Below, one piece after another: positions 1-64,000 of a stretch of DNA of 64,000 nucleotides; the first letter of the stretch is position 1, and every line of letters begins with the position of its first letter. The DNA lies in assembly GCF_014696615.1 (NCBI RefSeq), contig NZ_JACJQJ010000019.1, positions 62,001 to 126,000 on the forward strand, written 5' to 3'. The position numbers and the translations under genes are program-made. This DNA is from Nostoc linckia FACHB-104. Lineage in GTDB: Bacteria > Cyanobacteriota > Cyanobacteriia > Cyanobacteriales > Nostocaceae. Under the pieces are notes generated by a model. The model was not told the origin of the DNA. It saw only the letters and a program-made list of their open reading frames with translations, and ran no database searches.

Positions 1-1008
1 GGACAAAATATATTTCAAATTCTCTTGAGTGAAGTAACCACTAACTACTTTTAAAAAAATAAAGAAATAAAGGATTCCCAGGGGAATACCAGTATATGCA
101 ATCACCTCTAAAAAGGAGTTATGGATAATCGCCCCTATCGGTCTAAATACAGATTCGTAATTTTCACCATAGCCTTTTAAGGCTAAACTTGAATCATTAA
201 CATAAGAATGAATTAAAAACCGATTCGCCTCAAATCTAATTAAATTAGATTTATCATTAAAAGACAAAAGACGACTTGTCCCTGTGTCATAAGCAAAGCC
301 AACTTCTACTCTGTTTAAAAAAAACTCCCCTACTAGTAAACCAAATAAGTTAGCTAAGATAAAGATAATCGAGAAATGGATTTTACCTAGTATCTTAAAT
401 AGAGGCTTTTCTAAAACAGCTAACAGAAAAAATATACACAATGTGAGAAAATAATTGCGGCTCAAAAATAAAACAGTAGAGATTAAAGCTAAAATAATTC
501 CTGGTTTAAATTTAATCTTCACACATAAAAAGAAAAATAAGAGCATGAATAAGCCAGACACATTAGGATCGCCATTGCTTAAAGCAACTCTTTGACTACT
601 ATCAAACTCTAAACGCCTATAGCTCAACATTTGGTAAATCATCGCTACCAAGGCACACCAAGATAATCCCACTAAATAGCTTCTTTTGATAGGAATATAA
701 GGACTACCACTAAAGCAAATAGCAATTAGGCATATAGGTAAACTATATCGAAACAACTGATAGCTAGAAAAATTTAAAATAGTTACTAGTAGAACTAGAC
801 AAACAACGATAATATCGCTAATGATTAACTTACTTTTGTAATAACCAAATTGTAAAATTAAAATAATTGTAAGTAAAGGTAGGCAAACCCTAGCGTATGG
901 TAGTTTCAAGTCATAGGGAATGAGATACAAAACTGCTATGCTGTAAAAAATCAAGCTATAGAAAAAATAGTTTGTTTCTCCTTTGGCGATGTTGGTGTTG
1001 ATATTCAA
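1..1008 (-). CDS. O-antigen polymerase/ligase-like membrane protein (partial, C-terminus beyond the window)
   Basis: An open frame of 336 codons runs leftward off the window edge. I place the start at a TTG (1008-1006) behind a good ribosome site, AAAGAGGA, because the first in-frame ATG lies far inside the protein. The product is almost entirely hydrophobic helices separated by short loops. It has a large polar loop around residues 230-280, followed by a segment with IIHNSFLEVIAYTGIPLG, which resembles the His-Asn motif region of the Wzy/WaaL O-antigen ligase family. Family members join or polymerise lipid-linked glycan repeat units on the periplasmic side of the inner membrane. The gene follows two co-directional sugar genes (2304-1060 and 3213-2449), which fits a polysaccharide operon. 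Polymerase versus ligase cannot be decided. Confidence 0.75.
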   Translation of the reverse strand, partial: MNINTNIAKGETNYFFYSLIFYSIAVLYLIPYDLKLPYARVCLPLLTIILILQFGYYKSKLIISDIIVVCLVLLVTILNFSSYQLFRYSLPICLIAICFSGSPYIPIKRSYLVGLSWCALVAMIYQMLSYRRLEFDSSQRVALSNGDPNVSGLFMLLFFFLCVKIKFKPGIILALISTVLFLSRNYFLTLCIFFLLAVLEKPLFKILGKIHFSIIFILANLFGLLVGEFFLNRVEVGFAYDTGTSRLLSFNDKSNLIRFEANRFLIHSYVNDSSLALKGYGENYESVFRPIGAIIHNSFLEVIAYTGIPLGILYFFIFLKVVSGYFTQENLKYILS

Positions 1009-1059
1009 GGTGTCCTCTTTAAATATGAGATTTAATAGTAATCAGCACTAAATTCCTGA

Positions 1060-2304
1060 CTACGAATTTATGAGCATTTCACTAAATAAATTAGAGTAGC
1101 GTTTTGCTTGCAAATCTTGTGAGAATTCTTGTTCAACTTTTTCACGGGAGCGTTGTCTGAGTCGTTGTAGGCGATCGCTATCTGACAATACCCAAACAAT
1201 ACCATGTGCCAAGCTCTCTATAGCAAAAGGTTCCGCTAAGTAGCCATTTTGTTGGTGTTCTATCATATCGGACATTCCACCAATGTTGAAGGCGACGCAA
1301 GGAGTACCGCAACTAAGAGACTCCATCACAGTATTTGGTAAGTTATCTTGCACAGATGGGGCGACAAATACGTCTGCGGCGGCGTAAACTAGCGCCAAGG
1401 TAATATCATCGTTGAGACTGCCTAAATAGTGGCACTTAAAGTCAATATTTTTCGCTGTATCGGGTGAAGAGGAACCAAAAATTACCAATTCCATCTTGTC
1501 TTGATATCCAGCTTGTGCCAAATTTGCTAATGCTGACAGCAATAAGTTAAATCCCTTTCTAGGATGATTAGTTGCGGCTGCGCCAAATAGCACTAATTGC
1601 TTATCTTGGGGTAAATTTAACCACTCTCGCGCTATATCTCGATTTAGCGGTTTGTATCTTTGAATATCTAAACCGTTGGGAATAACTTCTATGCGAAAGT
1701 CCCGCAATAGAGAACTTTTCTTAGCACAATCAGCCAACCAAATACTCGGCGTGACAATTGTACAGTTATGCGGCTGCCATGTTTTAGCTTTGCGTTGCCA
1801 TATCCATCGCGATAAATCTTGCTGTTTCTGGCTTTGCAGTTGTACGCAAGCACCACAGGAATTGAGGTAGCGATCGCAATCCAAGCTATAATAACAGCCT
1901 CCTGTAAATACAGACATATCGTGCAAAGTCCAAACCACAGGCTGAGTAAATCTGGCAACACTTTCTAGTTGCAGATATCCACAAGTCCAATGGATATTAA
2001 TAATATCTAAAGATAAAGACTTTAGCTTAGGCTGAATTAAGTCAGGAAACCATTGTGGAGAGAAGCTTTCATCATTATTACCTGCATAAAACTTCAGCGG
2101 TAAGTTATCTAAAGTCGGCCGCATCTGGTTGAGCCATTTTTCTAGCTTATGCTGATGACTAATAACTGTGCGATCGCCGCTAGTTTTATACTGTACTAGC
2201 ATTTGAGAATCTATATTTATTTTCCTTAGTCCTTGATGCAGACGATATGCTGCACGCGCCGCACCGCCATTAATATCAAAAGTACTAAGAATTAAAGATT
2301 TCAT
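1060..2304 (-). CDS. Glycosyltransferase family 4, WcaC-like
   Basis: This is a 414-residue GT-B fold glycosyltransferase. The N-terminus (KSLILSTFDINGGAARAAYR) has the GGA acceptor loop. A cysteine-rich stretch near residue 140 (FTGGCYYSLDC, then CGAC) is typical of colanic-acid WcaC-like enzymes. The donor-binding E-x7-E region is DNLPNTVMESLSCGTPCV near residue 325. The frame extends 16 codons upstream to 2352, but homologous proteins of this kind begin close to the MKSLI sequence, so I use that ATG; no strong ribosome site supports either choice. It transfers a nucleotide-activated sugar to a lipid-linked glycan in the cytoplasm. It lies 51 bp upstream of the polymerase-like gene, probably in one operon. 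The sugar specificity cannot be read from the sequence. Confidence 0.88.
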   Translation of the reverse strand: MKSLILSTFDINGGAARAAYRLHQGLRKINIDSQMLVQYKTSGDRTVISHQHKLEKWLNQMRPTLDNLPLKFYAGNNDESFSPQWFPDLIQPKLKSLSLDIINIHWTCGYLQLESVARFTQPVVWTLHDMSVFTGGCYYSLDCDRYLNSCGACVQLQSQKQQDLSRWIWQRKAKTWQPHNCTIVTPSIWLADCAKKSSLLRDFRIEVIPNGLDIQRYKPLNRDIAREWLNLPQDKQLVLFGAAATNHPRKGFNLLLSALANLAQAGYQDKMELVIFGSSSPDTAKNIDFKCHYLGSLNDDITLALVYAAADVFVAPSVQDNLPNTVMESLSCGTPCVAFNIGGMSDMIEHQQNGYLAEPFAIESLAHGIVWVLSDSDRLQRLRQRSREKVEQEFSQDLQAKRYSNLFSEMLINS

Positions 2305-2448
2305 TGCTGTATAGCTGAAGTAAGGAACAGGGAACTTAAAAGGTTTTGTCAATATAGTGAAAATGTTGACTGTTGACTGTTGACTGTCAAAAACCTTTTT
2401 CTTAAAATATTTAGGATTGCTATTTCGTCAGTTTATATTCCAGTTTAG

Positions 2449-3213
2449 TTATAGTTTTTTAGAACAAAAAATATAACTATCGAATATGCCATTTTTCTGA
2501 TCGAGATAATTAGAAAAATCTACTTGAGTGACGAAACCAATATTTTTTAATAAATCATAAATATCTATGCCAAATGTTCTATATGCCAGAATTTTGCCGC
2601 GAATTCTGTCTCCATGATACTCTGGTGGTAATAAATGGATATCTTCTTTACCAGAAGTATCGACTCTCACAATAGTTTCTTGGTCAAAGTTACAGGGAAC
2701 GGTAAAAATATGGTAGCCACCTACTTTTAAAACCCGGTGTATTTCCCGCAAACCCTGCTCATGATTTCTCACATGTTCAAAAACGTCTTCTGTAATCACA
2801 ACATCAAAGGTTTCATCTGTAAAAGTCAAATTTTCTAAATCTTGACAAAATACACCAGGACGTATTTGAGTTCCCGGTTTAACTTCGGGAGAGAAGGTAG
2901 AACAAGTATATGAATCATGATGATGTAATACTTGATAAAATGCATCATCAACATCAGCATTATAAATACTTAATGACTGCTTTTTAGCAATCTCATATAT
3001 TGCAGAGTCTGTTGGCGACAGTTCATTAATCAATATTTTAGCAACGTGCCTTTTCCGTGAGGAACTGCGACAGAAAGGGCAGTACATATTATTACGAACA
3101 CTTAAAACATCAATACAGAGAAAAACTGTTGGACTACCACATATATTACATTTTCCCAATCTGTGGTTGCCTAAGTTTTGCATCACTTTTGCAACTGCAT
3201 TGATTAATTTCAT
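2449..3213 (-). CDS. Class I SAM-dependent methyltransferase with N-terminal zinc ribbon
   Basis: The start is taken at the ATG of MKLINAV behind GGGG, rather than the ATG 16 codons further upstream at 3261. Two CxxC pairs (CNICG near residue 22 and CPFC near residue 45) suggest a small zinc ribbon. The methyltransferase part follows, with the acidic-loop motif VVITEDVFEHV and the HRVLKVGGYHIFTVP strand of the type 11 family. The usual glycine-rich GxGxG loop is replaced by IYNADVDDAF, so SAM binding must be somewhat divergent. The gene is first in the minus-strand set with the GT4 and polymerase-like genes, which suggests that it methylates a sugar of the surface glycan or its lipid intermediate. 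That role is inference from context. Confidence 0.75.
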   Translation of the reverse strand: MKLINAVAKVMQNLGNHRLGKCNICGSPTVFLCIDVLSVRNNMYCPFCRSSSRKRHVAKILINELSPTDSAIYEIAKKQSLSIYNADVDDAFYQVLHHHDSYTCSTFSPEVKPGTQIRPGVFCQDLENLTFTDETFDVVITEDVFEHVRNHEQGLREIHRVLKVGGYHIFTVPCNFDQETIVRVDTSGKEDIHLLPPEYHGDRIRGKILAYRTFGIDIYDLLKNIGFVTQVDFSNYLDQKNGIFDSYIFCSKKL

Positions 3214-4046
3214 CTTGCTACCCCTAGTTATTGGGCTACGGTAGAAAGCATATCTTAACACCAGTCACCTGATGAAAATTTGGACATTTTGGGCAATACC
3301 CAACTTCAGATGCTTCTCCATTTATTGAGAATATTACCATAGGGGTTGTTCGGTAAATTCCTCATATCTTATTAGTATAGAAATTGCATGAATTGCTATT
3401 TATCTAGTAAAAAATTTTACTAGATAAAAATTTTTATTAATGGGCGTGCCAACTTAATTTATACAATAAAAGCCCTAAAATCACGGTATAGTTTTGGCAC
3501 AATCTCAAGCATAACCATAATAGCAACTCCATATTTTGCTATATCACTCTTGCTGTAAAATAACATACACTAAGTTTGATATTTTAGGAATTTTTGGGAT
3601 TTTTTTTCGTACAATTACGACTTCAATAGTATAAAATCATCATGCCGTTCAATTTGATAAGTACCAGATTAATGAGAAAATGATCAAAATTACCAGGGAT
3701 AGTTTACTGTAGAAATACTATAATTCTCGTGTCAATATTCTCAAGTGCTTGAAATTATACTCTCTATGAGTAAAATTATATGTATGTTGGATAACTGCTT
3801 GACAAAATTGAATACATATAATTTTTTACAATATTTTGATTAGCTATATAACTAGTTAGCTATATACAAGTGAATAACTCTAATTCCGCAATTAGATTGT
3901 AATTTGTCTGTAAAAATATTGCCAAGTTAGCTATAGGAGGGACAAACAATATTATCTCTGGTTATGAATTTTGCAATTTATTTAGGTGCTGATGGCGATT
4001 TCATCGTCTTCGCACAAATAAAGGTGTTTATGGGAGTGTGTAGCTC
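3214..4046. other. Long AT-rich divergent intergenic region
   Basis: About 830 bp separate the minus-strand methyltransferase from the plus-strand GT2 gene. I see no open frame with a credible ribosome site and composition, and no tRNA. The region is strongly AT-rich. It presumably holds both divergent promoters, but I cannot assign a -35/-10 pair with confidence. A ribosome-site-like GGGAG precedes the ATG at 4047. Confidence 0.5.
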
Positions 4047-4970
4047 ATGGCAGTTATCAACGAGCTTTCTTTTATCATTGTTTCTTGGAACTCGTCTCAG
4101 ACTTTACGAGGTTCAATAGAGTCATGCCTGTCCACAATTCAAAAGTACTATCCAAATACAGGCAAAATAGTAGTTTATGACAATGCTTCTGTTGATAATT
4201 GTCCCCAAATTCTCGATGAATTTAGTAGGAAATATCCTAAAACTTTTATAGGAATCAAAGGACAGGAAAATTTAGGTTTCGCGAAAGGTAATAATAGAGC
4301 AGTTGAAGCTTCACCCAGTAAAATGTATGTTTTGGTAAATCCAGATGTAACATTTAAGCCTGAGGTAATTACCCAATTAGCGACAACATTGAACGCCGCA
4401 AAAGATATTGCGATTGTTTGTCCGCAGCTAGTTTATCTCGACCGTTCTGTGCAACCGTCAATCCGCAGATTTCCTACCTTTACATATTTATTTCTCAAGC
4501 AGTTGTTGGGTGAAACTCTGCAAAGTATATTACACCCGTTTGACTATTATTACTCCCAGATGCCTCATCCGCAAAAAGTAGTTGAAATTAACTGGGCTAT
4601 AGGGGCATTTATGATGATATCGGGAGAGTATATTGCCAAACATGGTTTATTTGATGAACGTTTTTTCTTATATTTTGAAGATGTGAGCTTGTGTTTAGAT
4701 GCTTGGCAAAACGGTTATCGAGTATTATTTCAACCGGAAGCATCCGCACTACATCTTTATCAACGTACCAGCACCCGTTCTCTATTTAACTACCTGCGGG
4801 TGGTACATATAGTTTCAGCTCTAAAATTTTTTGCCAAATACAACCATTATCAAAAAAGATGGAAATTGGTAATTTGGCTATTAAACATCAATTCCAAAAT
4901 CAAAAATCATTTACAGTTACTAACTGCAATACTGCCTCAAAGGTTGCGAAAAAAAGATTTTATATGTTAG
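4047..4970 (+). CDS. Glycosyltransferase family 2, rhamnosyltransferase-like
   Basis: This 307-residue protein opens with the GT-A strand LSFIIVSWNSSQTL. It continues with the nucleotide-binding VYDNASVDN near residue 45, NLGFAKGNNRAV near residue 78, and the DXD-equivalent LVNPDVTF near residue 95. The acceptor side carries GAFMMISGEY and FFLYFEDVSLCLDAW, which places it in the WcaE/RfbF-like group that includes rhamnosyltransferases. A complete dTDP-rhamnose pathway lies 14 kb downstream, so rhamnose is a reasonable donor, but this is inference. The next gene is an ABC exporter 90 bp downstream in the same direction, so the two are probably co-transcribed. Confidence 0.88.
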   Translation: MAVINELSFIIVSWNSSQTLRGSIESCLSTIQKYYPNTGKIVVYDNASVDNCPQILDEFSRKYPKTFIGIKGQENLGFAKGNNRAVEASPSKMYVLVNPDVTFKPEVITQLATTLNAAKDIAIVCPQLVYLDRSVQPSIRRFPTFTYLFLKQLLGETLQSILHPFDYYYSQMPHPQKVVEINWAIGAFMMISGEYIAKHGLFDERFFLYFEDVSLCLDAWQNGYRVLFQPEASALHLYQRTSTRSLFNYLRVVHIVSALKFFAKYNHYQKRWKLVIWLLNINSKIKNHLQLLTAILPQRLRKKDFIC

Positions 4971-5060
4971 ATAAACTAAGCTCAACATGAGTTTTCAGAA
5001 ATAAATTCTAGTCCATAGACCCTAGTCTATATAAGTGGTAAGCGCAACCAAGAATAATTT

Positions 5061-6905
5061 ATGCATGAGCTACTTAATTTATTTCATAGAATGCTCGTAA
5101 AAACCAAATTTTGGCAGGAACACTATCTAATTCTACAGTTGTTTCAGCCTTTGCGGTTGACTGCGGCGATCGCGGTATTATTCACTTTAATAGGAGCAGT
5201 GCTGGAGGCAACTGGAATTGGCTTAGTTGCAGTTTTGTTGCAAGGTTTAACCAATGCTAATCAGCCACCTTTACAATCAGGAATTGCTTGGTTTGATATT
5301 TGGTTTTTGGGAACTCAGGCTAGTGCATCTGAGCGAATTTATCGGATATCTGGATTGATTTTATTTAATGTTTGGCTACGGGGTTTATTTAGCTATTTGG
5401 GACGTTATTATGCCAAATTCTGTGAAGTAAATTTAATAGATAGTTTACGAAAAAAAATTTTTGAGCAGTTTCAAAATCTCAGCTTAAGTTATTATACACA
5501 AAAGCGTTCTGGAGAACTTTTTCAAACATTTTCTAGCGAAGTTAGTGAAATTAGCTATGCTTTTAATGAGGTAATTAATTTTGTTAGCAAAAGTTGCATA
5601 ATTTTGGCATATACTCTAGCCATGTTTGTGATTTCTTGGCAACTGACACTGGCGACAGTATTTTTATTTAGCTTACTAGCAGCAGGAGCCGCAAATTTAA
5701 TTAAGCGAGTGCGTGCAGCTAGTGTGGAAATGACTGCGGCTGGCAGTGAGTTAGCATCCACGGCTGTAGAATTTGTAGGTGGGGTGAGAACTGTCCAAGC
5801 ATTTTGGACTCAAGATTTTGAGCGCAGACGCTTCTATAAAGTAGCCGGACAAGTTACCAAAGCATGGATGAAAACAACCTCAATTAGTGCTATGGTACAA
5901 CCTTTAATTGAGGCAATGGCGACGACAATTTTAATCGCCATGATTTTGGTTGCAGTCACTACACTTGTAGCTAGTGGTAAACTTCATGTGGTGTTGTTAC
6001 TGGCTTTTTTGTTTGCCCTATTTCGGCTGTTACCGATTATTGCTCACATGAACAGTTCTTGGGGCATAATTGCTACTTATTATGGATCATTGAGAAGTGT
6101 CAACGAACTTTTAAGAACTGATAATAAGACTTATCAGGAAGATGGAGAACTGGAGTTTTCGGGTTTAAAACAAGCGATCGCATTTACCTGTGTAGATTTT
6201 AGCTATGACGATCACAAGTTAGTTTTAGAAGATATCACCCTGACAATCAAACGCAATCAGATGCTAGCGTTGGTGGGGTCTTCTGGTTCTGGGAAAACAA
6301 CCCTAGCAGACTTGCTGATGCGCTTTTACGATCCTACCAGAGGCAAAATTTTGATAGATGGCATCGACTTGCGCCAATTTCGCCTACAATCACTGCGATC
6401 GCGCATGGCGGTAGTCAGCCAAGATACTTTTATTTTCAATACCACCGTCCAAAACAACATCGCCTATGGTTTAGAAGGCGTAGACGAGTCAGAAATCGAA
6501 GAAGTAGCCAGACAAGCCAATGCCCTAGAATTTATTTTAGAGTTACCCCAAGGTTTTCAAACTAAACTAGGCGATCGCGGAGTTCGTTTATCTGGTGGAC
6601 AACGCCAACGAATTGCTATAGCCCGCGCCCTCCTACGTAACCCCGAAATTTTGATTCTTGATGAAGCTACCAGCGCCTTAGACTCTGTTTCTGAAAGGTT
6701 GATACAGGATTCTCTAGAAAAGCTAGCAGTAGGTAGAACAGTAATTGCGATCGCTCATCGATTATCTACTATTTTTCGAGCTGACAAAATTGTCGTACTC
6801 GAACAAGGTCATATCATCGAACAAGGTGGATACCAAGAACTTTTGCAACAGCGCGGCAAATTTTGGCAATACCATCAAATGCAATATGAGTTAGGTAGGG
6901 GCTAG
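5061..6905 (+). CDS. HepA-like ABC transporter (fused membrane and ATPase domains)
   Basis: This is a 614-residue half-transporter. An N-terminal six-helix exporter domain spans about residues 30-330. The ATPase follows, with Walker A GSSGSGKTT near residue 405, signature LSGGQRQRIAIARALL near 510, and Walker B ILILDEATSALD near 535. Start, length and opening (KFWQEHYLILQLF) resemble HepA, which heterocyst-forming cyanobacteria need to lay down envelope polysaccharide. A second ATG ten codons in (5091) is equally plausible. As a homodimer it would flip or export a lipid-linked glycan across the inner membrane. Neighbouring glycosyltransferases on both sides support a polysaccharide substrate. 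Whether it is the true heterocyst HepA or a paralogue for another glycan cannot be decided. Confidence 0.88.
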   Translation: MHELLNLFHRMLVKTKFWQEHYLILQLFQPLRLTAAIAVLFTLIGAVLEATGIGLVAVLLQGLTNANQPPLQSGIAWFDIWFLGTQASASERIYRISGLILFNVWLRGLFSYLGRYYAKFCEVNLIDSLRKKIFEQFQNLSLSYYTQKRSGELFQTFSSEVSEISYAFNEVINFVSKSCIILAYTLAMFVISWQLTLATVFLFSLLAAGAANLIKRVRAASVEMTAAGSELASTAVEFVGGVRTVQAFWTQDFERRRFYKVAGQVTKAWMKTTSISAMVQPLIEAMATTILIAMILVAVTTLVASGKLHVVLLLAFLFALFRLLPIIAHMNSSWGIIATYYGSLRSVNELLRTDNKTYQEDGELEFSGLKQAIAFTCVDFSYDDHKLVLEDITLTIKRNQMLALVGSSGSGKTTLADLLMRFYDPTRGKILIDGIDLRQFRLQSLRSRMAVVSQDTFIFNTTVQNNIAYGLEGVDESEIEEVARQANALEFILELPQGFQTKLGDRGVRLSGGQRQRIAIARALLRNPEILILDEATSALDSVSERLIQDSLEKLAVGRTVIAIAHRLSTIFRADKIVVLEQGHIIEQGGYQELLQQRGKFWQYHQMQYELGRG

Positions 6906-6976
6906 AAACAAAAGGCTAGGGATAGGATTTTCATGTGACAAATCACAAACCCCAAACACCAAATGTCAGTAAACTT

Positions 6977-7888
6977 ATGAATACTGCTATAGCCTTAATT
7001 ATCTTTAATAAACCAGATACTACAGCTAAAGTTTTTGAGATAATTCGGCAGATTAAACCCCCTAAGCTGTTAGTAATTGCTGATGGCCCTCGTCAGCAGC
7101 ATCCTGAAGATGTGGAAAATTGTGCTGCTGCTAGAAAAATTATTGAGAAAATTGATTGGGATTGTGAATTACTTCAAAAAATATCTGATATTAATCTTGG
7201 ATGTAAAGAATGTATCTCCACAGGTTTAGACTGGGTTTTTCAACAAGTAGAAACAGCAATTATTCTGGAAGATGATTGTTTACCTCATCCCACATTCTTT
7301 CCATATTGTGAAGAATTATTAGATAAATATCGTCATGACCAACGCATCATGACCATTTCTGGAAACAATTTTCAGTTTGGTCGCCAACGTACTGAAAATA
7401 GCTATTACTTTTCTCGCTATCCGCTTATTTGGGGCTGGGCAACTTGGCGACGCGCATGGCAAAAGTATGATAGGGAAATGAAGCATTGGGTAGAAGTCCG
7501 AGATGGTAACTGGCTGCAAGATATACTTGATGATTCCACCGCAGTAAAATACTGGACAAGACTTTTTGAAAATTGTTACAAAGGCAATATTGATTCCTGG
7601 GCTTTTCGCTGGACTCTCACTTCTTGGTTGCAAAACGCTTTAACTATTTTGCCAAATGTCAATTTAGTTTCTAATATTGGATTTAGTTTGGCAGCAGCTA
7701 ACACAAGAGATATTTATAGCCCATTTGCTAATCATCCTACTGAAGCAATAGAATTTCCGCTCAAGCATCCAGAATTTATGATTCGTGATGTCCAGGCCGA
7801 TCAATTTACCCAGCAAACTCAGTTTCGGACTAGTTTGATATCTAGGCTAAAAAGTCAAATTAAAAAAAAACTGCAAACTTTACCTTAA
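6977..7888 (+). CDS. GnT-I/HlpA-like glycosyltransferase, copy 1
   Basis: This protein of about 303 residues starts at MNTAIALIIFNKPD. A GTG 14 codons upstream (6935) extends the frame, but that extension is not shared with the sister gene. It belongs to the family often annotated as hemolytic protein HlpA-like, related to GNT-I-type GT-A enzymes. The metal-binding motif is intact as E98-D99-D100 (ILEDDCLPHPTFF). A conserved GWATWRRAWQ block follows near residue 160. It follows the HepA-like exporter by about 70 bp and is probably in the same transcript. A closely similar gene lies 411 bp downstream, so the two are tandem paralogues. Donor and acceptor are unknown. Confidence 0.8.
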   Translation: MNTAIALIIFNKPDTTAKVFEIIRQIKPPKLLVIADGPRQQHPEDVENCAAARKIIEKIDWDCELLQKISDINLGCKECISTGLDWVFQQVETAIILEDDCLPHPTFFPYCEELLDKYRHDQRIMTISGNNFQFGRQRTENSYYFSRYPLIWGWATWRRAWQKYDREMKHWVEVRDGNWLQDILDDSTAVKYWTRLFENCYKGNIDSWAFRWTLTSWLQNALTILPNVNLVSNIGFSLAAANTRDIYSPFANHPTEAIEFPLKHPEFMIRDVQADQFTQQTQFRTSLISRLKSQIKKKLQTLP

Positions 7889-8034
7889 TTAATCCCTCAC
7901 CAGCCATTACAACATCCCATATAATCATCTCCCATCTTTTTTTGACCATATAGGAGTCATATTTAATTCCTGAAAAACTAAGCTATTGTCTACAAATAAT
8001 TTTTTGTTCCCTGTGCCGATTCTCCAGATGTCTA

Positions 8035-8145
8035 TAGCAATCCTATTTCAGTTGTGAAAAATATCCGTTGTGGCTGTTAACCGTTAACAGTCAACAGTCA
8101 ACGAACCTTAATGCAATATTTCACAAATCATTTAGGATTGCTATA
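8035..8145. mobile_element. MITE-like element with TAGCAATCCTA ends
   Basis: The ends form imperfect 25-bp inverted repeats (21 of 25 matching by eye). The left end reads TAGCAATCCTA then TTGTGAAA, and the right end is the reverse complement with TAGGATTGCTATA. A TA dinucleotide at each edge fits an IS630/Tc1-type target duplication. The centre carries GTTAAC/CAACAGT heptamer-type repeats. It has no coding capacity. It occupies part of the 411-bp gap between the two paralogous glycosyltransferase genes; nothing else is recognisable in that gap. A lone TAGGATTGCTAT end is also visible near 2413. Confidence 0.6.
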
Positions 8146-8299
8146 TGTGTACTTTAATTTTGGAGAATTACTACTATTTCTTATTCCCTATTTCTGTTCT
8201 CAGCAAGTGATTTCAGCAATCAAACTTGACTAGTAAATAAGTCATTTCACAAATTAAATAGCATTGCGATCACAACAGAAACATCAACATAATCTATTT

Positions 8300-9229
8300 A
8301 TGAATACTGCTGTTGCCTTAACCATTTTTAATCGGCCAGACATTACAGCAAAAGTTTTTGAAGTAATTCGTCAGGTTAAACCTCCAATGTTATTCGTGAT
8401 TGCTGATGCACCCCGTCCCCAACATCCTGATGATTTCCACAAGTGTGCTGCTTGTAAAAAACTTATTGAGCAAATTGATTGGAATTGTAAAGTCCTAACC
8501 AACTACTCCAAGGAAAATTTAGGCCCTAAAATACGTATTGCTAGTGGTCTTAACTGGGTTTTTCAGCAAGTAGAAGCAGCAATTATTCTGGAACATGATT
8601 GTTTACCTCATCCAACATTCTTTAGATTTTGTGAAGAATTATTAGATAAATATCGTCATGACCAACGCATTATGACGATTTCAGGTAATAATTTTCAGTT
8701 TGGTAAACAAAATACTGCATATAGCTATTACTTTTCTCGCTACCCCTTGATTTGGGGTTGGGCAACTTGGCGACGTGCATGGCAACACTATGATTTAGAA
8801 ATGCAGCACTGGGAAAAAGTTAGAGATAGCAACTTACTACAAGATATACTCGGTGATTCTATAGCAGTGAAATATTGGACGAAAATTTTTCAAAGTTATT
8901 ATCAAGGCAACATTAATACTTGGGATTATCCTTGGACATTAACTTCTTGGCTGCAAAATGGTTTAACTATTCTGCCAAACGTTAATTTAGTTTCTAATAT
9001 TGGTTTTAGCCTGGAAGCAACTAATACAAAAGATATTTACAGCCCTTTGGCTAACTATCCCACACAAGCAATAGAATTTCCGCTCAAACATCCGCATTTT
9101 ATAGTTCGTAATACCAAAGCTGACCAATTTACTCAGGAGACTCAGTTTCATATTAGTCTCATGTTTAGACTCAAAAACAAACTTAAAAGACTTTTTGATA
9201 GAAACTCTCATATATTCGTAAAAGATTAA
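8300..9229 (+). CDS. GnT-I/HlpA-like glycosyltransferase, copy 2 with altered metal motif
   Basis: This 309-residue paralogue of the preceding glycosyltransferase is similar over its whole length, including GWATWRRAWQ, TSWLQNGLTILPNVNLVSNIG and the IEFPLKHP block. I start it at MNTAVALTIFNRPD to match copy 1; the frame opens 12 codons earlier at 8264. The metal-binding triad, EDD in copy 1, is E98-H99-D100 here (GAA CAT GAT). The last Asp, which contacts the metal in GNT-I, is kept, so activity is not ruled out. Altered donor or metal use, or loss of activity, are both possible. The gene is otherwise intact, with no frameshift or internal stop. Confidence 0.8.
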   Translation: MNTAVALTIFNRPDITAKVFEVIRQVKPPMLFVIADAPRPQHPDDFHKCAACKKLIEQIDWNCKVLTNYSKENLGPKIRIASGLNWVFQQVEAAIILEHDCLPHPTFFRFCEELLDKYRHDQRIMTISGNNFQFGKQNTAYSYYFSRYPLIWGWATWRRAWQHYDLEMQHWEKVRDSNLLQDILGDSIAVKYWTKIFQSYYQGNINTWDYPWTLTSWLQNGLTILPNVNLVSNIGFSLEATNTKDIYSPLANYPTQAIEFPLKHPHFIVRNTKADQFTQETQFHISLMFRLKNKLKRLFDRNSHIFVKD

Positions 9230-9707
9230 TTTTTTGAAGTTACTTCACCATAGCTCTATATCTTTTAGAGACTAACAAGAAATAAATTATCTTATTGCTC
9301 TGTAAGCAAAGGGAACAGAGAAGGCATAGGAGAAAAAACTGCTTGTTGTCTTCGCTCTCGAAATTAGAAAATTTAATTTCTGCTATTCCTTGATAAATTA
9401 AAGCTGGTTAATTGCTGTCTAGTTGTGAGATTAATGTCTCTGTCAAATATCTTAAACTGAACATATTATACTTTGAGATAGAAATGTATCAAATTTATCA
9501 TTAAAAACTCTAACAAAAATTAAAATTTTTGTTAGATGAAAATTATTAATCACAATTAAGATACGTACAATTATGGAAAATAATTTATTTTGTCAACCAG
9601 GAATCATTTATCATAAGATTGCGTCTATACTGTCATAAAAATTCACTTCCAAGAGATTTTCTAGCAATCTTCCTGATTTATTATTTCGAGATTAGAGGAC
9701 TTTTATA
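9230..9707. other. Intergenic region before the Wzc-like gene
   Basis: This 478-bp AT-rich region has no credible open frame or RNA gene that I can recognise. It presumably contains the promoter of the Wzc-like gene, whose GTG start is preceded by AGAGGA at 9694-9699. Confidence 0.4.
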
Positions 9708-11927
9708 GTGGCTAACACTGGTCTGAATCAAGGACAAATGCTCATTAACTCTCCACAAAACGCAGTTGACATCAAACAACTCACTACAATTCTGTTTCAT
9801 CGGCGTTATCTGATATTGGGTATTTCCTGTGCAGTGATGTCAGTTGCAAGCATTCTTGCTGTCATTGCCAAACCAAATTACCAAAGCTCTATGCAGATAC
9901 TTGTAAGTTCCAACTTATATGAAGGGGTACGCTCAAGTAATCTTCAAGGAGATGCAGATAGGGAGTTCACAGATCCCAATTTTCAAGTAGTTGACTATAC
10001 AGCCCAGCTGAAACTTATGATGAGTTCTAAACTCATCCAAAAAGCTGTAGATTTGCTGCGTCCTACTTATCCAGATATTACCTTAGAAGATATTAAAGGA
10101 AAAAAAGAAAAAGGCGAAAAACCACCCTTAGAAGTAGCGCAAATTGAGGGTGGTTCGGGTATTAATAAAATACCTAGCCAAGTATTTGAGGTATCCTTCA
10201 AAGACAAAGATCCAGTTAAAGCACAAAAAGTCTTACAAGCACTACAAACTGTTTATCAAGATTACAACATAGAACAACAAAACGAGCGATTACATAAAGG
10301 ACTTTCTTTTGTTAATGCGCGCTTACCAGAAATTAAAAAAGAAGTAAGCCAATCAGAAAAAAATTTAGAAGCTTTTCGCCGGAAGCATAATTTACTCGAT
10401 CCAGAAGTCCAAAGCAAAATTTTGCTGGAATCTCTGGCTGATATTCAACAACAGTTAGAAACTACTCGCGCACAACTTCAAGACAATAGAGCGCGCCAAT
10501 CTAACCTAGAGCGAAAAATGGCTGCTTCATCTCAGAACGCCATTATTTCCTCTAGATTGAGCCAATCAACACGTTACCAAGGACTACTTAATGAGATTCA
10601 AAAGACTGAACTGGCTTTAGCACAGCAGCGACTACGCTATACAGATAATTCTCCCGTAATCCAAAATCTGACGCAGCAGCGTCAAAGTCTATTGGCACTC
10701 TTACGGCAAGAAGCGGGAAGATCAGTAGGAGAAAAAGGGCGAAATGTGGGAGATTCTCGCCAACCGTTATTAACCCAAGGGCAAATGGTAGGCGTTGACT
10801 TGAAGCTAGTAGAAGAGGTGATTCAAGTACAAACAACTTCTTTAGGGTTAATTGCTAATGAAAAAAGTTTAGTTGAATCGGAGCAGCGGTTACGTTCTGA
10901 ACTCAGTAAATACCCTACCCTCATAGCCCAGTACAATCGTCTCTTACCAGAGGTGGAAACAAATCGTAAAACACTGGAGCAACTACTCCAGGCGCAACAA
11001 TCTTTAGGCTTAAAAATTGCTCAAGGTGGGTTTGATTGGCAAGTTTTAGAAGCACCAGATAAGGGCATGTATCTGGGTAGTGGCCGAGTATTTCTCTTAG
11101 GCGGTGGAATCATCATTGGGCCGATTTTAGGTATAGTAGCAGCCCTAATTTGGGAAATGTTCCATGATGTCATATATTCTGCAAGAGAATTACAAAGATT
11201 GACTAACTTAAGATTACTGGGAACAGTGCCAAAACTAGGCGTAAGTAAGAGAAAAAGACTGGCAAAGCTACCTTGGGATAAACAAGATAAAGCAATTCCC
11301 TTAGTAGTAGAAAGTAACCCCAGATTGCCATATCACGAAAATTTAGATATGGTCTATCAAAACATTCAAATATTAAGATATCCTCAGATTTTTAAATCGC
11401 TAATGTTGACTTCAACATTGGCTAGTGAAGGTAAAACAACTTTGTCTTTAGGGCTGGCGGTGAGTGCGGCTCATATGCATCGCCGGGTATTATTGATTGA
11501 TGCTAACTTGCAGAATCCCCGCCTGCACAAGATTTTAGAACTACCCAATGATTGGGGTTTATCTCTATTGTTAGAGGAAGAAGCTAATACCCCAGTTGCA
11601 GATTATATCCAACCCATTCATCCTGATATTGATGTTTTGACTGCTGGCCCCACACCAGAAGATACAGTCAAGCTACTCAGTTCAGCGCGCATGAACGAGT
11701 TAATAGAATTGTTTGAGCAAACTTACGATTTAGTATTAATAGATGCTCCGGCAATTTTAGACGCGGTTGATGCCAGAATTGTTGCATCTTTATGCAGCGG
11801 AATTGTTTTAGTGGGACGTATTGGTCAGATTACCCAAAGTGAACTGATTCAAGCCAGAGAAATTTTAAGTAGGTTGAATTTAATTGGCATCATTGCTAAT
11901 GATGTGAAGGATTCGCCAAGGGTTTAG
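9708..11927 (+). CDS. Wzc/Wzz-like polysaccharide co-polymerase with BY-kinase-type ATPase domain
   Basis: This 739-residue protein starts at GTG behind AGAGGA. The Wzz domain begins with VDIKQLTTILFHRRYLILG, and the first membrane helix is at about residues 33-53. A long periplasmic coiled-coil region follows at about 190-440, with the second helix near 460-485. The cytoplasmic ATPase domain has Walker A ASEGKTTLS near 575, Walker A' VLLIDANLQNPRLH near 600, and Walker B DLVLIDAPAILD near 675. Wzc proteins set glycan chain length and link the inner membrane to an outer-membrane export channel. The protein ends IIANDVKDSPRV, without the C-terminal tyrosine cluster that classic BY-kinases autophosphorylate. 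It may therefore act as an ATPase/co-polymerase, or use other tyrosines. Confidence 0.9.
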   Translation: MANTGLNQGQMLINSPQNAVDIKQLTTILFHRRYLILGISCAVMSVASILAVIAKPNYQSSMQILVSSNLYEGVRSSNLQGDADREFTDPNFQVVDYTAQLKLMMSSKLIQKAVDLLRPTYPDITLEDIKGKKEKGEKPPLEVAQIEGGSGINKIPSQVFEVSFKDKDPVKAQKVLQALQTVYQDYNIEQQNERLHKGLSFVNARLPEIKKEVSQSEKNLEAFRRKHNLLDPEVQSKILLESLADIQQQLETTRAQLQDNRARQSNLERKMAASSQNAIISSRLSQSTRYQGLLNEIQKTELALAQQRLRYTDNSPVIQNLTQQRQSLLALLRQEAGRSVGEKGRNVGDSRQPLLTQGQMVGVDLKLVEEVIQVQTTSLGLIANEKSLVESEQRLRSELSKYPTLIAQYNRLLPEVETNRKTLEQLLQAQQSLGLKIAQGGFDWQVLEAPDKGMYLGSGRVFLLGGGIIIGPILGIVAALIWEMFHDVIYSARELQRLTNLRLLGTVPKLGVSKRKRLAKLPWDKQDKAIPLVVESNPRLPYHENLDMVYQNIQILRYPQIFKSLMLTSTLASEGKTTLSLGLAVSAAHMHRRVLLIDANLQNPRLHKILELPNDWGLSLLLEEEANTPVADYIQPIHPDIDVLTAGPTPEDTVKLLSSARMNELIELFEQTYDLVLIDAPAILDAVDARIVASLCSGIVLVGRIGQITQSELIQAREILSRLNLIGIIANDVKDSPRV

Positions 11928-11977
11928 GGTAATGGGTAATGGGTAATGGGGAGAAATAATACCAAATTACAAGCGAT

Positions 11978-12538
11978 CTATGCTGCGGTAAACCTAGCTT
12001 CTGTACATACAGCTTTTAAAGGTTTATCCCAATGTTCAATGGGTATTTGGGGTAAATAGGCGAAATCAAATGAAATGCCGATAGCTGACTTGTTTTGCCA
12101 TTCAGGTGAACTAAGGAGGCGATCGTAATATCCGCCGCCATAGCCTAAACGATATCCTTGATAGTCGCAAGCAACACTGGGGACAAGTATTAAATCTACT
12201 TCTGCTGGTTCTATTGTGGGTGCATCCGGGCGGGGTTCGATAATACCATATGTGCCAATTACTACAGCATCTTGAGGAGTCCAACTATGCCAAAACAGGG
12301 ACTTACCAACGCAGCGCGGAAATCCCCAACGGTATTGAGGATTAGCAAATAGCAAACTCAGATCGGGTTCTTGGCGAAAACTAAAATATGCCAGTATAGT
12401 TTTTGCTTGAGTAAATAAAACAGAGGTTTGGAGTTGGGTACAGATGCGATCGCTTTTTTCTCTCCATTCCCCCATTGACATTGATTGACGTTTTTTTAGC
12501 AGAGTCCGACGTAGTTGTGTTTTAGCTGAAATTTCCAC
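11978..12538 (-). CDS. 5-formyltetrahydrofolate cyclo-ligase
   Basis: This 186-residue protein begins at GTG and is of normal family length. The N-terminal KTQLRRTLLKKRQSM gives the basic ATP-contact region, and the hallmark GYGGGYYDRLL lies near residue 135. It uses ATP to convert 5-formyl-THF to 5,10-methenyl-THF, returning stored folate to one-carbon metabolism in the cytoplasm. It sits between surface-polysaccharide genes without any evident functional link. It converges on the Wzc-like gene across 50 bp that carry GGGTAAT repeats. Confidence 0.93.
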   Translation of the reverse strand: MEISAKTQLRRTLLKKRQSMSMGEWREKSDRICTQLQTSVLFTQAKTILAYFSFRQEPDLSLLFANPQYRWGFPRCVGKSLFWHSWTPQDAVVIGTYGIIEPRPDAPTIEPAEVDLILVPSVACDYQGYRLGYGGGYYDRLLSSPEWQNKSAIGISFDFAYLPQIPIEHWDKPLKAVCTEARFTAA

Positions 12539-12592
12539 ACTTTGAATCTGTTGCTGGATTTTTGGAAATGGGGATGATGCTACAAAACAAAC

Positions 12593-12692
12593 ACGTAGGG
12601 CATAGGCCCTACGTCATAGATAGCTTTGTGTATTAGGGTTTTCAACCCTTACCCACATTAATTCCCAGTATATTTTGGGAAAAAGTGGGTAA
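12593..12692. repeat. Two stem-loops between fcl and the cyclo-ligase gene
   Basis: A near-perfect palindrome, ACGTAGGGC...GCCCTACGT, covers 12593-12614. A second hairpin spans 12649-12692, with outer stem TTACCCAC/GTGGGTAA and inner stem TTCCCA/TGGGAA. Both lie downstream of fcl on the minus strand and could act as a weak terminator or mRNA 3' stabiliser. No T-run follows the second stem, so a classical terminator is not shown. Confidence 0.4.
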
Positions 12693-12730
12693 TTATAAAT
12701 TCATTAATTTACTCAGCGCTACTGATAAAG

Positions 12731-13675
12731 TTATGCAGCGTGTTGGCGATACCATGCAATGGTATTCTTTAGCCCTTCCTCAAAGCTGACTTGGGCTGTG
12801 AAATTAAAAGCCTGCTTTGCCCTTTCCGTATCTAAACAACGACGAGGTTGACCATTAGGCTTGTCTGTTTCCCAAACAATTTCCCCATCAAACTCCATCA
12901 GTTTGCAAATTAAATTAATTAAATCCCTAATGGAGATTTCATAACCTGTTCCCAGGTTAACTGGTTCTGAGTCGTTATAGAATTGAGTACCCATAACAAT
13001 GCCCCGTGCTGCATCTTCAGAATAAAGAAACTCACGAGTAGGACTACCATCTCCCCAAACAGGAAGTTGCTTTTGTCCTTTAATTTGGGCTTCGTGAACT
13101 TTGCGAATTAACGCTGGAATCACATGAGAACTTCCGGGGTCAAAGTTATCTTCTGGCCCGTATAAATTTACAGGTAGTAAGTAAACACCATTAAAGTTGT
13201 ACTGCTGGCGGTAAGATTGCAGTTGAACTAAAAGTGCTTTCTTTGCCACTCCGTAGGGAGCATTGGTTTCTTCAGGATAGCCATTCCAAAGGTCATCTTC
13301 TTTGAAAGGCACTGGGGTGAATTTAGGATAAGCGCAGATAGTGCCAACACAGACGAATTTTTCTACTCCAGCTTGATAGGCTGCATGAATTAATTGAGTT
13401 CCCATCATCAAGTTGTCGTAGAACAACTCGGCTGGTTTTTCACGGTTGAGGCCGATACCACCAACGTGTGCCGCCAAGTGGATAATAATATCTTGCTGAT
13501 CAACTACACGTTGGTTATTTTCCCAGACACGCAGGTCGCAATCACGCGATCGCGGTACTGTAATTTTTTGAAGATCTGCTCCTGCTTTACACAGCTGATC
13601 TATCACCTGACGACCTAGGAAACCCGACCCACCAGTGACGAGAATCCGTTTATTTTTTAATTCTAAGGCAGCCAT
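12731..13675 (-). CDS. fcl: GDP-L-fucose synthase
   Basis: This 314-residue short-chain dehydrogenase/reductase has the Rossmann loop [12 protein letters not shown] at residue 12 and the catalytic Tyr-Lys pair in YGVAKKALL near 140. It also has HVIPALIRK and [12 protein letters not shown], features of the WcaG group. It epimerises and reduces GDP-4-keto-6-deoxy-mannose to GDP-L-fucose using NADPH. GAGGA lies seven bases before the ATG. It directly follows gmd by 26 bp, so the two steps of GDP-fucose synthesis are one operon. The product would feed the glycosyltransferases of this region. Confidence 0.95.
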
Positions 13676-13701
13676 ATTTTTATCCTCAGCGACAGTTTAA
13701 A

Positions 13702-14781
13702 TCAAAAGTGGAGCGCACCCAGTTGTTGACGAACAGTCGCAATATCATGCGGTACTGACGAACCATTGCCATTAGGAGAAGTGATGCCTAATGCTTGGAG
13801 ATCTGCTTCTACCATTAATGCTACAAGTCCCTCAAAGGTAACCGATGGTGTCCAACCTAACTTTTGCTGTGCCTTGGTAGCATCACCAATTAATAACTCT
13901 ACTTCCGCAGGGCGAAGATAGCGCTCATCAAACTCTACATAATCTTCCCAGCGGAGATTCACATAATTAAATGCTAACTCTAAAAATTCACGTACTGAGT
14001 GGGTTTCACCAGTGGCAATTACATAATCATCTGGTTGCTGTTGTTGCAACATCAGCCACATAGCTTTTACATAATCTTTGGCATAGCCCCAATCCCGTTT
14101 GGCATCAAGGTTACCCATATAAATTTTTTTCTGTTTACCTGCAACAATTTGAGCAACTGCTCTGGTAATCTTACGGGTTACAAAAGTTTCACCTCTCCGA
14201 GGTGATTCGTGGTTAAAAAGTATGCCATTACAAGCAAACAAAGAGTAGGATTCACGGTAATTTACTGTTTGCCAGTGGGCATATACTTTAGCGCAAGCAT
14301 AGGGGCTACGGGGATAAAAAGGGGTTGTCTCGCTTTGGGGTACAGCTTGCACTAAACCATACATCTCTGAAGAACCAGCTTGGTAAAACCGCACCTCAAT
14401 TCCAGTACGCTGTTGGTAATCTCGAATTGCTTCCAACAAACGTAGTGTTCCCATCCCTACTGCATCCACCGTATACTCTGGTGAATCAAAGCTGACTCTG
14501 ACATGAGATTGCGCGCCAAGGTTATAGATTTCTACTGGCTTTACTTCTTCTAAAATGCGGCGTAGTGTCGTCCCATCTGTTAAATCACCATAGTGAAGAA
14601 ACAACCGCACTCCTTCTTTGTGAGGGTCTTCATAAATGTGATCGATGCGATCTGTGTTAAAGGTAGAAGTTCGGCGAATAATACCATGTACCTCGTAACC
14701 TTGCTCTAGCAAAAACTCACTCAGATATGAACCATCTTGACCAGTAATACCGGTAATTAATGCTCTTTTCTGCTGCGTCAT
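13702..14781 (-). CDS. gmd: GDP-mannose 4,6-dehydratase
   Basis: This is 359 residues, the usual length. NADP is bound at [21 protein letters not shown] near the N-terminus. The catalytic Thr/Ser-Glu-Tyr-Lys set includes GSSEMYG and [15 protein letters not shown] near residue 155. [17 protein letters not shown] near 190 is a family hallmark. It converts GDP-D-mannose to GDP-4-keto-6-deoxy-D-mannose, which fcl then uses. AAGGA precedes the ATG. The C-terminal 30 residues ([20 protein letters not shown]) are slightly longer than in many relatives. The 317 bp upstream (14782-15098) are AT-rich with no gene, and presumably hold the promoter of this pair. Confidence 0.96.
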
Positions 14782-15098
14782 GCTTAGTGATTCCTTTGTA
14801 TATTTTGAGTAAAATAGTTACAGCCTAACTGATACAAGCTAGCAGTTAATTGCTAAATTGCCTAATGGGAAACTACGAATTTATTAGCTAGTACTTAAAG
14901 TTGTTTGTAAATATATGTACTTATTTGTTTTACTATACTAAGTAATGTTACTAGATAAGACTGAAAATTTTTACTTTTTTATCTAAAATTTAGAGAAATC
15001 TTTGCCAAAACTTTATATAAGGCAGAATTTTATTAAATCTGAGTAAATTTCCTATGGGGGCATGAACTGCCCCACACAATAAACTCTTAAGTATCGTT
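14782..15098. other. AT-rich promoter-containing gap upstream of gmd
   Basis: The gap separates gmd from the sugar transferase stop codon. I see no open frame, repeat family or RNA gene in it. The position makes it the likely site of the gmd-fcl promoter on the minus strand. Confidence 0.35.
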
Positions 15099-15857
15099 TC
15101 AGTAAGCCCCGTTATTTTTGGGCAAAATGACGACATCAACTGTTTTCAAAATTATCCATAAGTCGAGCCAAAAATTTCTAAATTTCACATAATGTAAGTC
15201 TATTTGGACTCGTCTTGGATAAGGAATGTCATTACGCCCAGAGACTTGCCATAACCCAGTGATTCCCGGTCGGATAGTTAAAATCTGATCGATATGACAA
15301 CCGTATTTAGGAAGTTCTTCCGCTACTAAGGGTCGCGGCCCGACAACACTCATATCCCCTTTTAAGACATTCCAGAATTGGGGAAATTCATCTAAGCTAG
15401 TAATTCGCAAAAACCGCCCAATTTTTGTAATGCGGGGGTCTTGTTTGAGCTTAAAACTGCTCTCAAATTCTTGCCGCATCTGGGGGGATGTCTCCATCAT
15501 TTGTACGAGAATTTCATCGGCATTGCTCACCATTGTGCGGAATTTAATACAATTAAAGGGTTTGTAGTTTTTACCGACCCTTTCTTGGACATAAAAAATC
15601 GGGCCTTCTGAACTCAAAGCGATCAGTAAGGCCAAGATTAAGTAGACAGGGAAAAATAAGATCAAAACCAACAACGAAAACACAATATCAAACAGCCGTT
15701 TGGCAAACTCTCCGTTTAAACCTTGAAAAGACAATCCTTTGGGTTTTAGCCTAGGAGTCTTTTTCTGTTGACCACGTTTTAAGAAAGTACGAGCAGACGC
15801 GTTAGCATCTTGCCGTAGGCCTCGCTTGCCGGAGAGGAGTGAGCTCTGGGCAGTCAT
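15099..15857 (-). CDS. Initiating sugar-phosphate transferase (bacterial sugar transferase, small form)
   Basis: I place the start at the ATG four bases after AAGGAG. Two further in-frame ATGs lie upstream, at 15860 and 15884. The protein has a basic N-terminal tail and one hydrophobic re-entrant helix (RLFDIVFSLLVLILFFPVYL). The catalytic block follows: KFRTM, DEFPQFWNVLKGDMSVVGPRP and ITGLWQVSGR. It lacks the four extra membrane helices of WbaP/WcaJ, so it resembles the PglC-like core. Such enzymes move a sugar phosphate from a nucleotide sugar to undecaprenyl phosphate, the first step of glycan assembly. It is 85 bp downstream of a GT4 gene and probably co-transcribed with it. Confidence 0.9.
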   Translation of the reverse strand: MTAQSSLLSGKRGLRQDANASARTFLKRGQQKKTPRLKPKGLSFQGLNGEFAKRLFDIVFSLLVLILFFPVYLILALLIALSSEGPIFYVQERVGKNYKPFNCIKFRTMVSNADEILVQMMETSPQMRQEFESSFKLKQDPRITKIGRFLRITSLDEFPQFWNVLKGDMSVVGPRPLVAEELPKYGCHIDQILTIRPGITGLWQVSGRNDIPYPRRVQIDLHYVKFRNFWLDLWIILKTVDVVILPKNNGAY

Positions 15858-15969
15858 CATACTCCTTAACAATCCACACCACACATAGTCCCAATCTTAA
15901 AGCTAAAAGGAGGTGCTTCTGGGTTTAAATTTCCAAAAGCCTACAAAACAATTACAAAAATCCCGATCA

Positions 15970-17112
15970 TCACTCCCATAAAGGCGTTTTTTTGCTGCAC
16001 TGATCTACAAAATCTAGATAGCGATCGCCAAAAACCCGTTTAGAAAATTTGCTAGCATGTGTTCGCAAATACTCAGGATTAAATTTGCCTTGATACATTT
16101 CAAACTTTTCTACTGCTGCTACTAAAGCAGCTTCTGTTTGTTCGTTAAAGAAGATACCTGTTCCTGTATCGACCCAGGAGTGAATATCTCGCACAGTTTC
16201 TAGTGCTCCCCCAGCACCGTAGGCAATGACTGGAGTCCCACAAGCTTGTGCCTCAACTAAGGCAATACCAAAATCTTCACAAGCTGCATACACAAATGCC
16301 TTGGCTTTTGCCATATATTTTGTTACTACATCATTTGGTTGCCATCCTAGTATTTTGATATTAGAATTTGCTATCTGGCGAAGATATTTCATTTGCGGGC
16401 CTGTACCAATTACTACCAATGGTTTTTGCAGCTGATTAAAAGCTCTGACAATTAAGGATACTTGCTTGTAACTCACTAAACGGGAAACTATTAGATAAAA
16501 ATCTTCTTTGTCAGCTATAAATGGTAGTTCTTCAACATTAACTGGCGGATAAATCACAGTTGATGTTCGCCGATAGCAGCGCCAAATTCGCCTGGCTGTA
16601 TGCTGTGAATTAGCAATAAAATAATCAACGCGATTAGCTGACAATACATCCCACTGGCGCAAACGATGTAGTAAATATCGTGTTAGCCATCCAGCTAGAC
16701 CATTCCCGACTTTGCTCTGTTGTAGATAATCAAAAGTCAAGTCCCAAGCATAACGCATAGGGCTGTGGCAATAACAAATATGTAATTGGTCAGGAGCAGT
16801 GATGACTCCTTTTGCTACAGCGTGAGATGAAGATAGAATTACGTCATACTGTCGCAAATCTAATTGTTCAATAGCCAACGGTAACAAAGGTAAGTATTTT
16901 TGTACACCATTGCGGGCATAGGGAAACTTTTGTAAAAAAGTTGTGCCAATCTGACGCTGATATAAATAACTTTCAGGATTTGTAGATTCAAAGTTGATTA
17001 AGGCATATAAATCAGCATTTATATGCTCCAGAATTTCTCTTACAACTAATTCTGAACCGCCAGTGGCTTTAGGTGTCAGCCATTCATGAATCAGAGCATA
17101 TTTTAATGGCAC
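15970..17112 (-). CDS. Glycosyltransferase family 4, WbaZ-like
   Basis: This 380-residue GT-B enzyme starts at GTG. The N-terminal IHEWLTPKATGGSELVVREIL has the GG acceptor loop. CYCHSPMRYAWD near residue 122 is characteristic of the WbaZ mannosyltransferase group. The donor-site E-x7-E motif is EDFGIALVEAQACGTPVIAY near 290. It probably adds an early sugar, possibly mannose, to the lipid carrier loaded by the neighbouring sugar-phosphate transferase. The sugar assignment is inference from family resemblance. Confidence 0.88.
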   Translation of the reverse strand: MPLKYALIHEWLTPKATGGSELVVREILEHINADLYALINFESTNPESYLYQRQIGTTFLQKFPYARNGVQKYLPLLPLAIEQLDLRQYDVILSSSHAVAKGVITAPDQLHICYCHSPMRYAWDLTFDYLQQSKVGNGLAGWLTRYLLHRLRQWDVLSANRVDYFIANSQHTARRIWRCYRRTSTVIYPPVNVEELPFIADKEDFYLIVSRLVSYKQVSLIVRAFNQLQKPLVVIGTGPQMKYLRQIANSNIKILGWQPNDVVTKYMAKAKAFVYAACEDFGIALVEAQACGTPVIAYGAGGALETVRDIHSWVDTGTGIFFNEQTEAALVAAVEKFEMYQGKFNPEYLRTHASKFSKRVFGDRYLDFVDQCSKKTPLWE

Positions 17113-17449
17113 AGCTAACGTGAATAAGTGGAAAATACTGAGGCTAAATTGTCAGATTAACTAAAAGGTTTTCTCTTGAGATGAAGGAAGAGAAAGCGAT
17201 CCAGATGAGGTTGAAGACGTGATTCTCCAAAAGCAGGTTCCAGAGCGATGCTGTAACCTGATAACCTCAAATAGGGTCTAGGGAATGGGGACTGGGGACT
17301 AGGGACTGGGGATTGGGGATTGGGGACTGGAGACTAACAGATTAAAGATGAGTTTTATACTAGCCTCTAGCCCTAAGCTTTAGCCCCTAAGTTCTAGCCT
17401 CTAGCCCCTGCTAGCCCCTGCATTACCAACAGAGCTAAGAGGGGAATTC
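17113..17449. repeat. Gap with GGGGACT/GGGGATT heptamers and TAGCCCC repeats
   Basis: From about 17284 to 17335 the sequence is a run of seven-base units (GGGGACT, GGGGATT and variants). From 17360 to 17420 a second set reads CTAGCCC/TAGCCCCT. These are short tandemly repeated repetitive sequences common in filamentous cyanobacteria. The gap separates divergent genes, and the remainder shows no gene. Confidence 0.7.
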
Positions 17450-18388
17450 ATGCGAATTTTGATTATAGGTGGTACTCGGTTCATTGGTGTCTATCTCACC
17501 CAGCTGCTAGTAGAACAAGGACATGAGGTGGTGCTGTTCAATCGTGGTAATCGTCCTGCACCGTCTTTACAGGGAGTAGGACAAATTATAGGCGATCGCA
17601 CTGACGCTACGCAGTTAAAGGCGAAGTTATCACAGGAAAATTTTGATGTCATTTTTGACAATAATGGGCGGGAACTTGCTGATACTCAACCATTGGCAGA
17701 AATTTTTCAAGGCCGTGTACAACATTTTGTGTATATGAGTTCTGCTGGAGTATATCTCAAATCTGACCAAATGCCTCATATTGAAGGTGATGCTGTCGAT
17801 CCCAAAAGCCGTCATCGGGGTAAGCATGAAACAGAGGCTTACTTAGCTCAATTGGGGATACCCTTTACCTCAATTCGCCCTACCTATATTTATGGGCCAC
17901 GTAACTATAACGATTTGGAAAGCTGGTTTTTTGATAGAATTGTCCGCGATCGCCCTATTCCCATTCCGGGAAATGGCTTGTATATTACCCAGCTAGGACA
18001 TGTAAAAGATTTAGCAATGGCAATGACTCAAGTTGTGGGTAATCAACAGGCCGTGGGGCAAATTTACAATGTATCAGGCGATCGCTTTGTCACTTTTGAT
18101 GGTTTAGCCCGTGCTTGTGCACAAGCGGCTTGTAAATCACCTGATGCAGTCAAAATTGTCCATTACGACCCGAAAAAGTTTGATTTTGGTAAGCGCAAGG
18201 CTTTTCCTATGCGGGGACAACATTTTTTTGCCTCGGTAAATAAGGCTCAGAACGAATTAGGTTGGAAACCTGAATACGATTTGATTTCTGGGTTAAATGA
18301 CTCATTGGAAAATGATTATTTAGCATCTGGAAGAGACAAAGCGGAAATTGATTTTTCAGTAGATGAAGAGATTTTACAAGCTTTGTGA
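17450..18388 (+). CDS. NAD-dependent epimerase/dehydratase, CSP41-like
   Basis: This 312-residue atypical short-chain dehydrogenase starts at ATG behind GAGGGG. The dinucleotide loop is MRILIIGGTRFIGVYL. The middle region has FVYMSSAGVYLKSDQMPH and RPTYIYGPRNYND, which match the cyanobacterial and plastid CSP41 group rather than sugar epimerases. In that group the catalytic Tyr-x3-Lys is usually lost, and I see no clear copy here. CSP41 proteins bind and cleave RNA and associate with ribosomes and RNA polymerase. Its place among sugar genes may be coincidental. A role as a sugar epimerase is less likely but not excluded. Confidence 0.78.
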   Translation: MRILIIGGTRFIGVYLTQLLVEQGHEVVLFNRGNRPAPSLQGVGQIIGDRTDATQLKAKLSQENFDVIFDNNGRELADTQPLAEIFQGRVQHFVYMSSAGVYLKSDQMPHIEGDAVDPKSRHRGKHETEAYLAQLGIPFTSIRPTYIYGPRNYNDLESWFFDRIVRDRPIPIPGNGLYITQLGHVKDLAMAMTQVVGNQQAVGQIYNVSGDRFVTFDGLARACAQAACKSPDAVKIVHYDPKKFDFGKRKAFPMRGQHFFASVNKAQNELGWKPEYDLISGLNDSLENDYLASGRDKAEIDFSVDEEILQAL

Positions 18389-18477
18389 TCCAGAGATAAA
18401 CTGCAAATCACATAGATAGTGCTGAGTGCAAAGTCCTGAGTTATCAGTTAAAAGATTGTGCAATCAGCTAACACACC

Positions 18478-18595
18478 TTTAAATTGCATAACTACTCGTG
18501 GTGATTGTTGACTGTTAACTGTTGACCGTTGACAGTCAATAGCCTAATCGAGCGGAGCCGGAGACGCTCCGCCTCCGGTCAATGTGCAAGTTAAA
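18478..18595. mobile_element. MITE-like element (TTTAAATTGCA ends) with internal heptamers and GC hairpin
   Basis: The ends are TTTAAATTGCATAA (18478) and ATGTGCAAGTTAAA (ending 18595), an imperfect inverted repeat. The left half holds GTTGACTGTTAACT-type repeats. The right half holds a GC-rich hairpin, GAGCGGAGCC...GGCTCCGC-like, near 18550-18580. It lies in the gap before rfbB and appears related by its ends to the element at 52960-53049. Confidence 0.5.
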
Positions 18596-18740
18596 TGTGG
18601 AACAGCTTATTAACTTTTATAGTTCTGATTCCTTTGACTGACTGCTATTTCCCACTTATAACTCAGGACTCAGCACTCAACCTACGCGTCTTTTGATGCG
18701 AATTATTACAATATTGATGACACAGAGATTTTCTACAATT

Positions 18741-19811
18741 ATGCCTACTTTATTAGTCACTGGAGGAGCCGGATTTATTGGAGCGAATTTTATTCTCCAA
18801 GCAATCAAGGAACAATGGGCTAATGTAATTAATTTAGATAAATTAACTTACGCTAGTAACCTGCAAACTTTAGCCGAAATAGAAAGCGATACTAACTATC
18901 ATTTTATTCAAGGGGATATTGGTAATGTCGAGTTAGTGAGTTACATTTTAGAACAATATCAACCAGATGCAATTATTAATTTTGCCGCAGAAAGTCATGT
19001 TGATCGCTCAATACTTAGTCCTCATGACTTTATCCAAACTAATGTAGTTGGTACATTTCAATTATTAGAAGCAAGTAGACTGTACTGGCAAAAAATTTCA
19101 TCCTTAAAACAACAGCAATTTCGCTTTTTGCACGTGTCTACAGATGAAGTGTACGGCTCCCTCCAACCTCAAGATCCAGCTTTTAGGGAAGATACTCCCT
19201 ATGCGCCTAATAGTCCCTATGCTGCATCAAAAGCAGCATCAGATCATTTTGTGCGGGCTTATTATCACACCTATGGGCTACCAACTTTAACAACTAATTG
19301 CTCAAATAATTACGGCCCGCGTCAGTTCCCGGAAAAACTGATTCCTTTAACTATCCTGAATGCTTTAGATAGTAAACCACTACCTATATATGGAGATGGT
19401 CAAAATGTTCGTGATTGGCTTTATGTTATAGACCACTGTGAAGCTATTTATCTTGTGTTGCAACAAGGTAAAGTTGGCGAAACTTATAATATTGGTGGTT
19501 TAAATGAACAAGCTAATTTAACAGTTGTAGAAAAAATTTGTGCAATTTTGGATGAGTTAGCACCCAAATCTAACTTTCATTATTCTTCTTTAATTACTTT
19601 TGTTAAAGACCGTCCTGGACATGATAGGAGATATGCCATTGATTGTAGTAAAATCAGCCGTGATTTAGGTTGGCAACCTCAAGAAAACTTTGACAGTGGT
19701 TTATTAAAAACAGTTCAATGGTATCTCAATAACTCTGATTGGGTAAATCAAGTGCGTTCTGGAGATTACCAAAACTGGCTGAAACAAAACTATGAAAATA
19801 GAAAATTATAA
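18741..19811 (+). CDS. rfbB: dTDP-glucose 4,6-dehydratase
   Basis: I start at [17 protein letters not shown], giving 356 residues; the frame opens 16 codons earlier at 18693. The NAD loop TGGAGFIG is followed by [11 protein letters not shown], the catalytic STDEVYGSL near residue 130 and [15 protein letters not shown] near 165. It oxidises, dehydrates and reduces dTDP-glucose to dTDP-4-keto-6-deoxyglucose, the second step to dTDP-L-rhamnose. It is followed in the same direction by rfbA, rfbC and rfbD, giving the whole pathway in one cluster. Confidence 0.96.
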
Positions 19812-20020
19812 ATAGGGTGGCGAAATTAAAGATAACTGGCTGAGACTGTCATTTGTCATTAGTAAGGATTTCAAACCTATTGATGTTTATTAACATAGTT
19901 GGATTTATTTCGACCGACTTACTTAGTACAAAATAATTCTTAAAGCTATTCGCACAGCGTCTTCGCAAGAAAATGATAAAACTACAATCCAAAATCTAAA
20001 ATCTAAAATCTAAAATTCTT

Positions 20021-20995
20021 ATGAAAGGTATTATCTTAGCAGGTGGTTCTGGTACACGTCTTTATCCTCTAACATACGCTGTTAGTAAACAATTGATGCC
20101 TGTGTACGACAAGCCCATGATTTACTATCCCTTATCTGTATTAATGCTAGCAGGAATTCGGGAGATTTTAATTATTTCGACACCTAATGATTTACCATTA
20201 TTTGAGAAAATTTTAAAAGATGGTAGCCAGTGGGGTTTGCAGTTTAGTTATGTTGAACAACCTCGCCCCGAAGGATTAGCTCAAGCTTTTATTTTAGGCA
20301 AAGATTTTATTGCTAACGAGCCAGTTTGCTTAATTTTAGGTGATAACATTTTTTATGGGCATGGTTTAACAGAAGTTTTAGCTAGGGCTGCTACCCTGCA
20401 AGAAGGTGGATTAGTATTTGGTTATCAAGTAAAAGACCCTAGACAATATGGAGTAATTGAATTTGATAGGAATGGTAGAGCAATTAGTATAGAAGAGAAA
20501 CCCCTAATTCCCAAGTCTAAATATGCTGTTCCTGGGATATATTTTTATGATTCTCAAGTAGGAGAAATCGCGTCTAATCTCAAACCTTCTGCTCGTAATG
20601 AATTAGAAATTACTGATTTAAATACAGTGTATTTACAGCAAGGTAAACTGCACGTAGAACTTTTGGGGCGTGGATATGCTTGGTTAGATACAGGAACTCA
20701 TGAATCGCTACATCAGGCTGGTAATTTTATCCAAACACTAGAAGAAAGACAAGGTTTAAAAATAGCTTGTATTGAAGAAATTGCATATCTTAAAGGATAT
20801 ATTGACTCAAACCAATTGCGTCATTTGGCTGAACCTATGGCAAAGAGTAGTTATGGTCGTTACTTAATGTCGATATTAGAGAATGACCAAATTTATCTCA
20901 CTATGGAGCAACAAAATAAATTAGAAAAATTAGATGATAGTATTCCTGTTGCTTCATACTATACACCTTTATCTCTCAATAAATTTTCTGGTTAA
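20021..20995 (+). CDS. rfbA: Glucose-1-phosphate thymidylyltransferase
   Basis: The nucleotidyltransferase signature [18 protein letters not shown] starts the protein. [20 protein letters not shown] follows, then [12 protein letters not shown] with the metal-binding Asp near residue 110. It makes dTDP-glucose from dTTP and glucose 1-phosphate. It is 324 residues, about 30 longer than typical RmlA; the extra part is a C-terminal tail after YGRYLMSIL that ends [13 protein letters not shown]. The 209-bp gap from rfbB contains AATCTAAA short repeats just before the ATG. Confidence 0.95.
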
Positions 20996-21009
20996 CTGAG
21001 GTTACAATA

Positions 21010-21555
21010 ATGCAAATAACTAATACAGAAATTCCTGATTTACTAGTCATAGAACCGCAAGTATTTGGAGATGAACGCGGTTTTTTTTATGAAAGCTATA
21101 ACGAGAAAGTTTGGCAAGAAAAAATAGGGATTAATGAGTATTTTGTCCAAGACAATCATTCTCGTTCTGGTAAAAATATCTTGCGTGGTTTGCATTATCA
21201 AATTCAGCAGCCTCAAGGTAAATTGGTGCGCGTAGTTGTAGGCGCGGTATTTGATGTAGCAGTAGATTTAAGAAAAAGCTCCAAAACTTTTGGTCAATGG
21301 GTTGGTACAGATTTAACATCTGAAAATAAACGTCTGCTTTGGATACCACCAGGTTTTGCTCATGGCTTTTTAGTACTTTCTGAATATGCAGAATTTTTGT
21401 ATAAAACTACAGAATATTATGCGCCGCAGCATGAACGCACTATTTTGTGGAATGACCCTGATTTAGCGATCGCCTGGCCAATTGCAGCCGAGCCAATCTT
21501 ATCGGCTAAAGATAAAGCTGGTAAGCTGTTTCGAGACGCAGAGGTATATCCATGA
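21010..21555 (+). CDS. rfbC: dTDP-4-dehydrorhamnose 3,5-epimerase
   Basis: This 181-residue cupin has the family pattern FGDERGFFYESYN, QDNHSRSGKNILRGLHYQ with the catalytic His near residue 62, and GFAHGFLVLSEYAEFLYKTT with the catalytic Tyr. It epimerises dTDP-4-keto-6-deoxyglucose at C3 and C5. GAGG precedes the ATG. It lies 14 bp after rfbA, and its TGA overlaps the rfbD ATG, so translation of the two is probably coupled. Confidence 0.96.
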   Translation: MQITNTEIPDLLVIEPQVFGDERGFFYESYNEKVWQEKIGINEYFVQDNHSRSGKNILRGLHYQIQQPQGKLVRVVVGAVFDVAVDLRKSSKTFGQWVGTDLTSENKRLLWIPPGFAHGFLVLSEYAEFLYKTTEYYAPQHERTILWNDPDLAIAWPIAAEPILSAKDKAGKLFRDAEVYP

Positions 21556-22457
21556 GAATCTTATTGACGGGGGTAACGGGACAAGTCGGTTGGGAATTGC
21601 AACGCACCCTCATGACTTTAGGTGAAGTAATAACTGTAGAACGTAGCGCCAGTAATCCCAGTTTACAAATAGATTTAGCGCAACCAGAGACTATTCGCCG
21701 CACAATTAGAGAGATAAAACCAGATTTAATTATCAATCCGGCTGCTTACACAGCAGTAGATAAAGCAGAATCAGAACCAGATTTAGCAATGGCAATTAAT
21801 GGGATTGCACCAGGTATCATCGCCGAAGAAGCAAAGCGAATAGGTGCAGCTGTAATTCACTATTCCACAGATTATGTATTTGATGGCAATAAAACTACTG
21901 CATATACTGAGCAAGACCAACCAAATCCCCAAAATATCTACGGTCAAACAAAACTAGCAGGCGAACAGGCGATCGCATCTGTTGGTGTACCGCATTTAAT
22001 TTTACGTACAAGCTGGGTTTATAGCCGACGCGGAAAGAATTTTTTACTGACGATGTTAAGGCTAGCTCAGGAACGGGAAGAAATTCGAGTTGTAGACGAC
22101 CAAATTGGCGCGCCTACTTGGAGTCGCATGATTGCTGAAGCTACAGCCCAAATTATTGCTCAGGCTGCACAAAATATATCTGAATTTTTAGCAGTTAAAG
22201 GTGGAACATATCATTTAACGGCAAGTGGTAAAACTAGCTGGTATGAATTTGCCAAAGCAATTTTTGAACTTGAGGATAAAAAGAGCGATCGCAAACTGCA
22301 AAGGTTGATTGCAATTCCCTCCCAAGAATATCCCACACCAGCCACTAGACCAGCTTATTCTCTATTAAATAGTCAAAAATTATCTGATAATTTTGGATTG
22401 GTTTTACCAGATTGGCAAAAAAGTTTAGAGTTAGTGCTGGTTAAAAATAACAGCTAA
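21552..22457 (+). CDS. rfbD: dTDP-4-dehydrorhamnose reductase
   Basis: This 301-residue SDR enzyme starts MRILLTGVTGQVGWELQR. It has the core NPAAYTAVDKAE, STDYVFDGNK and the catalytic Tyr-Lys in YGQTKLAGEQAI near residue 130, then RTSWVYSRRGKNF. It reduces dTDP-4-keto-L-rhamnose to dTDP-L-rhamnose with NAD(P)H. The ATG overlaps the stop of rfbC by four bases. It is the last gene of the rhamnose set. Confidence 0.96.
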   Translation: MRILLTGVTGQVGWELQRTLMTLGEVITVERSASNPSLQIDLAQPETIRRTIREIKPDLIINPAAYTAVDKAESEPDLAMAINGIAPGIIAEEAKRIGAAVIHYSTDYVFDGNKTTAYTEQDQPNPQNIYGQTKLAGEQAIASVGVPHLILRTSWVYSRRGKNFLLTMLRLAQEREEIRVVDDQIGAPTWSRMIAEATAQIIAQAAQNISEFLAVKGGTYHLTASGKTSWYEFAKAIFELEDKKSDRKLQRLIAIPSQEYPTPATRPAYSLLNSQKLSDNFGLVLPDWQKSLELVLVKNNS

Positions 22458-22477
22458 ATAGAGTTTTAGAATAGTAA

Positions 22478-22699
22478 TCAAGCAATTTGAAGCGTGCTAG
22501 GTTCAGGGATAGACTCACCTTCAGCTTGCCAAACTTCCAAGTACATTTCTATTACTTCCTCGCCGTTACGAATTGCTTCCTCACGAGTTTTGCCGTGAGT
22601 ACAAGGCATGATCACGCGATCAGCAAACTCTGGGATTGTTACTAGAAAAAGCTGATCTTCATCAGACCATTGAATAATCATGCTGTATCGACTCATCAT
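22478..22699 (-). CDS. HicB-like protein (type II antitoxin family), no HicA neighbour
   Basis: A protein of about 73 residues begins at MMSRYSMIIQWSDEDQLFLV; the frame opens 11 codons earlier at 22732. The partial RNase H-like fold of HicB is recognisable in YSMIIQWSDEDQLFLVTIPE, then THGKTREEAIRNGEEVIEMY. In complete systems HicB neutralises the HicA mRNA nuclease. No HicA-type frame is visible within several hundred bases on either strand, and no C-terminal DNA-binding domain is present. It is therefore an orphan, which is common in cyanobacteria. Confidence 0.75.
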   Translation of the reverse strand: MMSRYSMIIQWSDEDQLFLVTIPEFADRVIMPCTHGKTREEAIRNGEEVIEMYLEVWQAEGESIPEPSTLQIA

Positions 22700-22867
22700 A
22701 ACTACTGGCTGAAATGCGATCGCAACTAACACAATAGTACAAGAACAGGCGATCGCTCTACATTAGTTATGAGACGTAAGCATTTTGAACGCTACCTACT
22801 GACATTCTGGGCGACAGTTTTATTCGTTGATCAGTAAAAGAATTTGGTCATTGGTAATGAGAATTTA

Positions 22868-22926
22868 TTTCCTTATCCCCAATCCCCAATCCCCAATCCC
22901 CAGTCCCCAGTCCCCAATCCCCAACC
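22868..22926. repeat. CCCCAAT/CCCCAGT heptamer repeat tract
   Basis: About eight consecutive seven-base units (CCCCAAT, CCCCAGT) lie between the HicB-like gene's upstream region and the desaturase stop. They are the reverse complement of the type seen at 17284-17335. Confidence 0.75.
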
Positions 22927-23778
22927 TCACGATTTCACAGCCTGAACAGGTGGCATATTCAAATCTTTCGCTAAACCAACTGTTTTTAAGCACCAAATCG
23001 CCCACCAAGTGATGTCAAGTTCCCACCAGCGCCAGCCACACTTGGCAACATGGGGATATGCATGGTGATTGTTGTGCCATCCCTCGCCGTAGGTGAGGAT
23101 AGCAGCCCACCAGAGATTACGGGAGTTATCGTTGATTTCAAAGGTGCGGTATCCCCACATATGGGTGACTGAGTTAATCAACCAGGTTGTATGCCAGAGA
23201 ACGACACATCTGACAAATACCCCATACACGACAAATGACCAACCACCCAGTGCATACAGCAACAATGCTACTGGTAGTTGTAGTACTAAAAAGTTGCGAT
23301 TTAGCCAGCGATAAAAGGGATCTCGTACTAAATCGGGTGCAAATCGCTGATAGTAGTCATAATTGAAGAACTCTGCACGGGGATAAAAAATCCACATCAT
23401 GTGACTCCACCAGAAACCTTTGCGGGCGGAGTAAGGATCTTTTTCTTCGTCTTCTGTATGAGCATGGTGCAAACGGTGTCCAGCAACCCAAAAGATAGGG
23501 CCGCCTTGTAATGATAAGGCACCCAAAATTGCGATCGCATACTCTACAAATCTCGGCACTTTAAAGCTGCGATGGCTTAAAAGTCGGTGATAGCCCAAGC
23601 AAACTCCAATGCTACCAAACAACCAGTGTAGGAAAAGAGCAACGCCTACAGCCGACCAAGAAAAAAACCAGGGAGCTAAACAAGCTAATGCATGAATAGC
23701 GCCAAAAAATAGCACACTCAGCCAATCCAGACGCAAAGGTTGGTCTTTCTCCGGCAAATTTTGTAAATTCAATCTCAC
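22927..23778 (-). CDS. Membrane acyl desaturase, DesC-like (delta-9 type)
   Basis: I choose the GTG start of VRLNLQNLPEKDQ because AGGAAA lies at proper spacing; an ATG seven codons upstream (23799) is the alternative. The three histidine boxes are present: HRLLSHRS near residue 70, HRLHHAH near 107, and GEGWHNNHH near 230. Four hydrophobic segments fit an integral membrane enzyme. The family uses a diiron site, O2 and ferredoxin to introduce the first double bond into glycerolipid acyl chains. It is about 150 bp downstream of heme oxygenase, separated by G-rich and CCCATTA repeats, in a group of O2-consuming enzymes. Confidence 0.9.
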   Translation of the reverse strand: MRLNLQNLPEKDQPLRLDWLSVLFFGAIHALACLAPWFFSWSAVGVALFLHWLFGSIGVCLGYHRLLSHRSFKVPRFVEYAIAILGALSLQGGPIFWVAGHRLHHAHTEDEEKDPYSARKGFWWSHMMWIFYPRAEFFNYDYYQRFAPDLVRDPFYRWLNRNFLVLQLPVALLLYALGGWSFVVYGVFVRCVVLWHTTWLINSVTHMWGYRTFEINDNSRNLWWAAILTYGEGWHNNHHAYPHVAKCGWRWWELDITWWAIWCLKTVGLAKDLNMPPVQAVKS

Positions 23779-23821
23779 GAATACTTTCCTCAAGCACAAA
23801 ATATAAGGGACTGGGGATGAG

Positions 23822-23926
23822 GCAAGGGGGCAGGGGGCAGGGAGCAGGGGGAGAAATGATTAATGACAAACCCCAAACACCAATTACCCATTACCCATTA
23901 CCCATAACCAATTACCAATTACCAAA
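23822..23926. repeat. GGGGGCAG and CCCATTA/CCAATTA repeat tracts
   Basis: Two tracts of short tandem repeats lie between the heme oxygenase and desaturase genes: GGGGGCAGGGAGCAG-type units, then repeated ACCCATT and ACCAATT units. There is no coding capacity. Confidence 0.7.
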
Positions 23927-23929
23927 TTT

Positions 23930-24691
23930 CTAAATACTGTAATCCAGCACTACCTCTGGTACTGCATCACTACGATGAGTATGTTCTGTGCTACCAACTT
24001 TATATTGGCGAGTAATTAAATCGAAAATATGCTCGCCAATTACTGCTTTAACATCTGCTTCTAGCTCATGAACGAGATTTGCATTTAAAGCAAAAGCATG
24101 GTTGGCTTCGTCTACAATTTTGAGAATCATTGCCTCATCTATAGGCAAAGAATTTAACGCTTGACGGTATTGTTCTTTAAATATCCGCTTATTTTCAGGG
24201 GTAGGAATTTGTTCAAACTCATACATAGCAGTACCCTGAACTGTAGGTAAATCCATTGCTGAACGGGCAATTTTTCTCAATGCTTGCCCACCTGATAAAT
24301 CTCCTAAATAGCGGGTATAGGAATGGGCAATCAACAACTCTGGTTGTGTATTTGCTACTTCATGAATGCAATTAACATATTCTTGAGCAGCCTGAGAAGG
24401 AACTATCATCTGCCGCCAGTTTTCACCGTAATAGAAAGCTAAATCTTTCTCTAAATTTACCTGACGATTTAGTTCTGGGAAGTATATTAAACCTATAACT
24501 GGATGATACTGATGGCGTTTTAATTCTGCTTCCAAAGCGCTGTAAATGAAATAGAGATTCGCCAGAAATTTGCGAAAAAAGCTCTTTTCTACTATTCCTT
24601 GGAGAAAGCATTTCATAAACGCGGTATTTTCTGCACTTGTGTGAGAATGTTTAGTACCTTCTCGCAAGCGCATATCTAAATGGCTGCTCAT
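23930..24691 (-). CDS. Heme oxygenase (biliverdin-forming)
   Basis: This 253-residue soluble protein has the proximal heme-ligand region REGTKHSHTSAENTAF near residue 15. It also has the distal-helix hallmark YLGDLSGGQALRKIA near 130, and the EANHAFALN segment. It cleaves heme to biliverdin IX-alpha, CO and Fe with ferredoxin as donor, which starts phycobilin synthesis. AGGGG precedes the ATG. It lies between hemF and the desaturase. Cyanobacteria often have a constitutive Ho1 and a low-oxygen-induced Ho2; sequence alone does not let me say which this is. Confidence 0.93.
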   Translation of the reverse strand: MSSHLDMRLREGTKHSHTSAENTAFMKCFLQGIVEKSFFRKFLANLYFIYSALEAELKRHQYHPVIGLIYFPELNRQVNLEKDLAFYYGENWRQMIVPSQAAQEYVNCIHEVANTQPELLIAHSYTRYLGDLSGGQALRKIARSAMDLPTVQGTAMYEFEQIPTPENKRIFKEQYRQALNSLPIDEAMILKIVDEANHAFALNANLVHELEADVKAVIGEHIFDLITRQYKVGSTEHTHRSDAVPEVVLDYSI

Positions 24692-24721
24692 AATGAATGC
24701 CCCTGAAGATAAAATTAGGAC

Positions 24722-24933
24722 TTAGAGACCATTTATAAAGTAAATCTTAAGTAGGGTGTGTTACGGCTATGAAAGGATTTGGGACACAGAGACAATGGAA
24801 TTTAGCCGTAACGCACCACCGCGTGGATGATGCGTTAGGCGCTAGGATAGTTCTTTTGTGACAAATCATATTGGAAACCAGCGCCTAACGCATCCTACGA
24901 TAATTTTATTTTTACTTTATAAATAACCTCTTA
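24722..24933. mobile_element. Nested inverted-repeat element, ATTTATAAAGTAAA ends
   Basis: Outer arms of about 25-30 bp share a perfect ATTTATAAAGTAAA (24731-24744, reverse complement at 24911-24924). Inside lies a second repeat unit from GTAGGGTGTGTTACG (24751) to CATCCTAC (24898). That unit contains two further inverted pairs, GTTACGGCTA/TAGCCGTAAC and GATGCGTTAGGCGCT/AGCGCCTAACGCATC. It looks like a GTAGGGTGTG-type repeat inside an older miniature element. It fills most of the hemF-heme oxygenase gap. The rest of that gap, to 25113, shows only a C-rich CCCCTGC tract near 25065-25097. Confidence 0.55.
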
Positions 24934-25113
24934 TATAAATTCGTAATTTGTAATTCGCAATTTAAAAAGTCCGATTTGATTGAGATTTTCCAGTTTAAAT
25001 CTGTTGATATATTGCAGAGGTTTGATATTACGCAACTGGCATCTTGCTTGGGGAAATTTTTTATTTCTCCCCCTGCTCCCTGCCCCCTGCCCCTCTGCCT
25101 TTTTAGTTACGCT

Positions 25114-26181
25114 TTAGCTAACAGTTTTACTCGCCCAATCTTGAGGTTGTAGAAAGATGTCGGTAAGTTCTGCTTCTGGTGAACCGGGTTCTGGTTGGTA
25201 GCAATATTCCCAGCGTGTGAGTGGTGGTAGGGACATTAATATAGATTCGGCTCTACCATCGGTTTGCAGTCCGAAAACTGTTCCTCTGTCGTAGACTAAG
25301 TTAAATTCTACGTAACGACCGCGACGGTATAGTTGGAATTGGCGTTGGCGATCGCTATATTCAGTGTCTTGTCGTCGGTTTACAATTGGCAAATAAGCAG
25401 GTAAAAATGCTTTACCGCAGCTTTGCACAAAGGCAAATAAATCTTCCCAATTACGTATAACTTTTCCTACTTGCTGACTGTAAAGTGCGGCTGGCGTATC
25501 TGTCTGGGAAGTAACATACAGGTTACCACTACCATCTTGATAGTCAAAGAATATACCACCAATCCCTCTTTGTTCTTGGCGATGACGTAAGTGGAAGTAT
25601 TCATCACACCAGAGTTTGAAAGCTGGATAATACTCTGGATGGTGCGGATCGCAAGCCGCTTTTAATGTTTGGTGAAAATGAATCGCATCTTCAGCGAAGG
25701 GATAGTAAGGTGTTAAATCTGCGCCGCCACCAAACCACCAAATTGGGCCTGCTTCAAAGTAACGATAGTTGAGGTGTACCGTTGGTACATAAGGATTGCG
25801 AGGATGCAGCACCATCGAGGTTCCAGTGGCAAAAAACTGATGTCCGGCTGCTTCTGGGCGTTGAGTCAAAATTGAGGGAGGTAAGGTATCGCCCCAAACT
25901 TCCGAAAAGTTGACACCACCTTGTTCAAACACTCGCCCTTCCCGAATCACACGGGTACGTCCTTCACCACCAGCTTTGCGTTCCCACCTGTCTTCACGAA
26001 ATTTGGCTTCGCCATCCAGTTGTTCTAAGCCGCTGCAAATTTCATCCTGGATGTTTTGCATAAACTGCTTCACCCGTTCGCGTGAATCTGCGGGTGGTAT
26101 GTTTGCTGCATTTTCTGGAGGTGTTAGCACTACTGTGTGATTTTTGGTTTCCTGAGAACGATTGTCTGAATGACGACCCAT
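25114..26181 (-). CDS. hemF: Oxygen-dependent coproporphyrinogen III oxidase
   Basis: This is 355 residues with the family's conserved blocks: [45 protein letters not shown] and [10 protein letters not shown]. It decarboxylates coproporphyrinogen III to protoporphyrinogen IX using O2, in the cytoplasm, supplying heme, bilins and chlorophyll. The N-terminal 20 residues ([13 protein letters not shown]) are polar and extend beyond the core. GAGAGA lies upstream of the ATG. It diverges from acsF across 387 bp, and heme oxygenase follows downstream. Confidence 0.96.
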
Positions 26182-26347
26182 ACTGAATCTCTCTTCAACT
26201 CTTAGTAAGCCTGATTACTTTCTTGAATTACTCTATAGTTATTGAGATATTATGTTGCGGGTATGTTTTAAAACTTAACAAATGGAATGGGGCATGGGGC
26301 ATTGGGTATTTGCTATTTCTCCTCATCTCTCTCATCCCCCTGATCTC

Positions 26348-26456
26348 CTTGTAGAGTATGTTATGCCGTAGGCTAACGCACCGAGAGATTTTTGCGGTGT
26401 GGCGTTACAGTGTGGTGCGTTGCGCTGCGCGACAACACACCCTACATGGGAAGTTC
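26348..26456. repeat. GTAGGGTGTGTT-type inverted repeat element
   Basis: The ends GTAGAGTATGTTATGCCG and CAACACACCCTAC are inverted, with internal GCGTTAG/GTGGCGTTAC and GTGCGTTGCGCTGCGCGAC hairpins. It belongs to the same repeat type as 24751-24898 and 38091-38143. It sits in the hemF-acsF divergent promoter region, about 110 bp from the acsF start. Confidence 0.55.
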
Positions 26457-26518
26457 CCAGTTGCGAAATTGAAGGATTGTAAATCTTTTACCCCCGGGGC
26501 TAGTCAAACAATTACACT

Positions 26519-26544
26519 AATCATAACTTGATAGTTATGTGATT
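26519..26544. promoter_or_regulatory. Dyad upstream of acsF, possible operator
   Basis: The sequence AATCATAACT-TGAT-AGTTATGTGATT is an interrupted palindrome whose arms end at AATCA and TGATT. It ends 24 bp before the chosen acsF ATG, within the hemF-acsF divergent region. The position fits a repressor or activator site, or a 5' mRNA hairpin. I see no matching copy elsewhere in the window and cannot name a regulator. Confidence 0.35.
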
Positions 26545-26568
26545 GTTAAGCTAACTACTGGAGAACTC

Positions 26569-27645
26569 ATGGTTAATACCTTATCCCAGTCTGCCCCGAA
26601 AGAACCGAAGCAGGGAATTAAAGCACCAAGCAAAGAAACTGTATTGACTCCCCGGTTTTATACTACAGATTTTGAAAAAGCGGCTAGTCTGGATCTCTCT
26701 GCTCAGGATACGGAGTTGCAGGCGATGCTAGCAGAAATGCGGGCAGATTACAATCGTCACCATTTTGTACGGGATGAGGCGTTTGCACAGTCTTGGGAAC
26801 ATATTGAAGCGGAAGCACGCCAGTCGTTTATTGAGTATTTGGAACGTTCTTGTATTTCTGAGTTCTCTGGATTTTTGCTATTTAAAGAACTGTCGCGCAA
26901 GCTGAAAAATCGCAATCCTCTGTTGTCGGAAATGTTTAATTTGATGGCGCGTGATGAAGCGCGTCATGCGGGATTTTTGAATAAAGCAATGGGCGATTTT
27001 AAATTGTCGCTGGATTTAGCTGATATTACTAAAAGACGCACTTATACTTTTTTCCCGATTGAGTGGGTAATTTACACAGTTTATCTATCAGAAAAAATTG
27101 GCTATTGGCGTTACATCATTATTTATCGCCATTTGCAGAAGCACCCAGAAAACCAGTTTTATCCAATTTTCCGCTATTTTGAAAGTTGGTGTCAGGATGA
27201 AAACCGTCATGGGGATATATTCAAAGCTTTATTACGCTCTCAACCCCAATTGTGGAAAACCTGGAAATCTAGACTGTGGAGTCGCTTTTTCTTGTTATCG
27301 GTATTTGCTACCCACACTTTAACAGTTCACGAACGGACAGGATTTTATCATTCATTAGGGCTTGATGCCAGAGAATTTGACCGCCAAGTTGTTTGTGAAA
27401 CTAATGAAACTGCTGGCCGTGCTTTTCCGGTGATGCTAAATACCGAACATCCCAAGTTTTTCTCGCGTTTGCATCGCTGCTCAGATTACAACTTAAAATT
27501 GGTGGAAATTGACCGCAGTTCTCAGCCCAAATTTGTGAAATTAATTCGTAAAATCCCGTTTGTGACGGCTATTGTTTGGAATTTATTACTACTTTACTTG
27601 ATTAAACCAATCGATACCGAAGCTTTGCGGGGACAAGTTTGTTAG
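26569..27645 (+). CDS. acsF: Mg-protoporphyrin IX monomethyl ester oxidative cyclase, AcsF
   Basis: This is 358 residues from the ATG behind GGAGAA; a GTG ten codons upstream (26539) lacks support. The diiron ligands are in ERSCISEFSGFLLFKEL, ARDEARHAGFL and CQDENRHGDIF. A C-terminal hydrophobic segment (FVTAIVWNLLLLYLI) fits a membrane-associated protein. It forms the isocyclic ring of protochlorophyllide with O2. Many cyanobacteria have two AcsF enzymes, one induced at low O2 and often clustered with heme oxygenase and a coproporphyrinogen oxidase. The neighbourhood here is reminiscent of that, but it has O2-dependent HemF rather than HemN. Confidence 0.95.
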   Translation: MVNTLSQSAPKEPKQGIKAPSKETVLTPRFYTTDFEKAASLDLSAQDTELQAMLAEMRADYNRHHFVRDEAFAQSWEHIEAEARQSFIEYLERSCISEFSGFLLFKELSRKLKNRNPLLSEMFNLMARDEARHAGFLNKAMGDFKLSLDLADITKRRTYTFFPIEWVIYTVYLSEKIGYWRYIIIYRHLQKHPENQFYPIFRYFESWCQDENRHGDIFKALLRSQPQLWKTWKSRLWSRFFLLSVFATHTLTVHERTGFYHSLGLDAREFDRQVVCETNETAGRAFPVMLNTEHPKFFSRLHRCSDYNLKLVEIDRSSQPKFVKLIRKIPFVTAIVWNLLLLYLIKPIDTEALRGQVC

Positions 27646-27754
27646 ATATAGCGGTTATCGCTTGAGTGCAATACATTCCGGAGGGCATGGCAGTGCCATG
27701 CCCCTACAAGGGACGATATAATCTTGTATTGCATTTAAACCAGAAGCACTATAT
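27646..27754. mobile_element. MITE-like element abutting the acsF stop codon
   Basis: Imperfect 30-bp inverted ends (23 of 30 matching by eye) read ATATAGCGGTT...TGCAATACA and, at the right, TGTATTGCA...GCACTATAT. The centre holds the palindrome GGCATGGCAGTGCCATGCC. The left end begins at the base after the acsF TAG. There is no coding capacity. Confidence 0.55.
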
Positions 27755-27895
27755 TTGAGGCATCGCACTTTAGCATTTCGGGAAAACAAGTTTACTCGTG
27801 CAACCCTATACCATGTAGAGATTGTTCCGCAGTCTCTACATTTTTTTTACGTCTGAGGAAAACACTTAAACATCAACTTTGAAGGTAATTGCAAG

Positions 27896-28126
27896 AACCC
27901 TGCAGTTGATTCTGGGTACGCGAAACACGGAAACGTCAACCCTGAAGTTGATTCTGGGAACCCTGCAGTTGATTCTGGGTACGCGAAACACGGAAACGTT
28001 AACCCTGAAGTTGATTCCGCCAACCCTGCAGTTGATTCTGGGTACGCGAAACACGGAAACGTTAACCCTGAAGTTGATTACGGGAACCCTGAAGTTGATT
28101 CCAGGAACCCTGAAATTGCTACACAA
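27896..28126. repeat. Intergenic array of eleven 21-bp units with a 63-bp higher-order period
   Basis: Eleven consecutive 21-base units occur with no spacer. Most follow AACCCTGAAGTTGATT plus five variable bases. Every third unit near the start is instead TACGCGAAACACGGAAACG plus two bases. The A-B-A' order repeats three times as a 63-bp unit before degenerating at the right end. Because 21 is divisible by three, long frames are open on both strands (LILGTRN-type and FRVPRIN-type seven-residue repeats). I see no ribosome site or conserved domain to support a protein. The flanks (27755-27895 and 28127-28439) hold no recognisable gene, only GCGATCGC sites and a GGCATGGCAGTGACA-like repeat near 28199. 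Confidence 0.85.
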
Positions 28127-28439
28127 AAAATGGATTAATTGTTATTGCGATCGCACTTTTACAGCATATTTCAGGTAAATGACCTATGCGGGTAGGGGGA
28201 TGTCACTGCCATGCCCTTAAAATTATCTGTACCTCACCAACTTACAATCTGCTGTCAATTGCTGTTATGGAACAGCGATCGCACTTTTTGAATTAGGCTG
28301 TAATTGCGATCGCACTTTTCCATTTGTTTAGTCAAAGCGCGATCGCTCGCAATGACGTTGTATAAATAAATCAAGCCCACAAAACATTAATTTTGAATTA
28401 ATTATCCCCCTTGTCCCTTCCCCTTTCCCCCTTCCCCTA

Positions 28440-31400
28440 CTAATTCTGCAAGCGCTTCAGCACATCATCTGTAATAGGATTCTTCCCAGCCTTGAGGTCT
28501 TTAACCCAGCTTTGCCGTTGTGCTTTCTTATCTTTATCGTCAGTCTGGGCGATATAGGCTTCAAAATCAGCAATTGCGCCTTGATAGTCGCCTGTTAACG
28601 CCCGCGCCAAGCCACGGCTATCACGAATATAGCCTTTAGGGGCAAGCTTCACGGCTTGGTTACAGGCAAACATCACATCTGCGGCTTGTTTGTGCAAACT
28701 GCCTTGCCAACATAAATGATTCCAAGAATTGGCAGAAATTTCGACTTTTGGGTCAAACTGTTGGGCTTTGGTGTAAGCTGCTAATGCTTCCTTAAACTTA
28801 TCTTCTGTGATAAGGTTTGCTGCTTCTTCAACTAATAAAGTAGCTGCTTTTGCCTTTGGTTTAAAGTCTAAACTGGGGTCTAGTTGCAACGCTTGCTGGA
28901 AATTAGCAACTGCACCGTCAAGATTGCCTGCTTGTACTAGGCTCTCACCTTTTTCCACTAAGGCTGAAGCATCTGCTAATTGTTTGGCTTTTGCCTGTGG
29001 GTCAAATTTTAAGCTGGGATTCCATTCTAATGCTTGGCGAAACTTGGCAACTGCAAGATTTATATATTCTTTTCGGGCTAATTCTTCACCTTCGGCAACT
29101 AATGCTGGTGCGGCTTCTTTTTTAATAGCTGGAGTTTGGCAGGCTTTGAGATCTTCCAGCACATCTGCATGAATAGCTAAGTAATTATTTAGCCAATTGC
29201 AACCACTGGCTAATAAATTATCTAAATCCAAATCCCATAAAATTACTGTGCTGTCAGAACTTGCTGTGGCAATGGTCTTGCCGTCGGGACTGAAATTCAC
29301 ACCCCTGACATCACCGCTATGCCCTTGGAGAGTTTTGAGTAGTTTGCCATTTGTGTCCCAGAGTTTGACTGTCCTGTCAGAACTTGCTGTGGCAATGGTC
29401 TTGCCGTCAGGACTGAAACTCAAACTATTGACATCACCGCTATGCCCCTGGAGAGTTTTGAGTAGTTTGCCATTTGTGTTCCAGAGTTTGACTGTGGTGT
29501 CTAAGCTGGCAGAGGCAATGGTCTTGCCGTCGGGACTGAAACTCACACCCCAGACATCACCGCTATGCCCCTGGAGAGTTTTGAGTAGTTTGCCATTTGT
29601 GTTCCAGAGTTTGACTGTGCTGTCAGAACTTGCTGTGGTAATAGTCTTGCCGTCAGGGCCGAAACTCACACCCCTGACATAACCGCTATGCCCCTGGAGA
29701 GTTTTGAGTAGTTTGCCATTTGTGTTCCAGAGTTTGGCTGTGGTATCAGAACTTGCTGTGGCAATAGTCTTGCCGTCGGGACTGAAACTCACACTATCGA
29801 CATAACCACTATGCCCTTGGAGAGTTTTGAGTAGTTTGCCATTTGTGTCCCAGAGTTTGGCTGTGGTATCAGAACTTGCTGTGGCAATGGTCTTGCCGTC
29901 AGGACTGAAACTCAAACTATTGACAGGAGCACTATGCCCTTGGAGAGTTTTGAGTAGTTTGCCATTTGTGTCCCAGAGTTTGGCTGTGGTATCAGAACTT
30001 GCTGTGGCAATGGTCTTGCCGTCGGGACTGAAACTCAAACTATTGACAGGAGCACTATGCCCTTGGAGAGTTTTGAGTAGTTTGCCATTTGTGTCCCAGA
30101 GTTTGACTGTGCTGTCAGAACTTGCTGTGGAAATGGTCTTGCCGTCAGGACTGAAACTTACACCCCAGACAGAACCGTTATGTCCCTGGAGAGTTTTGAG
30201 TGGTTTGCCATTTGTGTCCCAGAGTTTGACTGTGGTATCAGAACTTGCTGTGGCAATAGTCTTGCCGTCAGGACTGAAACTCACACTATTGACAGAAGCG
30301 CTATGCCTCTGGAGAGTTTTGAGTGGTTTGCCATTTGTGTCCCAGAGTTTGACTGTCCTGTCAGAACTTGCTGTGGCAATAGTCTTGCCGTCAGGACTGA
30401 AACTCACACTATTGACAGAACCGTTATGTCCCTGGAGAGTTTTGAGTAGTTTGCCATTTGTGTCCCAGAGTTTGACTGTCCTGTCAGAACTTGCTGTGGC
30501 AATAGTCTTGCTGTCGGGACTGAAACTTACACCCCAGACATCACTGCTATGCCCTTGGAGAGTTTTGAGTAGTTTGCCATTTGTGTCCCAGAGCTTGAGT
30601 GTCCTGTCAGAACTGGCAGAGGCAATAGTCTTGCCGTCGGGACTGAAACTCACAACCCTGACATCACTGCTATGCCCTTGGAGAGTTTTGAGTGGTTTGC
30701 CATTTGTGTCCCAGAGTTTGACTGTCCTGTCAGAACTTGCTGTGGAAATGGTCTTGCCGTCGGGACTGAAACTCACACCCCAGACAGAACCGCTATGTCC
30801 CTGGAGAGTTTTGAGTGGTTTGCCAGAGATGTCCCAGAGTTTGACTGTTCTGTCATCACTGGCAGAGGCAATAGTCTTGCCGTCGGGACTGAAACTCACA
30901 CCCCTGACGTAATCGCTATGCCCTTCTAAAGTATTACGTTCTCTGAATTTATTTTCATCTAGTTGTAAGTATACTGCCTGGCGTAATGTAGCAATTGTCT
31001 GCATTCGGGTGCTTGAAGTTGCTAATTCTGCATTTTTGAGGTTTCCTCCTGCCTTTAAGCCTTCTATCAGGGAATCAAAGTTCAACTCAGAGAGAAAAAG
31101 TGCTTCGCTGGAATTAGTAATGGCGTTGATTTCACTAACATCTGCTTGTTTTTTTTGCTCTTCTGCCCTACGTGCTGCATCCCAGGCGGTAACTGCTAAC
31201 CCAGCCAATACCAATCCGGCGGCAACTGAACCCATCAAGGCGCGTTTGAGAAAGCTATTAAGTTTGGCTTCGCTAATTTTTCTTTGTTTTCTTTCCTCTT
31301 CCAGTTCTGCCATCACCTGCTTTAACTTCGGTTCCTGTTGCTGGCGGATAAAGGCGGCTAAATAATCATGCACCAGTTGATAACGGTCTGCTGGTTTTTC

Positions 31401-34400
31401 TGGTAATAAAACAACCAAGCCAGATTTAACAAAAATCTCTAATATTAAATTTAATCGACTGGCGTTTAAAACTTGATGGTTTGATCCCCCCGCCTGGGTT
31501 GACCCCCTTAATAAGGGGGTAGAAGGAAGAATTTTGTCCTGCTTATTAAAAAAGCTAAAAGCAGCCATATAGCCCCCCTTTTCAAGGGGGGTTGGGGGGA
31601 TCTCCGCCGCCTGAACCTCACTAAACGAGAAATATTGCAGCAAATCCCTTTCTATTTCAGCGCGAGTCTTCAGGGGGCGAGTTCCTTTGTCATCAGTCAG
31701 CAAATACAGCAACAATTCCGCCGCTTGTTGATTCTCTGCACCGCAGTCATCAACCACCTCAGCTAAATAGCGCTTCACCAATTCTTCTTTAGCGTTACCC
31801 CCTAATTCTTGATACTTCGCCAAAGTTGTAATATTCTCGGTTTGCAGTTGCGCCCCCACCACCTGCAACTCAATTGGGCGCACTTCTCCCAGTTCCCCGG
31901 CTAAGTCTTGAACTAGTTGGTCACTTAACCCAGGTTCTAAATAAAAGCTCGTATTCTGGGTTAAGCGCTGAATAATTGATTTCGTATCATCGGGCGAAAA
32001 ATTCCCCAACTCATAAAGCACATTATTGCTGAGAATATCATTGCCAATAATCTTCAGACTCCCAAGGCGGTTGCATTCCAGCAAATAATGCAAGTAATCT
32101 ATCCGCAGTGACAAGATAACTTTGACAGAGAGGATGTTAAGACATTCTCCTAGGAACTCAAAAAACTGCCGTCTTTGTTTTGGTTCTGGGTAAACGAAGA
32201 AAAATTCTTCAAATTGGTCGAAAATTATTACAGTTCGCAGGTTGCGTTGTGCATTTTCCCGCAGTTTGGTGATTAGGGCGAGAGATGAGGGGCAGGGGGC
32301 AGGGGGAAAGGGGCAGGGGGCAGGGAGCAGGGGGACAAGGGGAGGTTCCGAGGTTGGATTGTTAGGTTTGGAAGTTAGATTGTCGGGTGACAAGGTGGAA
32401 TTGTCGTCTTTGGAACTCGAACTGTCGAGTAAAAAGCTTGAATTGTCGCCTTCAGAACTCGAACTGTCGAGTAAAAAGCTTGAATTGTCGCCTTCAGAAC
32501 TCGGACTGTCGTGTTCAGAACTCGAACTGTCGAGTAAAAAGCTTGAATTGTCACCTTCAGAACTCGAACTGTCGGGTAAAAAGCTCGAATTGTCTTGTTT
32601 TAAACTAGAACTGTCTTGCTCTAAACTCAAACGGTCTTGTTCCAAACTAAAATCATCAAGTAACAAGCTAGAATTGTCACCTCTTAATTCCCCCTGCCCC
32701 CTGCCCCCTGCCCCCTGCTCTCTACTCCCTTCCCCCTGCTCCTCACCCAGCAACACCCGCGCCAACTCTTCCAGCCAATTGGTATACACGCGGATGGCGA
32801 CAACCAAATTATCTTGCACACCAATGGCTTTCTGTTTCAAAGCTGGGATGAGTCCCGCATTCACTAAGGAACTTTTACCAACACCCGATTGCCCATGAAT
32901 AACGATTAATTTATAATCTGGGCGACCGATGCGTTCTATTACCCGTTCTACATCCAATTGGCGACCAGATGCGGCAATTTCTGGGGCAATATTATCTTGA
33001 TTATTTGCTGGTACTGCTGTTAAAACTTGGGTATCTAATTGTTTTGTGGCTTGTAATCTACCTGCACCAACAAACGCCCGCAAACCAAATTGCTGCTCGA
33101 TAGAACGCGCTTCTTGCTTGGCATTAAATGCTTCGAGATATTGCTTTTGTTGAAAGTATAGCTGTTGTAATTTCTCCAGAATTCTCAGATAAAGCTGGGG
33201 GTCGTTGTCTGTAATTCCTAATTTTCTAGCTGCTGCTAAATTATTAATTGCTGTTGGGGTTTCGTCTAAATTCTGTTGTGCTTGCGCGAGGATTAATAAT
33301 AATTCTTGCCGATGAGTAGTGAGATTGACTCGCGATACTTCTTGTGCATCAGGCTGATTTTCTGTGGCTAAATATGTTAAAGCTTTTTGTGCTAATTCTT
33401 TTGCCTGTTGCCAGTCCTTCTCTGCTAATGCAATTTCAGCTAAAAAGCCATTATCTTGAGATACTTTAATACTATTGTTATTCGCTTCGTGAATAATTAA
33501 AGCCTGTGTCGCTAAGGTTTTGAGTTGCTGCCAATCTTGAAAACAACGGAGAACAATACCAAATTTATCCAGAGAGTTGGCGATTAAATCAGGGCGTTGA
33601 GCAGTCTCAAATGCGGCAATACTTTGTTGAAGATAATTTTTAATCGTCTCCCGATATACAACTTGCTCCCCAGTAGGTGCGGCTATACTATCAAATGCTG
33701 TATCTCCTGCCTCATGATTTGTAGCTGTTGCGTAAAAGCTTTGTTCTGACTGCTCCTGATTGCTAGATTGCGGGAGATTTCTTTCAGTTTCTCTATATTT
33801 TTCGTAATAACAAATAGTAATTTGTGTAAGGATCTTGCCTTGACGCTCAAAGTTATTATTAGTCTGCCAATAATCTAAGCTTTGGTTGTAATAACTAATT
33901 GCACCATCTAAATTTTTATTGATATATGCAACTAAACCCAATAAAAAATCACAGTTAGCTTTTAACTCAGGTGCTAAATCTTGTCCTTGGTTTTGTAGGG
34001 CTTGGCAAGCAGATTTAATTTCTGTAATAATTTCTAAATTAATATCTAAAATATCATCGAATAATTGTGCTGCTGTATTGACAATAAAGTTATTTATTTC
34101 ATCAATGGTAATATCAAAGTTTTTCGTGGTTGCCCAACTTTCTAAATCTGGCGCTATTTGCATCAGCTGCTTGTGAATTTCATCGTTCACCCACAAAACT
34201 ATGGGGAAGGAGAAACTTTTGCGAAATTCTTCCCGCACCTGATTAGCTGAAGTCAACATTTGGGGTAAATCTTGCAACTTTTCTAACCCCAATATCATTA
34301 AAGCCTGGACATTATCGCCCAATTGCTCACGAATGGCGGTGTACAATGTCCTTTGCGATGGTTTGAGAGTTAAAACGCTAATCTGAACAGCAGAGATTTC

Positions 34401-34532
34401 CTGTAACCTGGCAATTAAGCGATCGCGCTGTTGAAGATAATTACACCTTGCCAAAATTAACTTAAACTGCCCTACAGAAGCTTGGATAGCCCAAGCTAGT
34501 TGTTCTAGAGAGCGAGCGTTGTTAGTCATCAT
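28440..34532 (-). CDS. STAND-family P-loop NTPase with 14 WD40 repeats and TPR regions
   Basis: This is 2030 residues. The N-terminal 150 residues have an ALMILGLEKLQDLPQML region like a degenerate ATPase. TPR-like helices follow to about 500. The NTPase domain has Walker A IHGQSGVGKSSLVNAGL near 544 and Walker B TVIIFDQFEEFF near 765. A membrane helix is likely at about 1095-1115 (ALMGSVAAGLVLAGLAVTAW), followed by a coiled coil. Fourteen nearly identical 41-residue WD40 repeats (about 1190-1767) would make two seven-bladed propellers. TPRs close the C-terminus. STAND proteins are switch-like sensors, some of them antiphage. The NTPase carries two in-frame repeat-derived insertions, at about 594-750 and 973-1016. 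Downstream genes in the array are co-directional. The ligand and output are unknown. Confidence 0.9.
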   Translation of the reverse strand: MMTNNARSLEQLAWAIQASVGQFKLILARCNYLQQRDRLIARLQEISAVQISVLTLKPSQRTLYTAIREQLGDNVQALMILGLEKLQDLPQMLTSANQVREEFRKSFSFPIVLWVNDEIHKQLMQIAPDLESWATTKNFDITIDEINNFIVNTAAQLFDDILDINLEIITEIKSACQALQNQGQDLAPELKANCDFLLGLVAYINKNLDGAISYYNQSLDYWQTNNNFERQGKILTQITICYYEKYRETERNLPQSSNQEQSEQSFYATATNHEAGDTAFDSIAAPTGEQVVYRETIKNYLQQSIAAFETAQRPDLIANSLDKFGIVLRCFQDWQQLKTLATQALIIHEANNNSIKVSQDNGFLAEIALAEKDWQQAKELAQKALTYLATENQPDAQEVSRVNLTTHRQELLLILAQAQQNLDETPTAINNLAAARKLGITDNDPQLYLRILEKLQQLYFQQKQYLEAFNAKQEARSIEQQFGLRAFVGAGRLQATKQLDTQVLTAVPANNQDNIAPEIAASGRQLDVERVIERIGRPDYKLIVIHGQSGVGKSSLVNAGLIPALKQKAIGVQDNLVVAIRVYTNWLEELARVLLGEEQGEGSREQGAGGRGQGELRGDNSSLLLDDFSLEQDRLSLEQDSSSLKQDNSSFLPDSSSSEGDNSSFLLDSSSSEHDSPSSEGDNSSFLLDSSSSEGDNSSFLLDSSSSKDDNSTLSPDNLTSKPNNPTSEPPLVPLLPAPCPFPPAPCPSSLALITKLRENAQRNLRTVIIFDQFEEFFFVYPEPKQRRQFFEFLGECLNILSVKVILSLRIDYLHYLLECNRLGSLKIIGNDILSNNVLYELGNFSPDDTKSIIQRLTQNTSFYLEPGLSDQLVQDLAGELGEVRPIELQVVGAQLQTENITTLAKYQELGGNAKEELVKRYLAEVVDDCGAENQQAAELLLYLLTDDKGTRPLKTRAEIERDLLQYFSFSEVQAAEIPPTPLEKGGYMAAFSFFNKQDKILPSTPLLRGSTQAGGSNHQVLNASRLNLILEIFVKSGLVVLLPEKPADRYQLVHDYLAAFIRQQQEPKLKQVMAELEEERKQRKISEAKLNSFLKRALMGSVAAGLVLAGLAVTAWDAARRAEEQKKQADVSEINAITNSSEALFLSELNFDSLIEGLKAGGNLKNAELATSSTRMQTIATLRQAVYLQLDENKFRERNTLEGHSDYVRGVSFSPDGKTIASASDDRTVKLWDISGKPLKTLQGHSGSVWGVSFSPDGKTISTASSDRTVKLWDTNGKPLKTLQGHSSDVRVVSFSPDGKTIASASSDRTLKLWDTNGKLLKTLQGHSSDVWGVSFSPDSKTIATASSDRTVKLWDTNGKLLKTLQGHNGSVNSVSFSPDGKTIATASSDRTVKLWDTNGKPLKTLQRHSASVNSVSFSPDGKTIATASSDTTVKLWDTNGKPLKTLQGHNGSVWGVSFSPDGKTISTASSDSTVKLWDTNGKLLKTLQGHSAPVNSLSFSPDGKTIATASSDTTAKLWDTNGKLLKTLQGHSAPVNSLSFSPDGKTIATASSDTTAKLWDTNGKLLKTLQGHSGYVDSVSFSPDGKTIATASSDTTAKLWNTNGKLLKTLQGHSGYVRGVSFGPDGKTITTASSDSTVKLWNTNGKLLKTLQGHSGDVWGVSFSPDGKTIASASLDTTVKLWNTNGKLLKTLQGHSGDVNSLSFSPDGKTIATASSDRTVKLWDTNGKLLKTLQGHSGDVRGVNFSPDGKTIATASSDSTVILWDLDLDNLLASGCNWLNNYLAIHADVLEDLKACQTPAIKKEAAPALVAEGEELARKEYINLAVAKFRQALEWNPSLKFDPQAKAKQLADASALVEKGESLVQAGNLDGAVANFQQALQLDPSLDFKPKAKAATLLVEEAANLITEDKFKEALAAYTKAQQFDPKVEISANSWNHLCWQGSLHKQAADVMFACNQAVKLAPKGYIRDSRGLARALTGDYQGAIADFEAYIAQTDDKDKKAQRQSWVKDLKAGKNPITDDVLKRLQN
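29235..30925. repeat. Fourteen 123-bp WD40-coding repeats with near-identical DNA
   Basis: The units are exactly 123 bases (41 codons) each, and the DNA, not only the protein, is nearly identical from unit to unit (GAGAGTTTTGAGTAGTTTGC recurs almost unchanged). Variation is concentrated at the HSxxV and SSDxT positions. This indicates recent duplication or ongoing gene conversion. Such a tract should change copy number readily. Confidence 0.9.
31484..31612. repeat. In-frame GGGGG-rich inverted repeat inside the STAND gene
   Basis: The tract from GATCCCCCC to GGGGGGATC contains an outer GATCCCCC/GGGGGATC pair. It also has internal CCCCTTAATAAGGGGG and CCCCCCTTTTCAAGGGGGG hairpins. It is read as IPPTPLEKGG and PSTPLLRGST, the typical translation of a dispersed cyanobacterial intergenic repeat. 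It adds about 43 residues in the helical region after the NTPase without shifting the frame. Confidence 0.7.
32291..32745. repeat. 21-bp-unit coding array flanked by inverted G-rich/C-rich repeats inside the STAND NTPase
   Basis: Sixteen 21-base units run from 32344 to 32679 with the pattern AGTAAAAAGCTTGAATTGTC plus one base, alternating with CCTTCAGAACTCGAACTGTC plus one base. On the coding strand they give seven-residue repeats such as DNSSFLL and DSSSSEG. The array is bracketed by GGGGCAGGGGGCAGG on the left (32291-32342) and CCCCCTGCCCCCTGCC on the right (32693-32745), which are inverted copies. The whole block inserts about 150 residues between Walker A and Walker B. Confidence 0.85.
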
Positions 34533-34580
34533 ATTAAAAAGGCAGGGGGGCAGGGGGCAGGGAGCAGGGGGAAATAAAAA

Positions 34581-34967
34581 TTAGCGTTTTATGAGCCAGG
34601 GTGATGGATTGTTGATGATGGTGACTAGAATGCCTAAAACTCGGTTGTAATCTGCATAAAGTTCTCTACCTATCTCAACATCTAAATAATTACATTTAAC
34701 AGCAAATTTAAGCCAAGTCTGAGTTTCTGCGGCTTCAGCTTCCGAATCATTCAATTTGGCAATAAAAGCAGCCTCATAGCGCCTTTTTCTCCATGCCTCG
34801 GCTAAATTAGCACACACAGAGCGAGATGAACGACGAATTTGGTCAGTCAAAGAATATCTTTCCTCTATAGGAAACTTCTTCGTTATTTCAAAAATTCTCA
34901 TAGCTACATCAAATGCCATTTTGTAGACTTCTAAATCTTCATGACTTTTAATAGGTTCTTTTTCCAT
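34581..34967 (-). CDS. Four-helix-bundle protein of the 23S rRNA intervening-sequence (S23/IVP) family
   Basis: This 128-residue protein contains EDLEVYKMAFDVAMRIFEIT, EERYSLTDQIRRSSRSVCAN and the conserved NLAEAWRKRRYEAAFIAKL. These define the small four-helix bundle first described from 23S rRNA intervening sequences and now found widely next to unrelated genes. No catalytic residues are known; the family forms pentamers and may bind nucleic acid. It lies between the STAND gene and the P-loop ATPase in the same direction, with GGGGCAG/CCCCTGC repeats in both gaps. A shared function is possible, but hitch-hiking with repeats is equally likely. Confidence 0.85.
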   Translation of the reverse strand: MEKEPIKSHEDLEVYKMAFDVAMRIFEITKKFPIEERYSLTDQIRRSSRSVCANLAEAWRKRRYEAAFIAKLNDSEAEAAETQTWLKFAVKCNYLDVEIGRELYADYNRVLGILVTIINNPSPWLIKR

Positions 34968-34994
34968 TCTCTATTCCTGTATTCCATCCTCTAT

Positions 34995-35031
34995 TCCTGC
35001 CCCCTGCCCCCTGCCCCCTGCCCCCTGCCTC
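34995..35031. repeat. CCCCCTG heptamer tract
   Basis: Four to five CCCCCTG units lie directly between the P-loop ATPase stop and the four-helix-bundle gene. The inverse GGGGGCAG tract lies after that gene at 34542-34572, so the small gene is bracketed by inverted copies of the repeat. Confidence 0.8.
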
Positions 35032-36390
35032 TTAATCAGAAGTCTCTAATTCCCTAGCTTCAATCAAAATGGGGTTGACATCAAACCAAGACTCGCCGCG
35101 ATCGCGATATTCAAAGACAAAGCGACTGCGAATTAGTTTTTGATATCCTTGGTCGTCGCTGACTTTCTTTCTTTGCTTGACGTGACGTAATAATTGCCAT
35201 TCTTCATCAGAAATTGGCATGGTCATTTCGTTACGCCGGGAACGAATTACTTGTTCTAAGGTGTCGCGGGATAGGGGAAGGGTCATTTCTTCCATAATCC
35301 AGGTGTTTAGCAACCGCAACAAGTCGCGCACATGACCACCACTCATGTAACATAAGCGGTCTAAGGTGCTAGCACTGTCAAAGATTTCTTTAATATTATT
35401 GAGGCGTTCTGCTGCTGGTACGTCAGGAAAGGCTCTAGCTAAGATCATCTGCTGTAAGAGTGTCATTCCCTGTTCGTGGACTTGACCATCAGGCCACTGT
35501 ACCGGAACCATCGGCAAAACTTTTGGGTCTTCGGGGAATCGCTGGGTTAAGGTGCCATAATCATTGGAAAATTTCAGCGATAGGGGCATGGTATAAACTA
35601 AATGACAATTTAGCTTGGTCATAAACTCCCCTTGATCCACAAACAGATATTCTTGTTGCGGACGACCCCAAGATTTGACGCGGTTATCGATGCGGTCGAG
35701 GTTATCGACAATTACCACTAAACCTTTTTTACCTTGCTGCTTGAGTTTAGCGATCGCAGGTTCTAAGAGTTCGCGGTTAATGGCTTCGAGTAATTGGGTT
35801 TTCTGCGGCCCTAAATATTGATTGAGTTTTTCCCGCAGGTTGGGGTCATTCCTGGTTTTGGTGGTAATTTCGCCAATTCCAAAAGCTAAGGAAACTTTCT
35901 CTTTTTCCGCCGAGTAACCGACATCGCCAAGATTGGGAACTTTCAGCTTAACTCCCGTCACCTCGGAGTTTAAGACCTTCCACGCACCTTGTAGCAATTC
36001 ATTAAGTTTGCTGGTTTCCGCCAGTGTAATTTTATCCAGACTTTGACTGACACGGCGAGCGATCGCTAACAATACATCAGCAATATCGACATCGGTCATT
36101 TCCAAGTCTTCGCTAGACTCAAAATACACCACATGAAAGCCTTGCTTCTCTAGTTCCGCCTGTAACCTTAATAACTCTGTTGATTTACCACAACCAATAT
36201 GTCCGGTAAATAAAGTACAGGTCGGTTCATTCGGCTTAAAAAATGTAATCTTCTGTTGCAGTCGGTTAATAATATCACCACCCCGCACTTCAGAAAAGTC
36301 TATATAATACTTGGCATCAACTGCATTATTGATAAACAAAGTGCGGCTGGGGTCGGTAGCTTGAAAGAAACTTAGTAAATCTATGGCCAT
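35032..36390 (-). CDS. AAA-type P-loop ATPase, likely partner of the STAND gene
   Basis: This 452-residue protein has Walker A LFTGHIGCGKSTELLRL near residue 62, Walker B KGLVVIVDNLDRID near 220, and a C-terminal helical region (CYMSGGHVRDLLRLLNTW) like the lid of MCM/ORC-type AAA proteins. A winged-helix-like end (LIRSRFVFEYRDRGESWFDV) follows. There is no transmembrane segment. The order ATPase, four-helix bundle, giant STAND protein on one strand suggests a regulatory or defence unit in which this ATPase is an accessory motor. That is inference from neighbourhood only. It diverges from leuC across about 200 bp. Confidence 0.82.
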   Translation of the reverse strand: MAIDLLSFFQATDPSRTLFINNAVDAKYYIDFSEVRGGDIINRLQQKITFFKPNEPTCTLFTGHIGCGKSTELLRLQAELEKQGFHVVYFESSEDLEMTDVDIADVLLAIARRVSQSLDKITLAETSKLNELLQGAWKVLNSEVTGVKLKVPNLGDVGYSAEKEKVSLAFGIGEITTKTRNDPNLREKLNQYLGPQKTQLLEAINRELLEPAIAKLKQQGKKGLVVIVDNLDRIDNRVKSWGRPQQEYLFVDQGEFMTKLNCHLVYTMPLSLKFSNDYGTLTQRFPEDPKVLPMVPVQWPDGQVHEQGMTLLQQMILARAFPDVPAAERLNNIKEIFDSASTLDRLCYMSGGHVRDLLRLLNTWIMEEMTLPLSRDTLEQVIRSRRNEMTMPISDEEWQLLRHVKQRKKVSDDQGYQKLIRSRFVFEYRDRGESWFDVNPILIEARELETSD

Positions 36391-36594
36391 AAAACTAGTA
36401 TTCTTTTTATCTTGTTATGTGCCAGATATCCTTGTTAGCAAGAATACAGTTATTTACAGCACTTTAAGCTGATATTTCGGAGATTTTTAGTTTCGCTGTA
36501 AAGATTGCTTAAAGAAAGTCAAGCAAGTTACATAGCAAAAGCCCGACAATTTTTTGATACGATAAAAATTCTGACTCGTGAACTAACAATTTAT

Positions 36595-37998
36595 ATGAGT
36601 AAAGGTACCCTGTTCGATAAAGTTTGGGACTTACACACTGTTGGGACGCTACCTTCTGGGCTAACGCAACTATTTATCGGGCTTCACCTTATCCATGAAG
36701 TCACCAGTCCCCAGGCCTTTGCAATGTTACGGGAACGAGGTTTAAAAGTATTATTTAGCGATCGCACTGTTGCGACAGTCGATCATATAGTACCTACTGA
36801 TAATCAAGCTCGTCCCTTTGTCGATACAATGGCAGAGGAAATGATTAAGGCACTAGAGCAAAATTGTCAAGAAAATAACATTAGATTCTACAATATTGGT
36901 TCTGGCAGTCAAGGTATTGTCCATGTCATCGCCCCAGAACAAGGACTAACACAGCCAGGAATGACCATCGCTTGCGGCGATAGCCATACATCCAGTCATG
37001 GTGCGTTTGGTGCGATCGCATTTGGTATTGGTACTAGCCAAGTACGTGATGTTTTGGCTTCCCAAACCCTCGCCCTCTCAAAATTAAAAGTCCGCAAAAT
37101 CGAAGTTAACGGTACTCTCAACCCCGGTGTTTACGCCAAAGATGTAATTTTGCACATCATCCGCACCCTCGGCGTAAAAGGTGGTGTCGGTTACGCCTAC
37201 GAATACGCAGGTACAACCTTTGAGCAAATGAACATGGAAGAGAGGATGACCGTCTGCAATATGGCGATCGAAGGCGGGGCCCGTTGCGGTTACGTCAACC
37301 CCGACCAAGTCACCTACGATTACCTCAAAGGTAGAGACTTCGCGCCCAAAGGTGCTGATTGGGACAAAGCCGTTGCTTGGTGGGAATCCATCAAAAGTGA
37401 TGCTGATGCCGAATACGACGATGTTGTAGTCTTCAACGCCGCCGATATTCCCCCCACAGTTACCTGGGGAATTACCCCCGGTCAAGGTATCGGCGTTAAC
37501 CAACTCATCCCCAAACCAGAAGAACTACTGGAAGAAGACAGATTTATTGCCGAAGAAGCTTACAGCTACATGGATTTATTTCCCGGTCAACCTATCAAAG
37601 GCACTAAAGTAGATGTCTGCTTTATTGGTAGTTGCACCAACGGCAGAATCAGCGACTTACGAGAAGCCGCAAAAATTGCCCAAGGTCGCCATGTAGCAGA
37701 GGGAGTAAAAGCTTTTGTCGTCCCAGGTTCCGAAAGAGTCAAAAAAGAGGCCGAAGCCGAAGGATTAGACAAAATTTTCGAGGAAGCCGGATTTGAATGG
37801 CGCGAACCAGGCTGTTCTATGTGCCTAGCCATGAACCCAGACAAACTACTGGGAAGACAAATCAGCGCCTCCTCCTCCAACCGCAACTTTAAAGGTAGAC
37901 AAGGTTCCGCCTCCGGTCGCACATTACTCATGAGTCCCGCAATGGTGGCGACTGCGGCAATTAAAGGCGAAGTCGCTGACGTGCGCGAGTTGCTGTAA
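36595..37998 (+). CDS. leuC: 3-isopropylmalate dehydratase large subunit
   Basis: This is 467 residues from [16 protein letters not shown]; the open frame begins 30 codons earlier, but the family starts here. The [4Fe-4S] ligands are in [14 protein letters not shown] near residue 348 and [10 protein letters not shown] near 408. [16 protein letters not shown] is the aconitase-family signature. With LeuD it isomerises 2- to 3-isopropylmalate in leucine synthesis. leuD follows in the same direction after 211 bp of repeats, an unusually long gap for this pair. Confidence 0.96.
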
Positions 37999-38002
37999 CT
38001 TA

Positions 38003-38143
38003 CTCTGCGTTCTCTGCGTTCTCTGCGGTGCAAAAAAATGCTTGTTTTAACCACAGAGACACAGAGAACGCAGAGAATAAAACTCAGCCCTACATTAAAA
38101 GGCTCGATGGTGCGTTAGCCTGCGGCGTAACACACCCTACAAC
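38003..38143. repeat. Two repeat elements between leuC and leuD
   Basis: An inverted pair, CTCTGCGTTCTCTGCG at 38003 and CACAGAGAACGCAGAG ending 38075, can form a long hairpin. Next comes a CCCTACATT...GTAACACACCCTAC unit (38091-38143) of the same type as 24751-24898. Both are typical dispersed cyanobacterial repeats, and they could affect leuCD co-expression. Confidence 0.65.
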
Positions 38144-38209
38144 AAAACTCTCTCTTAATTCTTCCTTCGTGTCTTTGTGTCCTTCGCGGTTCGTTTTTCC
38201 TAAAAATTT

Positions 38210-38806
38210 ATGGTTAGTGAAGTCAAACAAGTCTCCGGTCGCGGCGTACCTTTAATAGGTAATGATATAGATACCGATCGCATCATTCCCGCCCGCTATT
38301 TAAAAGCCATCACCTTTGATGGATTAGGTGAAGGCGCATTTATCGATGACCGCACAGCACTGAAAGGTGAGCATCCCTTTGATTTACCACAATATCAAGG
38401 GGCGAACATTTTAATAGTTAACCGCAACTTTGGCTGTGGTTCCTCACGAGAACACGCACCCCAAGCCCTAGCAAAATGGGGCATTAAAGCCTTAATTGGT
38501 GAAAGCTTTGCAGAAATCTTTTTCGGTAACTGTGTTGCAATGGGTATACCTTGCGTAACTGCTGATAGCGCCACCATCAAAAAGCTGCAAGAACTAGTGA
38601 CAGCCAATCCTCAAGCCTCTGTCACCGTCAATCTAGAAAGCTTGCAAGTCCAAGTTGGCGATTACACAACTCCAGTATCTATCGGTGAAGGCACAAGAAG
38701 CACCTTCGTCTCCGGAACTTGGGATGCTTGCGGTCAATTAGTAGCCAATGCCGAGCAAGTTCGCGCCACTGCGGCAAAATTACCCTATGTAGCTTGGGGG
38801 TATTAA
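38210..38806 (+). CDS. leuD: 3-isopropylmalate dehydratase small subunit
   Basis: This 198-residue swivel-domain subunit contains [16 protein letters not shown] near residue 17 and [15 protein letters not shown] near 75, which bind substrate at the LeuCD interface. Start and length match the family. It completes the isomerase with leuC for leucine biosynthesis. Confidence 0.95.
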
Positions 38807-38949
38807 GAGGTAAGGGGGCAGGGAGCAGGGTGCAGGGGGAAGGGTTAAAGGGGAAGGGGAGGAAGAAGAAACGGCAAATCCAATTACCCAATGCCCCATG
38901 CCCAATGCCCCATGCCCAATCCTAATCCCCCTGCGGATACTCATCCCAT

Positions 38950-39055
38950 TTGCAATTAATTCAGCAGTAGCTAAAACTTTGGGGCCATGAGCCATTAAAC
39001 GTTCACGCGGACGCTCAGTCTCAGGCATATCAGCAATTCTGAGGCAATAGGTCAT
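38950..39055 (-). pseudogene. radC: radC 5' remnant
   Basis: The frame from ATG at 39055 reads [20 protein letters not shown] then [12 protein letters not shown]. This matches the conserved N-terminus of RadC (ESERPRERL...LSDAELLA). After about 36 residues the similarity stops, at NGMSIRRG, and the frame runs into G-rich repeat sequence up to leuD. Intact RadC has some 230-240 residues with a C-terminal MPN/JAB domain, which is absent here. It is a truncated remnant. The rest of the gap (38807-38949) is ATGCCCAATGCCC and GGGGCAGG repeat. Confidence 0.7.
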
Positions 39056-39085
39056 ATAATAGCTGCCGGAAGATTCACCTTAGTT

Positions 39086-39231
39086 GGAACTATCTCAATA
39101 CTTGTCGGTTAAGGGGAAAAGGGGGAATGGGAAAAGGGAAAGAAAAAACCTTTCACCCTTAACCTTTAACCTTTTCCCCAAAACCAATTTTGAGTTCAAA
39201 ATGCTTAACCGAGTAGTATTGGGAACTATCT
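39086..39231. mobile_element. 126-bp MITE copy A with 10-bp target duplication
   Basis: The element is 39096-39221. Its ends are CAATACTTGTCGGTTAAG (left) and CTTAACCGAGTAGTATTG (right), an 18-bp inverted repeat with two mismatches. It is flanked directly by GGAACTATCT on both sides (39086-39095 and 39222-39231). The interior is AAAGG/CCTTTT-rich and non-coding. It is in the opposite orientation to copies B (49411) and C (49816) and nearly identical to B over its length. Confidence 0.92.
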
Positions 39232-39337
39232 TTATTTATCCCTTGTTTGCTTCACAATTCATCTTTATTTGAGAAATTCTTTATTCTTCTGCCAGAATCA
39301 TCTGGGAATAATAGAGTCGAAAAGCTGGTATAAAAAA

Positions 39338-40588
39338 ATGGCATTTATCGTTCATCAAGGTGGCGATCGCTTTTTACTCCAAAGTCCTGAGATGGGAACT
39401 TTCATGGGTTTAATGCTTTTGCCCATACCCGGAGAAAGCCCCCAATCATTTGCGTATAATTTCGGCTCAACCTATAACCGCAAAGAATTACTCAATGTAG
39501 CTGACTTCCCGGAACTGGCAGATGTAGAATTTTTTGCGATTGAATATCCGAGTTTCTCCGATTTTGACCGCTTTTTCCATAGTCCAAATTGGCAATCTCT
39601 GCATAATTTTCTGTATGCGGAGGCGAAAGCCATTGGCTACAATGCTACACGGGAAAAACCTGCTTCCAACCCTCTTGCAGCTTTGTGGAAATATATCCCG
39701 CCTAATCCTGCGGGATTGTGGAAGGTTCCCGCTTTTGGTTTATGGGTGAATCAGCAAGGTTGCTGGCTTGGTAATCGCGATGGCTTGGTTGTGGCTTTGG
39801 ATCGTCAAGGGCAATTTTCTTATCAGCACAAGCTTTCTCAGAATGTGCGCTGTTTGGTAGGAGACGATCGCCATCTTTATGCTAGCTGTGATGATGGGCA
39901 GATATATGATGCGATCGCAAAACTACCGCAGTCAATTTACAATGCTCGTAATCGCAGCGTGCCACATTTTTATAACTTTGCAATCTCTGCTTTAACTCTC
40001 CACAGCGATCGCCTTTTAGTTTTAGATATTTATGGACAATTAACTTACCTCGACTCTAACTTGCAGGTATTATGGCAACAAAAAACTGCAACTCGGCAGG
40101 GTTGGTTTTTAGCTGCTGATGACCAAGCAATTTATCATGGGCATAGTCATGGTGTTACTTGCTATCACCCCAAAACAGGCAAGATAATTTGGGAAAATCA
40201 GACAACAGCAGCAGTTCTGTGCGGACAGTTAACTGCACAACACGTGATTGTTGGTACCAGCGACGGCACAATTTATCAATTAGCGAAAGTTGGGGATCTA
40301 AAAATTCGGCAAACTGAGAGTAGAATTATTGCCACCTGTAAAACAGCAGTTTACGCCTGTGCGATTTCTGAAGATACAAAATTGATTTATGCAGGTGATT
40401 GCCAAGCTAATCTTTATTGTTTCAGTATGGGAAGCGATCGCTTTTCCATCAATCCTACTGGTTGCGGTGCAGTTCTGAATATGCGTCTGTGGGAAAATCG
40501 TCTGTATGTGACTACAACTGAAGGTGCGATCGCTTGTTTTGATGTAGAGACTTTAATACCCTCCACAAAACTTATGAATCAGCACTAA
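39338..40588 (+). CDS. Beta-propeller (PQQ-like repeat) protein of unknown function
   Basis: This is 416 residues from MAFIVHQGGDRFLLQ; the frame opens 23 codons earlier at a TTG. The first 120 residues are a separate domain. From about residue 120, blade-like repeats follow (WVNQQGCWLGNRDGLVVALD, HVIVGTSDGTIYQL, LIYAGDCQANLYCFSM, LYVTTTEGAIACFD), typical of PQQ/WD-like propellers. There is no signal peptide, so it is probably cytoplasmic. I do not recognise a specific family function. It overlaps the end of the convergent Thg1-like gene by 17 bp. Confidence 0.75.
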   Translation: MAFIVHQGGDRFLLQSPEMGTFMGLMLLPIPGESPQSFAYNFGSTYNRKELLNVADFPELADVEFFAIEYPSFSDFDRFFHSPNWQSLHNFLYAEAKAIGYNATREKPASNPLAALWKYIPPNPAGLWKVPAFGLWVNQQGCWLGNRDGLVVALDRQGQFSYQHKLSQNVRCLVGDDRHLYASCDDGQIYDAIAKLPQSIYNARNRSVPHFYNFAISALTLHSDRLLVLDIYGQLTYLDSNLQVLWQQKTATRQGWFLAADDQAIYHGHSHGVTCYHPKTGKIIWENQTTAAVLCGQLTAQHVIVGTSDGTIYQLAKVGDLKIRQTESRIIATCKTAVYACAISEDTKLIYAGDCQANLYCFSMGSDRFSINPTGCGAVLNMRLWENRLYVTTTEGAIACFDVETLIPSTKLMNQH

Positions 40589-41336
40589 CCAATTTGGCAA
40601 TAAATTGGCTGTATTCATCTTTCATTGGCAAGTCTAAATCCCGGCGGATACGTCTTCGTAATGCAGGTACAATTTCTCCCTTAACCGGGTTAAATCCTTG
40701 CTTTTCATATTTTTCCCAATAAAGCCCTACACCACGTTTTTGCCAGTTAGGAATTTGGTTAAAATTAATTCCATGTTGAAATAACATCTCATTTTTCTCA
40801 GCAACCGATAAACCTTTCATCATGCTGGTTGCTTGAGTTGCATTTTGCCCTTCTCGACGCAAACACCAATAGCAATGAGCATTCAGCGCGTTTCTATGAG
40901 CGTCCTCATTCCGCCACCGAAAATAATTCACTACTTCTTCTTTATTAGGAAGCTGAGAAATGCGACAATCAAAGCAGGCTAAAGCACTCAGCGATAAAGA
41001 AAATTTAGCGCTAGCTTCACTTGCTAAAACTGAATTGAGTTTTCTTAATTTACGGTTGAATGTATTTTCATTCAGCGCAAAAAGTAGAGATATTTCATCA
41101 CTTTGGGTATAACCATAGATGATATCAATGCCGCAATTCATCAAATGTTCGACAGTATCCACCATCAAATCTCGAAAGTAGTTATCAAAAGGAGCCTCAA
41201 ATTGATGTACTTCTTTTGTCAGGCGAGTAAAGCCACGTCCATCTAATCGAGCAACGATATAAATTCCGGGTAGCACACAATGATCGTGTGCTGTCTCAAA
41301 CACCCGCATCCTGTGATCAAGTTCATCAAATTTCAA
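40572..41336 (-). CDS. Thg1-family 3'-5' nucleotide-adding enzyme (tRNA-His guanylyltransferase-like)
   Basis: This 254-residue protein has the Thg1 palm-domain hallmarks: RLDGRGFTRLTK near residue 30 (metal-binding Asp), YGYTQSDEISLLF near 75 (second metal-binding Asp-Glu), ASEASAKFS near 105, FDCRI near 125, and a W-R-x2-D-A-H-R-N block (WRNEDAHRNALNA). Thg1 adds G-1 to the 5' end of tRNA-His in eukaryotes. Bacterial relatives (Thg1-like proteins) mostly repair truncated tRNA 5' ends in a template-dependent way. Bacteria encode G-1 of tRNA-His, so repair is the likelier role here. The gene overlaps the neighbouring propeller gene tail to tail. Confidence 0.9.
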   Translation of the reverse strand: MKFDELDHRMRVFETAHDHCVLPGIYIVARLDGRGFTRLTKEVHQFEAPFDNYFRDLMVDTVEHLMNCGIDIIYGYTQSDEISLLFALNENTFNRKLRKLNSVLASEASAKFSLSLSALACFDCRISQLPNKEEVVNYFRWRNEDAHRNALNAHCYWCLRREGQNATQATSMMKGLSVAEKNEMLFQHGINFNQIPNWQKRGVGLYWEKYEKQGFNPVKGEIVPALRRRIRRDLDLPMKDEYSQFIAKLVSADS

Positions 41337-41609
41337 GGTGAAACTCCTAAATAATCAATAATTCGTAATTTGTAATTAAAAGTTAAAGGGTAATAGGTAA
41401 AGATAGATTTTTAATTATTGTGCTTTCACTTTTTTATAAAAATAGATATTGAGTAAAAAATATGCTAAGTGTATAACAATGTTGTACCCCTACAAAGGTA
41501 TATATAAATAACATTAGAGGTATAGCATCAATAATTTCTAGGTAATACAAAAAACTTAACTATGCCTTGCCAATATTGAATTATTAAATAAAAAAATTCG
41601 TAATTAGCA

Positions 41610-41752
41610 GGACTTACGCAACTGGCAAAGTGACCCTCTGGTATAAGAGTCAAGAGTCAAGAGTCAAGGGTCAAAAATTTAGATTTTTTGGACTATTGAC
41701 ATTTGACCTTGGACAAACCTAAACGAAAAAAAATGACACTTGCGTAAGTCCT
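41610..41752. mobile_element. MITE-like element with AGGACTTACGCAA ends
   Basis: Perfect 13-bp inverted ends, AGGACTTACGCAA (41610-41622) and TTGCGTAAGTCCT (41740-41752), flank a non-coding core with GAGTCAA heptamer repeats. AATTAG lies just outside both ends and may be part of a target duplication. The rest of the 41337-41813 gap is AT-rich with ATTACGAATTACGAATT repeats at its right end and no gene. Confidence 0.6.
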
Positions 41753-41813
41753 AATTAGATTGTGCAGATTTCAACCCACACCTAATTACGAATTACGAAT
41801 TACAAATTACGAA

Positions 41814-42413
41814 TTACGAATTGCTATTTACCACTTGGCTACCATGACTACGTGGATCATCTTGGCTAGCTTTTGGTGCAACTGGTGCGGAGAATTTAGA
41901 AACCTGTCCGCTAAGTTGGGCATAAGGTAGAGATAAATCTGTTGCTAAAGCTTCTAAATTACTAGCCATAACAGCACGTGGTTGATCACCAATTGCTTGC
42001 GCTATGGTTTCACCATTCTTACCCAAAAATACAAAATGGGGAATGCCATCCACCCGATATTTCAGCATTTCTGGTAGCCATTTGGTGTTATCCACATTTA
42101 GCATGACAAAGTTGAGCTGATCTGCATATTGCTGTTTTAACTCAGTCATATCTGGTGCCATTTTTTGACAAACAGTACACCAATCAGCGTAAAACTCTAC
42201 CAGTGAAGGCTTACCGTTGCTGATAGCTACTTCTAGAGGTGTAGAGGCTTCATCCAACTTACTCAAAGAAGCCGAAGTTGTTTCACTTCGCAATCCTACA
42301 ACTAAAGCAACGCTGAGTGCGATCGCTACTATGGCTATTAAAAAATTTCTTACCCGCGCCGCTGCTGTAGATTCCGGCTTTGCTGGAGTATTCACTGGCG
42401 AATCTTTAGTCAT
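41814..42413 (-). CDS. Membrane-anchored thioredoxin-domain protein, TxlA/HCF164-like
   Basis: This 199-residue protein has one N-terminal membrane helix (FLIAIVAIALSVALVVGL, about residues 25-43). A thioredoxin fold follows with active site FYADWCTVCQKMAPDM near residue 76 and the cis-proline segment VDGIPHFVFLG near 118. The C-terminal tail is Pro/Ser rich. Related HCF164/TxlA proteins pass reducing power from the cytoplasm across the thylakoid or plasma membrane for cytochrome b6f and photosystem assembly. It diverges from the NIL-ferredoxin gene. Confidence 0.88.
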   Translation of the reverse strand: MTKDSPVNTPAKPESTAAARVRNFLIAIVAIALSVALVVGLRSETTSASLSKLDEASTPLEVAISNGKPSLVEFYADWCTVCQKMAPDMTELKQQYADQLNFVMLNVDNTKWLPEMLKYRVDGIPHFVFLGKNGETIAQAIGDQPRAVMASNLEALATDLSLPYAQLSGQVSKFSAPVAPKASQDDPRSHGSQVVNSNS

Positions 42414-42568
42414 AACAAAATTATTAAATCTTATTAAGCAGTATCATCTTAAGTCTAACTGAAGGCTGGGGGTTGGGGACTGGGATGAGGGAGATGAGGG
42501 GGATGAGGAGACAAGGGGGAATAACAAACACCCATTACCCATTACCCATTACCCATTACCTATGCCCA

Positions 42569-43024
42569 ATGCCCAAAATTAAAGATACCCTAGAACAGAC
42601 AAGAGTCTCTGCCAAACCTGTGAAAAAACGAGTTACTCTCACTTTTCCCAAACGCGCTATACAAATGCCAGTTACCTATAGACTGGCTAAAGAGTTTAAT
42701 GTTGCGGCTAATATTATCCGTGCCCAAGTTGCCCCAAATCAAATTGGTAAGCTGGTTGTAGAATTATTGGGAGATATCGATCAGTTAGATGCGGCGATTG
42801 AGTGGATGCGATCGCAAAATATCAATGTGTCGCATACATTGGGCGAAATTGTCATTGATGAGGATACCTGTGTTCACTGTGGTTTATGTACTGGGGTTTG
42901 TCCCACCGAAGCCTTGAGTCTCCACCCGGAAACATATAAGCTGACATTCACGCGATCGCGTTGCATTGTCTGCGAACAGTGTATCCCCACCTGTCCGGTG
43001 CAAGCAATTTCTACTAATCTTTAG
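42569..43024 (+). CDS. NIL-domain protein with two [4Fe-4S] ferredoxin motifs
   Basis: The 151-residue product starts at MPKIKDTLEQTR. The open frame to 42473 runs through CCCATTA repeats and is not credible as protein. An N-terminal NIL domain (about residues 20-90) precedes two clusters: CVHCGLCTGVCPTEAL and CIVCEQCIPTCPVQAI. This architecture is common in cyanobacteria. NIL domains occur in methionine importers, and the combination has been linked to sulfur metabolism or methionine synthesis, but the substrate is not established. It is probably cytoplasmic. Confidence 0.85.
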   Translation: MPKIKDTLEQTRVSAKPVKKRVTLTFPKRAIQMPVTYRLAKEFNVAANIIRAQVAPNQIGKLVVELLGDIDQLDAAIEWMRSQNINVSHTLGEIVIDEDTCVHCGLCTGVCPTEALSLHPETYKLTFTRSRCIVCEQCIPTCPVQAISTNL

Positions 43025-43132
43025 GGATTGGGGATTGGGGATTGGGGATTGGGAAGGGAACAAAGGGAAATTTTCATTACCCATTACCCATTACCAAACA
43101 CCAAATGACCTTTGACTCTTGACTCTTGACTC

Positions 43133-44200
43133 CTAGACTAAGCTAAACAAATCTGCTATTACTCCACTCTCCCCTACTAACCGACTCTTGGCTGGAGAGT
43201 CATAAACTATCAGCAATGAAGGCTTACCAGTAATATCATTTAATAGCGTCATCCCTTCGGCATGATCCTCGCGATTACCATAGGGAATGTCTTGTACAAG
43301 TTCTGGATAGCTTAAAAGATTTTCGGCTACATTTACGCCACTTTGCCAGCGATAAAGTTGCACTGGGCCGTCTAAATCCATTGTCGGCCCGGCTAATATT
43401 AATAAGTCTTCCCCATCTAAAGCTAAATCTCTAATCCCTAGACCATTCAACCACAGAAAATGTTTTTTATACCCCTTTTTTTCATCACCTATTTGTCGTA
43501 ATGTCATCACTCCTGGGGTAGAATTTTCTAATTCAATTTCTAAAATTACAGCCCAACCACGTAATACTGGCCCTCGTAAACCTAGAAAAATTCGATTTTG
43601 ATAAATGCTGATTCCTTCAATATCAAAACCATTGTCTTTACCGGGAACTGCTGCTTGAATATATGAGCCTAAATGAGCATCGTCTGCTAAGGCTGTCATC
43701 AGCAAATTACTCTGGTTAATACATTCTAGTTTGGCAGCACTTAACTGCACATCTGGATTTTGTGGATGTGGACAAGATGAAAATAATTTCCCGTCTACAA
43801 GCGGAATTCTACCGAGAATATAACGGTTAGGTTCTGATGTAACAGTTGCTAATCTTTGGATATTTTTGACATCGGTATTTTTAGTTTTTGGTTTTTTACG
43901 TTTGTAGCTATGGGAACCAACTAGCCATAAGTAATAGTCAGTATAAGCTAGCCCTTCAATATCAATTTCTTCACTTTCTGGCGCAGGTAAACTGATAAAT
44001 TCTGCCACGCGAAATTGTTGATGGTCGCCAAAGTTCTTACCATCTAGTAAAGATAGCCTTTCCAGGGTAGAGCTTTCATCCGATCCCAGCCATAGCTGCT
44101 TGTCAGGAGTTAATAGTAATGCTGAAAGGTCTGTTCTGTGTTTTTGGAAACTTTCGGTAAATGTCAAAGATACTTGCTCTATTAAATCGCAGTTATTCAT
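43133..44200 (-). CDS. DUF3616-containing protein
   Basis: This 355-residue protein carries the pattern SALLLTPDKQLWLGSDE, EEIDIEGLAYTDYYLWLVGS, GFDIEGISIYQNRIFLGLRG and EDHAEGMTLL, repeating the (D/A)xEGx strand motif of DUF3616 proteins. The spacing suggests a beta-propeller. There is no signal peptide. Function is not known; the conserved acidic residues could form a metal site, as in lactonase-like propellers, but that is a guess. GGGGATT and CCCATTA repeats separate it from the ferredoxin gene. Confidence 0.8.
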   Translation of the reverse strand: MNNCDLIEQVSLTFTESFQKHRTDLSALLLTPDKQLWLGSDESSTLERLSLLDGKNFGDHQQFRVAEFISLPAPESEEIDIEGLAYTDYYLWLVGSHSYKRKKPKTKNTDVKNIQRLATVTSEPNRYILGRIPLVDGKLFSSCPHPQNPDVQLSAAKLECINQSNLLMTALADDAHLGSYIQAAVPGKDNGFDIEGISIYQNRIFLGLRGPVLRGWAVILEIELENSTPGVMTLRQIGDEKKGYKKHFLWLNGLGIRDLALDGEDLLILAGPTMDLDGPVQLYRWQSGVNVAENLLSYPELVQDIPYGNREDHAEGMTLLNDITGKPSLLIVYDSPAKSRLVGESGVIADLFSLV

Positions 44201-44502
44201 ATTACACTGTGCTTAAGTATTGTACGAGTTGACATTAACTAATTAATGTTGTATTCAATACTAGTTTTATATTTATATTGGTAACTGATAATTGTGATTT
44301 AAAAATGAGCGGTCATTAGCATAATCATTGTGCAATGATTGTGTTAATGAAGCAATTTTTTTGCTAAAATAATCAACATTTTTTAATTATTTGTAGCTTT
44401 TCGCTAAAGAATTGCTTAAACAAATATCAAAAGTTATATAGGCAAATTTTTGACTGATGTTATCATGCAATAATCCGCATCGGTATATCATTGGTTGAAC
44501 TT
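44201..44502. other. Divergent AT-rich intergenic region
   Basis: About 300 bp lie between the DUF3616 and CHAD genes. It contains ATGATTGTG-like short direct repeats near 44326-44345 and no open frame. It presumably holds both divergent promoters. Confidence 0.35.
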
Positions 44503-45519
44503 ATGGAATTAGATACAAATACCACAATCCAAACCCTAGGAGACTACGCTTATCAGGCAATTGAAAAACATTATAAGAAAACGTTGAAATGGGAAAAGTC
44601 AGTTAAGAAAGATGAAGACCCAGAGGCATTGCATCAAATGCGTGTAGGAATGCGTCGCCTACGTACCGCTGTCAGTAGATTTGCGATCGCCTTAGATGTA
44701 TCTAAGCCAATTAGTGATAAAAATATCGGCAAAATTGCTCGTCGCCTGGGTAATCTCCGAGATTTAGATGTACTCAAAGAAACTCTAGAAAAAGATTATA
44801 AACCACAGTTATCTTCTAAAGATCAGAAGCATTTAAATACAGCTTTTGATGCTTTAGCTAAACAACGCGAACACGCTCTAGATAATGTACAAACAACATT
44901 AAAAGATGATTCGTATAAGTCTTTAAAACAGGCTTTAGAAGATTGGTTAGAAAAACCCAGTTATCAAGATTTAGCCTCGATTACTATTCAGCAAGTTCTA
45001 CCAGATTTACTGTTACCAGAAGTTAGCCAGTTCTTATTGCATCCCGGTTGGCTAGTGGGTACTGAAGTTGTCGAATCTCAATTCAAAGTCCGCACCGATT
45101 GGGGAGCAAAAAAAGTAGAACAGCACTTAGCTAATGAAGGAGAAAAACTTCATAGTTTACGCAAACAAGCCAAAAGAGTACGCTACCAAATGGATTTATT
45201 TGCAGATTTATACAGCGAATCCTATGCAGCGTATATTGCAGATGTGAAAAATATCCAAGATATTTTGGGTGCAATGCAAGATAGTGTGGTGTTAACTGAA
45301 TGGCTTGAGGATGTCTTTAAGTCAGATATGGATTCTCACGTGCATGGATTGAATAAATTACTCACAGAAAATCGTTACAAATTATGGCAGCAGTGGCAAC
45401 CATTACAAGAGCGTTATCTGACAACCGAAACTAGACATGGTTTTCATTTAACAATCTTACATCCCAAAGAATCTGGCTTTATGAATGAAGATGAGACTAG
45501 GATAGCAAACCCTACATAA
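44503..45519 (+). CDS. CHAD-domain protein
   Basis: This 338-residue helical protein is rich in the conserved His, Arg and Lys of the CHAD domain: EALHQMRVGMRRLRTAVSRF near residue 45, NLRDLDVLKE, LHSLRKQAKRVRYQMDLF near 225, and ILGAMQDSVVLTEWL. CHAD domains bind inorganic polyphosphate through two helical bundles lined with basic residues. No CYTH phosphatase domain is fused or adjacent. The start is the ATG of MELDTNTT, not the upstream TTG at 44491. Confidence 0.88.
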   Translation: MELDTNTTIQTLGDYAYQAIEKHYKKTLKWEKSVKKDEDPEALHQMRVGMRRLRTAVSRFAIALDVSKPISDKNIGKIARRLGNLRDLDVLKETLEKDYKPQLSSKDQKHLNTAFDALAKQREHALDNVQTTLKDDSYKSLKQALEDWLEKPSYQDLASITIQQVLPDLLLPEVSQFLLHPGWLVGTEVVESQFKVRTDWGAKKVEQHLANEGEKLHSLRKQAKRVRYQMDLFADLYSESYAAYIADVKNIQDILGAMQDSVVLTEWLEDVFKSDMDSHVHGLNKLLTENRYKLWQQWQPLQERYLTTETRHGFHLTILHPKESGFMNEDETRIANPT

Positions 45520-45565
45520 ATCAATCACTCATTCCCAATCAGCAAAACGCTACTCTGTCTTTCTT

Positions 45566-45597
45566 TTGACTTTTGACTTTTGACTTTTGACTTACTC
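45566..45597. repeat. CTTTTGA heptamer repeat
   Basis: Four consecutive TTTTGAC units lie between the convergent CHAD gene and the exported protein gene. Confidence 0.75.
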
Positions 45598-45607
45598 ATT
45601 AGCGGTA

Positions 45608-46261
45608 CTAGCGACCAGACAATTGGATAGGTGCTTCTAAAGATAAAACATAAACACTGCTTTGGGGAATCTGCACAATCCGGGTATTTTCTGCGGAACG
45701 CAAACCTGTAACTAGTCCAATAGCGCTTCCTAACATTGCACCTCGGTCAAACTGTTCAGGATCTCCATTGCTGATAAAGCCCAAGGTACTGCCAGTAAGT
45801 CTACCCCAAACAGAACCATTTTCTACAGCTTTATCATTGGCGCGCTTTTGAGTAATAGTAGTGCCAGGAATCATCTGACTTGATGCTTTAATCGAGACAA
45901 TGCGCCCATTAATTACCAAAGATTGGGCAACAATTTTAGCGCCTCCTTCAGTAGGTTTTAGCACAATGGTAACGGGAGTATTTTCTGGTGCAACAATATT
46001 ACCTTGAGCATCTTTAATTGCGCTAGCCAAGGGAAGCGTCAAAGGATAATCCTTTTTTTGCCCAACATCTACGGTAATAGATGCAGGAAATGAAACAATA
46101 ATTGCTGTATCTTGAGGGATGGTTAAATCTTGGCTAGCTGCTTGCGGCTGTACAGTTGCTTGAGGTGATGCATTTGTAGTTGGTTGGGCGCTAGCTGGAA
46201 CTGTGACAGCACCTAACAAAGACAGAGAACAAGCAAGACTTAACAGCATTTGGGTTTTCAT
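45608..46261 (-). CDS. Exported protein of unknown function
   Basis: This 217-residue protein has a clear Sec signal peptide (MLLSLACSLSLLGAVTVPASAQ, likely cut after ASA). AAAGGAAAA precedes the ATG. A Pro/Gln-rich linker is followed by a beta-rich domain (IVSFPASITVDVGQKKDYPL, APENTPVTIVLKPTEGG). A glycine-containing hydrophobic stretch comes next (GAMLGSAIGLVTGL), resembling the short glycine-zipper region of cell-envelope proteins. I do not recognise a named domain. It probably acts in the periplasm or at the outer membrane. Confidence 0.7.
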   Translation of the reverse strand: MKTQMLLSLACSLSLLGAVTVPASAQPTTNASPQATVQPQAASQDLTIPQDTAIIVSFPASITVDVGQKKDYPLTLPLASAIKDAQGNIVAPENTPVTIVLKPTEGGAKIVAQSLVINGRIVSIKASSQMIPGTTITQKRANDKAVENGSVWGRLTGSTLGFISNGDPEQFDRGAMLGSAIGLVTGLRSAENTRIVQIPQSSVYVLSLEAPIQLSGR

Positions 46262-46517
46262 AATCGTTTTCCTTTTAATGTGAATGATGTTTGCGAGGTT
46301 TCAACCCCTTCACTCCATCAATAGGTTAGCGATCGCAATTTTATGCAGCCTTGAGGAAACAAGTTACTAAATTTTTTGGATCTTGTCTCCTATCAAGGGT
46401 TGTACGTCTTCAGCACTATCACCTAGGATGTCTGCGACGGGCTACGCCTACGCAATTCGCAAAATCTCTTGAATTGGTATAATCTGGGTTAATTATTTTC
46501 TGCTATACACAACCCAG

Positions 46518-47717
46518 ATGAATGCTGTAATTAGCTTTTTATTTTTTGTTATTCCACTTTTGACTAGTATTTATATAGCCCAAGTTTCTAACCCTTTATC
46601 TTCTTATCAGCCGCTTCATGTAATAGATGGTGCAGGATTATATAAAAAAGAATTAACCAATGGTAATACAGCATATTTACAAGTAATCGACCTCCGAAAA
46701 ATGCGGATAGACCAAGTTGTGGGTGAGGTTGATAATATGGGTAATGGTCAAGGTAAATACTATAAAGGCGAAGGAGGAAGTTATAGCCCTTATTTTAAAA
46801 ATAAATTGTTTTCGCAAGTAAATGACGAATATAAAAAACTCTATGGGAATGATGTATTTTCCATGATTAATTGTTCGTTTTTCGAGCAATACCAACCAAG
46901 TACACAATTATCCTTTCCCATTAAATTTAATGGTGTAGTGATCACTGGAGGTCATAGCCCGTACGGGCCAGTGAAGCAACCAGAATCTGAATTTTATCGC
47001 ACAATTCGCTTAAAAGCTTTAGTTTGGGATGACAAGCAAGCATATATTACAGATTATGACCCAGCTAGCGGTGCGCCTCTCAACCAAAAAGGAGTCAAAA
47101 ATGCGATCGTTAGTTATCAATATAGCGACCATCCCGCGAAAGTATTAGCTAATAATCAAGTAAATAGATATCAAGTTATCGGTACTTTAAATAAAGATAA
47201 CCGTCAGGGTAATGAGCAACTGTTAATTATGACAGTGAATCAAACAACTCTGGATGAAGCTGCTAAATTATTACGCCAGTTAGGTGTTAAAGGAGATATC
47301 ATAACCGTTGACGGTGGCAGATCCACTTATTTGTTTAATTCAAAAATGGGGGATATTATCTTACCGCAACTGTCTAATCCTCAAGGAAATCCCACATTTC
47401 GAGATTTACCCCATTACCTAGGAGTTCGCAAGGCTGGAACTCAAAAGGTTGTACCGCAAATATTAATCGATCAGCCAGTTGCTAAAGTACAAGTTGAACA
47501 AAATCGACCTTATTTAATCTTGTGGCGAGACAATATCAACAGCAATGTGTCGATTAAATTATATGATCGCAACAACAAAGCTATCCAAAATATTTCCAAC
47601 CGTACTGCTAGCGATGGGGTTTATGAATGGACACCGAATATTCCTGTCAAACAGGGTTATATGATTCGTGTAGCTAGCCGAGAAAACCAAAAGATTTTCG
47701 GAAACTTACAATTATAA
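46518..47717 (+). CDS. Phosphodiester glycosidase (NAGPA-domain) family protein
   Basis: This 399-residue protein has an N-terminal hydrophobic signal or anchor (AVISFLFFVIPLLTSIYIAQ). The NAGPA-like domain contains MINCSFFEQYQPS, TVNQTTLDEAAKLLRQLG and ITVDGGRSTYLFN, with GRS where many relatives have GGS. A C-terminal beta domain begins near residue 300. The eukaryotic relative uncovers mannose 6-phosphate by removing GlcNAc; bacterial members may act on cell-wall or polysaccharide phosphodiesters. It is likely periplasmic. Its stop overlaps the end of the convergent methyltransferase gene by six bases. Confidence 0.8.
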   Translation: MNAVISFLFFVIPLLTSIYIAQVSNPLSSYQPLHVIDGAGLYKKELTNGNTAYLQVIDLRKMRIDQVVGEVDNMGNGQGKYYKGEGGSYSPYFKNKLFSQVNDEYKKLYGNDVFSMINCSFFEQYQPSTQLSFPIKFNGVVITGGHSPYGPVKQPESEFYRTIRLKALVWDDKQAYITDYDPASGAPLNQKGVKNAIVSYQYSDHPAKVLANNQVNRYQVIGTLNKDNRQGNEQLLIMTVNQTTLDEAAKLLRQLGVKGDIITVDGGRSTYLFNSKMGDIILPQLSNPQGNPTFRDLPHYLGVRKAGTQKVVPQILIDQPVAKVQVEQNRPYLILWRDNINSNVSIKLYDRNNKAIQNISNRTASDGVYEWTPNIPVKQGYMIRVASRENQKIFGNLQL

Positions 47718-49037
47718 GTTTGCTGTATCGCTGATAATCTCCATGACTTTGGGATTAACACCATAATATTTAGCCGCTTCCAACATCTTAAAATGCAATA
47801 AAATATCATCCCCAAGTTCTTGAATGATGTTTGGTTGAGATGGCGATATACCCAAAACATTGATAATTTCTGATGCAATAGACTTAGCTAAATAAGGAGG
47901 TACAGAGTTACCTACCTGGCGAAATCCATGCCATTTTGTAATATGAAATCTAAACCAATCGGGATAAGAATGTAGCCTTGCTGCTTCTCTAACTGTGATA
48001 CATCTAGGTGTAAAAGGATGAATTGGCCTAGGAGAAGTAAAAGAGCCACGATACATATCTGTACCTGCTCTTAATGTGTTACAAACACCAGATGGATGTA
48101 ATTTATGAAAACGACTAATAGGTTCTCTTTCTCCTTGCACTGTAGCCGCAAAGCGTTCTCTAGTAGCATCTGAGTGTTTGGTGCGGAAACTGGAAGAGAG
48201 AATTTGAGAATTAAATTTACGTGGGTAGGAATAATTATTTGCTAAAGTTTCAATACATCGAAGTTGCCGAGCATAATTACTAGGTTTACCATATTCTGCT
48301 AATACCGAATCTCGTGAAAGTAATTCATCATAGTTTTCTACTTCTGGGATATCGCCAATTGCATCCCACACTGTCGGACTAATTGGCAATGGTGATGAAT
48401 TTGATTTTGCAGAATTATGGAGTTTTGCGATTTTAGTAATCGGCTGAGGATATTTTGGTAAAGCGATATCTTCCCTTGCACCTAACAAAAATAATCTTTC
48501 GCGCGCCTGTGGTACACCGTAATGGGCAGCGTTAAGAATTTGATAATTTTCTTCTACTTGATAGCCTTTACTTTGAAACTCACTAATCAAAGTTTGCAGA
48601 ATTTGTTTATGTTCGCCAATTGTGATACCTCGGACATTTTCCATTACAAAAAACTTCGGTTGCAACTCCAAAACTAGGCGATGAAAGTGAAATACTAAAG
48701 AGTTGCGGGGGTCGTCAACAGCACGTTTGCCAATAATAGAGAATCCTTGGCAGGGAGACCCCGAAATTACTACATCAATTTCGCGATCGCCAATTTGCGA
48801 TCGCTTTCTAATCTCTTCCCCTGTAGTGTCTACAACGCTTTGGCATAATACTGTCCAAAAAGGAAAATTAAATTCATGGATGGCACAGTGAATCGGGTCG
48901 ATTTCAACAGATGCCAGCACATCAAAGCCAGCTTGTTCAAACCCAAGAGTCATACCGCCTGCACCAGCAAACAAGTCAACTGCAATTGGTCTTTGATGAA
49001 CAGTGCTGAGTTCTAAGTTATCAGTTCTGAGTCTCAT
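47712..49037 (-). CDS. C5-cytosine DNA methyltransferase, orphan
   Basis: This 441-residue protein has all main motifs. Motif I is VDLFAGAGGMTLGFEQAGF, motif IV GSPCQGFS with the catalytic Cys, motif VI VMENVRG, motif VIII QARERLFLLGA, and IX/X RCITVREAARLHSYPDWF and QVGNSVPPYLAKSIA. The target-recognition region is at about 255-350; its site cannot be read from sequence. No restriction endonuclease gene is adjacent, so it is probably a solitary regulatory or protective methylase, or the remnant of a restriction system. The C-terminal 40 residues extend beyond motif X. Confidence 0.92.
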   Translation of the reverse strand: MRLRTDNLELSTVHQRPIAVDLFAGAGGMTLGFEQAGFDVLASVEIDPIHCAIHEFNFPFWTVLCQSVVDTTGEEIRKRSQIGDREIDVVISGSPCQGFSIIGKRAVDDPRNSLVFHFHRLVLELQPKFFVMENVRGITIGEHKQILQTLISEFQSKGYQVEENYQILNAAHYGVPQARERLFLLGAREDIALPKYPQPITKIAKLHNSAKSNSSPLPISPTVWDAIGDIPEVENYDELLSRDSVLAEYGKPSNYARQLRCIETLANNYSYPRKFNSQILSSSFRTKHSDATRERFAATVQGEREPISRFHKLHPSGVCNTLRAGTDMYRGSFTSPRPIHPFTPRCITVREAARLHSYPDWFRFHITKWHGFRQVGNSVPPYLAKSIASEIINVLGISPSQPNIIQELGDDILLHFKMLEAAKYYGVNPKVMEIISDTANL

Positions 49038-49191
49038 TTGTGATTCAGACGTTGACCTATGGACTCTGATGGAGGTACGTGAGCTAGCGATTACACGAAC
49101 TATAATAATAAAAATTTAAAGCAATACATTTTACCCTAAAAATAAGATTTTTCCAAGTAGTAGTTTGCTCTATTAAGTTTACTTAGTTGCA

Positions 49192-49224
49192 AGATTCCCG
49201 ACTTTTTGAAGAAGTCGGGAATCT
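49192..49224. repeat. Strong stem-loop AGATTCCCGACTT/AAGTCGGGAATCT
   Basis: This is a perfect 13-bp stem with a seven-base loop, of a type widely dispersed in filamentous cyanobacteria. It lies upstream of the cytosine methyltransferase gene and is not followed by a T-run on the strand of any gene end. I regard it as a dispersed repeat rather than a terminator. The surrounding 49038-49400 sequence shows no gene. Confidence 0.65.
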
Positions 49225-49400
49225 GACCCTTTACAACTGTTTAAAACTAATTTGCATCTTGCATGATCTCAAATCACTCTTGTTCATTCAATCGATGTAA
49301 AAGATGGGAGATAATGCGTTTAATTCTGACATCATTTCGGCTTTTATATCAGGTAGTTAACTAAGAAATTCAAGAGTGTAGACTTGCCAAATCCCCAATG

Positions 49401-49546
49401 CCCATTGACTCAATACTACTCGGTTAAGCATTTTGAACCCAAAATAGGTTTTAGGGAAAAGGTTAAAGGTTAAGGGTTAAAGGTTTTTTCTTTTCCTTTT
49501 CCCATTCCCCTTTTTCCCCTTAACCGACAAGTATTGCCCATTGACT
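49401..49546. mobile_element. 126-bp MITE copy B with 10-bp target duplication
   Basis: The element is 49411-49536, with ends CAATACTACTCGGTTAAG and CTTAACCGACAAGTATTG. Directly outside both ends is CCCATTGACT (49401-49410 and 49537-49546). The interior (AAAGGTTAAAGGTTAAGGG, then CCTTTTCCCATTCCCC) is nearly the same as copy A read in reverse. Confidence 0.92.
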
Positions 49547-49805
49547 GGAATCACGAATCCTCTACTAAAATTCATGTTGCAAATACTATCTGCTAAATGC
49601 TTGGCAAAGGGTGCATATCCTAGCCGAGCCGAAACAGGATCGGTTAAAGGATTGTCAGCAAAAATTTATTACGTATCCTCAGATTTTTTTCAGAATCAGT
49701 TGTTGTTTCCACCATCAGCTTTTACCCTCAACTATCTTGCATCATGCTGTATGAAAAAAAGAAATCCTTCCCTCTGAAGTAAGGAAGGATTCGTTGATGA
49801 AAATT
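49547..49805. other. Segment between MITE copies B and C
   Basis: About 260 bp lie between the two elements. A 78-codon open frame crosses it from 49541, but it starts inside the target duplication, has no ribosome site and shows no recognisable domain, so I do not call it a gene. A terminator-like hairpin lies at 49763-49791. Confidence 0.4.
49756..49791 (-). terminator. Probable Rho-independent terminator for the MFS gene
   Basis: Read on the minus strand, AATCCTTCC and GGAAGGATT form a nine-pair stem followed by TCTTTTTTT. It lies about 170 bp beyond the MFS stop codon, displaced by MITE copy C, and would end that transcript. Confidence 0.6.
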
Positions 49806-49951
49806 AATGTTGAGTCAATACTGCTCAGTTAAGGATTTTCAAATCGGAATTTGGTTTGGGGAAAAGGTCAAAGGGTAAGGCTTAAAGGTTTTTTCTTGCT
49901 CCTTTTCTCCTTCCCCTTTTACCCTTAACCGACAAGTATTGAATGTTGAGT
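49806..49951. mobile_element. 126-bp MITE copy C with 10-bp target duplication
   Basis: The element is 49816-49941, with ends CAATACTGCTCAGTTAAG and CTTAACCGACAAGTATTG. AATGTTGAGT lies directly outside both ends (49806-49815 and 49942-49951). The interior is more diverged than in copies A and B, so it is probably an older insertion. It sits eight bases from the MFS stop codon. Confidence 0.92.
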
Positions 49952-49958
49952 AATTTGG

Positions 49959-51497
49959 TTAAGCAGCAATTTTATCGGCTGAAACTAGTTCTGATTTTGG
50001 CTTCCCAGGTAAGATTTTTTCCAGCAAATCGCTAAAGGATTTACTGCGTGGTTCTCGCACAAAGATTAAGGGTAACAGCGCTATCAATCGCACAATAGCT
50101 GAAAGCGCAAATAGTCCAGGTAAGCCGCCAATTATATCTAACTCGGCTAAGAAGCCTCCTATTGTGGAACCTAAACCACCAGTCACACCAGTAACCGCAG
50201 CTGCGATCGCAAAATATTGCGAAGGAGACTCTAATGGTGCCATTTCCATCTGAATATTACTGTTGCACAAGTCGATCGCAGCGCCAAAGCCACCCCATAC
50301 TATATGTATAAGTGGTAGCCAAACCCACACAGAAATGAAGTCATTCCCAGTCCCTAGCCAAAATAAAGGTGTGACTGCAATCAAAAAGCCGACTAACAAT
50401 AGTATGGGACGATTTCCTATCTTGTCAGCTAACTTACCCCAAAATACCAGCATGACTAAGTTCGCCCCAGCAATCAAACTACTATAAAGTGTGACTGTAC
50501 TGAGGTCTAAACCTAAATTTTGCAGCATATAAAGGTTAAAAAATGGGGCGCTGAGGTTAACTGCAAATGTCCATAGCCCAAAATAAACTAGAAACTTTAA
50601 AAAGTTGAAATCTTTAAGGATGCTGAATGTATTTAGTTTTGGAGGTTCAGCATTTTCTGAGTTTTGGCGCGCAGTTTTGCCAAAGCGGTAAACTTGGGGA
50701 TTGACATCCACCATCCAAAATTGACAAGCCAAACTGATCAGGCCGATGACTACTCCTAGTAACAAAAGTATGCCGAAACCCTGAATTGTACCACCAGGCA
50801 AAGCGGAAACCGCAAATCCCAATAGGGGGACAGATAACAAATTAGCCAAGCTAGCAGCACTATTACGAAAACCAAAATAACGCCCTCGTAAGCGCGGGGG
50901 AACCAAAGCCGCCATCCAGCTAAACCAGGCGCAACCGCCCAAACCTCCGAGAATATTGGTGACTACAACTATTCCCAATGTCCAAATCACTAACTGGTGG
51001 GGAGGGGTGTGATAATAACAAAACCATGCAATTCCCGCTACTAAAATCAGCCACAGCAGCCGAGAAGGGCCAAAAATTGCCAAGGTATACCAATGACGGC
51101 TGGTAGTGCGATCGGCAAAATAAGCTCCCACTGGTTGCAGGAAATTTGCCAGCATGGGAATAGAAGACAGCAAACCTATTTCTACTGGGGTAGCGCCTAA
51201 CTGAAGCAAAAAGTTAATCAGTATTACGCCGCTGGTAATGTTAGAAAAAATTGTGGCAAATACGCCATCTATAGTAGATGCTTTCAGGCTAGTTCGAGTT
51301 GCTTGCGGAGAAATTTTCGGCGGTGAGTCTGTAGTCAGGGATGTTAGCTGTTCTTTAGAAGGCAAGGGTTCTACAAGTTCTTCAGTAGAGTCAGATAGAG
51401 TCTTCACTAGCGGAAAATCAATATAGAGATAGATTTGTGAGTGAGAGTAGTAGCAGTCAGAAGTAGCCCACTTAAGTCGGTGGTTATAACCTGACAA
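49959..51497 (-). CDS. MFS transporter
   Basis: This 512-residue protein has an N-terminal cytoplasmic tail of about 75 residues followed by about twelve hydrophobic helices. The MFS loop patterns PVGAYFADRTTSRHWY (after helix 2) and FWGKLADKIGNRPILL (after helix 8) are present. RLRGRYFGFRNSAASLANLL near residue 205 is a conserved arginine-rich segment. The substrate is unknown; efflux is plausible but unproven. Only a distal ATG is available for a shorter start, so the long N-terminus may be partly untranslated; an internal GTG near residue 31 is possible. Confidence 0.82.
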   Translation of the reverse strand: MSGYNHRLKWATSDCYYSHSQIYLYIDFPLVKTLSDSTEELVEPLPSKEQLTSLTTDSPPKISPQATRTSLKASTIDGVFATIFSNITSGVILINFLLQLGATPVEIGLLSSIPMLANFLQPVGAYFADRTTSRHWYTLAIFGPSRLLWLILVAGIAWFCYYHTPPHQLVIWTLGIVVVTNILGGLGGCAWFSWMAALVPPRLRGRYFGFRNSAASLANLLSVPLLGFAVSALPGGTIQGFGILLLLGVVIGLISLACQFWMVDVNPQVYRFGKTARQNSENAEPPKLNTFSILKDFNFLKFLVYFGLWTFAVNLSAPFFNLYMLQNLGLDLSTVTLYSSLIAGANLVMLVFWGKLADKIGNRPILLLVGFLIAVTPLFWLGTGNDFISVWVWLPLIHIVWGGFGAAIDLCNSNIQMEMAPLESPSQYFAIAAAVTGVTGGLGSTIGGFLAELDIIGGLPGLFALSAIVRLIALLPLIFVREPRSKSFSDLLEKILPGKPKSELVSADKIAA

Positions 51498-51956
51498 TAA
51501 GCTGGCTAGTAAAATTGCGTAACAACCAGAAGAATGATAATTTTTTAAATCTTTTGAAATAAAAATTCAAGTATTAACGTTCTAATTTAAAATTTAGGCT
51601 GCTAATATTGGCGATTAGTTCAGATTTCTGGAGCGTTAAGCGGTTCTGAACATCCTTATCCATACTTTACGGAGTATGTCAATAAGTAATTTATCAGCCT
51701 AATCAGAAAAATGTTACTATTTATGCTCAGTATTAATGGCGCATTAATGTTAGTCACCCATACATGTCTATTGTAGTAAAATTTATAAAGATTCTGAGTA
51801 ATTCTATATAAGTATATGAATTTATAACCAAGAAACATCAGTGTTATGTAAAGACTTTATAAAGTAAGGAATAACTTCTTGGCTATTTTACGTACATTTA
51901 CTAATGTGTACAAGTTGCCTATTTTAAAGCTCCTGCATAGGAGTTGAAGCCTAACT
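51498..51956. other. AT-rich divergent intergenic region
   Basis: This 459-bp gap between the MFS gene and the anchored secreted protein gene shows no gene. An imperfect dyad, GTACATT-TACT-AATGTGTAC, lies at about 51892-51911, some 45 bp before the ATG at 51957, and could be a regulatory site. Confidence 0.35.
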
Positions 51957-52742
51957 ATGAGAAGCAGTTTGGTTTTTGCCACTAAGTTGTCGAGTTGTTC
52001 GATAATTGCCTTGACAGTATTTGGGTTCGGCTGTCAAGCTCAAGCAGCTAGCATTACTTTAGGTAACACTACAGGTAAATGGGTTAACCCGATTCCAGAC
52101 AGCCAAAATCAAGGTTGCTCTGGTGTGAGTGGTAAAAAGTGTTACGTTACAGGAGTCGGAACCGATTCATTCAGTTGGGGGGAGCCAAAAATCAATACAC
52201 CTCCCGAACAACCTAATCGTGTCACCTTTGTGGGAAATGCCTTTCAAACCACCGTTGATATAGGCAAATGGTTTAAGATAGGTAATTTACAATACTTAAA
52301 CGGCATCATCTACGCGGATACTAATATTAAGTCTGCAACTTTGAATTTAAATTTATCTTTGGGTGATCAAAATCCGTTCAACAAAGTATTGCCGCTTGCT
52401 TTTAATTTCTTAAATACGCCTAACATTAATACACAAAATCTTAAAGCTCCAGAAAATGCAGACTACGTTGAGTTGGCACCATTACAAACTAGCTTTATCT
52501 GGAATAAACAATCATATTTACTTGATATAGATAGGTTTAAGATTGGTGCTATTGAAGGAGAATATAGTACAGATAATAGCAATCTGTATGCAAAATTGAG
52601 TTATGCTCCTTCTCGACCGGACGGTGATCCATCAAAGGATGTTCCAGAAGGGCCAACTGTTGCTGGTTCATTGCTAACAGCAATATATCTGCTCTATCGC
52701 AAACGGTTCTCTAAGCAAAAATCTAAATCTGTATGCAGATGA
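51957..52742 (+). CDS. Secreted choice-of-anchor K-like protein with PEP-CTERM-type tail
   Basis: This 261-residue protein has a signal peptide (SIIALTVFGFGCQAQAAS, cut near residue 30). The body has the pattern seen in choice-of-anchor K proteins: TGKWVNP, a DSFSWGEP strand, VTFVGNAF, and FKIGNLQYLNGII. The C-terminus, VPEGPTVAGSLLTAIYLLYRKRF, is a sorting signal like VPEPxTxxG...helix...RKR but with Gly in place of the second Pro. PEP-CTERM proteins are processed by exosortase and linked to exopolysaccharide. Two Cys pairs may form disulfides. The biological role is unknown. Confidence 0.75.
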   Translation: MRSSLVFATKLSSCSIIALTVFGFGCQAQAASITLGNTTGKWVNPIPDSQNQGCSGVSGKKCYVTGVGTDSFSWGEPKINTPPEQPNRVTFVGNAFQTTVDIGKWFKIGNLQYLNGIIYADTNIKSATLNLNLSLGDQNPFNKVLPLAFNFLNTPNINTQNLKAPENADYVELAPLQTSFIWNKQSYLLDIDRFKIGAIEGEYSTDNSNLYAKLSYAPSRPDGDPSKDVPEGPTVAGSLLTAIYLLYRKRFSKQKSKSVCR

Positions 52743-52959
52743 TTTAAGTATACCCCCTGCAATCAAGAATGATTAGCAAGGGTATTCATTTGCATAAATA
52801 AAAGTTTTAAATATGGGCAATTTGCTGTCTATGATGCTCTATGAAGTATTGCTTTAATTACAGCAGATTACAAGTGAGTGATGTACAGATAATTGTAAGG
52901 CATGGCAGTGACCGAAATACGCTGTAATTTTTTCAGGCTACTGCTAAGCTATTCGGCTG

Positions 52960-53049
52960 TTAAGTTGCACAATCCATTGTGAGGGCTGTTGACTGTCAAC
53001 GGTCAACAGTCAACAGTCAACAGCCCTTATTAGTAGTTATGCAATTTAG
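52960..53049. mobile_element. MITE-like element (TTAAGTTGCA ends) with CAACAGT heptamers
   Basis: The ends TTAAGTTGCACAA (52960) and GCAATTTAG (ending 53049, within TTATGCAATTTAG) are imperfect inverted repeats. Inner arms GGGCTGTTGACTG and CAGTCAACAGCCC form a long hairpin with CAACGGT/CAACAGT units. It is related by its ends to 18478-18595. It lies 12 bp from the kinase stop codon. The rest of the 52743-52959 gap has only a GGCATGGCAGTGAC repeat near 52900. Confidence 0.55.
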
Positions 53050-53061
53050 ACGCGTATTAGC

Positions 53062-56000
53062 TTATTTATCTGTGATAGGAATGGAAATTACAAATTCTGT
53101 TCCCTCTTCTACAACAGAATTAACGTGAATTCTGCCGCCATGTTTTTCTTCAACAATTTGCTGAGCGATCGCTAGTCCTAAGCCCGTACCTTTACCAACG
53201 CCTTTGGTAGTAAATAAATGGTCAAATATATGTGCTTTAACTTCTTCGCTCATGCCTTGGCCATTATCAGCAATTGATATTTTGACATGATGATTGTCAA
53301 TCGCAGTATTAATTGTAATTCTGGGAGGATTGAGCTGAATTTCCTTATAACTGTGATGAAGAATTGACTCATCTAAAGCATCAATAGCGTTCGCCAGAAT
53401 ATTCATAAATACCTGATTTAATTGTCCTGGAAAACAATCAATAGGTGAAAAAGTAGTATATTCGGTAGTAACGGTAATTTCTGGGCGTTTTTCGTTAGCT
53501 TTGAGGCGATGTTTGAGAATTAAAATTGTACTATCAAGACCTTCATTGATGTTAAATGGAACTTTATAATCTTTATCAGCGCGGGAGAAAGTTCTTAAAC
53601 TAGTGCTGATATTTTGTAAGCGATCGCAAGCTATGACCATTGAATCGATAATTTTTGGTAAGTCTTTTAAGCTATAATCCAAGTCAATTTCTTCGGCATG
53701 ATCGAGAATTTCTGCTTCGGGATCGGGTAGGGCTTGTTGATATAATTTCAGGTGTTCAGTGATATCATCCAAGGTGGGTTTCACTTGTTTGAGACTAGCT
53801 GAAATAAATCCCAGTGGATTGTTCATTTCATGGGCTACCCCAGCAACTAAGTTACCTAGAGCAGACATTTTTTCATTTTGTACCATTTGTAATTGGGCTT
53901 TTTGCAGTTCTTGCAAAGCTATTTCTAGTTGCTGAGATTTTAGCTCAATCGCCGCTTCAGCTTGTTTGCGTTCTCTAATATCTCGAATAATGGTAGCCAG
54001 ATATTCAATTTCATCGGCAGCATTTTTATGAGCAATGATTACCTGAGATACAGGAACTTCATGACCTTGGGAGTCAAAAATGGCTGACTCACCACTCCAA
54101 GTTCCTTGGCGGATAGCAGTGGGAATACCAACACTTTGCAGATGTGCCATCGCTATCGGTGGGGTGATCTGAGAAATGTGAAATTCAGCTGCACTATCTT
54201 TCATCTGCCAAAATTTCTGTCCAGAAGGATTGACGTAAAGACTATTACCATTAGCATCAGCAATACCGACAATATCTGTGGTAGCTTCCAAAATCCCTAA
54301 CAGTCGCTTTTGTTGTTGTTCCGCAAGTTTGCGTTCATGAAGTGCAGTTTGCTGTTCGCTGATATCGATCACAATTCCATCCCATACCATTTCACCATCT
54401 TCCCTACGTTCTGGTTGGGACGCGGCTTTTACCCACTTGATATTGCCATTGGGTGTAATAATGCGCCACTCGTGATGAAAAGGGGTGAGATTTTTTGCTG
54501 ATTCCAGCGTGGCGCGAAAAGTCTCTGCGCGATCATCGGGGTGTTCAAAATCACGCAAGCTGTATTTCCCTGACATCAAATCTTCTGGGGCTACTTCGTA
54601 GAGAGTTTGACATCCAGAACTGACATAGGAGATGGAAGATGAACCATCAGCTTGAATGCGAATCTGGTAAATTAACCCTGGGATATTATCAGCTAATTTT
54701 TGAAAGCGGTTTTCACTGAGATTTAACTGTTCTAAGGATTTTTCTAATTTATGGGCATATTTTTGCGAATCTTGATAAAGACGGGCATTTTCTAGAGAAA
54801 TTGCTGCTTGGGTACAAAGAAAGTTGAGAACCAAAATGCGATCGCTCGTAAACACGCTGCTAGTGGCGCGATTTTTCAAATACAAAATCCCAATTAAATG
54901 CCCTTGATTGAGAACTGGCAAGCACAGCAAGCTTTTTGGTTGTTGCTGAGATAAATATTCATCAATTACAGGTAAATTGGTTTTGAGTTCGTTAATGACT
55001 ACAACTTCTTGAGTATTTTTGACGTACTGGATCAGTTTGAGGGGTAAGTGAGGATTTCCTTCTAAGGGTTCAGTACAAAGTTCTGTGGTTTCTGGTGTAG
55101 CGACGGCTCGCACCTGCCATTCTCCATCACTATCAGGCAAAATTAAAGCACAGCGATCGCCCCCAGAATGTTGCAAAATCATCTGAGTTAATTGATACAT
55201 GAGTTCATCCAGTTGAATCGTACTGGACAAGCTTTGAGAGGCTTTGAGAATGGCGGCAAAATCTAGAGCATTATTGATGCTGCTGGATGTGTGGTTAGTT
55301 TTTGCGGAGGTACTAATTGAAACATTCAGCCCATTAATTGAGGCTACTGTTTCTAGGAGATTGAGGCTTTGTAGCGTTTGCGGGAGAATAGGGCGCAGTA
55401 AATTGGGATAGCGATTTTCCAAATCGTTCGTTTTAGCTTTTGCACCCCAACGGGCATAACAATAGTAAGCTTCTTGCATATAACCTGCGGCTACCTTCTC
55501 TTTGCCCCATTCCAGGTAAAATTTAGCAGCCAATTCATTGCTGAGTGCTTCTTCTTGCAAATAACCGTTAGTTTTTGCACCATTAATGGCTAATTCATAA
55601 TGCTCAATTGCAGTAGCAAATTGCCCCAGAACGCGATCGCTTTCTGCTGCTACCAATTCCCAGCGATGTTGATGATTGAAGGGGGTACGAGTTGCCCAGT
55701 TGTGGAGTTTTTCTTGATGGGTATTGACTCGCTCGAGAATCGCTAATTTTTCTCCTACGTCAACATTTGCATAACGTGCCAGATGAATTAAGGCATCATA
55801 GAAAACTAGAATCACAATCATCACATAGCCAATGCCAGCATCACTGAATTGCTCTGCTCTAATTACTGCTTGCAAGGCTTGTTCGTATTGTCCAAACAGG
55901 TAATTCAGGCTAGCTTGACACAGAGAAAGATGAAATAATCCCCCGCGATCGTGGGTAGCTTGAAAATGAGGTAATACCTGGCTTTCATCAAAGACTGTAC

Positions 56001-59000
56001 CTTGTAAGCAATAGGGAACTTCATTCTGCCCCAATAAGTTCAGAATTGCTTGTTGGTAACACTCATGATATTTTAGTGGTGCTTCTTGGTTGACTTGGCT
56101 AATAGCTTGCCCATAAGCTGCCATTTCCTTCGCTAAATCATTTAATTCTCGACCACTCCAATAACTATACTGTCCGTAGATCATTAAATTTAACGCCACA
56201 CATTCCCAGTCTCCGTTTTCCAGTCCATGTTGATAGCCTTCTAACAAAGACTGAATTGTGTGATGCAGTGGTTCTTTCCAATGCCGAATAAAGCTGTTGA
56301 CAATAAAGTAAGCCCGGCTTTTAAAGGCGTTAATTTGCAGTTTTTCTAATAACTTTAATGACAGTTGTCCAAATTCATACCCAGCATCAATATCTCCCAT
56401 AAAACTACAGAGCATTAATCCGTAGTCTGCATAAGCAAAAATAGAAATAGATGAATTTCCAAACTGGATAGAAATCTCAACTTCCTTGAAAACGAGTAGC
56501 GGTAACAGTGTCGGTGCAGCAACGTATGCAGATGCCATCAGTTTTGTCAGAATTTGCATAACTGCAAGTTGCTGCGGATCGCTCATCGCTGGCAAATCTA
56601 GCAAACTCAGAGGTGTACGCCCCATCCATAGTTGCCTTGTATGTTCAGCGGCTGCACCAATCTCTGCCATAGTTGGCTGTTGGGGAAATTCCACGCCCAG
56701 TGATTTCAGCACTTGCAAGCCAATTTCAACTACCTGGAGTAATTTACCTTGAGAGCGCAATGCCATGATTTGGGTTTCATGGACTTTAATCGTATCTAGT
56801 AAACCAGTAGCAGATTGCAATACAATCTCACCCCATGCTGCTAGCTTGTCAAAATCTGCATTCAGACAAGCAGCTTCCAGACGCTCATGATGCAAATTTA
56901 GGGTTAATTTGTAATGTGCTATCCAAGCATCAGCGGGTAGTAAATCAATCCCTTGAGTGAAATATTTCACCGCCGCATCATAGGCGATCGCAGTTTTGGC
57001 TTTACACCCTGCAATTAAATTCAGTTGGGCTAATTCGAGTCTTTTATCTAGCTGAGTAATCAGCTCAATACTTATATTTAAATGATTAACAATTTCAAAG
57101 ATATTCGCTTCTAGTTGAGTTTCTGGGGTGTTAGATAACAATAATTTCCCAATTGCCAGATGGGTTGCTTGTTTATCATCTTCGGCAATTAGTTTATATG
57201 CAGCTTGTTGGACGCGATCGTGCAAAAAGCGGTAAGTCAAATTAATAGATTGTTCTCCCGCAGTTATTTGAGAATTAGCTGGTTCTGCAATTTCTGCTTG
57301 GAAGAATTTATAAATCTGACTTGTTGGCAGAATCAACCCTTCTTGTAAAGCTTTCCACAAAGCTGTAGCGGTATGACTTTGAGATTGCTGAGAAACAATT
57401 GCTAAAGTTGCTAAATTAAACGAGTTACCAATACAAGCGGCTAACTTCAACACATTTTGCGTTTCACTCGGCAATTTTTGCAATTGCCGCGCCATAAATT
57501 CTACAACATCATCAGTGAGAGATAGGGCTTTTATTTGAGCAATATCGCATTCCCAGTAACCTTGGTGGTGATTAAAGTTAATTTGGCCATCTTCGTATAA
57601 TGCTTTGAGAAACTGCGTAATAAAAAAGGGATTACCTTGAGTTTTGCGCTCGATTAATTCTGTCAGGGATTGCGCTTGCTTGGTGGAACATTGCAACGTA
57701 TCAGCAACCAACAAATTCGTATCACTCAAAGCTAGAGGTGCTAGGGTAATTGTATTAATCGTTGTTCCCGCCTTTTGCAGTTCCTCTACTGCCAACATTA
57801 AAGGATGTGCGGGCGATACTTCATTATCTCGATAAGCTCCCAATAATAATAAATGTCCGTCTCTCATCACCAGTTTAATTAACTGTAGAGAAGCTAAATC
57901 TGCCCACTGTAAATCATCTAAAAACATCACTAATGGATGTTCTTTAGTTGTAAAAATGCTAATAAAGTTTTGAAACAATAAATTAAAACGATTCTGTGCG
58001 GCATTTCCTGCTAATTCTGGTGCAGGGGGTTGTTTGCCAATAATGATTTCTAATTCTGGGATCACTTCAATGAGAACTTGTCCATGATCTCCGACAGCAT
58101 TTAAAAATTTCGCTTTCCAAGTTTGTATTTGCTTGTCCGACTCTGACAACAATTGCCCCATCAAATCACGCAAAGCTTGTACAAAAGCTGATAAGGGAAT
58201 ATTGCGATTAAACTGGTCGAATTTACCTTTAATGAAATATCCTTGCTGACGGGTAATTGGCTTGTGAACTTCATTGACTACTGCAGTTTTCCCAATCCCC
58301 GAAAATCCTGCCACCAGCATCATTTCTGATGTACCATTTGCAACGCGCTCAAAAGCTTGCAACAAGGTAGAAACTTCTGTTTCTCGCCCATATAATTTAT
58401 CCGGAATCAGGAAGCGATCGCACACATCCCGTTGCCCAATTTCAAAATATGTAAGCTCTCCTGTATCTTGGAGTTGCGTTAAACAAGTTTCTAAATCGTG
58501 CTTTAATCCCAATGCACTTTGATATCTATCTTCAGCATTTTTCGCCAGCAACTTCATTACAATATCCGCCACTACTTGCGGAATTGGTTCTTCTTTTTTG
58601 AATTTTGAATTTTGCGGAAAGTTGCGTGTGGGGGTTCCCCCCCGTTGAGCAAACTTTCCAAGACTAATTTTGAATTTTTCTGGCATTGTCGCAATATGAC
58701 AATGCAGCAACTTGATTGGATCGTCGGCAATAAATGGTAATTCTCCGGTTAATAATTCATAAAATGTTACACCTAAAGAATAGAAATCACTGCGGTAATC
58801 TATTCCCCGATTCATTCTGCCTGTTTGTTCGGGAGAAATATAAGCAAGAGTTCCTTCTAAAACATTAGGATTTTTAATTTCTTGGGTTTCTTTGGGAAGT
58901 AATGAAGCGATACTAAAGTCGATAATTTGAATTTGCTTTGTTTCGGGATTAATCAGGATATTTGCGGGTTTTATATCTTTATGAATCACACGTTGATTGT

Positions 59001-59376
59001 GCAAAGCTTCAAGAATATTAGCTAATTGGATAGCAATTATCAAAAATTCGCACAAAGAGAGATTAACGGTTTTGATGTATTCTCGTAAAGAAATCCCTCC
59101 TGTATCTTCCATCACCAAAATATAACCGTTATTGTAAGGTTCTAATGATAAGGGATGAATAATACCGGGAATCTGAAAATTTTTGCTGATAGTATATTGG
59201 TTACGAAATTGCAGTAATTCGTTAAAGCTGGGATATTGAGAGGCAAGAAGTTTAATCACCACTGGAAGTTGATCCTGCTCCCGGATAGCTCGATAGACTC
59301 TAGTTCTGGAGCCAATATAAAGTTGAGAGCTAATTTGATATCCTGGGATGATGGGTTGGAGATTCTCAGTAGGCAT
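53062..59376 (-). CDS. HstK-type hybrid Ser/Thr kinase-ATPase-GAF-PAS-histidine kinase
   Basis: This is 2104 residues. A Ser/Thr kinase lies at about 10-300 (VIHKDIKPANIL near 130, with HKD for HRD; IIDFSIA near 150, with DFS for DFG; YISPEQTGRMNRG). An AAA-type ATPase follows from about 327 with P-loop AGFSGIGKTAVV near 358, then a long TPR-like region to about 1300. A GAF domain lies at about 1375-1520, two PAS domains near 1560 and 1690, and the histidine kinase has H-box GVAHEMNNPLGF near 1845, N-box NILANAIDA, and G-boxes IADNGQGM and GVGKGTGLGLAI. This class occurs in heterocyst-forming cyanobacteria, where members affect heterocyst envelope and stress responses. A repeat-derived stretch interrupts the kinase lobe at about 232-258. 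Confidence 0.93.
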   Translation of the reverse strand: MPTENLQPIIPGYQISSQLYIGSRTRVYRAIREQDQLPVVIKLLASQYPSFNELLQFRNQYTISKNFQIPGIIHPLSLEPYNNGYILVMEDTGGISLREYIKTVNLSLCEFLIIAIQLANILEALHNQRVIHKDIKPANILINPETKQIQIIDFSIASLLPKETQEIKNPNVLEGTLAYISPEQTGRMNRGIDYRSDFYSLGVTFYELLTGELPFIADDPIKLLHCHIATMPEKFKISLGKFAQRGGTPTRNFPQNSKFKKEEPIPQVVADIVMKLLAKNAEDRYQSALGLKHDLETCLTQLQDTGELTYFEIGQRDVCDRFLIPDKLYGRETEVSTLLQAFERVANGTSEMMLVAGFSGIGKTAVVNEVHKPITRQQGYFIKGKFDQFNRNIPLSAFVQALRDLMGQLLSESDKQIQTWKAKFLNAVGDHGQVLIEVIPELEIIIGKQPPAPELAGNAAQNRFNLLFQNFISIFTTKEHPLVMFLDDLQWADLASLQLIKLVMRDGHLLLLGAYRDNEVSPAHPLMLAVEELQKAGTTINTITLAPLALSDTNLLVADTLQCSTKQAQSLTELIERKTQGNPFFITQFLKALYEDGQINFNHHQGYWECDIAQIKALSLTDDVVEFMARQLQKLPSETQNVLKLAACIGNSFNLATLAIVSQQSQSHTATALWKALQEGLILPTSQIYKFFQAEIAEPANSQITAGEQSINLTYRFLHDRVQQAAYKLIAEDDKQATHLAIGKLLLSNTPETQLEANIFEIVNHLNISIELITQLDKRLELAQLNLIAGCKAKTAIAYDAAVKYFTQGIDLLPADAWIAHYKLTLNLHHERLEAACLNADFDKLAAWGEIVLQSATGLLDTIKVHETQIMALRSQGKLLQVVEIGLQVLKSLGVEFPQQPTMAEIGAAAEHTRQLWMGRTPLSLLDLPAMSDPQQLAVMQILTKLMASAYVAAPTLLPLLVFKEVEISIQFGNSSISIFAYADYGLMLCSFMGDIDAGYEFGQLSLKLLEKLQINAFKSRAYFIVNSFIRHWKEPLHHTIQSLLEGYQHGLENGDWECVALNLMIYGQYSYWSGRELNDLAKEMAAYGQAISQVNQEAPLKYHECYQQAILNLLGQNEVPYCLQGTVFDESQVLPHFQATHDRGGLFHLSLCQASLNYLFGQYEQALQAVIRAEQFSDAGIGYVMIVILVFYDALIHLARYANVDVGEKLAILERVNTHQEKLHNWATRTPFNHQHRWELVAAESDRVLGQFATAIEHYELAINGAKTNGYLQEEALSNELAAKFYLEWGKEKVAAGYMQEAYYCYARWGAKAKTNDLENRYPNLLRPILPQTLQSLNLLETVASINGLNVSISTSAKTNHTSSSINNALDFAAILKASQSLSSTIQLDELMYQLTQMILQHSGGDRCALILPDSDGEWQVRAVATPETTELCTEPLEGNPHLPLKLIQYVKNTQEVVVINELKTNLPVIDEYLSQQQPKSLLCLPVLNQGHLIGILYLKNRATSSVFTSDRILVLNFLCTQAAISLENARLYQDSQKYAHKLEKSLEQLNLSENRFQKLADNIPGLIYQIRIQADGSSSISYVSSGCQTLYEVAPEDLMSGKYSLRDFEHPDDRAETFRATLESAKNLTPFHHEWRIITPNGNIKWVKAASQPERREDGEMVWDGIVIDISEQQTALHERKLAEQQQKRLLGILEATTDIVGIADANGNSLYVNPSGQKFWQMKDSAAEFHISQITPPIAMAHLQSVGIPTAIRQGTWSGESAIFDSQGHEVPVSQVIIAHKNAADEIEYLATIIRDIRERKQAEAAIELKSQQLEIALQELQKAQLQMVQNEKMSALGNLVAGVAHEMNNPLGFISASLKQVKPTLDDITEHLKLYQQALPDPEAEILDHAEEIDLDYSLKDLPKIIDSMVIACDRLQNISTSLRTFSRADKDYKVPFNINEGLDSTILILKHRLKANEKRPEITVTTEYTTFSPIDCFPGQLNQVFMNILANAIDALDESILHHSYKEIQLNPPRITINTAIDNHHVKISIADNGQGMSEEVKAHIFDHLFTTKGVGKGTGLGLAIAQQIVEEKHGGRIHVNSVVEEGTEFVISIPITDK
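58601..58678. repeat. In-frame hairpin repeat inside the kinase domain
   Basis: GGAAAGTT and AACTTTCC (58616-58659) enclose GGGGGTTCCCCC, forming a hairpin read in frame as LGKFAQRGGTPTRNFPQNSK. It is flanked by AATTTTGAATTTT at 58601-58613 and again at 58666-58678. Relatives go directly from the helix before it to IPQVVADIVMKLL, so this is extra sequence in the C-lobe. Confidence 0.6.
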
Positions 59377-59612
59377 TTCTACTTACCATATAACGCAAAT
59401 TAATTTTTGCTTCTCTAGACTTTTGCAACACTTCGCTGATGAAAAGCCTTGCAAAGCGGCGGGTTTAGACGAACTTAGTATTCCCATCAACTAGATGTTA
59501 ACTAACGTTAAAAGCTGTAAGTTTTTTACATTTATTTATTTCATGAGGTAAAAAACTAGCAAAAGCGAGCGGTTTACGCTATGAGTTATGAGTTAGAGAA
59601 TAACTTGTAACT

Positions 59613-61748
59613 TTGATTGTGCTAGACATTGCTCGCTCGGAAACATCAAAACCTCGCAGGCGCTTACCGAATCAGCGTTGGCAAATTTATCCCCAACAGG
59701 CTGAATTTGCTCAAAAGTTGGCTATATCCAACCATATCTCACCAATTGTCAGCCAGCTTTTGATTAACCGGGGTATTGAAACCCTAGAAGCAGCACAAGC
59801 CTTTTTAGAACCAGAATCGTTAATCTTACCTGCACCATTAGAAGAATTTCCCGATTTGGCGCTGAGTGTAGAGTTACTGCAAAATGCGATCGCCTCATCA
59901 GAAAAAATTGCCATTTGCGGTGATTATGATGCGGATGGAATGACTAGCACGGCTTTACTATTGCGGAGTCTCCGCGCTTTGGGTGCGAAAGTTGATTACG
60001 CTATCCCCAGCCGGATGCATGATGGTTATGGCATCAATAAACGAATTGTTGAAGAATTCCACAGCGAAGGTGTAGGGTTAATTCTCACTGTTGATAATGG
60101 TATTTCCGCAGTTGAACCCATCGCCAGAGCCAGAGAACTAGGATTAAAGGTAATTGTCACCGACCATCACGACATTCCGCAACAATTACCACCAGCTAAC
60201 GCGATTCTCAACCCCAAATTAATCGCCGAATCTTCACCCTATCGCGGTGTTGCGGGTGTAGGTGTAGCTTATATCTTGGCGGTATCTCTCGCACAACAGC
60301 TAGGTGAGACTAGGGGTTTAATCCAGCCGATGCTAGCACTGTTTACCTTGGGAACGATCGCAGATTTAGCACCCTTAACTGGCGTAAACCGTCGCTGGGT
60401 AAAACGTGGTTTACAACTCCTACCCAAATCCCATTTACCAGGAATACAAGCGTTAATTCAGATGGCTGGAGTTCAAGCGAGGGAACAAGGGGACAAGGGG
60501 ACAAGGGGACAAGGGGAAGGGGGAGCCGAGGAGCAGGGGAGCAATCCAAAATCCAAAATCCAAAATCTAAAATCGTTAAAGCCGGAGGACATTGGCTTTA
60601 AGCTGGGGCCGAGAATTAATGCTATCGGTAGAATTGGCGATCCGCAGATTGTGATTGATTTGCTGACTACAGATGATATGGGGATAGCGCTAGAAAGAGC
60701 AATGCAGTGCGAATCTGTGAACCAACAGCGTCAGGAAATGTGCGAGCAAATTGAACAAGAAGCGATCGCTTATGTGGAAACTGAATTTATCACATCACTG
60801 CCGCAAGACAGAGTATTAGTTGTTGTGCAACCAAACTGGCATCATGGTGTAATTGGAATTGTCGCTTCTCGGTTGGTGGAACGCTACGGTGTGCCAGTGT
60901 TTATTGGTACATACGAAGACGAAACCCACATTCGCGGTTCAGCCAGAGGAATTCCGGAATTTAACGTATTTGAAGCTTTGCAAGCTTGTCACGATTTACT
61001 AGGTAAATATGGCGGACACAAAGCCGCCGGGGGATTTTCTTTACCAGCACCGAATTTAGCAAAAATGCGATCGCGGTTGATTGAGTTTGCTAATCAATGT
61101 CTAGAACCCCAGCACCTCAAACCGCTACTAAAAATTGATACCGAAGTCAATTTTAATGAAATCAATCACCAGCTTTATCAACAGCTTAATACTTTGCATC
61201 CCTGCGGTATCGATAACCCCGATCCCGTCTTCTGGACTCCTAATGTGCAAGTAGTTGAGCAACAAATAGTTGGTAAAGGTCATATTAAACTCACGCTAGC
61301 TCAAACTATTGAGCAGCAACAGTATAAAATTAAGGCGATCGCTTGGCGTTGGCGCGACTACTATCCCCTACCGTCGCGGGTGGATGTTGCTTATAAACTG
61401 CGAGAAAATCATTTTAACGGCAATACTGCTATTGAGATGGAACTAATAGGTGTGCGACTACCAACGCAATCTCACCTGTTTTTCCGCTCCTCAACTCGTC
61501 CGTTAACAACCACCTTTGAGTACAAACAGCGCCATTACACTTGTGGTATCTTTCAACAGAATTCTTTCCCAGAATTAAGGATTAAAAATTCTGAAGGCAA
61601 AGTCTTAGTTATGCAACCAGGGCATACAATCGGTTTGCTAGGTAACAGTCGTGAAGATGCCAAAGAGGTTGATGTCTGTGAACCACAATATGACAGCATC
61701 ATCCAAGCTGCACTTCAGGCTTTGTCAGTGCTGAGTTCCAAGTCCTGA
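59613..61748 (+). CDS. recJ: Single-stranded-DNA-specific exonuclease RecJ
   Basis: This 711-residue protein has the DHH-family motifs ICGDYDADGMTS near residue 105, LTVDNGISA near 160, and VTDHHDIPQQLPPANAILNP near 185. The DHHA1 domain has RGSARGIPEFNVF and KYGGHKAAGGFSL near 470. It degrades single-stranded DNA 5' to 3' in recombination and mismatch repair. The start is a TTG at 59613, or GTG two codons later; neither has a clear ribosome site. A low-complexity insertion, EQGDKGTRGQGEGGAEEQ and a following KSKIQNLKS, occupies about residues 288-320, just before the conserved LGPRINAIGRI. Confidence 0.94.
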   Translation: MIVLDIARSETSKPRRRLPNQRWQIYPQQAEFAQKLAISNHISPIVSQLLINRGIETLEAAQAFLEPESLILPAPLEEFPDLALSVELLQNAIASSEKIAICGDYDADGMTSTALLLRSLRALGAKVDYAIPSRMHDGYGINKRIVEEFHSEGVGLILTVDNGISAVEPIARARELGLKVIVTDHHDIPQQLPPANAILNPKLIAESSPYRGVAGVGVAYILAVSLAQQLGETRGLIQPMLALFTLGTIADLAPLTGVNRRWVKRGLQLLPKSHLPGIQALIQMAGVQAREQGDKGTRGQGEGGAEEQGSNPKSKIQNLKSLKPEDIGFKLGPRINAIGRIGDPQIVIDLLTTDDMGIALERAMQCESVNQQRQEMCEQIEQEAIAYVETEFITSLPQDRVLVVVQPNWHHGVIGIVASRLVERYGVPVFIGTYEDETHIRGSARGIPEFNVFEALQACHDLLGKYGGHKAAGGFSLPAPNLAKMRSRLIEFANQCLEPQHLKPLLKIDTEVNFNEINHQLYQQLNTLHPCGIDNPDPVFWTPNVQVVEQQIVGKGHIKLTLAQTIEQQQYKIKAIAWRWRDYYPLPSRVDVAYKLRENHFNGNTAIEMELIGVRLPTQSHLFFRSSTRPLTTTFEYKQRHYTCGIFQQNSFPELRIKNSEGKVLVMQPGHTIGLLGNSREDAKEVDVCEPQYDSIIQAALQALSVLSSKS
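60474..60576. repeat. In-frame short tandem repeats inside recJ
   Basis: Four ACAAGGGG units (about 60485-60516), a GGGGGAGCCGAGGAGCAGGGG stretch cut from the same repeat class, and three ATCCAAAA units (about 60544-60570) follow one another. The same motifs occur between genes elsewhere in the window, for example AATCTAAA before rfbA and GGACAAGGGG near 62213. Confidence 0.85.
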
Positions 61749-61855
61749 GTCCTGAGTTTTTGGTTACTGAAGTTAGAGTTGGGAATTCTACAATTTTTTG
61801 CAACTCAAAACTTTTCACACAATACTCAGCACTTGTAACTCAGCAATCAGCAGTT

Positions 61856-61978
61856 TTACAGGTCGCCGTTGCGAAATGCTAAAACAAAAATTACCGCAGG
61901 CCCAGCAAGTACAATCAGCCCAACAAACAGTAGTTGAAAAATAACTTCCCAATTGATATTAGCTAGAGCTTCAAACAT
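61856..61978 (-). CDS. psb30: Photosystem II protein Psb30 (Ycf12)
   Basis: A 40-codon frame starts at ATG 61978 with an ideal ribosome site, GGAGGAAAAG. The product has a short lumenal or stromal start ([15 protein letters not shown]), one membrane helix ([20 protein letters not shown]) and the end RNGDL. The NINWEV, LAGPxVIF and AFR-x-G-x-L positions are those of Psb30/Ycf12, a single-helix subunit at the periphery of photosystem II near PsbJ and cytochrome b559. It is monocistronic, convergent with recJ. It is easily overlooked because of its size. Confidence 0.9.
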
Positions 61979-62281
61979 CTTTTCCTCCGATTGTCTTAAA
62001 AAATTCAATAACTGCAATTGCAAAACCCGGTATCGATCATATCCGGCGAAGGAGCGCCAGATTTAATTTACTTAACAAAATTATAAAAAAAAACATAAAA
62101 ATGTAAGATGAGGGACTGGGGAACTCGGGGCCCCCTCTGGGGATAAGGGGTAATGGGGATTGGGGATTGGGGATTGGTGACTGGGGACTGGGGAGATGAG
62201 GAGGACAAGAGGACAAGGGGAAATAACAAACACCAATTACCCAATGACAAATGACAAATAACAAAGGACAAATAACAAATC
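61979..62281. repeat. psb30 upstream region with GGGGATT/GGGGACT heptamers
   Basis: The part nearest psb30 must contain its promoter (minus strand). From about 62112 to 62225 the sequence is GGGGATT, GGGGACT and GGACAAGGGG repeats, and from 62233 to 62280 it is AATGACAAATAACAAA repeats running up to the next ATG. No other gene is visible. Confidence 0.6.
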
Positions 62282-62632
62282 ATGACAACTTGGCAATGTA
62301 TCAAGCAATGTGGAGCCTGCTGTAATCTTGATCCAGCAGATCGTCCAGATATAGAAGAGTATCTTTCACCCGCAGAATTGGAAATTTACATGAGCATGGT
62401 AGGTGAAGGTGGATGGTGCGTTAATTTTGACCATATCACCCGAGAATGTCGCATTTATGCCAATCGTCCGCGTTTCTGTCGTGTGGAAACAGAGATATTT
62501 CAAGATATGTATGGTATAGAGCCAGAAGAGTTAAACGATTTTGCGATTGACTGCTGTCGTCAACAGATAGAAGGAGTATATGGCGATCGCAGCTTGGAAC
62601 TCATTCGTTTCAACAAAGCTGTCGGTTTTTAG
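62282..62632 (+). CDS. YkgJ-family cysteine cluster protein
   Basis: This 116-residue protein has the pattern CIKQCGACCNLDPADRPDI near the N-terminus, GGWCVNFDHITRECRIYANRPRFCRVE in the middle and DCCRQQI near residue 98. This is a set of conserved cysteines thought to bind a metal, probably Zn or an Fe-S cluster. The YkgJ/UPF0153 family has no settled function. No ribosome site is evident before the ATG. It is soluble and probably cytoplasmic. Confidence 0.85.
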   Translation: MTTWQCIKQCGACCNLDPADRPDIEEYLSPAELEIYMSMVGEGGWCVNFDHITRECRIYANRPRFCRVETEIFQDMYGIEPEELNDFAIDCCRQQIEGVYGDRSLELIRFNKAVGF

Positions 62633-62734
62633 TTGAAATTTGTAACTATAACTAAACACTAGTTGCAATTTATTACAACAATCTGAGAAAATGAGAGAAA
62701 TATGAAAAAAATCTAGTAATCCAATATACTGCCT

Positions 62735-63163
62735 GTGAAACTTGATTCTGCACCTCTCAGCCTTTCTAGAAGATCTCAGACTGAAAACCAGCCACAACTA
62801 AAGGAAAGTACCGATATTGACTTAACAACTGCAACCATTGAGCCACTTCAGCCTGTAGTAGCCGATAGTCCAAAAAAGCAAGAATCAGTAGCAGCTATTT
62901 TTGGTACCACCTTCGTCACCATCTTCCTCGCCGAGATTGGCGATAAAACTCAGCTATCTACCTTATTGATGAGTGCAGAATCTCATGCACCTTGGCTAGT
63001 TTTTATAGGTTCTGCGGCTGCTTTGATTACAACCAGCTTATTAGGTGTACTGTTAGGAGGTTGGATAGCCAAGCGACTCAGTCCCCAAACAGTAGAAAAA
63101 TCAGCAGGTGTGATGTTGTTGCTAATTTCCGTAATGCTTTTTTGGGATGTAATCATCGGTTAA
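62735..63163 (+). CDS. Half-size GDT1/TMEM165-family cation transporter, first subunit
   Basis: This 142-residue protein starts at GTG. A polar N-terminal tail of about 50 residues precedes three hydrophobic helices. The first helix carries the family signature FLAEIGDKTQLSTLL. Full-length GDT1 proteins have two such motifs in six helices; this gene encodes one half, and the next gene encodes the other. The family exports Mn2+ (and Ca2+) from the cytoplasm in cyanobacteria and chloroplasts, protecting photosynthesis from Mn excess. The two halves most likely form a heteromeric exchanger. Confidence 0.9.
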   Translation: MKLDSAPLSLSRRSQTENQPQLKESTDIDLTTATIEPLQPVVADSPKKQESVAAIFGTTFVTIFLAEIGDKTQLSTLLMSAESHAPWLVFIGSAAALITTSLLGVLLGGWIAKRLSPQTVEKSAGVMLLLISVMLFWDVIIG

Positions 63164-63196
63164 TAACCAACCGTCAACCGTCAACCGTCAACAGTT
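63164..63196. repeat. CAACCGT heptamer tract between the two GDT1 half genes
   Basis: Three to four CAACCGT/CAACAGT units form the short spacer between the half-transporter genes. These are the same heptamers as in 8085-8102 and 52990-53025. Confidence 0.75.
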
Positions 63197-63213
63197 CCCT
63201 TATATCAATTAAT

Positions 63214-63501
63214 ATGGATTGGCATCTTTTAGGACTAAGCTTTATTACAGTCTTTTTATCAGAATTAGGTGATAAAAGTCAGTTAGCTGCGATCGCGCTT
63301 TCGGGACGCAGTCAGTCTCGTCGGGCTGTGTTTTTTGCTACTGCGGTTGCTCTAGTATTAACTAGCTTACTGGGAGCATTAGCAGGGGGAGCAGTTGCAG
63401 AATTTTTACCCACCCGTGTTTTAAAAGCGATCGCGGCAGTAGGATTTGCAATACTTGCTGTACGCTTACTGTGGTTTAATGATTCCGAATCAGCGCAATA
63501 G
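63214..63501 (+). CDS. Half-size GDT1/TMEM165-family cation transporter, second subunit
   Basis: This 95-residue protein starts at ATG (MDWHLLGLSFITVFLSE) and has three helices and the second signature motif, FLSELGDKSQLAAIAL. It ends LWFNDSESAQ. It lies 50 bp after the first half in the same direction, separated by CAACCGT heptamers. Its motif (LGDKSQ) differs from the first half's (IGDKTQ), as the two motifs do in full-length proteins. That supports a split transporter rather than two independent homodimers. Confidence 0.9.
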   Translation: MDWHLLGLSFITVFLSELGDKSQLAAIALSGRSQSRRAVFFATAVALVLTSLLGALAGGAVAEFLPTRVLKAIAAVGFAILAVRLLWFNDSESAQ

Positions 63502-63936
63502 GTCGAACTTTGTTGTAGTGGATAGAAATTCTACCAATTTTCTGAAATTTGGCAACAGACTAGAATTTAGCAACCTAGATAATTGCGGACATTCTTCATG
63601 AGAATTACGTAGCTTATTTGTCCCTTTCACCGAGTATTACAAAGTTAGTATCAGGGTCTACCAATTATAGTTCGCTCAAAAAGATTAAATTCCTTTGATT
63701 CAGCATATAAAAACTGCTTAAAAATATTGTAATTGTCTTAATAAGACTGATATTTAAGTTGCGCGAGCTAGCTATATCTTTATTCCTTGCTCCTCCGCTC
63801 TCTGTAGCTTTTCTACAGAAGTAAGTTCAATAATCAAACCATATTTTATATTGTCAAAGTAGCTAAAAAGATAGCTCATCAATTGCATTCGACTTTAAGT
63901 AAAATCCATGACAGTGTATTTACGAGAGGATGCAGT
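63502..63936. other. AT-rich intergenic region near the right edge
   Basis: About 435 bp follow the second half-transporter gene, without an open frame, tRNA or recognised repeat that I can support. Confidence 0.4.
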
Positions 63937-64000
63937 GTGCTTTCCCTAAACTTTAGGAAGTCTTCAAAGCATTTCCCGCGTATATTACCTGGCATAAGTG
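63937..64000 (+). CDS. Possible start of a gene running off the right edge
   Basis: A GTG at 63937 follows AGAGGA by six bases and opens a frame to the window end (LSLNFRKSSKHFPRILPGIS). The basic start, followed by what looks like the beginning of a hydrophobic stretch, would fit a membrane-anchored signalling protein. Twenty-one codons are too few to identify it. Confidence 0.35.
   Translation, partial: MLSLNFRKSSKHFPRILPGIS

Follow-up and report, generated by a model that had tools for sequence, protein, structure and literature searches.

A high-copy 126-bp MITE family in Nostoc linckia, probably mobilised in trans by IS4-family elements found in related cyanobacteria

What are the three 126-bp repeats in a 64,000-nucleotide stretch of the Nostoc linckia FACHB-104 genome (the window, the whole stretch of DNA analysed here), and what moved them into place? 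The preliminary description of this DNA reported that each copy measures 126 bp, has 18-bp inverted ends and is flanked by a perfect 10-bp duplication, all of which holds, positions included (Table 1).

Table 1. Positions of the three MITE copies and their target duplications in the window
Feature	Position	Strand	Remarks
MITE copy A	39096..39221	+	126 bp, 'AC' subfamily; purine-rich end at left
Left target duplication of A, GGAACTATCT	39086..39095	n/a	single exact copy in 4/7 relatives
Right target duplication of A, GGAACTATCT	39222..39231	n/a	
MITE copy B	49411..49536	-	126 bp, 'AC' subfamily
Left target duplication of B, CCCATTGACT	49401..49410	n/a	
Right target duplication of B, CCCATTGACT	49537..49546	n/a	
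MITE copy C	49816..49941	-	126 bp, 'GC' subfamily
Left target duplication of C, AATGTTGAGT	49806..49815	n/a	single exact copy in G003, G005
Right target duplication of C, AATGTTGAGT	49942..49951	n/a	

The ends share the 18-bp pattern CAATACTnnTCGGTTAAG, from which one end of copy C departs by one mismatch (CAATACTGCTCAGTTAAG), and the interior between them is purine/pyrimidine-rich. With up to 3 mismatches allowed, the 18-mer has six occurrences in the window, which coincide with the ends of A, B and C (0.51 matches expected), and none of 100 shuffles reached that number. Perfect 10-bp repeats across a 126-bp gap are found only at 39096, 49816 and 49409-49411 among the 63,854 window positions tested; there are three adjacent positions at B because two additional bases match by chance. 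Copies A and B had been called nearly identical, but 6 of their 126 positions disagree (95% identity). Between C and A the number of differing positions rises to 22 of 126, and C represents a second subfamily. Copy A is crossed by open frames of 34 and 62 aa, counting those of at least 25 aa.

Genome-wide counts, derived from pattern searches and retrieved stretches of the window's genome, place the three copies in a large family: 177 exact ends are present, and the reversed-pattern control gave none. Exact 10-bp duplications flank 31 of the 66 paired copies examined, rising to 48 with at most one mismatch and 51 with at most two, and at every other length tested (6-9 and 11-14 bp) exact duplications occur in 0/66. 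The conditions under which the preliminary description would have been refuted turned out mostly in its favour, with a reservation for the 15 of 66 pairs whose flanking 10-mers differ at three or more positions. Another genome, G007 (4 contigs), holds 144 exact ends. A, B and C are members of a high-copy, hairpin-forming MITE family. The element is genuine and unexceptional in type: short, non-coding, bounded by inverted ends, duplicating 10 bp and no other length, and present in many copies.

Genus-mates retain the unoccupied sites, and these carry one 10-mer rather than two, as anticipated if the duplications arose on insertion. Site A is unoccupied, with a single exact 10-mer, in four of seven relatives and occupied in the other three. 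Site B is unoccupied in five of seven (the 10-mer exact in one, with one mismatch in one and diverged in three; the other two relatives uninformative), and site C in four of seven (exact in two, with one mismatch in one and two mismatches in one; the remainder uninformative). The preliminary view that movement was recent is only partly right: B and C are absent from all relatives with readable sites, and A is shared with three relatives. Judged by this distribution, insertions B and C are younger than A. Copy A precedes the start of a truncated radC-like frame by 40 bp. Copy B is inserted in a KAP-family NTPase gene, today a decayed remnant, at the point where its Walker A codons begin. Copy C is flanked on one side by the stop codon of an MFS gene (49959-51497, minus strand) and on the other by a terminator-like hairpin (49792-49762, minus strand). 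The scan that found this hairpin gave one site where chance would give 0.9; the hairpin is nevertheless kept in the four relatives inspected.

So, what moves these elements? Full-length insertion sequences with the same ends and a transposase were found in related cyanobacteria, where a search of the genus for Nterm_IS4 located them, and not in the window's genome. Complete elements with the 18-mer MITE ends are present in three genomes (G001, G002 and G040), and MITEs and partner elements occur in one genome in both Tolypothrix sp. PCC 7712 (G002) and Nostoc linckia z4. The transposase of Tolypothrix PCC 7712 is 465 aa long and has a relative in Calothrix PCC 7716. The partner transposases match the NCBIfam model 'IS4 family transposase' (E 1.3e-58 and 4.6e-55) and the Pfam families Nterm_IS4 and DDE_Tnp_1. 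They carry in one ORF both hallmarks of the IS4 family, D(60-110)D(100-150)E and Y(2)R(3)E(6)K, with D140, D217 and E321 as well as Y314, R317, E321 and K328 (YREK) invariant in 7 aligned rows. We surveyed 80 retrieved partner loci with the strict MITE pattern and with the looser CAATACnnnTCRGTTAAG, the latter allowing up to 2 mismatches. Both ends fit the strict pattern exactly at 23 loci, with perfect 10-bp duplications (9 different 10-mers) in 13 of 24 pairs and none that were perfect in the other 11; the looser pattern captured 60 loci, with perfect duplications in 41 of 61 pairs and 37 different 10-mers. MITEs and IS4 partners alike thus duplicate 10 bp. The duplication is lacking at the two Tolypothrix PCC 7712 partner copies that have both ends, and a third copy yielded no second end at up to 4 mismatches. 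The commonest right MITE end, CAATACTGCTCGGTTAAG, matches ends of the 2.2-kb partner elements at all 18 bp. Beyond the ends, likeness to the 2.2-kb form is weak after allowing for base composition (best shuffle p 0.002 over 80 comparisons), which is not decisive for naming the IS4 sublineage of the driver.

The partners come in a short form of ~1.47-1.6 kb and a long form of 2.17-2.21 kb. For the IS4 subgroup, Table 1 of De Palmenaer et al. 2008 (PMC2266710) lists ends of the form -AATR--------WTW----, direct repeats of 10-13 bp, YREK present and sizes of 1400-1650 bp. The ends of MITEs and partners and the 10-bp repeat fit that entry, the partner transposases carry YREK, and the short form falls within the size range, whereas the long form exceeds it because of an extra conserved ORF; unlike members of the subgroup, the MITE itself has no transposase. 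The oddest side finding concerns this ORF, which encodes a conserved accessory protein (~130 aa) in the longer elements. In the IS4-subgroup form it is encoded divergently, and it occurs beside Tn5/IS50-like transposases too. The protein has no Pfam match, and its structure model (a helix, three strands and a second helix; mean pLDDT 79 in the best of five models, 60-64 in the rest) matched nothing in the PDB at E <= 0.001. In its review of the IS4 family, the same paper describes passenger DNA in the IS231 subgroup and states that other IS4 subgroups had not yet shown any, perhaps for want of a systematic search (PMC2266710). We offer as a speculative and rather unlikely reading that the partner is a cyanobacterial IS4 lineage moving as a two-gene element, in which the accessory protein may act in regulation or determine which ends or targets are chosen. 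If true, dependence on this protein, or its loss, would explain both the high MITE numbers per genome and the copies left without a driver.

The window's own genome presents a different picture. The statement that the window lacks a transposase is upheld for the IS4/DDE_Tnp_1 type, the sole type tested: none of the genome's 25 DDE_Tnp_1 matches lies on the window's contig (C93), and a search with the partner transposase likewise gave no match there. Across the assembly that search recovered only a distant IS4 paralogue, so the MITE family looks stranded in this genome; the assembly comprises 181 contigs, and multicopy full-length elements can drop out of such assemblies. No partner was found in G007 either, and with no match in these two genomes the driver is proposed by way of relatives. 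Could some other resident transposase be responsible, for example the Tn5/IS50-like elements (C29, C121) or, on C156, the distant 462-aa element of IS4 type? These genes do exist in the genome and would explain how mobility could continue without a dedicated partner, but in G005 the near relatives of that 462-aa element terminate in GAATGGCACTAAGAAAAGC, and the Tn5-like elements are bounded by repeats CTGACTTTTCACGGGATGTGGAAAAG, both unlike CAATACTnnTCGGTTAAG. The flanks of the 25 own-genome DDE_Tnp_1 loci (~1.5 kb, less at contig ends) held no MITE-like end within 3 mismatches, and on searches of this genome that covered DDE_Tnp_1 and Nterm_IS4 we regard mobilisation by another resident transposase as improbable.

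Still less credible is a functional RNA or regulatory (REP-like) hairpin family spread by other means, with ends and duplications as by-products. In its favour, folding is far stronger than in shuffles for all four single strands examined (both strands of A and of C; z -3.6 to -5.3), and of 32 testable insertion sites none falls within an open frame of at least 120 aa. Against it, strong folding is built into a near-perfect inverted repeat, an intergenic bias is expected because selection acts against gene disruption, 10-bp duplications and unoccupied sites with one clean copy of the target are marks of transposition, and no Rfam family matches the copies (the lone match, at 41753-41819 and away from them, scores 24 bits, E 0.067, where the cut-off is 95).

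We infer that the MITE family is very probably mobilised in trans by an IS4-family (IS4-subgroup) transposase of full-length elements with the same ends. The preliminary description had suggested IS4-like trans-mobilisation, a suggestion that gains support from IS4-family elements sharing both the ends and the 10-bp duplication. The DDE transposase made by such elements would bind the MITE ends and cut the MITE out or copy it (two modes that are not distinguishable here); insertion at a staggered cut, followed by repair, would produce the 10-bp duplication. The partner may once have resided in the window's genome, perhaps on a plasmid, and then been lost, which would leave stranded copies.

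Among known cyanobacterial MITEs, Nezha is said to be ~134 bp long with 24-bp ends. Like the 126-bp family it is proposed to be IS-driven in trans, in its case by an ISNpu3-like IS (cited in PMC3049150); Nezha (Zhou et al. 2008) enters this comparison by description, through citing passages (PMC10969869, PMC3733652, PMC3049150), and the two may be identical. For the heterocystous cyanobacterium Anabaena sp. 90, a passage of the published account counts 147 complete or partial MITEs, 132 of them intergenic, classed as type II because no IS there shares their ends (PMC3542288). In contrast, an IS with the same ends has been identified in relatives for the 126-bp family. Among the papers listed by literature searches, end sequences included, no description of this family was found. 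The 126-bp MITEs look like a new family of a known kind, which Wolk et al. 2010 or Zhou et al. 2008 may already describe.

The finding names a recurrent repeat that adjoins genes in Tolypothrix/Nostoc-type genomes. It also provides a clean case of bacterial MITE expansion with a likely driver, dated unoccupied sites and a constant duplication length. Genomes that hold the MITEs with and without a matching transposase would allow a test of how non-autonomous copies come to exceed their source in number and to persist after it.

The 126-bp elements in the window are members of a genuine MITE family, present in many copies and belonging to the IS4 family. Re-reading of the sequence confirmed exactly the positions, ends and 10-bp duplications that the preliminary description gave for copies A, B and C. 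At up to 3 mismatches the 18-mer end has 6 matches in the window, all of them ends of these copies (0.51 expected; 0 of 100 shuffles reached as many), and among 63,854 window positions tested, a perfect 10-bp repeat spans a 126-bp gap at the same three places only, copy B scoring at three adjacent positions owing to two chance matches. Copy A differs from B at 6 of 126 positions and from C at 22, and copy C is a member of a second MITE subfamily.

Across the genome (9.39 Mb, 181 contigs, with the window on C93), the exact end pattern has 97 + 80 = 177 matches and a reversed control pattern has 0. Part of the family was sampled as 66 distinct copies from fetched loci among the matches listed (to contig C108), with both ends present 70-320 bp apart and 10 flanking bases each side; the sample excludes matches that lack a partner end or are truncated at a contig border. 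Length is 125 or 126 bp in 44 of the 66. The 10-bp duplication is exact in 31, with one mismatch in 17, two in 3 and three or more in 15; 48 copies are thus at ≤ 1 mismatch. Exact duplications of 6, 7, 8, 9, 11, 12, 13 or 14 bp occur in 0 of the 66. Targets of the 48 copies show a weak palindromic preference (A is seen 0 times at position 10, T 4 times at position 1, C once at position 3 and G twice at position 8). Two main subfamilies are distinguished by the right end, where positions 8-9 read AC in 22 copies, GC in 40 and otherwise in 4. Identity to the nearer subfamily consensus is 84-100% (gaps left out), which indicates a mixture of ages, not a single fresh burst. The end pattern is present in 45 of 98 genomes searched, including this one, with 248 ends in G002 and 144 in G007. 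G002 is Tolypothrix sp. PCC 7712, its plasmid contig agreeing in coordinates with NZ_CP063788.1. At two loci of another genome, G012 (L090 and L107), the same or similar ends enclose unrelated interiors, one with the 10-bp duplication AAAAGGCTCT; the ends, not the interior, thus seem to matter.

The three insertion sites were aligned in seven genus-mates (G001-G007), and, as the proposed duplications imply, empty sites carry one 10-mer, not two. The copy A site is empty with one exact GGAACTATCT in G005, G006, G004 and G001, and occupied in G003, G002 and G007; near it, G007 has a second MITE with its own duplication, itself holding a further inserted stretch. The copy B site is empty in G003 as CCCATTGATT, in G007 as CCCATTGACT, and in G005, G004 and G006 with a diverged 10-mer (G002 and G001 gave no alignment). 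The copy C site is empty with a single exact AATGTTGAGT in G003 and G005, with one mismatch in G002 and two in G007 (no alignment across it in G004, G006 and G001). From this pattern, copy A predates the split from three species, and B and C are younger, or have been lost elsewhere, later gain being the simple reading. The recent movement initially proposed therefore suits B and C, but not the shared copy A.

The start of a radC-like frame, truncated so that the N-terminal part alone remains, is 40 bp downstream of copy A; the G003 version has 242 aa with a RadC domain, and ~ 600 bp in G003 separate radC-region parts that adjoin in the window. Copy B is inserted in a KAP-family NTPase gene just where the Walker A codons (GHWGFGKST) start, the 10-mer of B spanning the codons before and of the first G. 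This gene is open in G003 and a remnant in the window, and ~ 1.3 kb of the region, kept in G003, G005 and G007, is absent near B. Copy C falls between an MFS gene stop codon and a terminator-like hairpin conserved in the four relatives displayed (a hairpin scan found 1 site vs 0.9 expected by chance). No open frame of at least 120 aa is interrupted by any of 32 own-genome copies examined with 900 bp of flank and duplications at ≤ 2 mismatches, a test that decayed genes like that at B escape. G003 is 99.6% identical to window positions 38950-39700 (around and right of A), about 94% over 49942-50500 (right of C) and, to the left of 38850, about 90%; this unevenness suggests mosaic exchange between the two genomes.

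Locations of the MITE copies, neighbouring features, partner elements and ~ 130-aa protein genes
Feature	Location	Strand	Length	10-bp duplication
MITE copy A	window 39096-39221	+	126 bp	perfect
MITE copy B	window 49411-49536	-	126 bp	perfect
MITE copy C	window 49816-49941	-	126 bp	perfect
radC-like gene	window 38780-39055	-		
KAP NTPase region, absent stretch	window 49336-49340		~ 1.3 kb	
Full-length partner	G001 (coincides with Calothrix brevissima NIES-22)		1474 bp	GGAATCGACC
Full-length partner	G002		2168 bp	none
~ 130-aa protein gene	locus L225:2025-2408	-		
~ 130-aa protein gene	locus L115:1940-2329	+		
Homologue of the ~ 130-aa protein, own genome	loci L079 and L081 (contigs C29, C121)			

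Nterm_IS4 matches in 6 of 8 genus genomes, including this one, led to full-length elements with MITE ends. Their transposases in G001 and G002 match the NCBIfam IS4 family transposase above cut-off (E 1.3e-58 and 4.6e-55), with catalytic and YREK residues spaced as published. A scan of an 84,980-genome collection found 126 places encoding relatives, and the best 80 of 126 were analysed. A looser pattern (CAATACnnnTCRGTTAAG, ≤ 2 mismatches, ends 1-4 kb apart) has both ends at 60 of these 80 loci; among its 61 end pairs, the 10-bp duplication is perfect in 41 (37 different 10-mers) and within one mismatch in 42, and about half (30) have sister ends CAATACGG... in place of the MITE pattern. The exact pattern is found at both ends of 23 of the 80 loci, with perfect duplications in 13 of 24 pairs (9 different 10-mers). 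Partners come in two sizes: the short form measures about 1.47-1.6 kb, and the long one, at 2.17-2.21 kb, has an extra ~ 130-aa ORF. One genome, G040, has 11 uninterrupted full-length partner transposase genes, and the two loci examined there have duplications CCAGTAGTCT and GCACCACTGC.

The conserved ~ 130-aa protein that accompanies long-form partners has no Pfam match. Eight uninterrupted rows align at 76-80% identity to the first, and broken gene copies exist (e.g., loci L222 and L277). A ~ 45% identical homologue lies downstream of a Tn5/IS50-like transposase (Tnp_DNA_bind above cut-off, Dimer_Tnp_Tn5 below) in the window's own genome. Relatives occur in 48 plasmid records, and a transposase gene adjoins the relative in 4 of 4 plasmid regions opened, with a hypothetical gene, perhaps a fragment of transposase or relative, intervening in the Rippkaea region.

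In the window's own genome, partner transposase profiles found only a distant IS4 paralogue on contig C156, whose relatives in G005 have ends unlike those of the MITE. The same profiles had no match in G007, and their matches in G003 and G005 are fragments or the distant paralogue. On these results the MITE family seems to be stranded in the assembly, an appearance that a missing replicon or a collapsed repeat could also produce. As far as our searches show, the family is apparently new, though a prior description is possible. The preliminary description proposed mobilisation in trans by an IS4-like transposase, and, judged from the sequences, the IS4-type partner found in relatives is the likely driver of the family.
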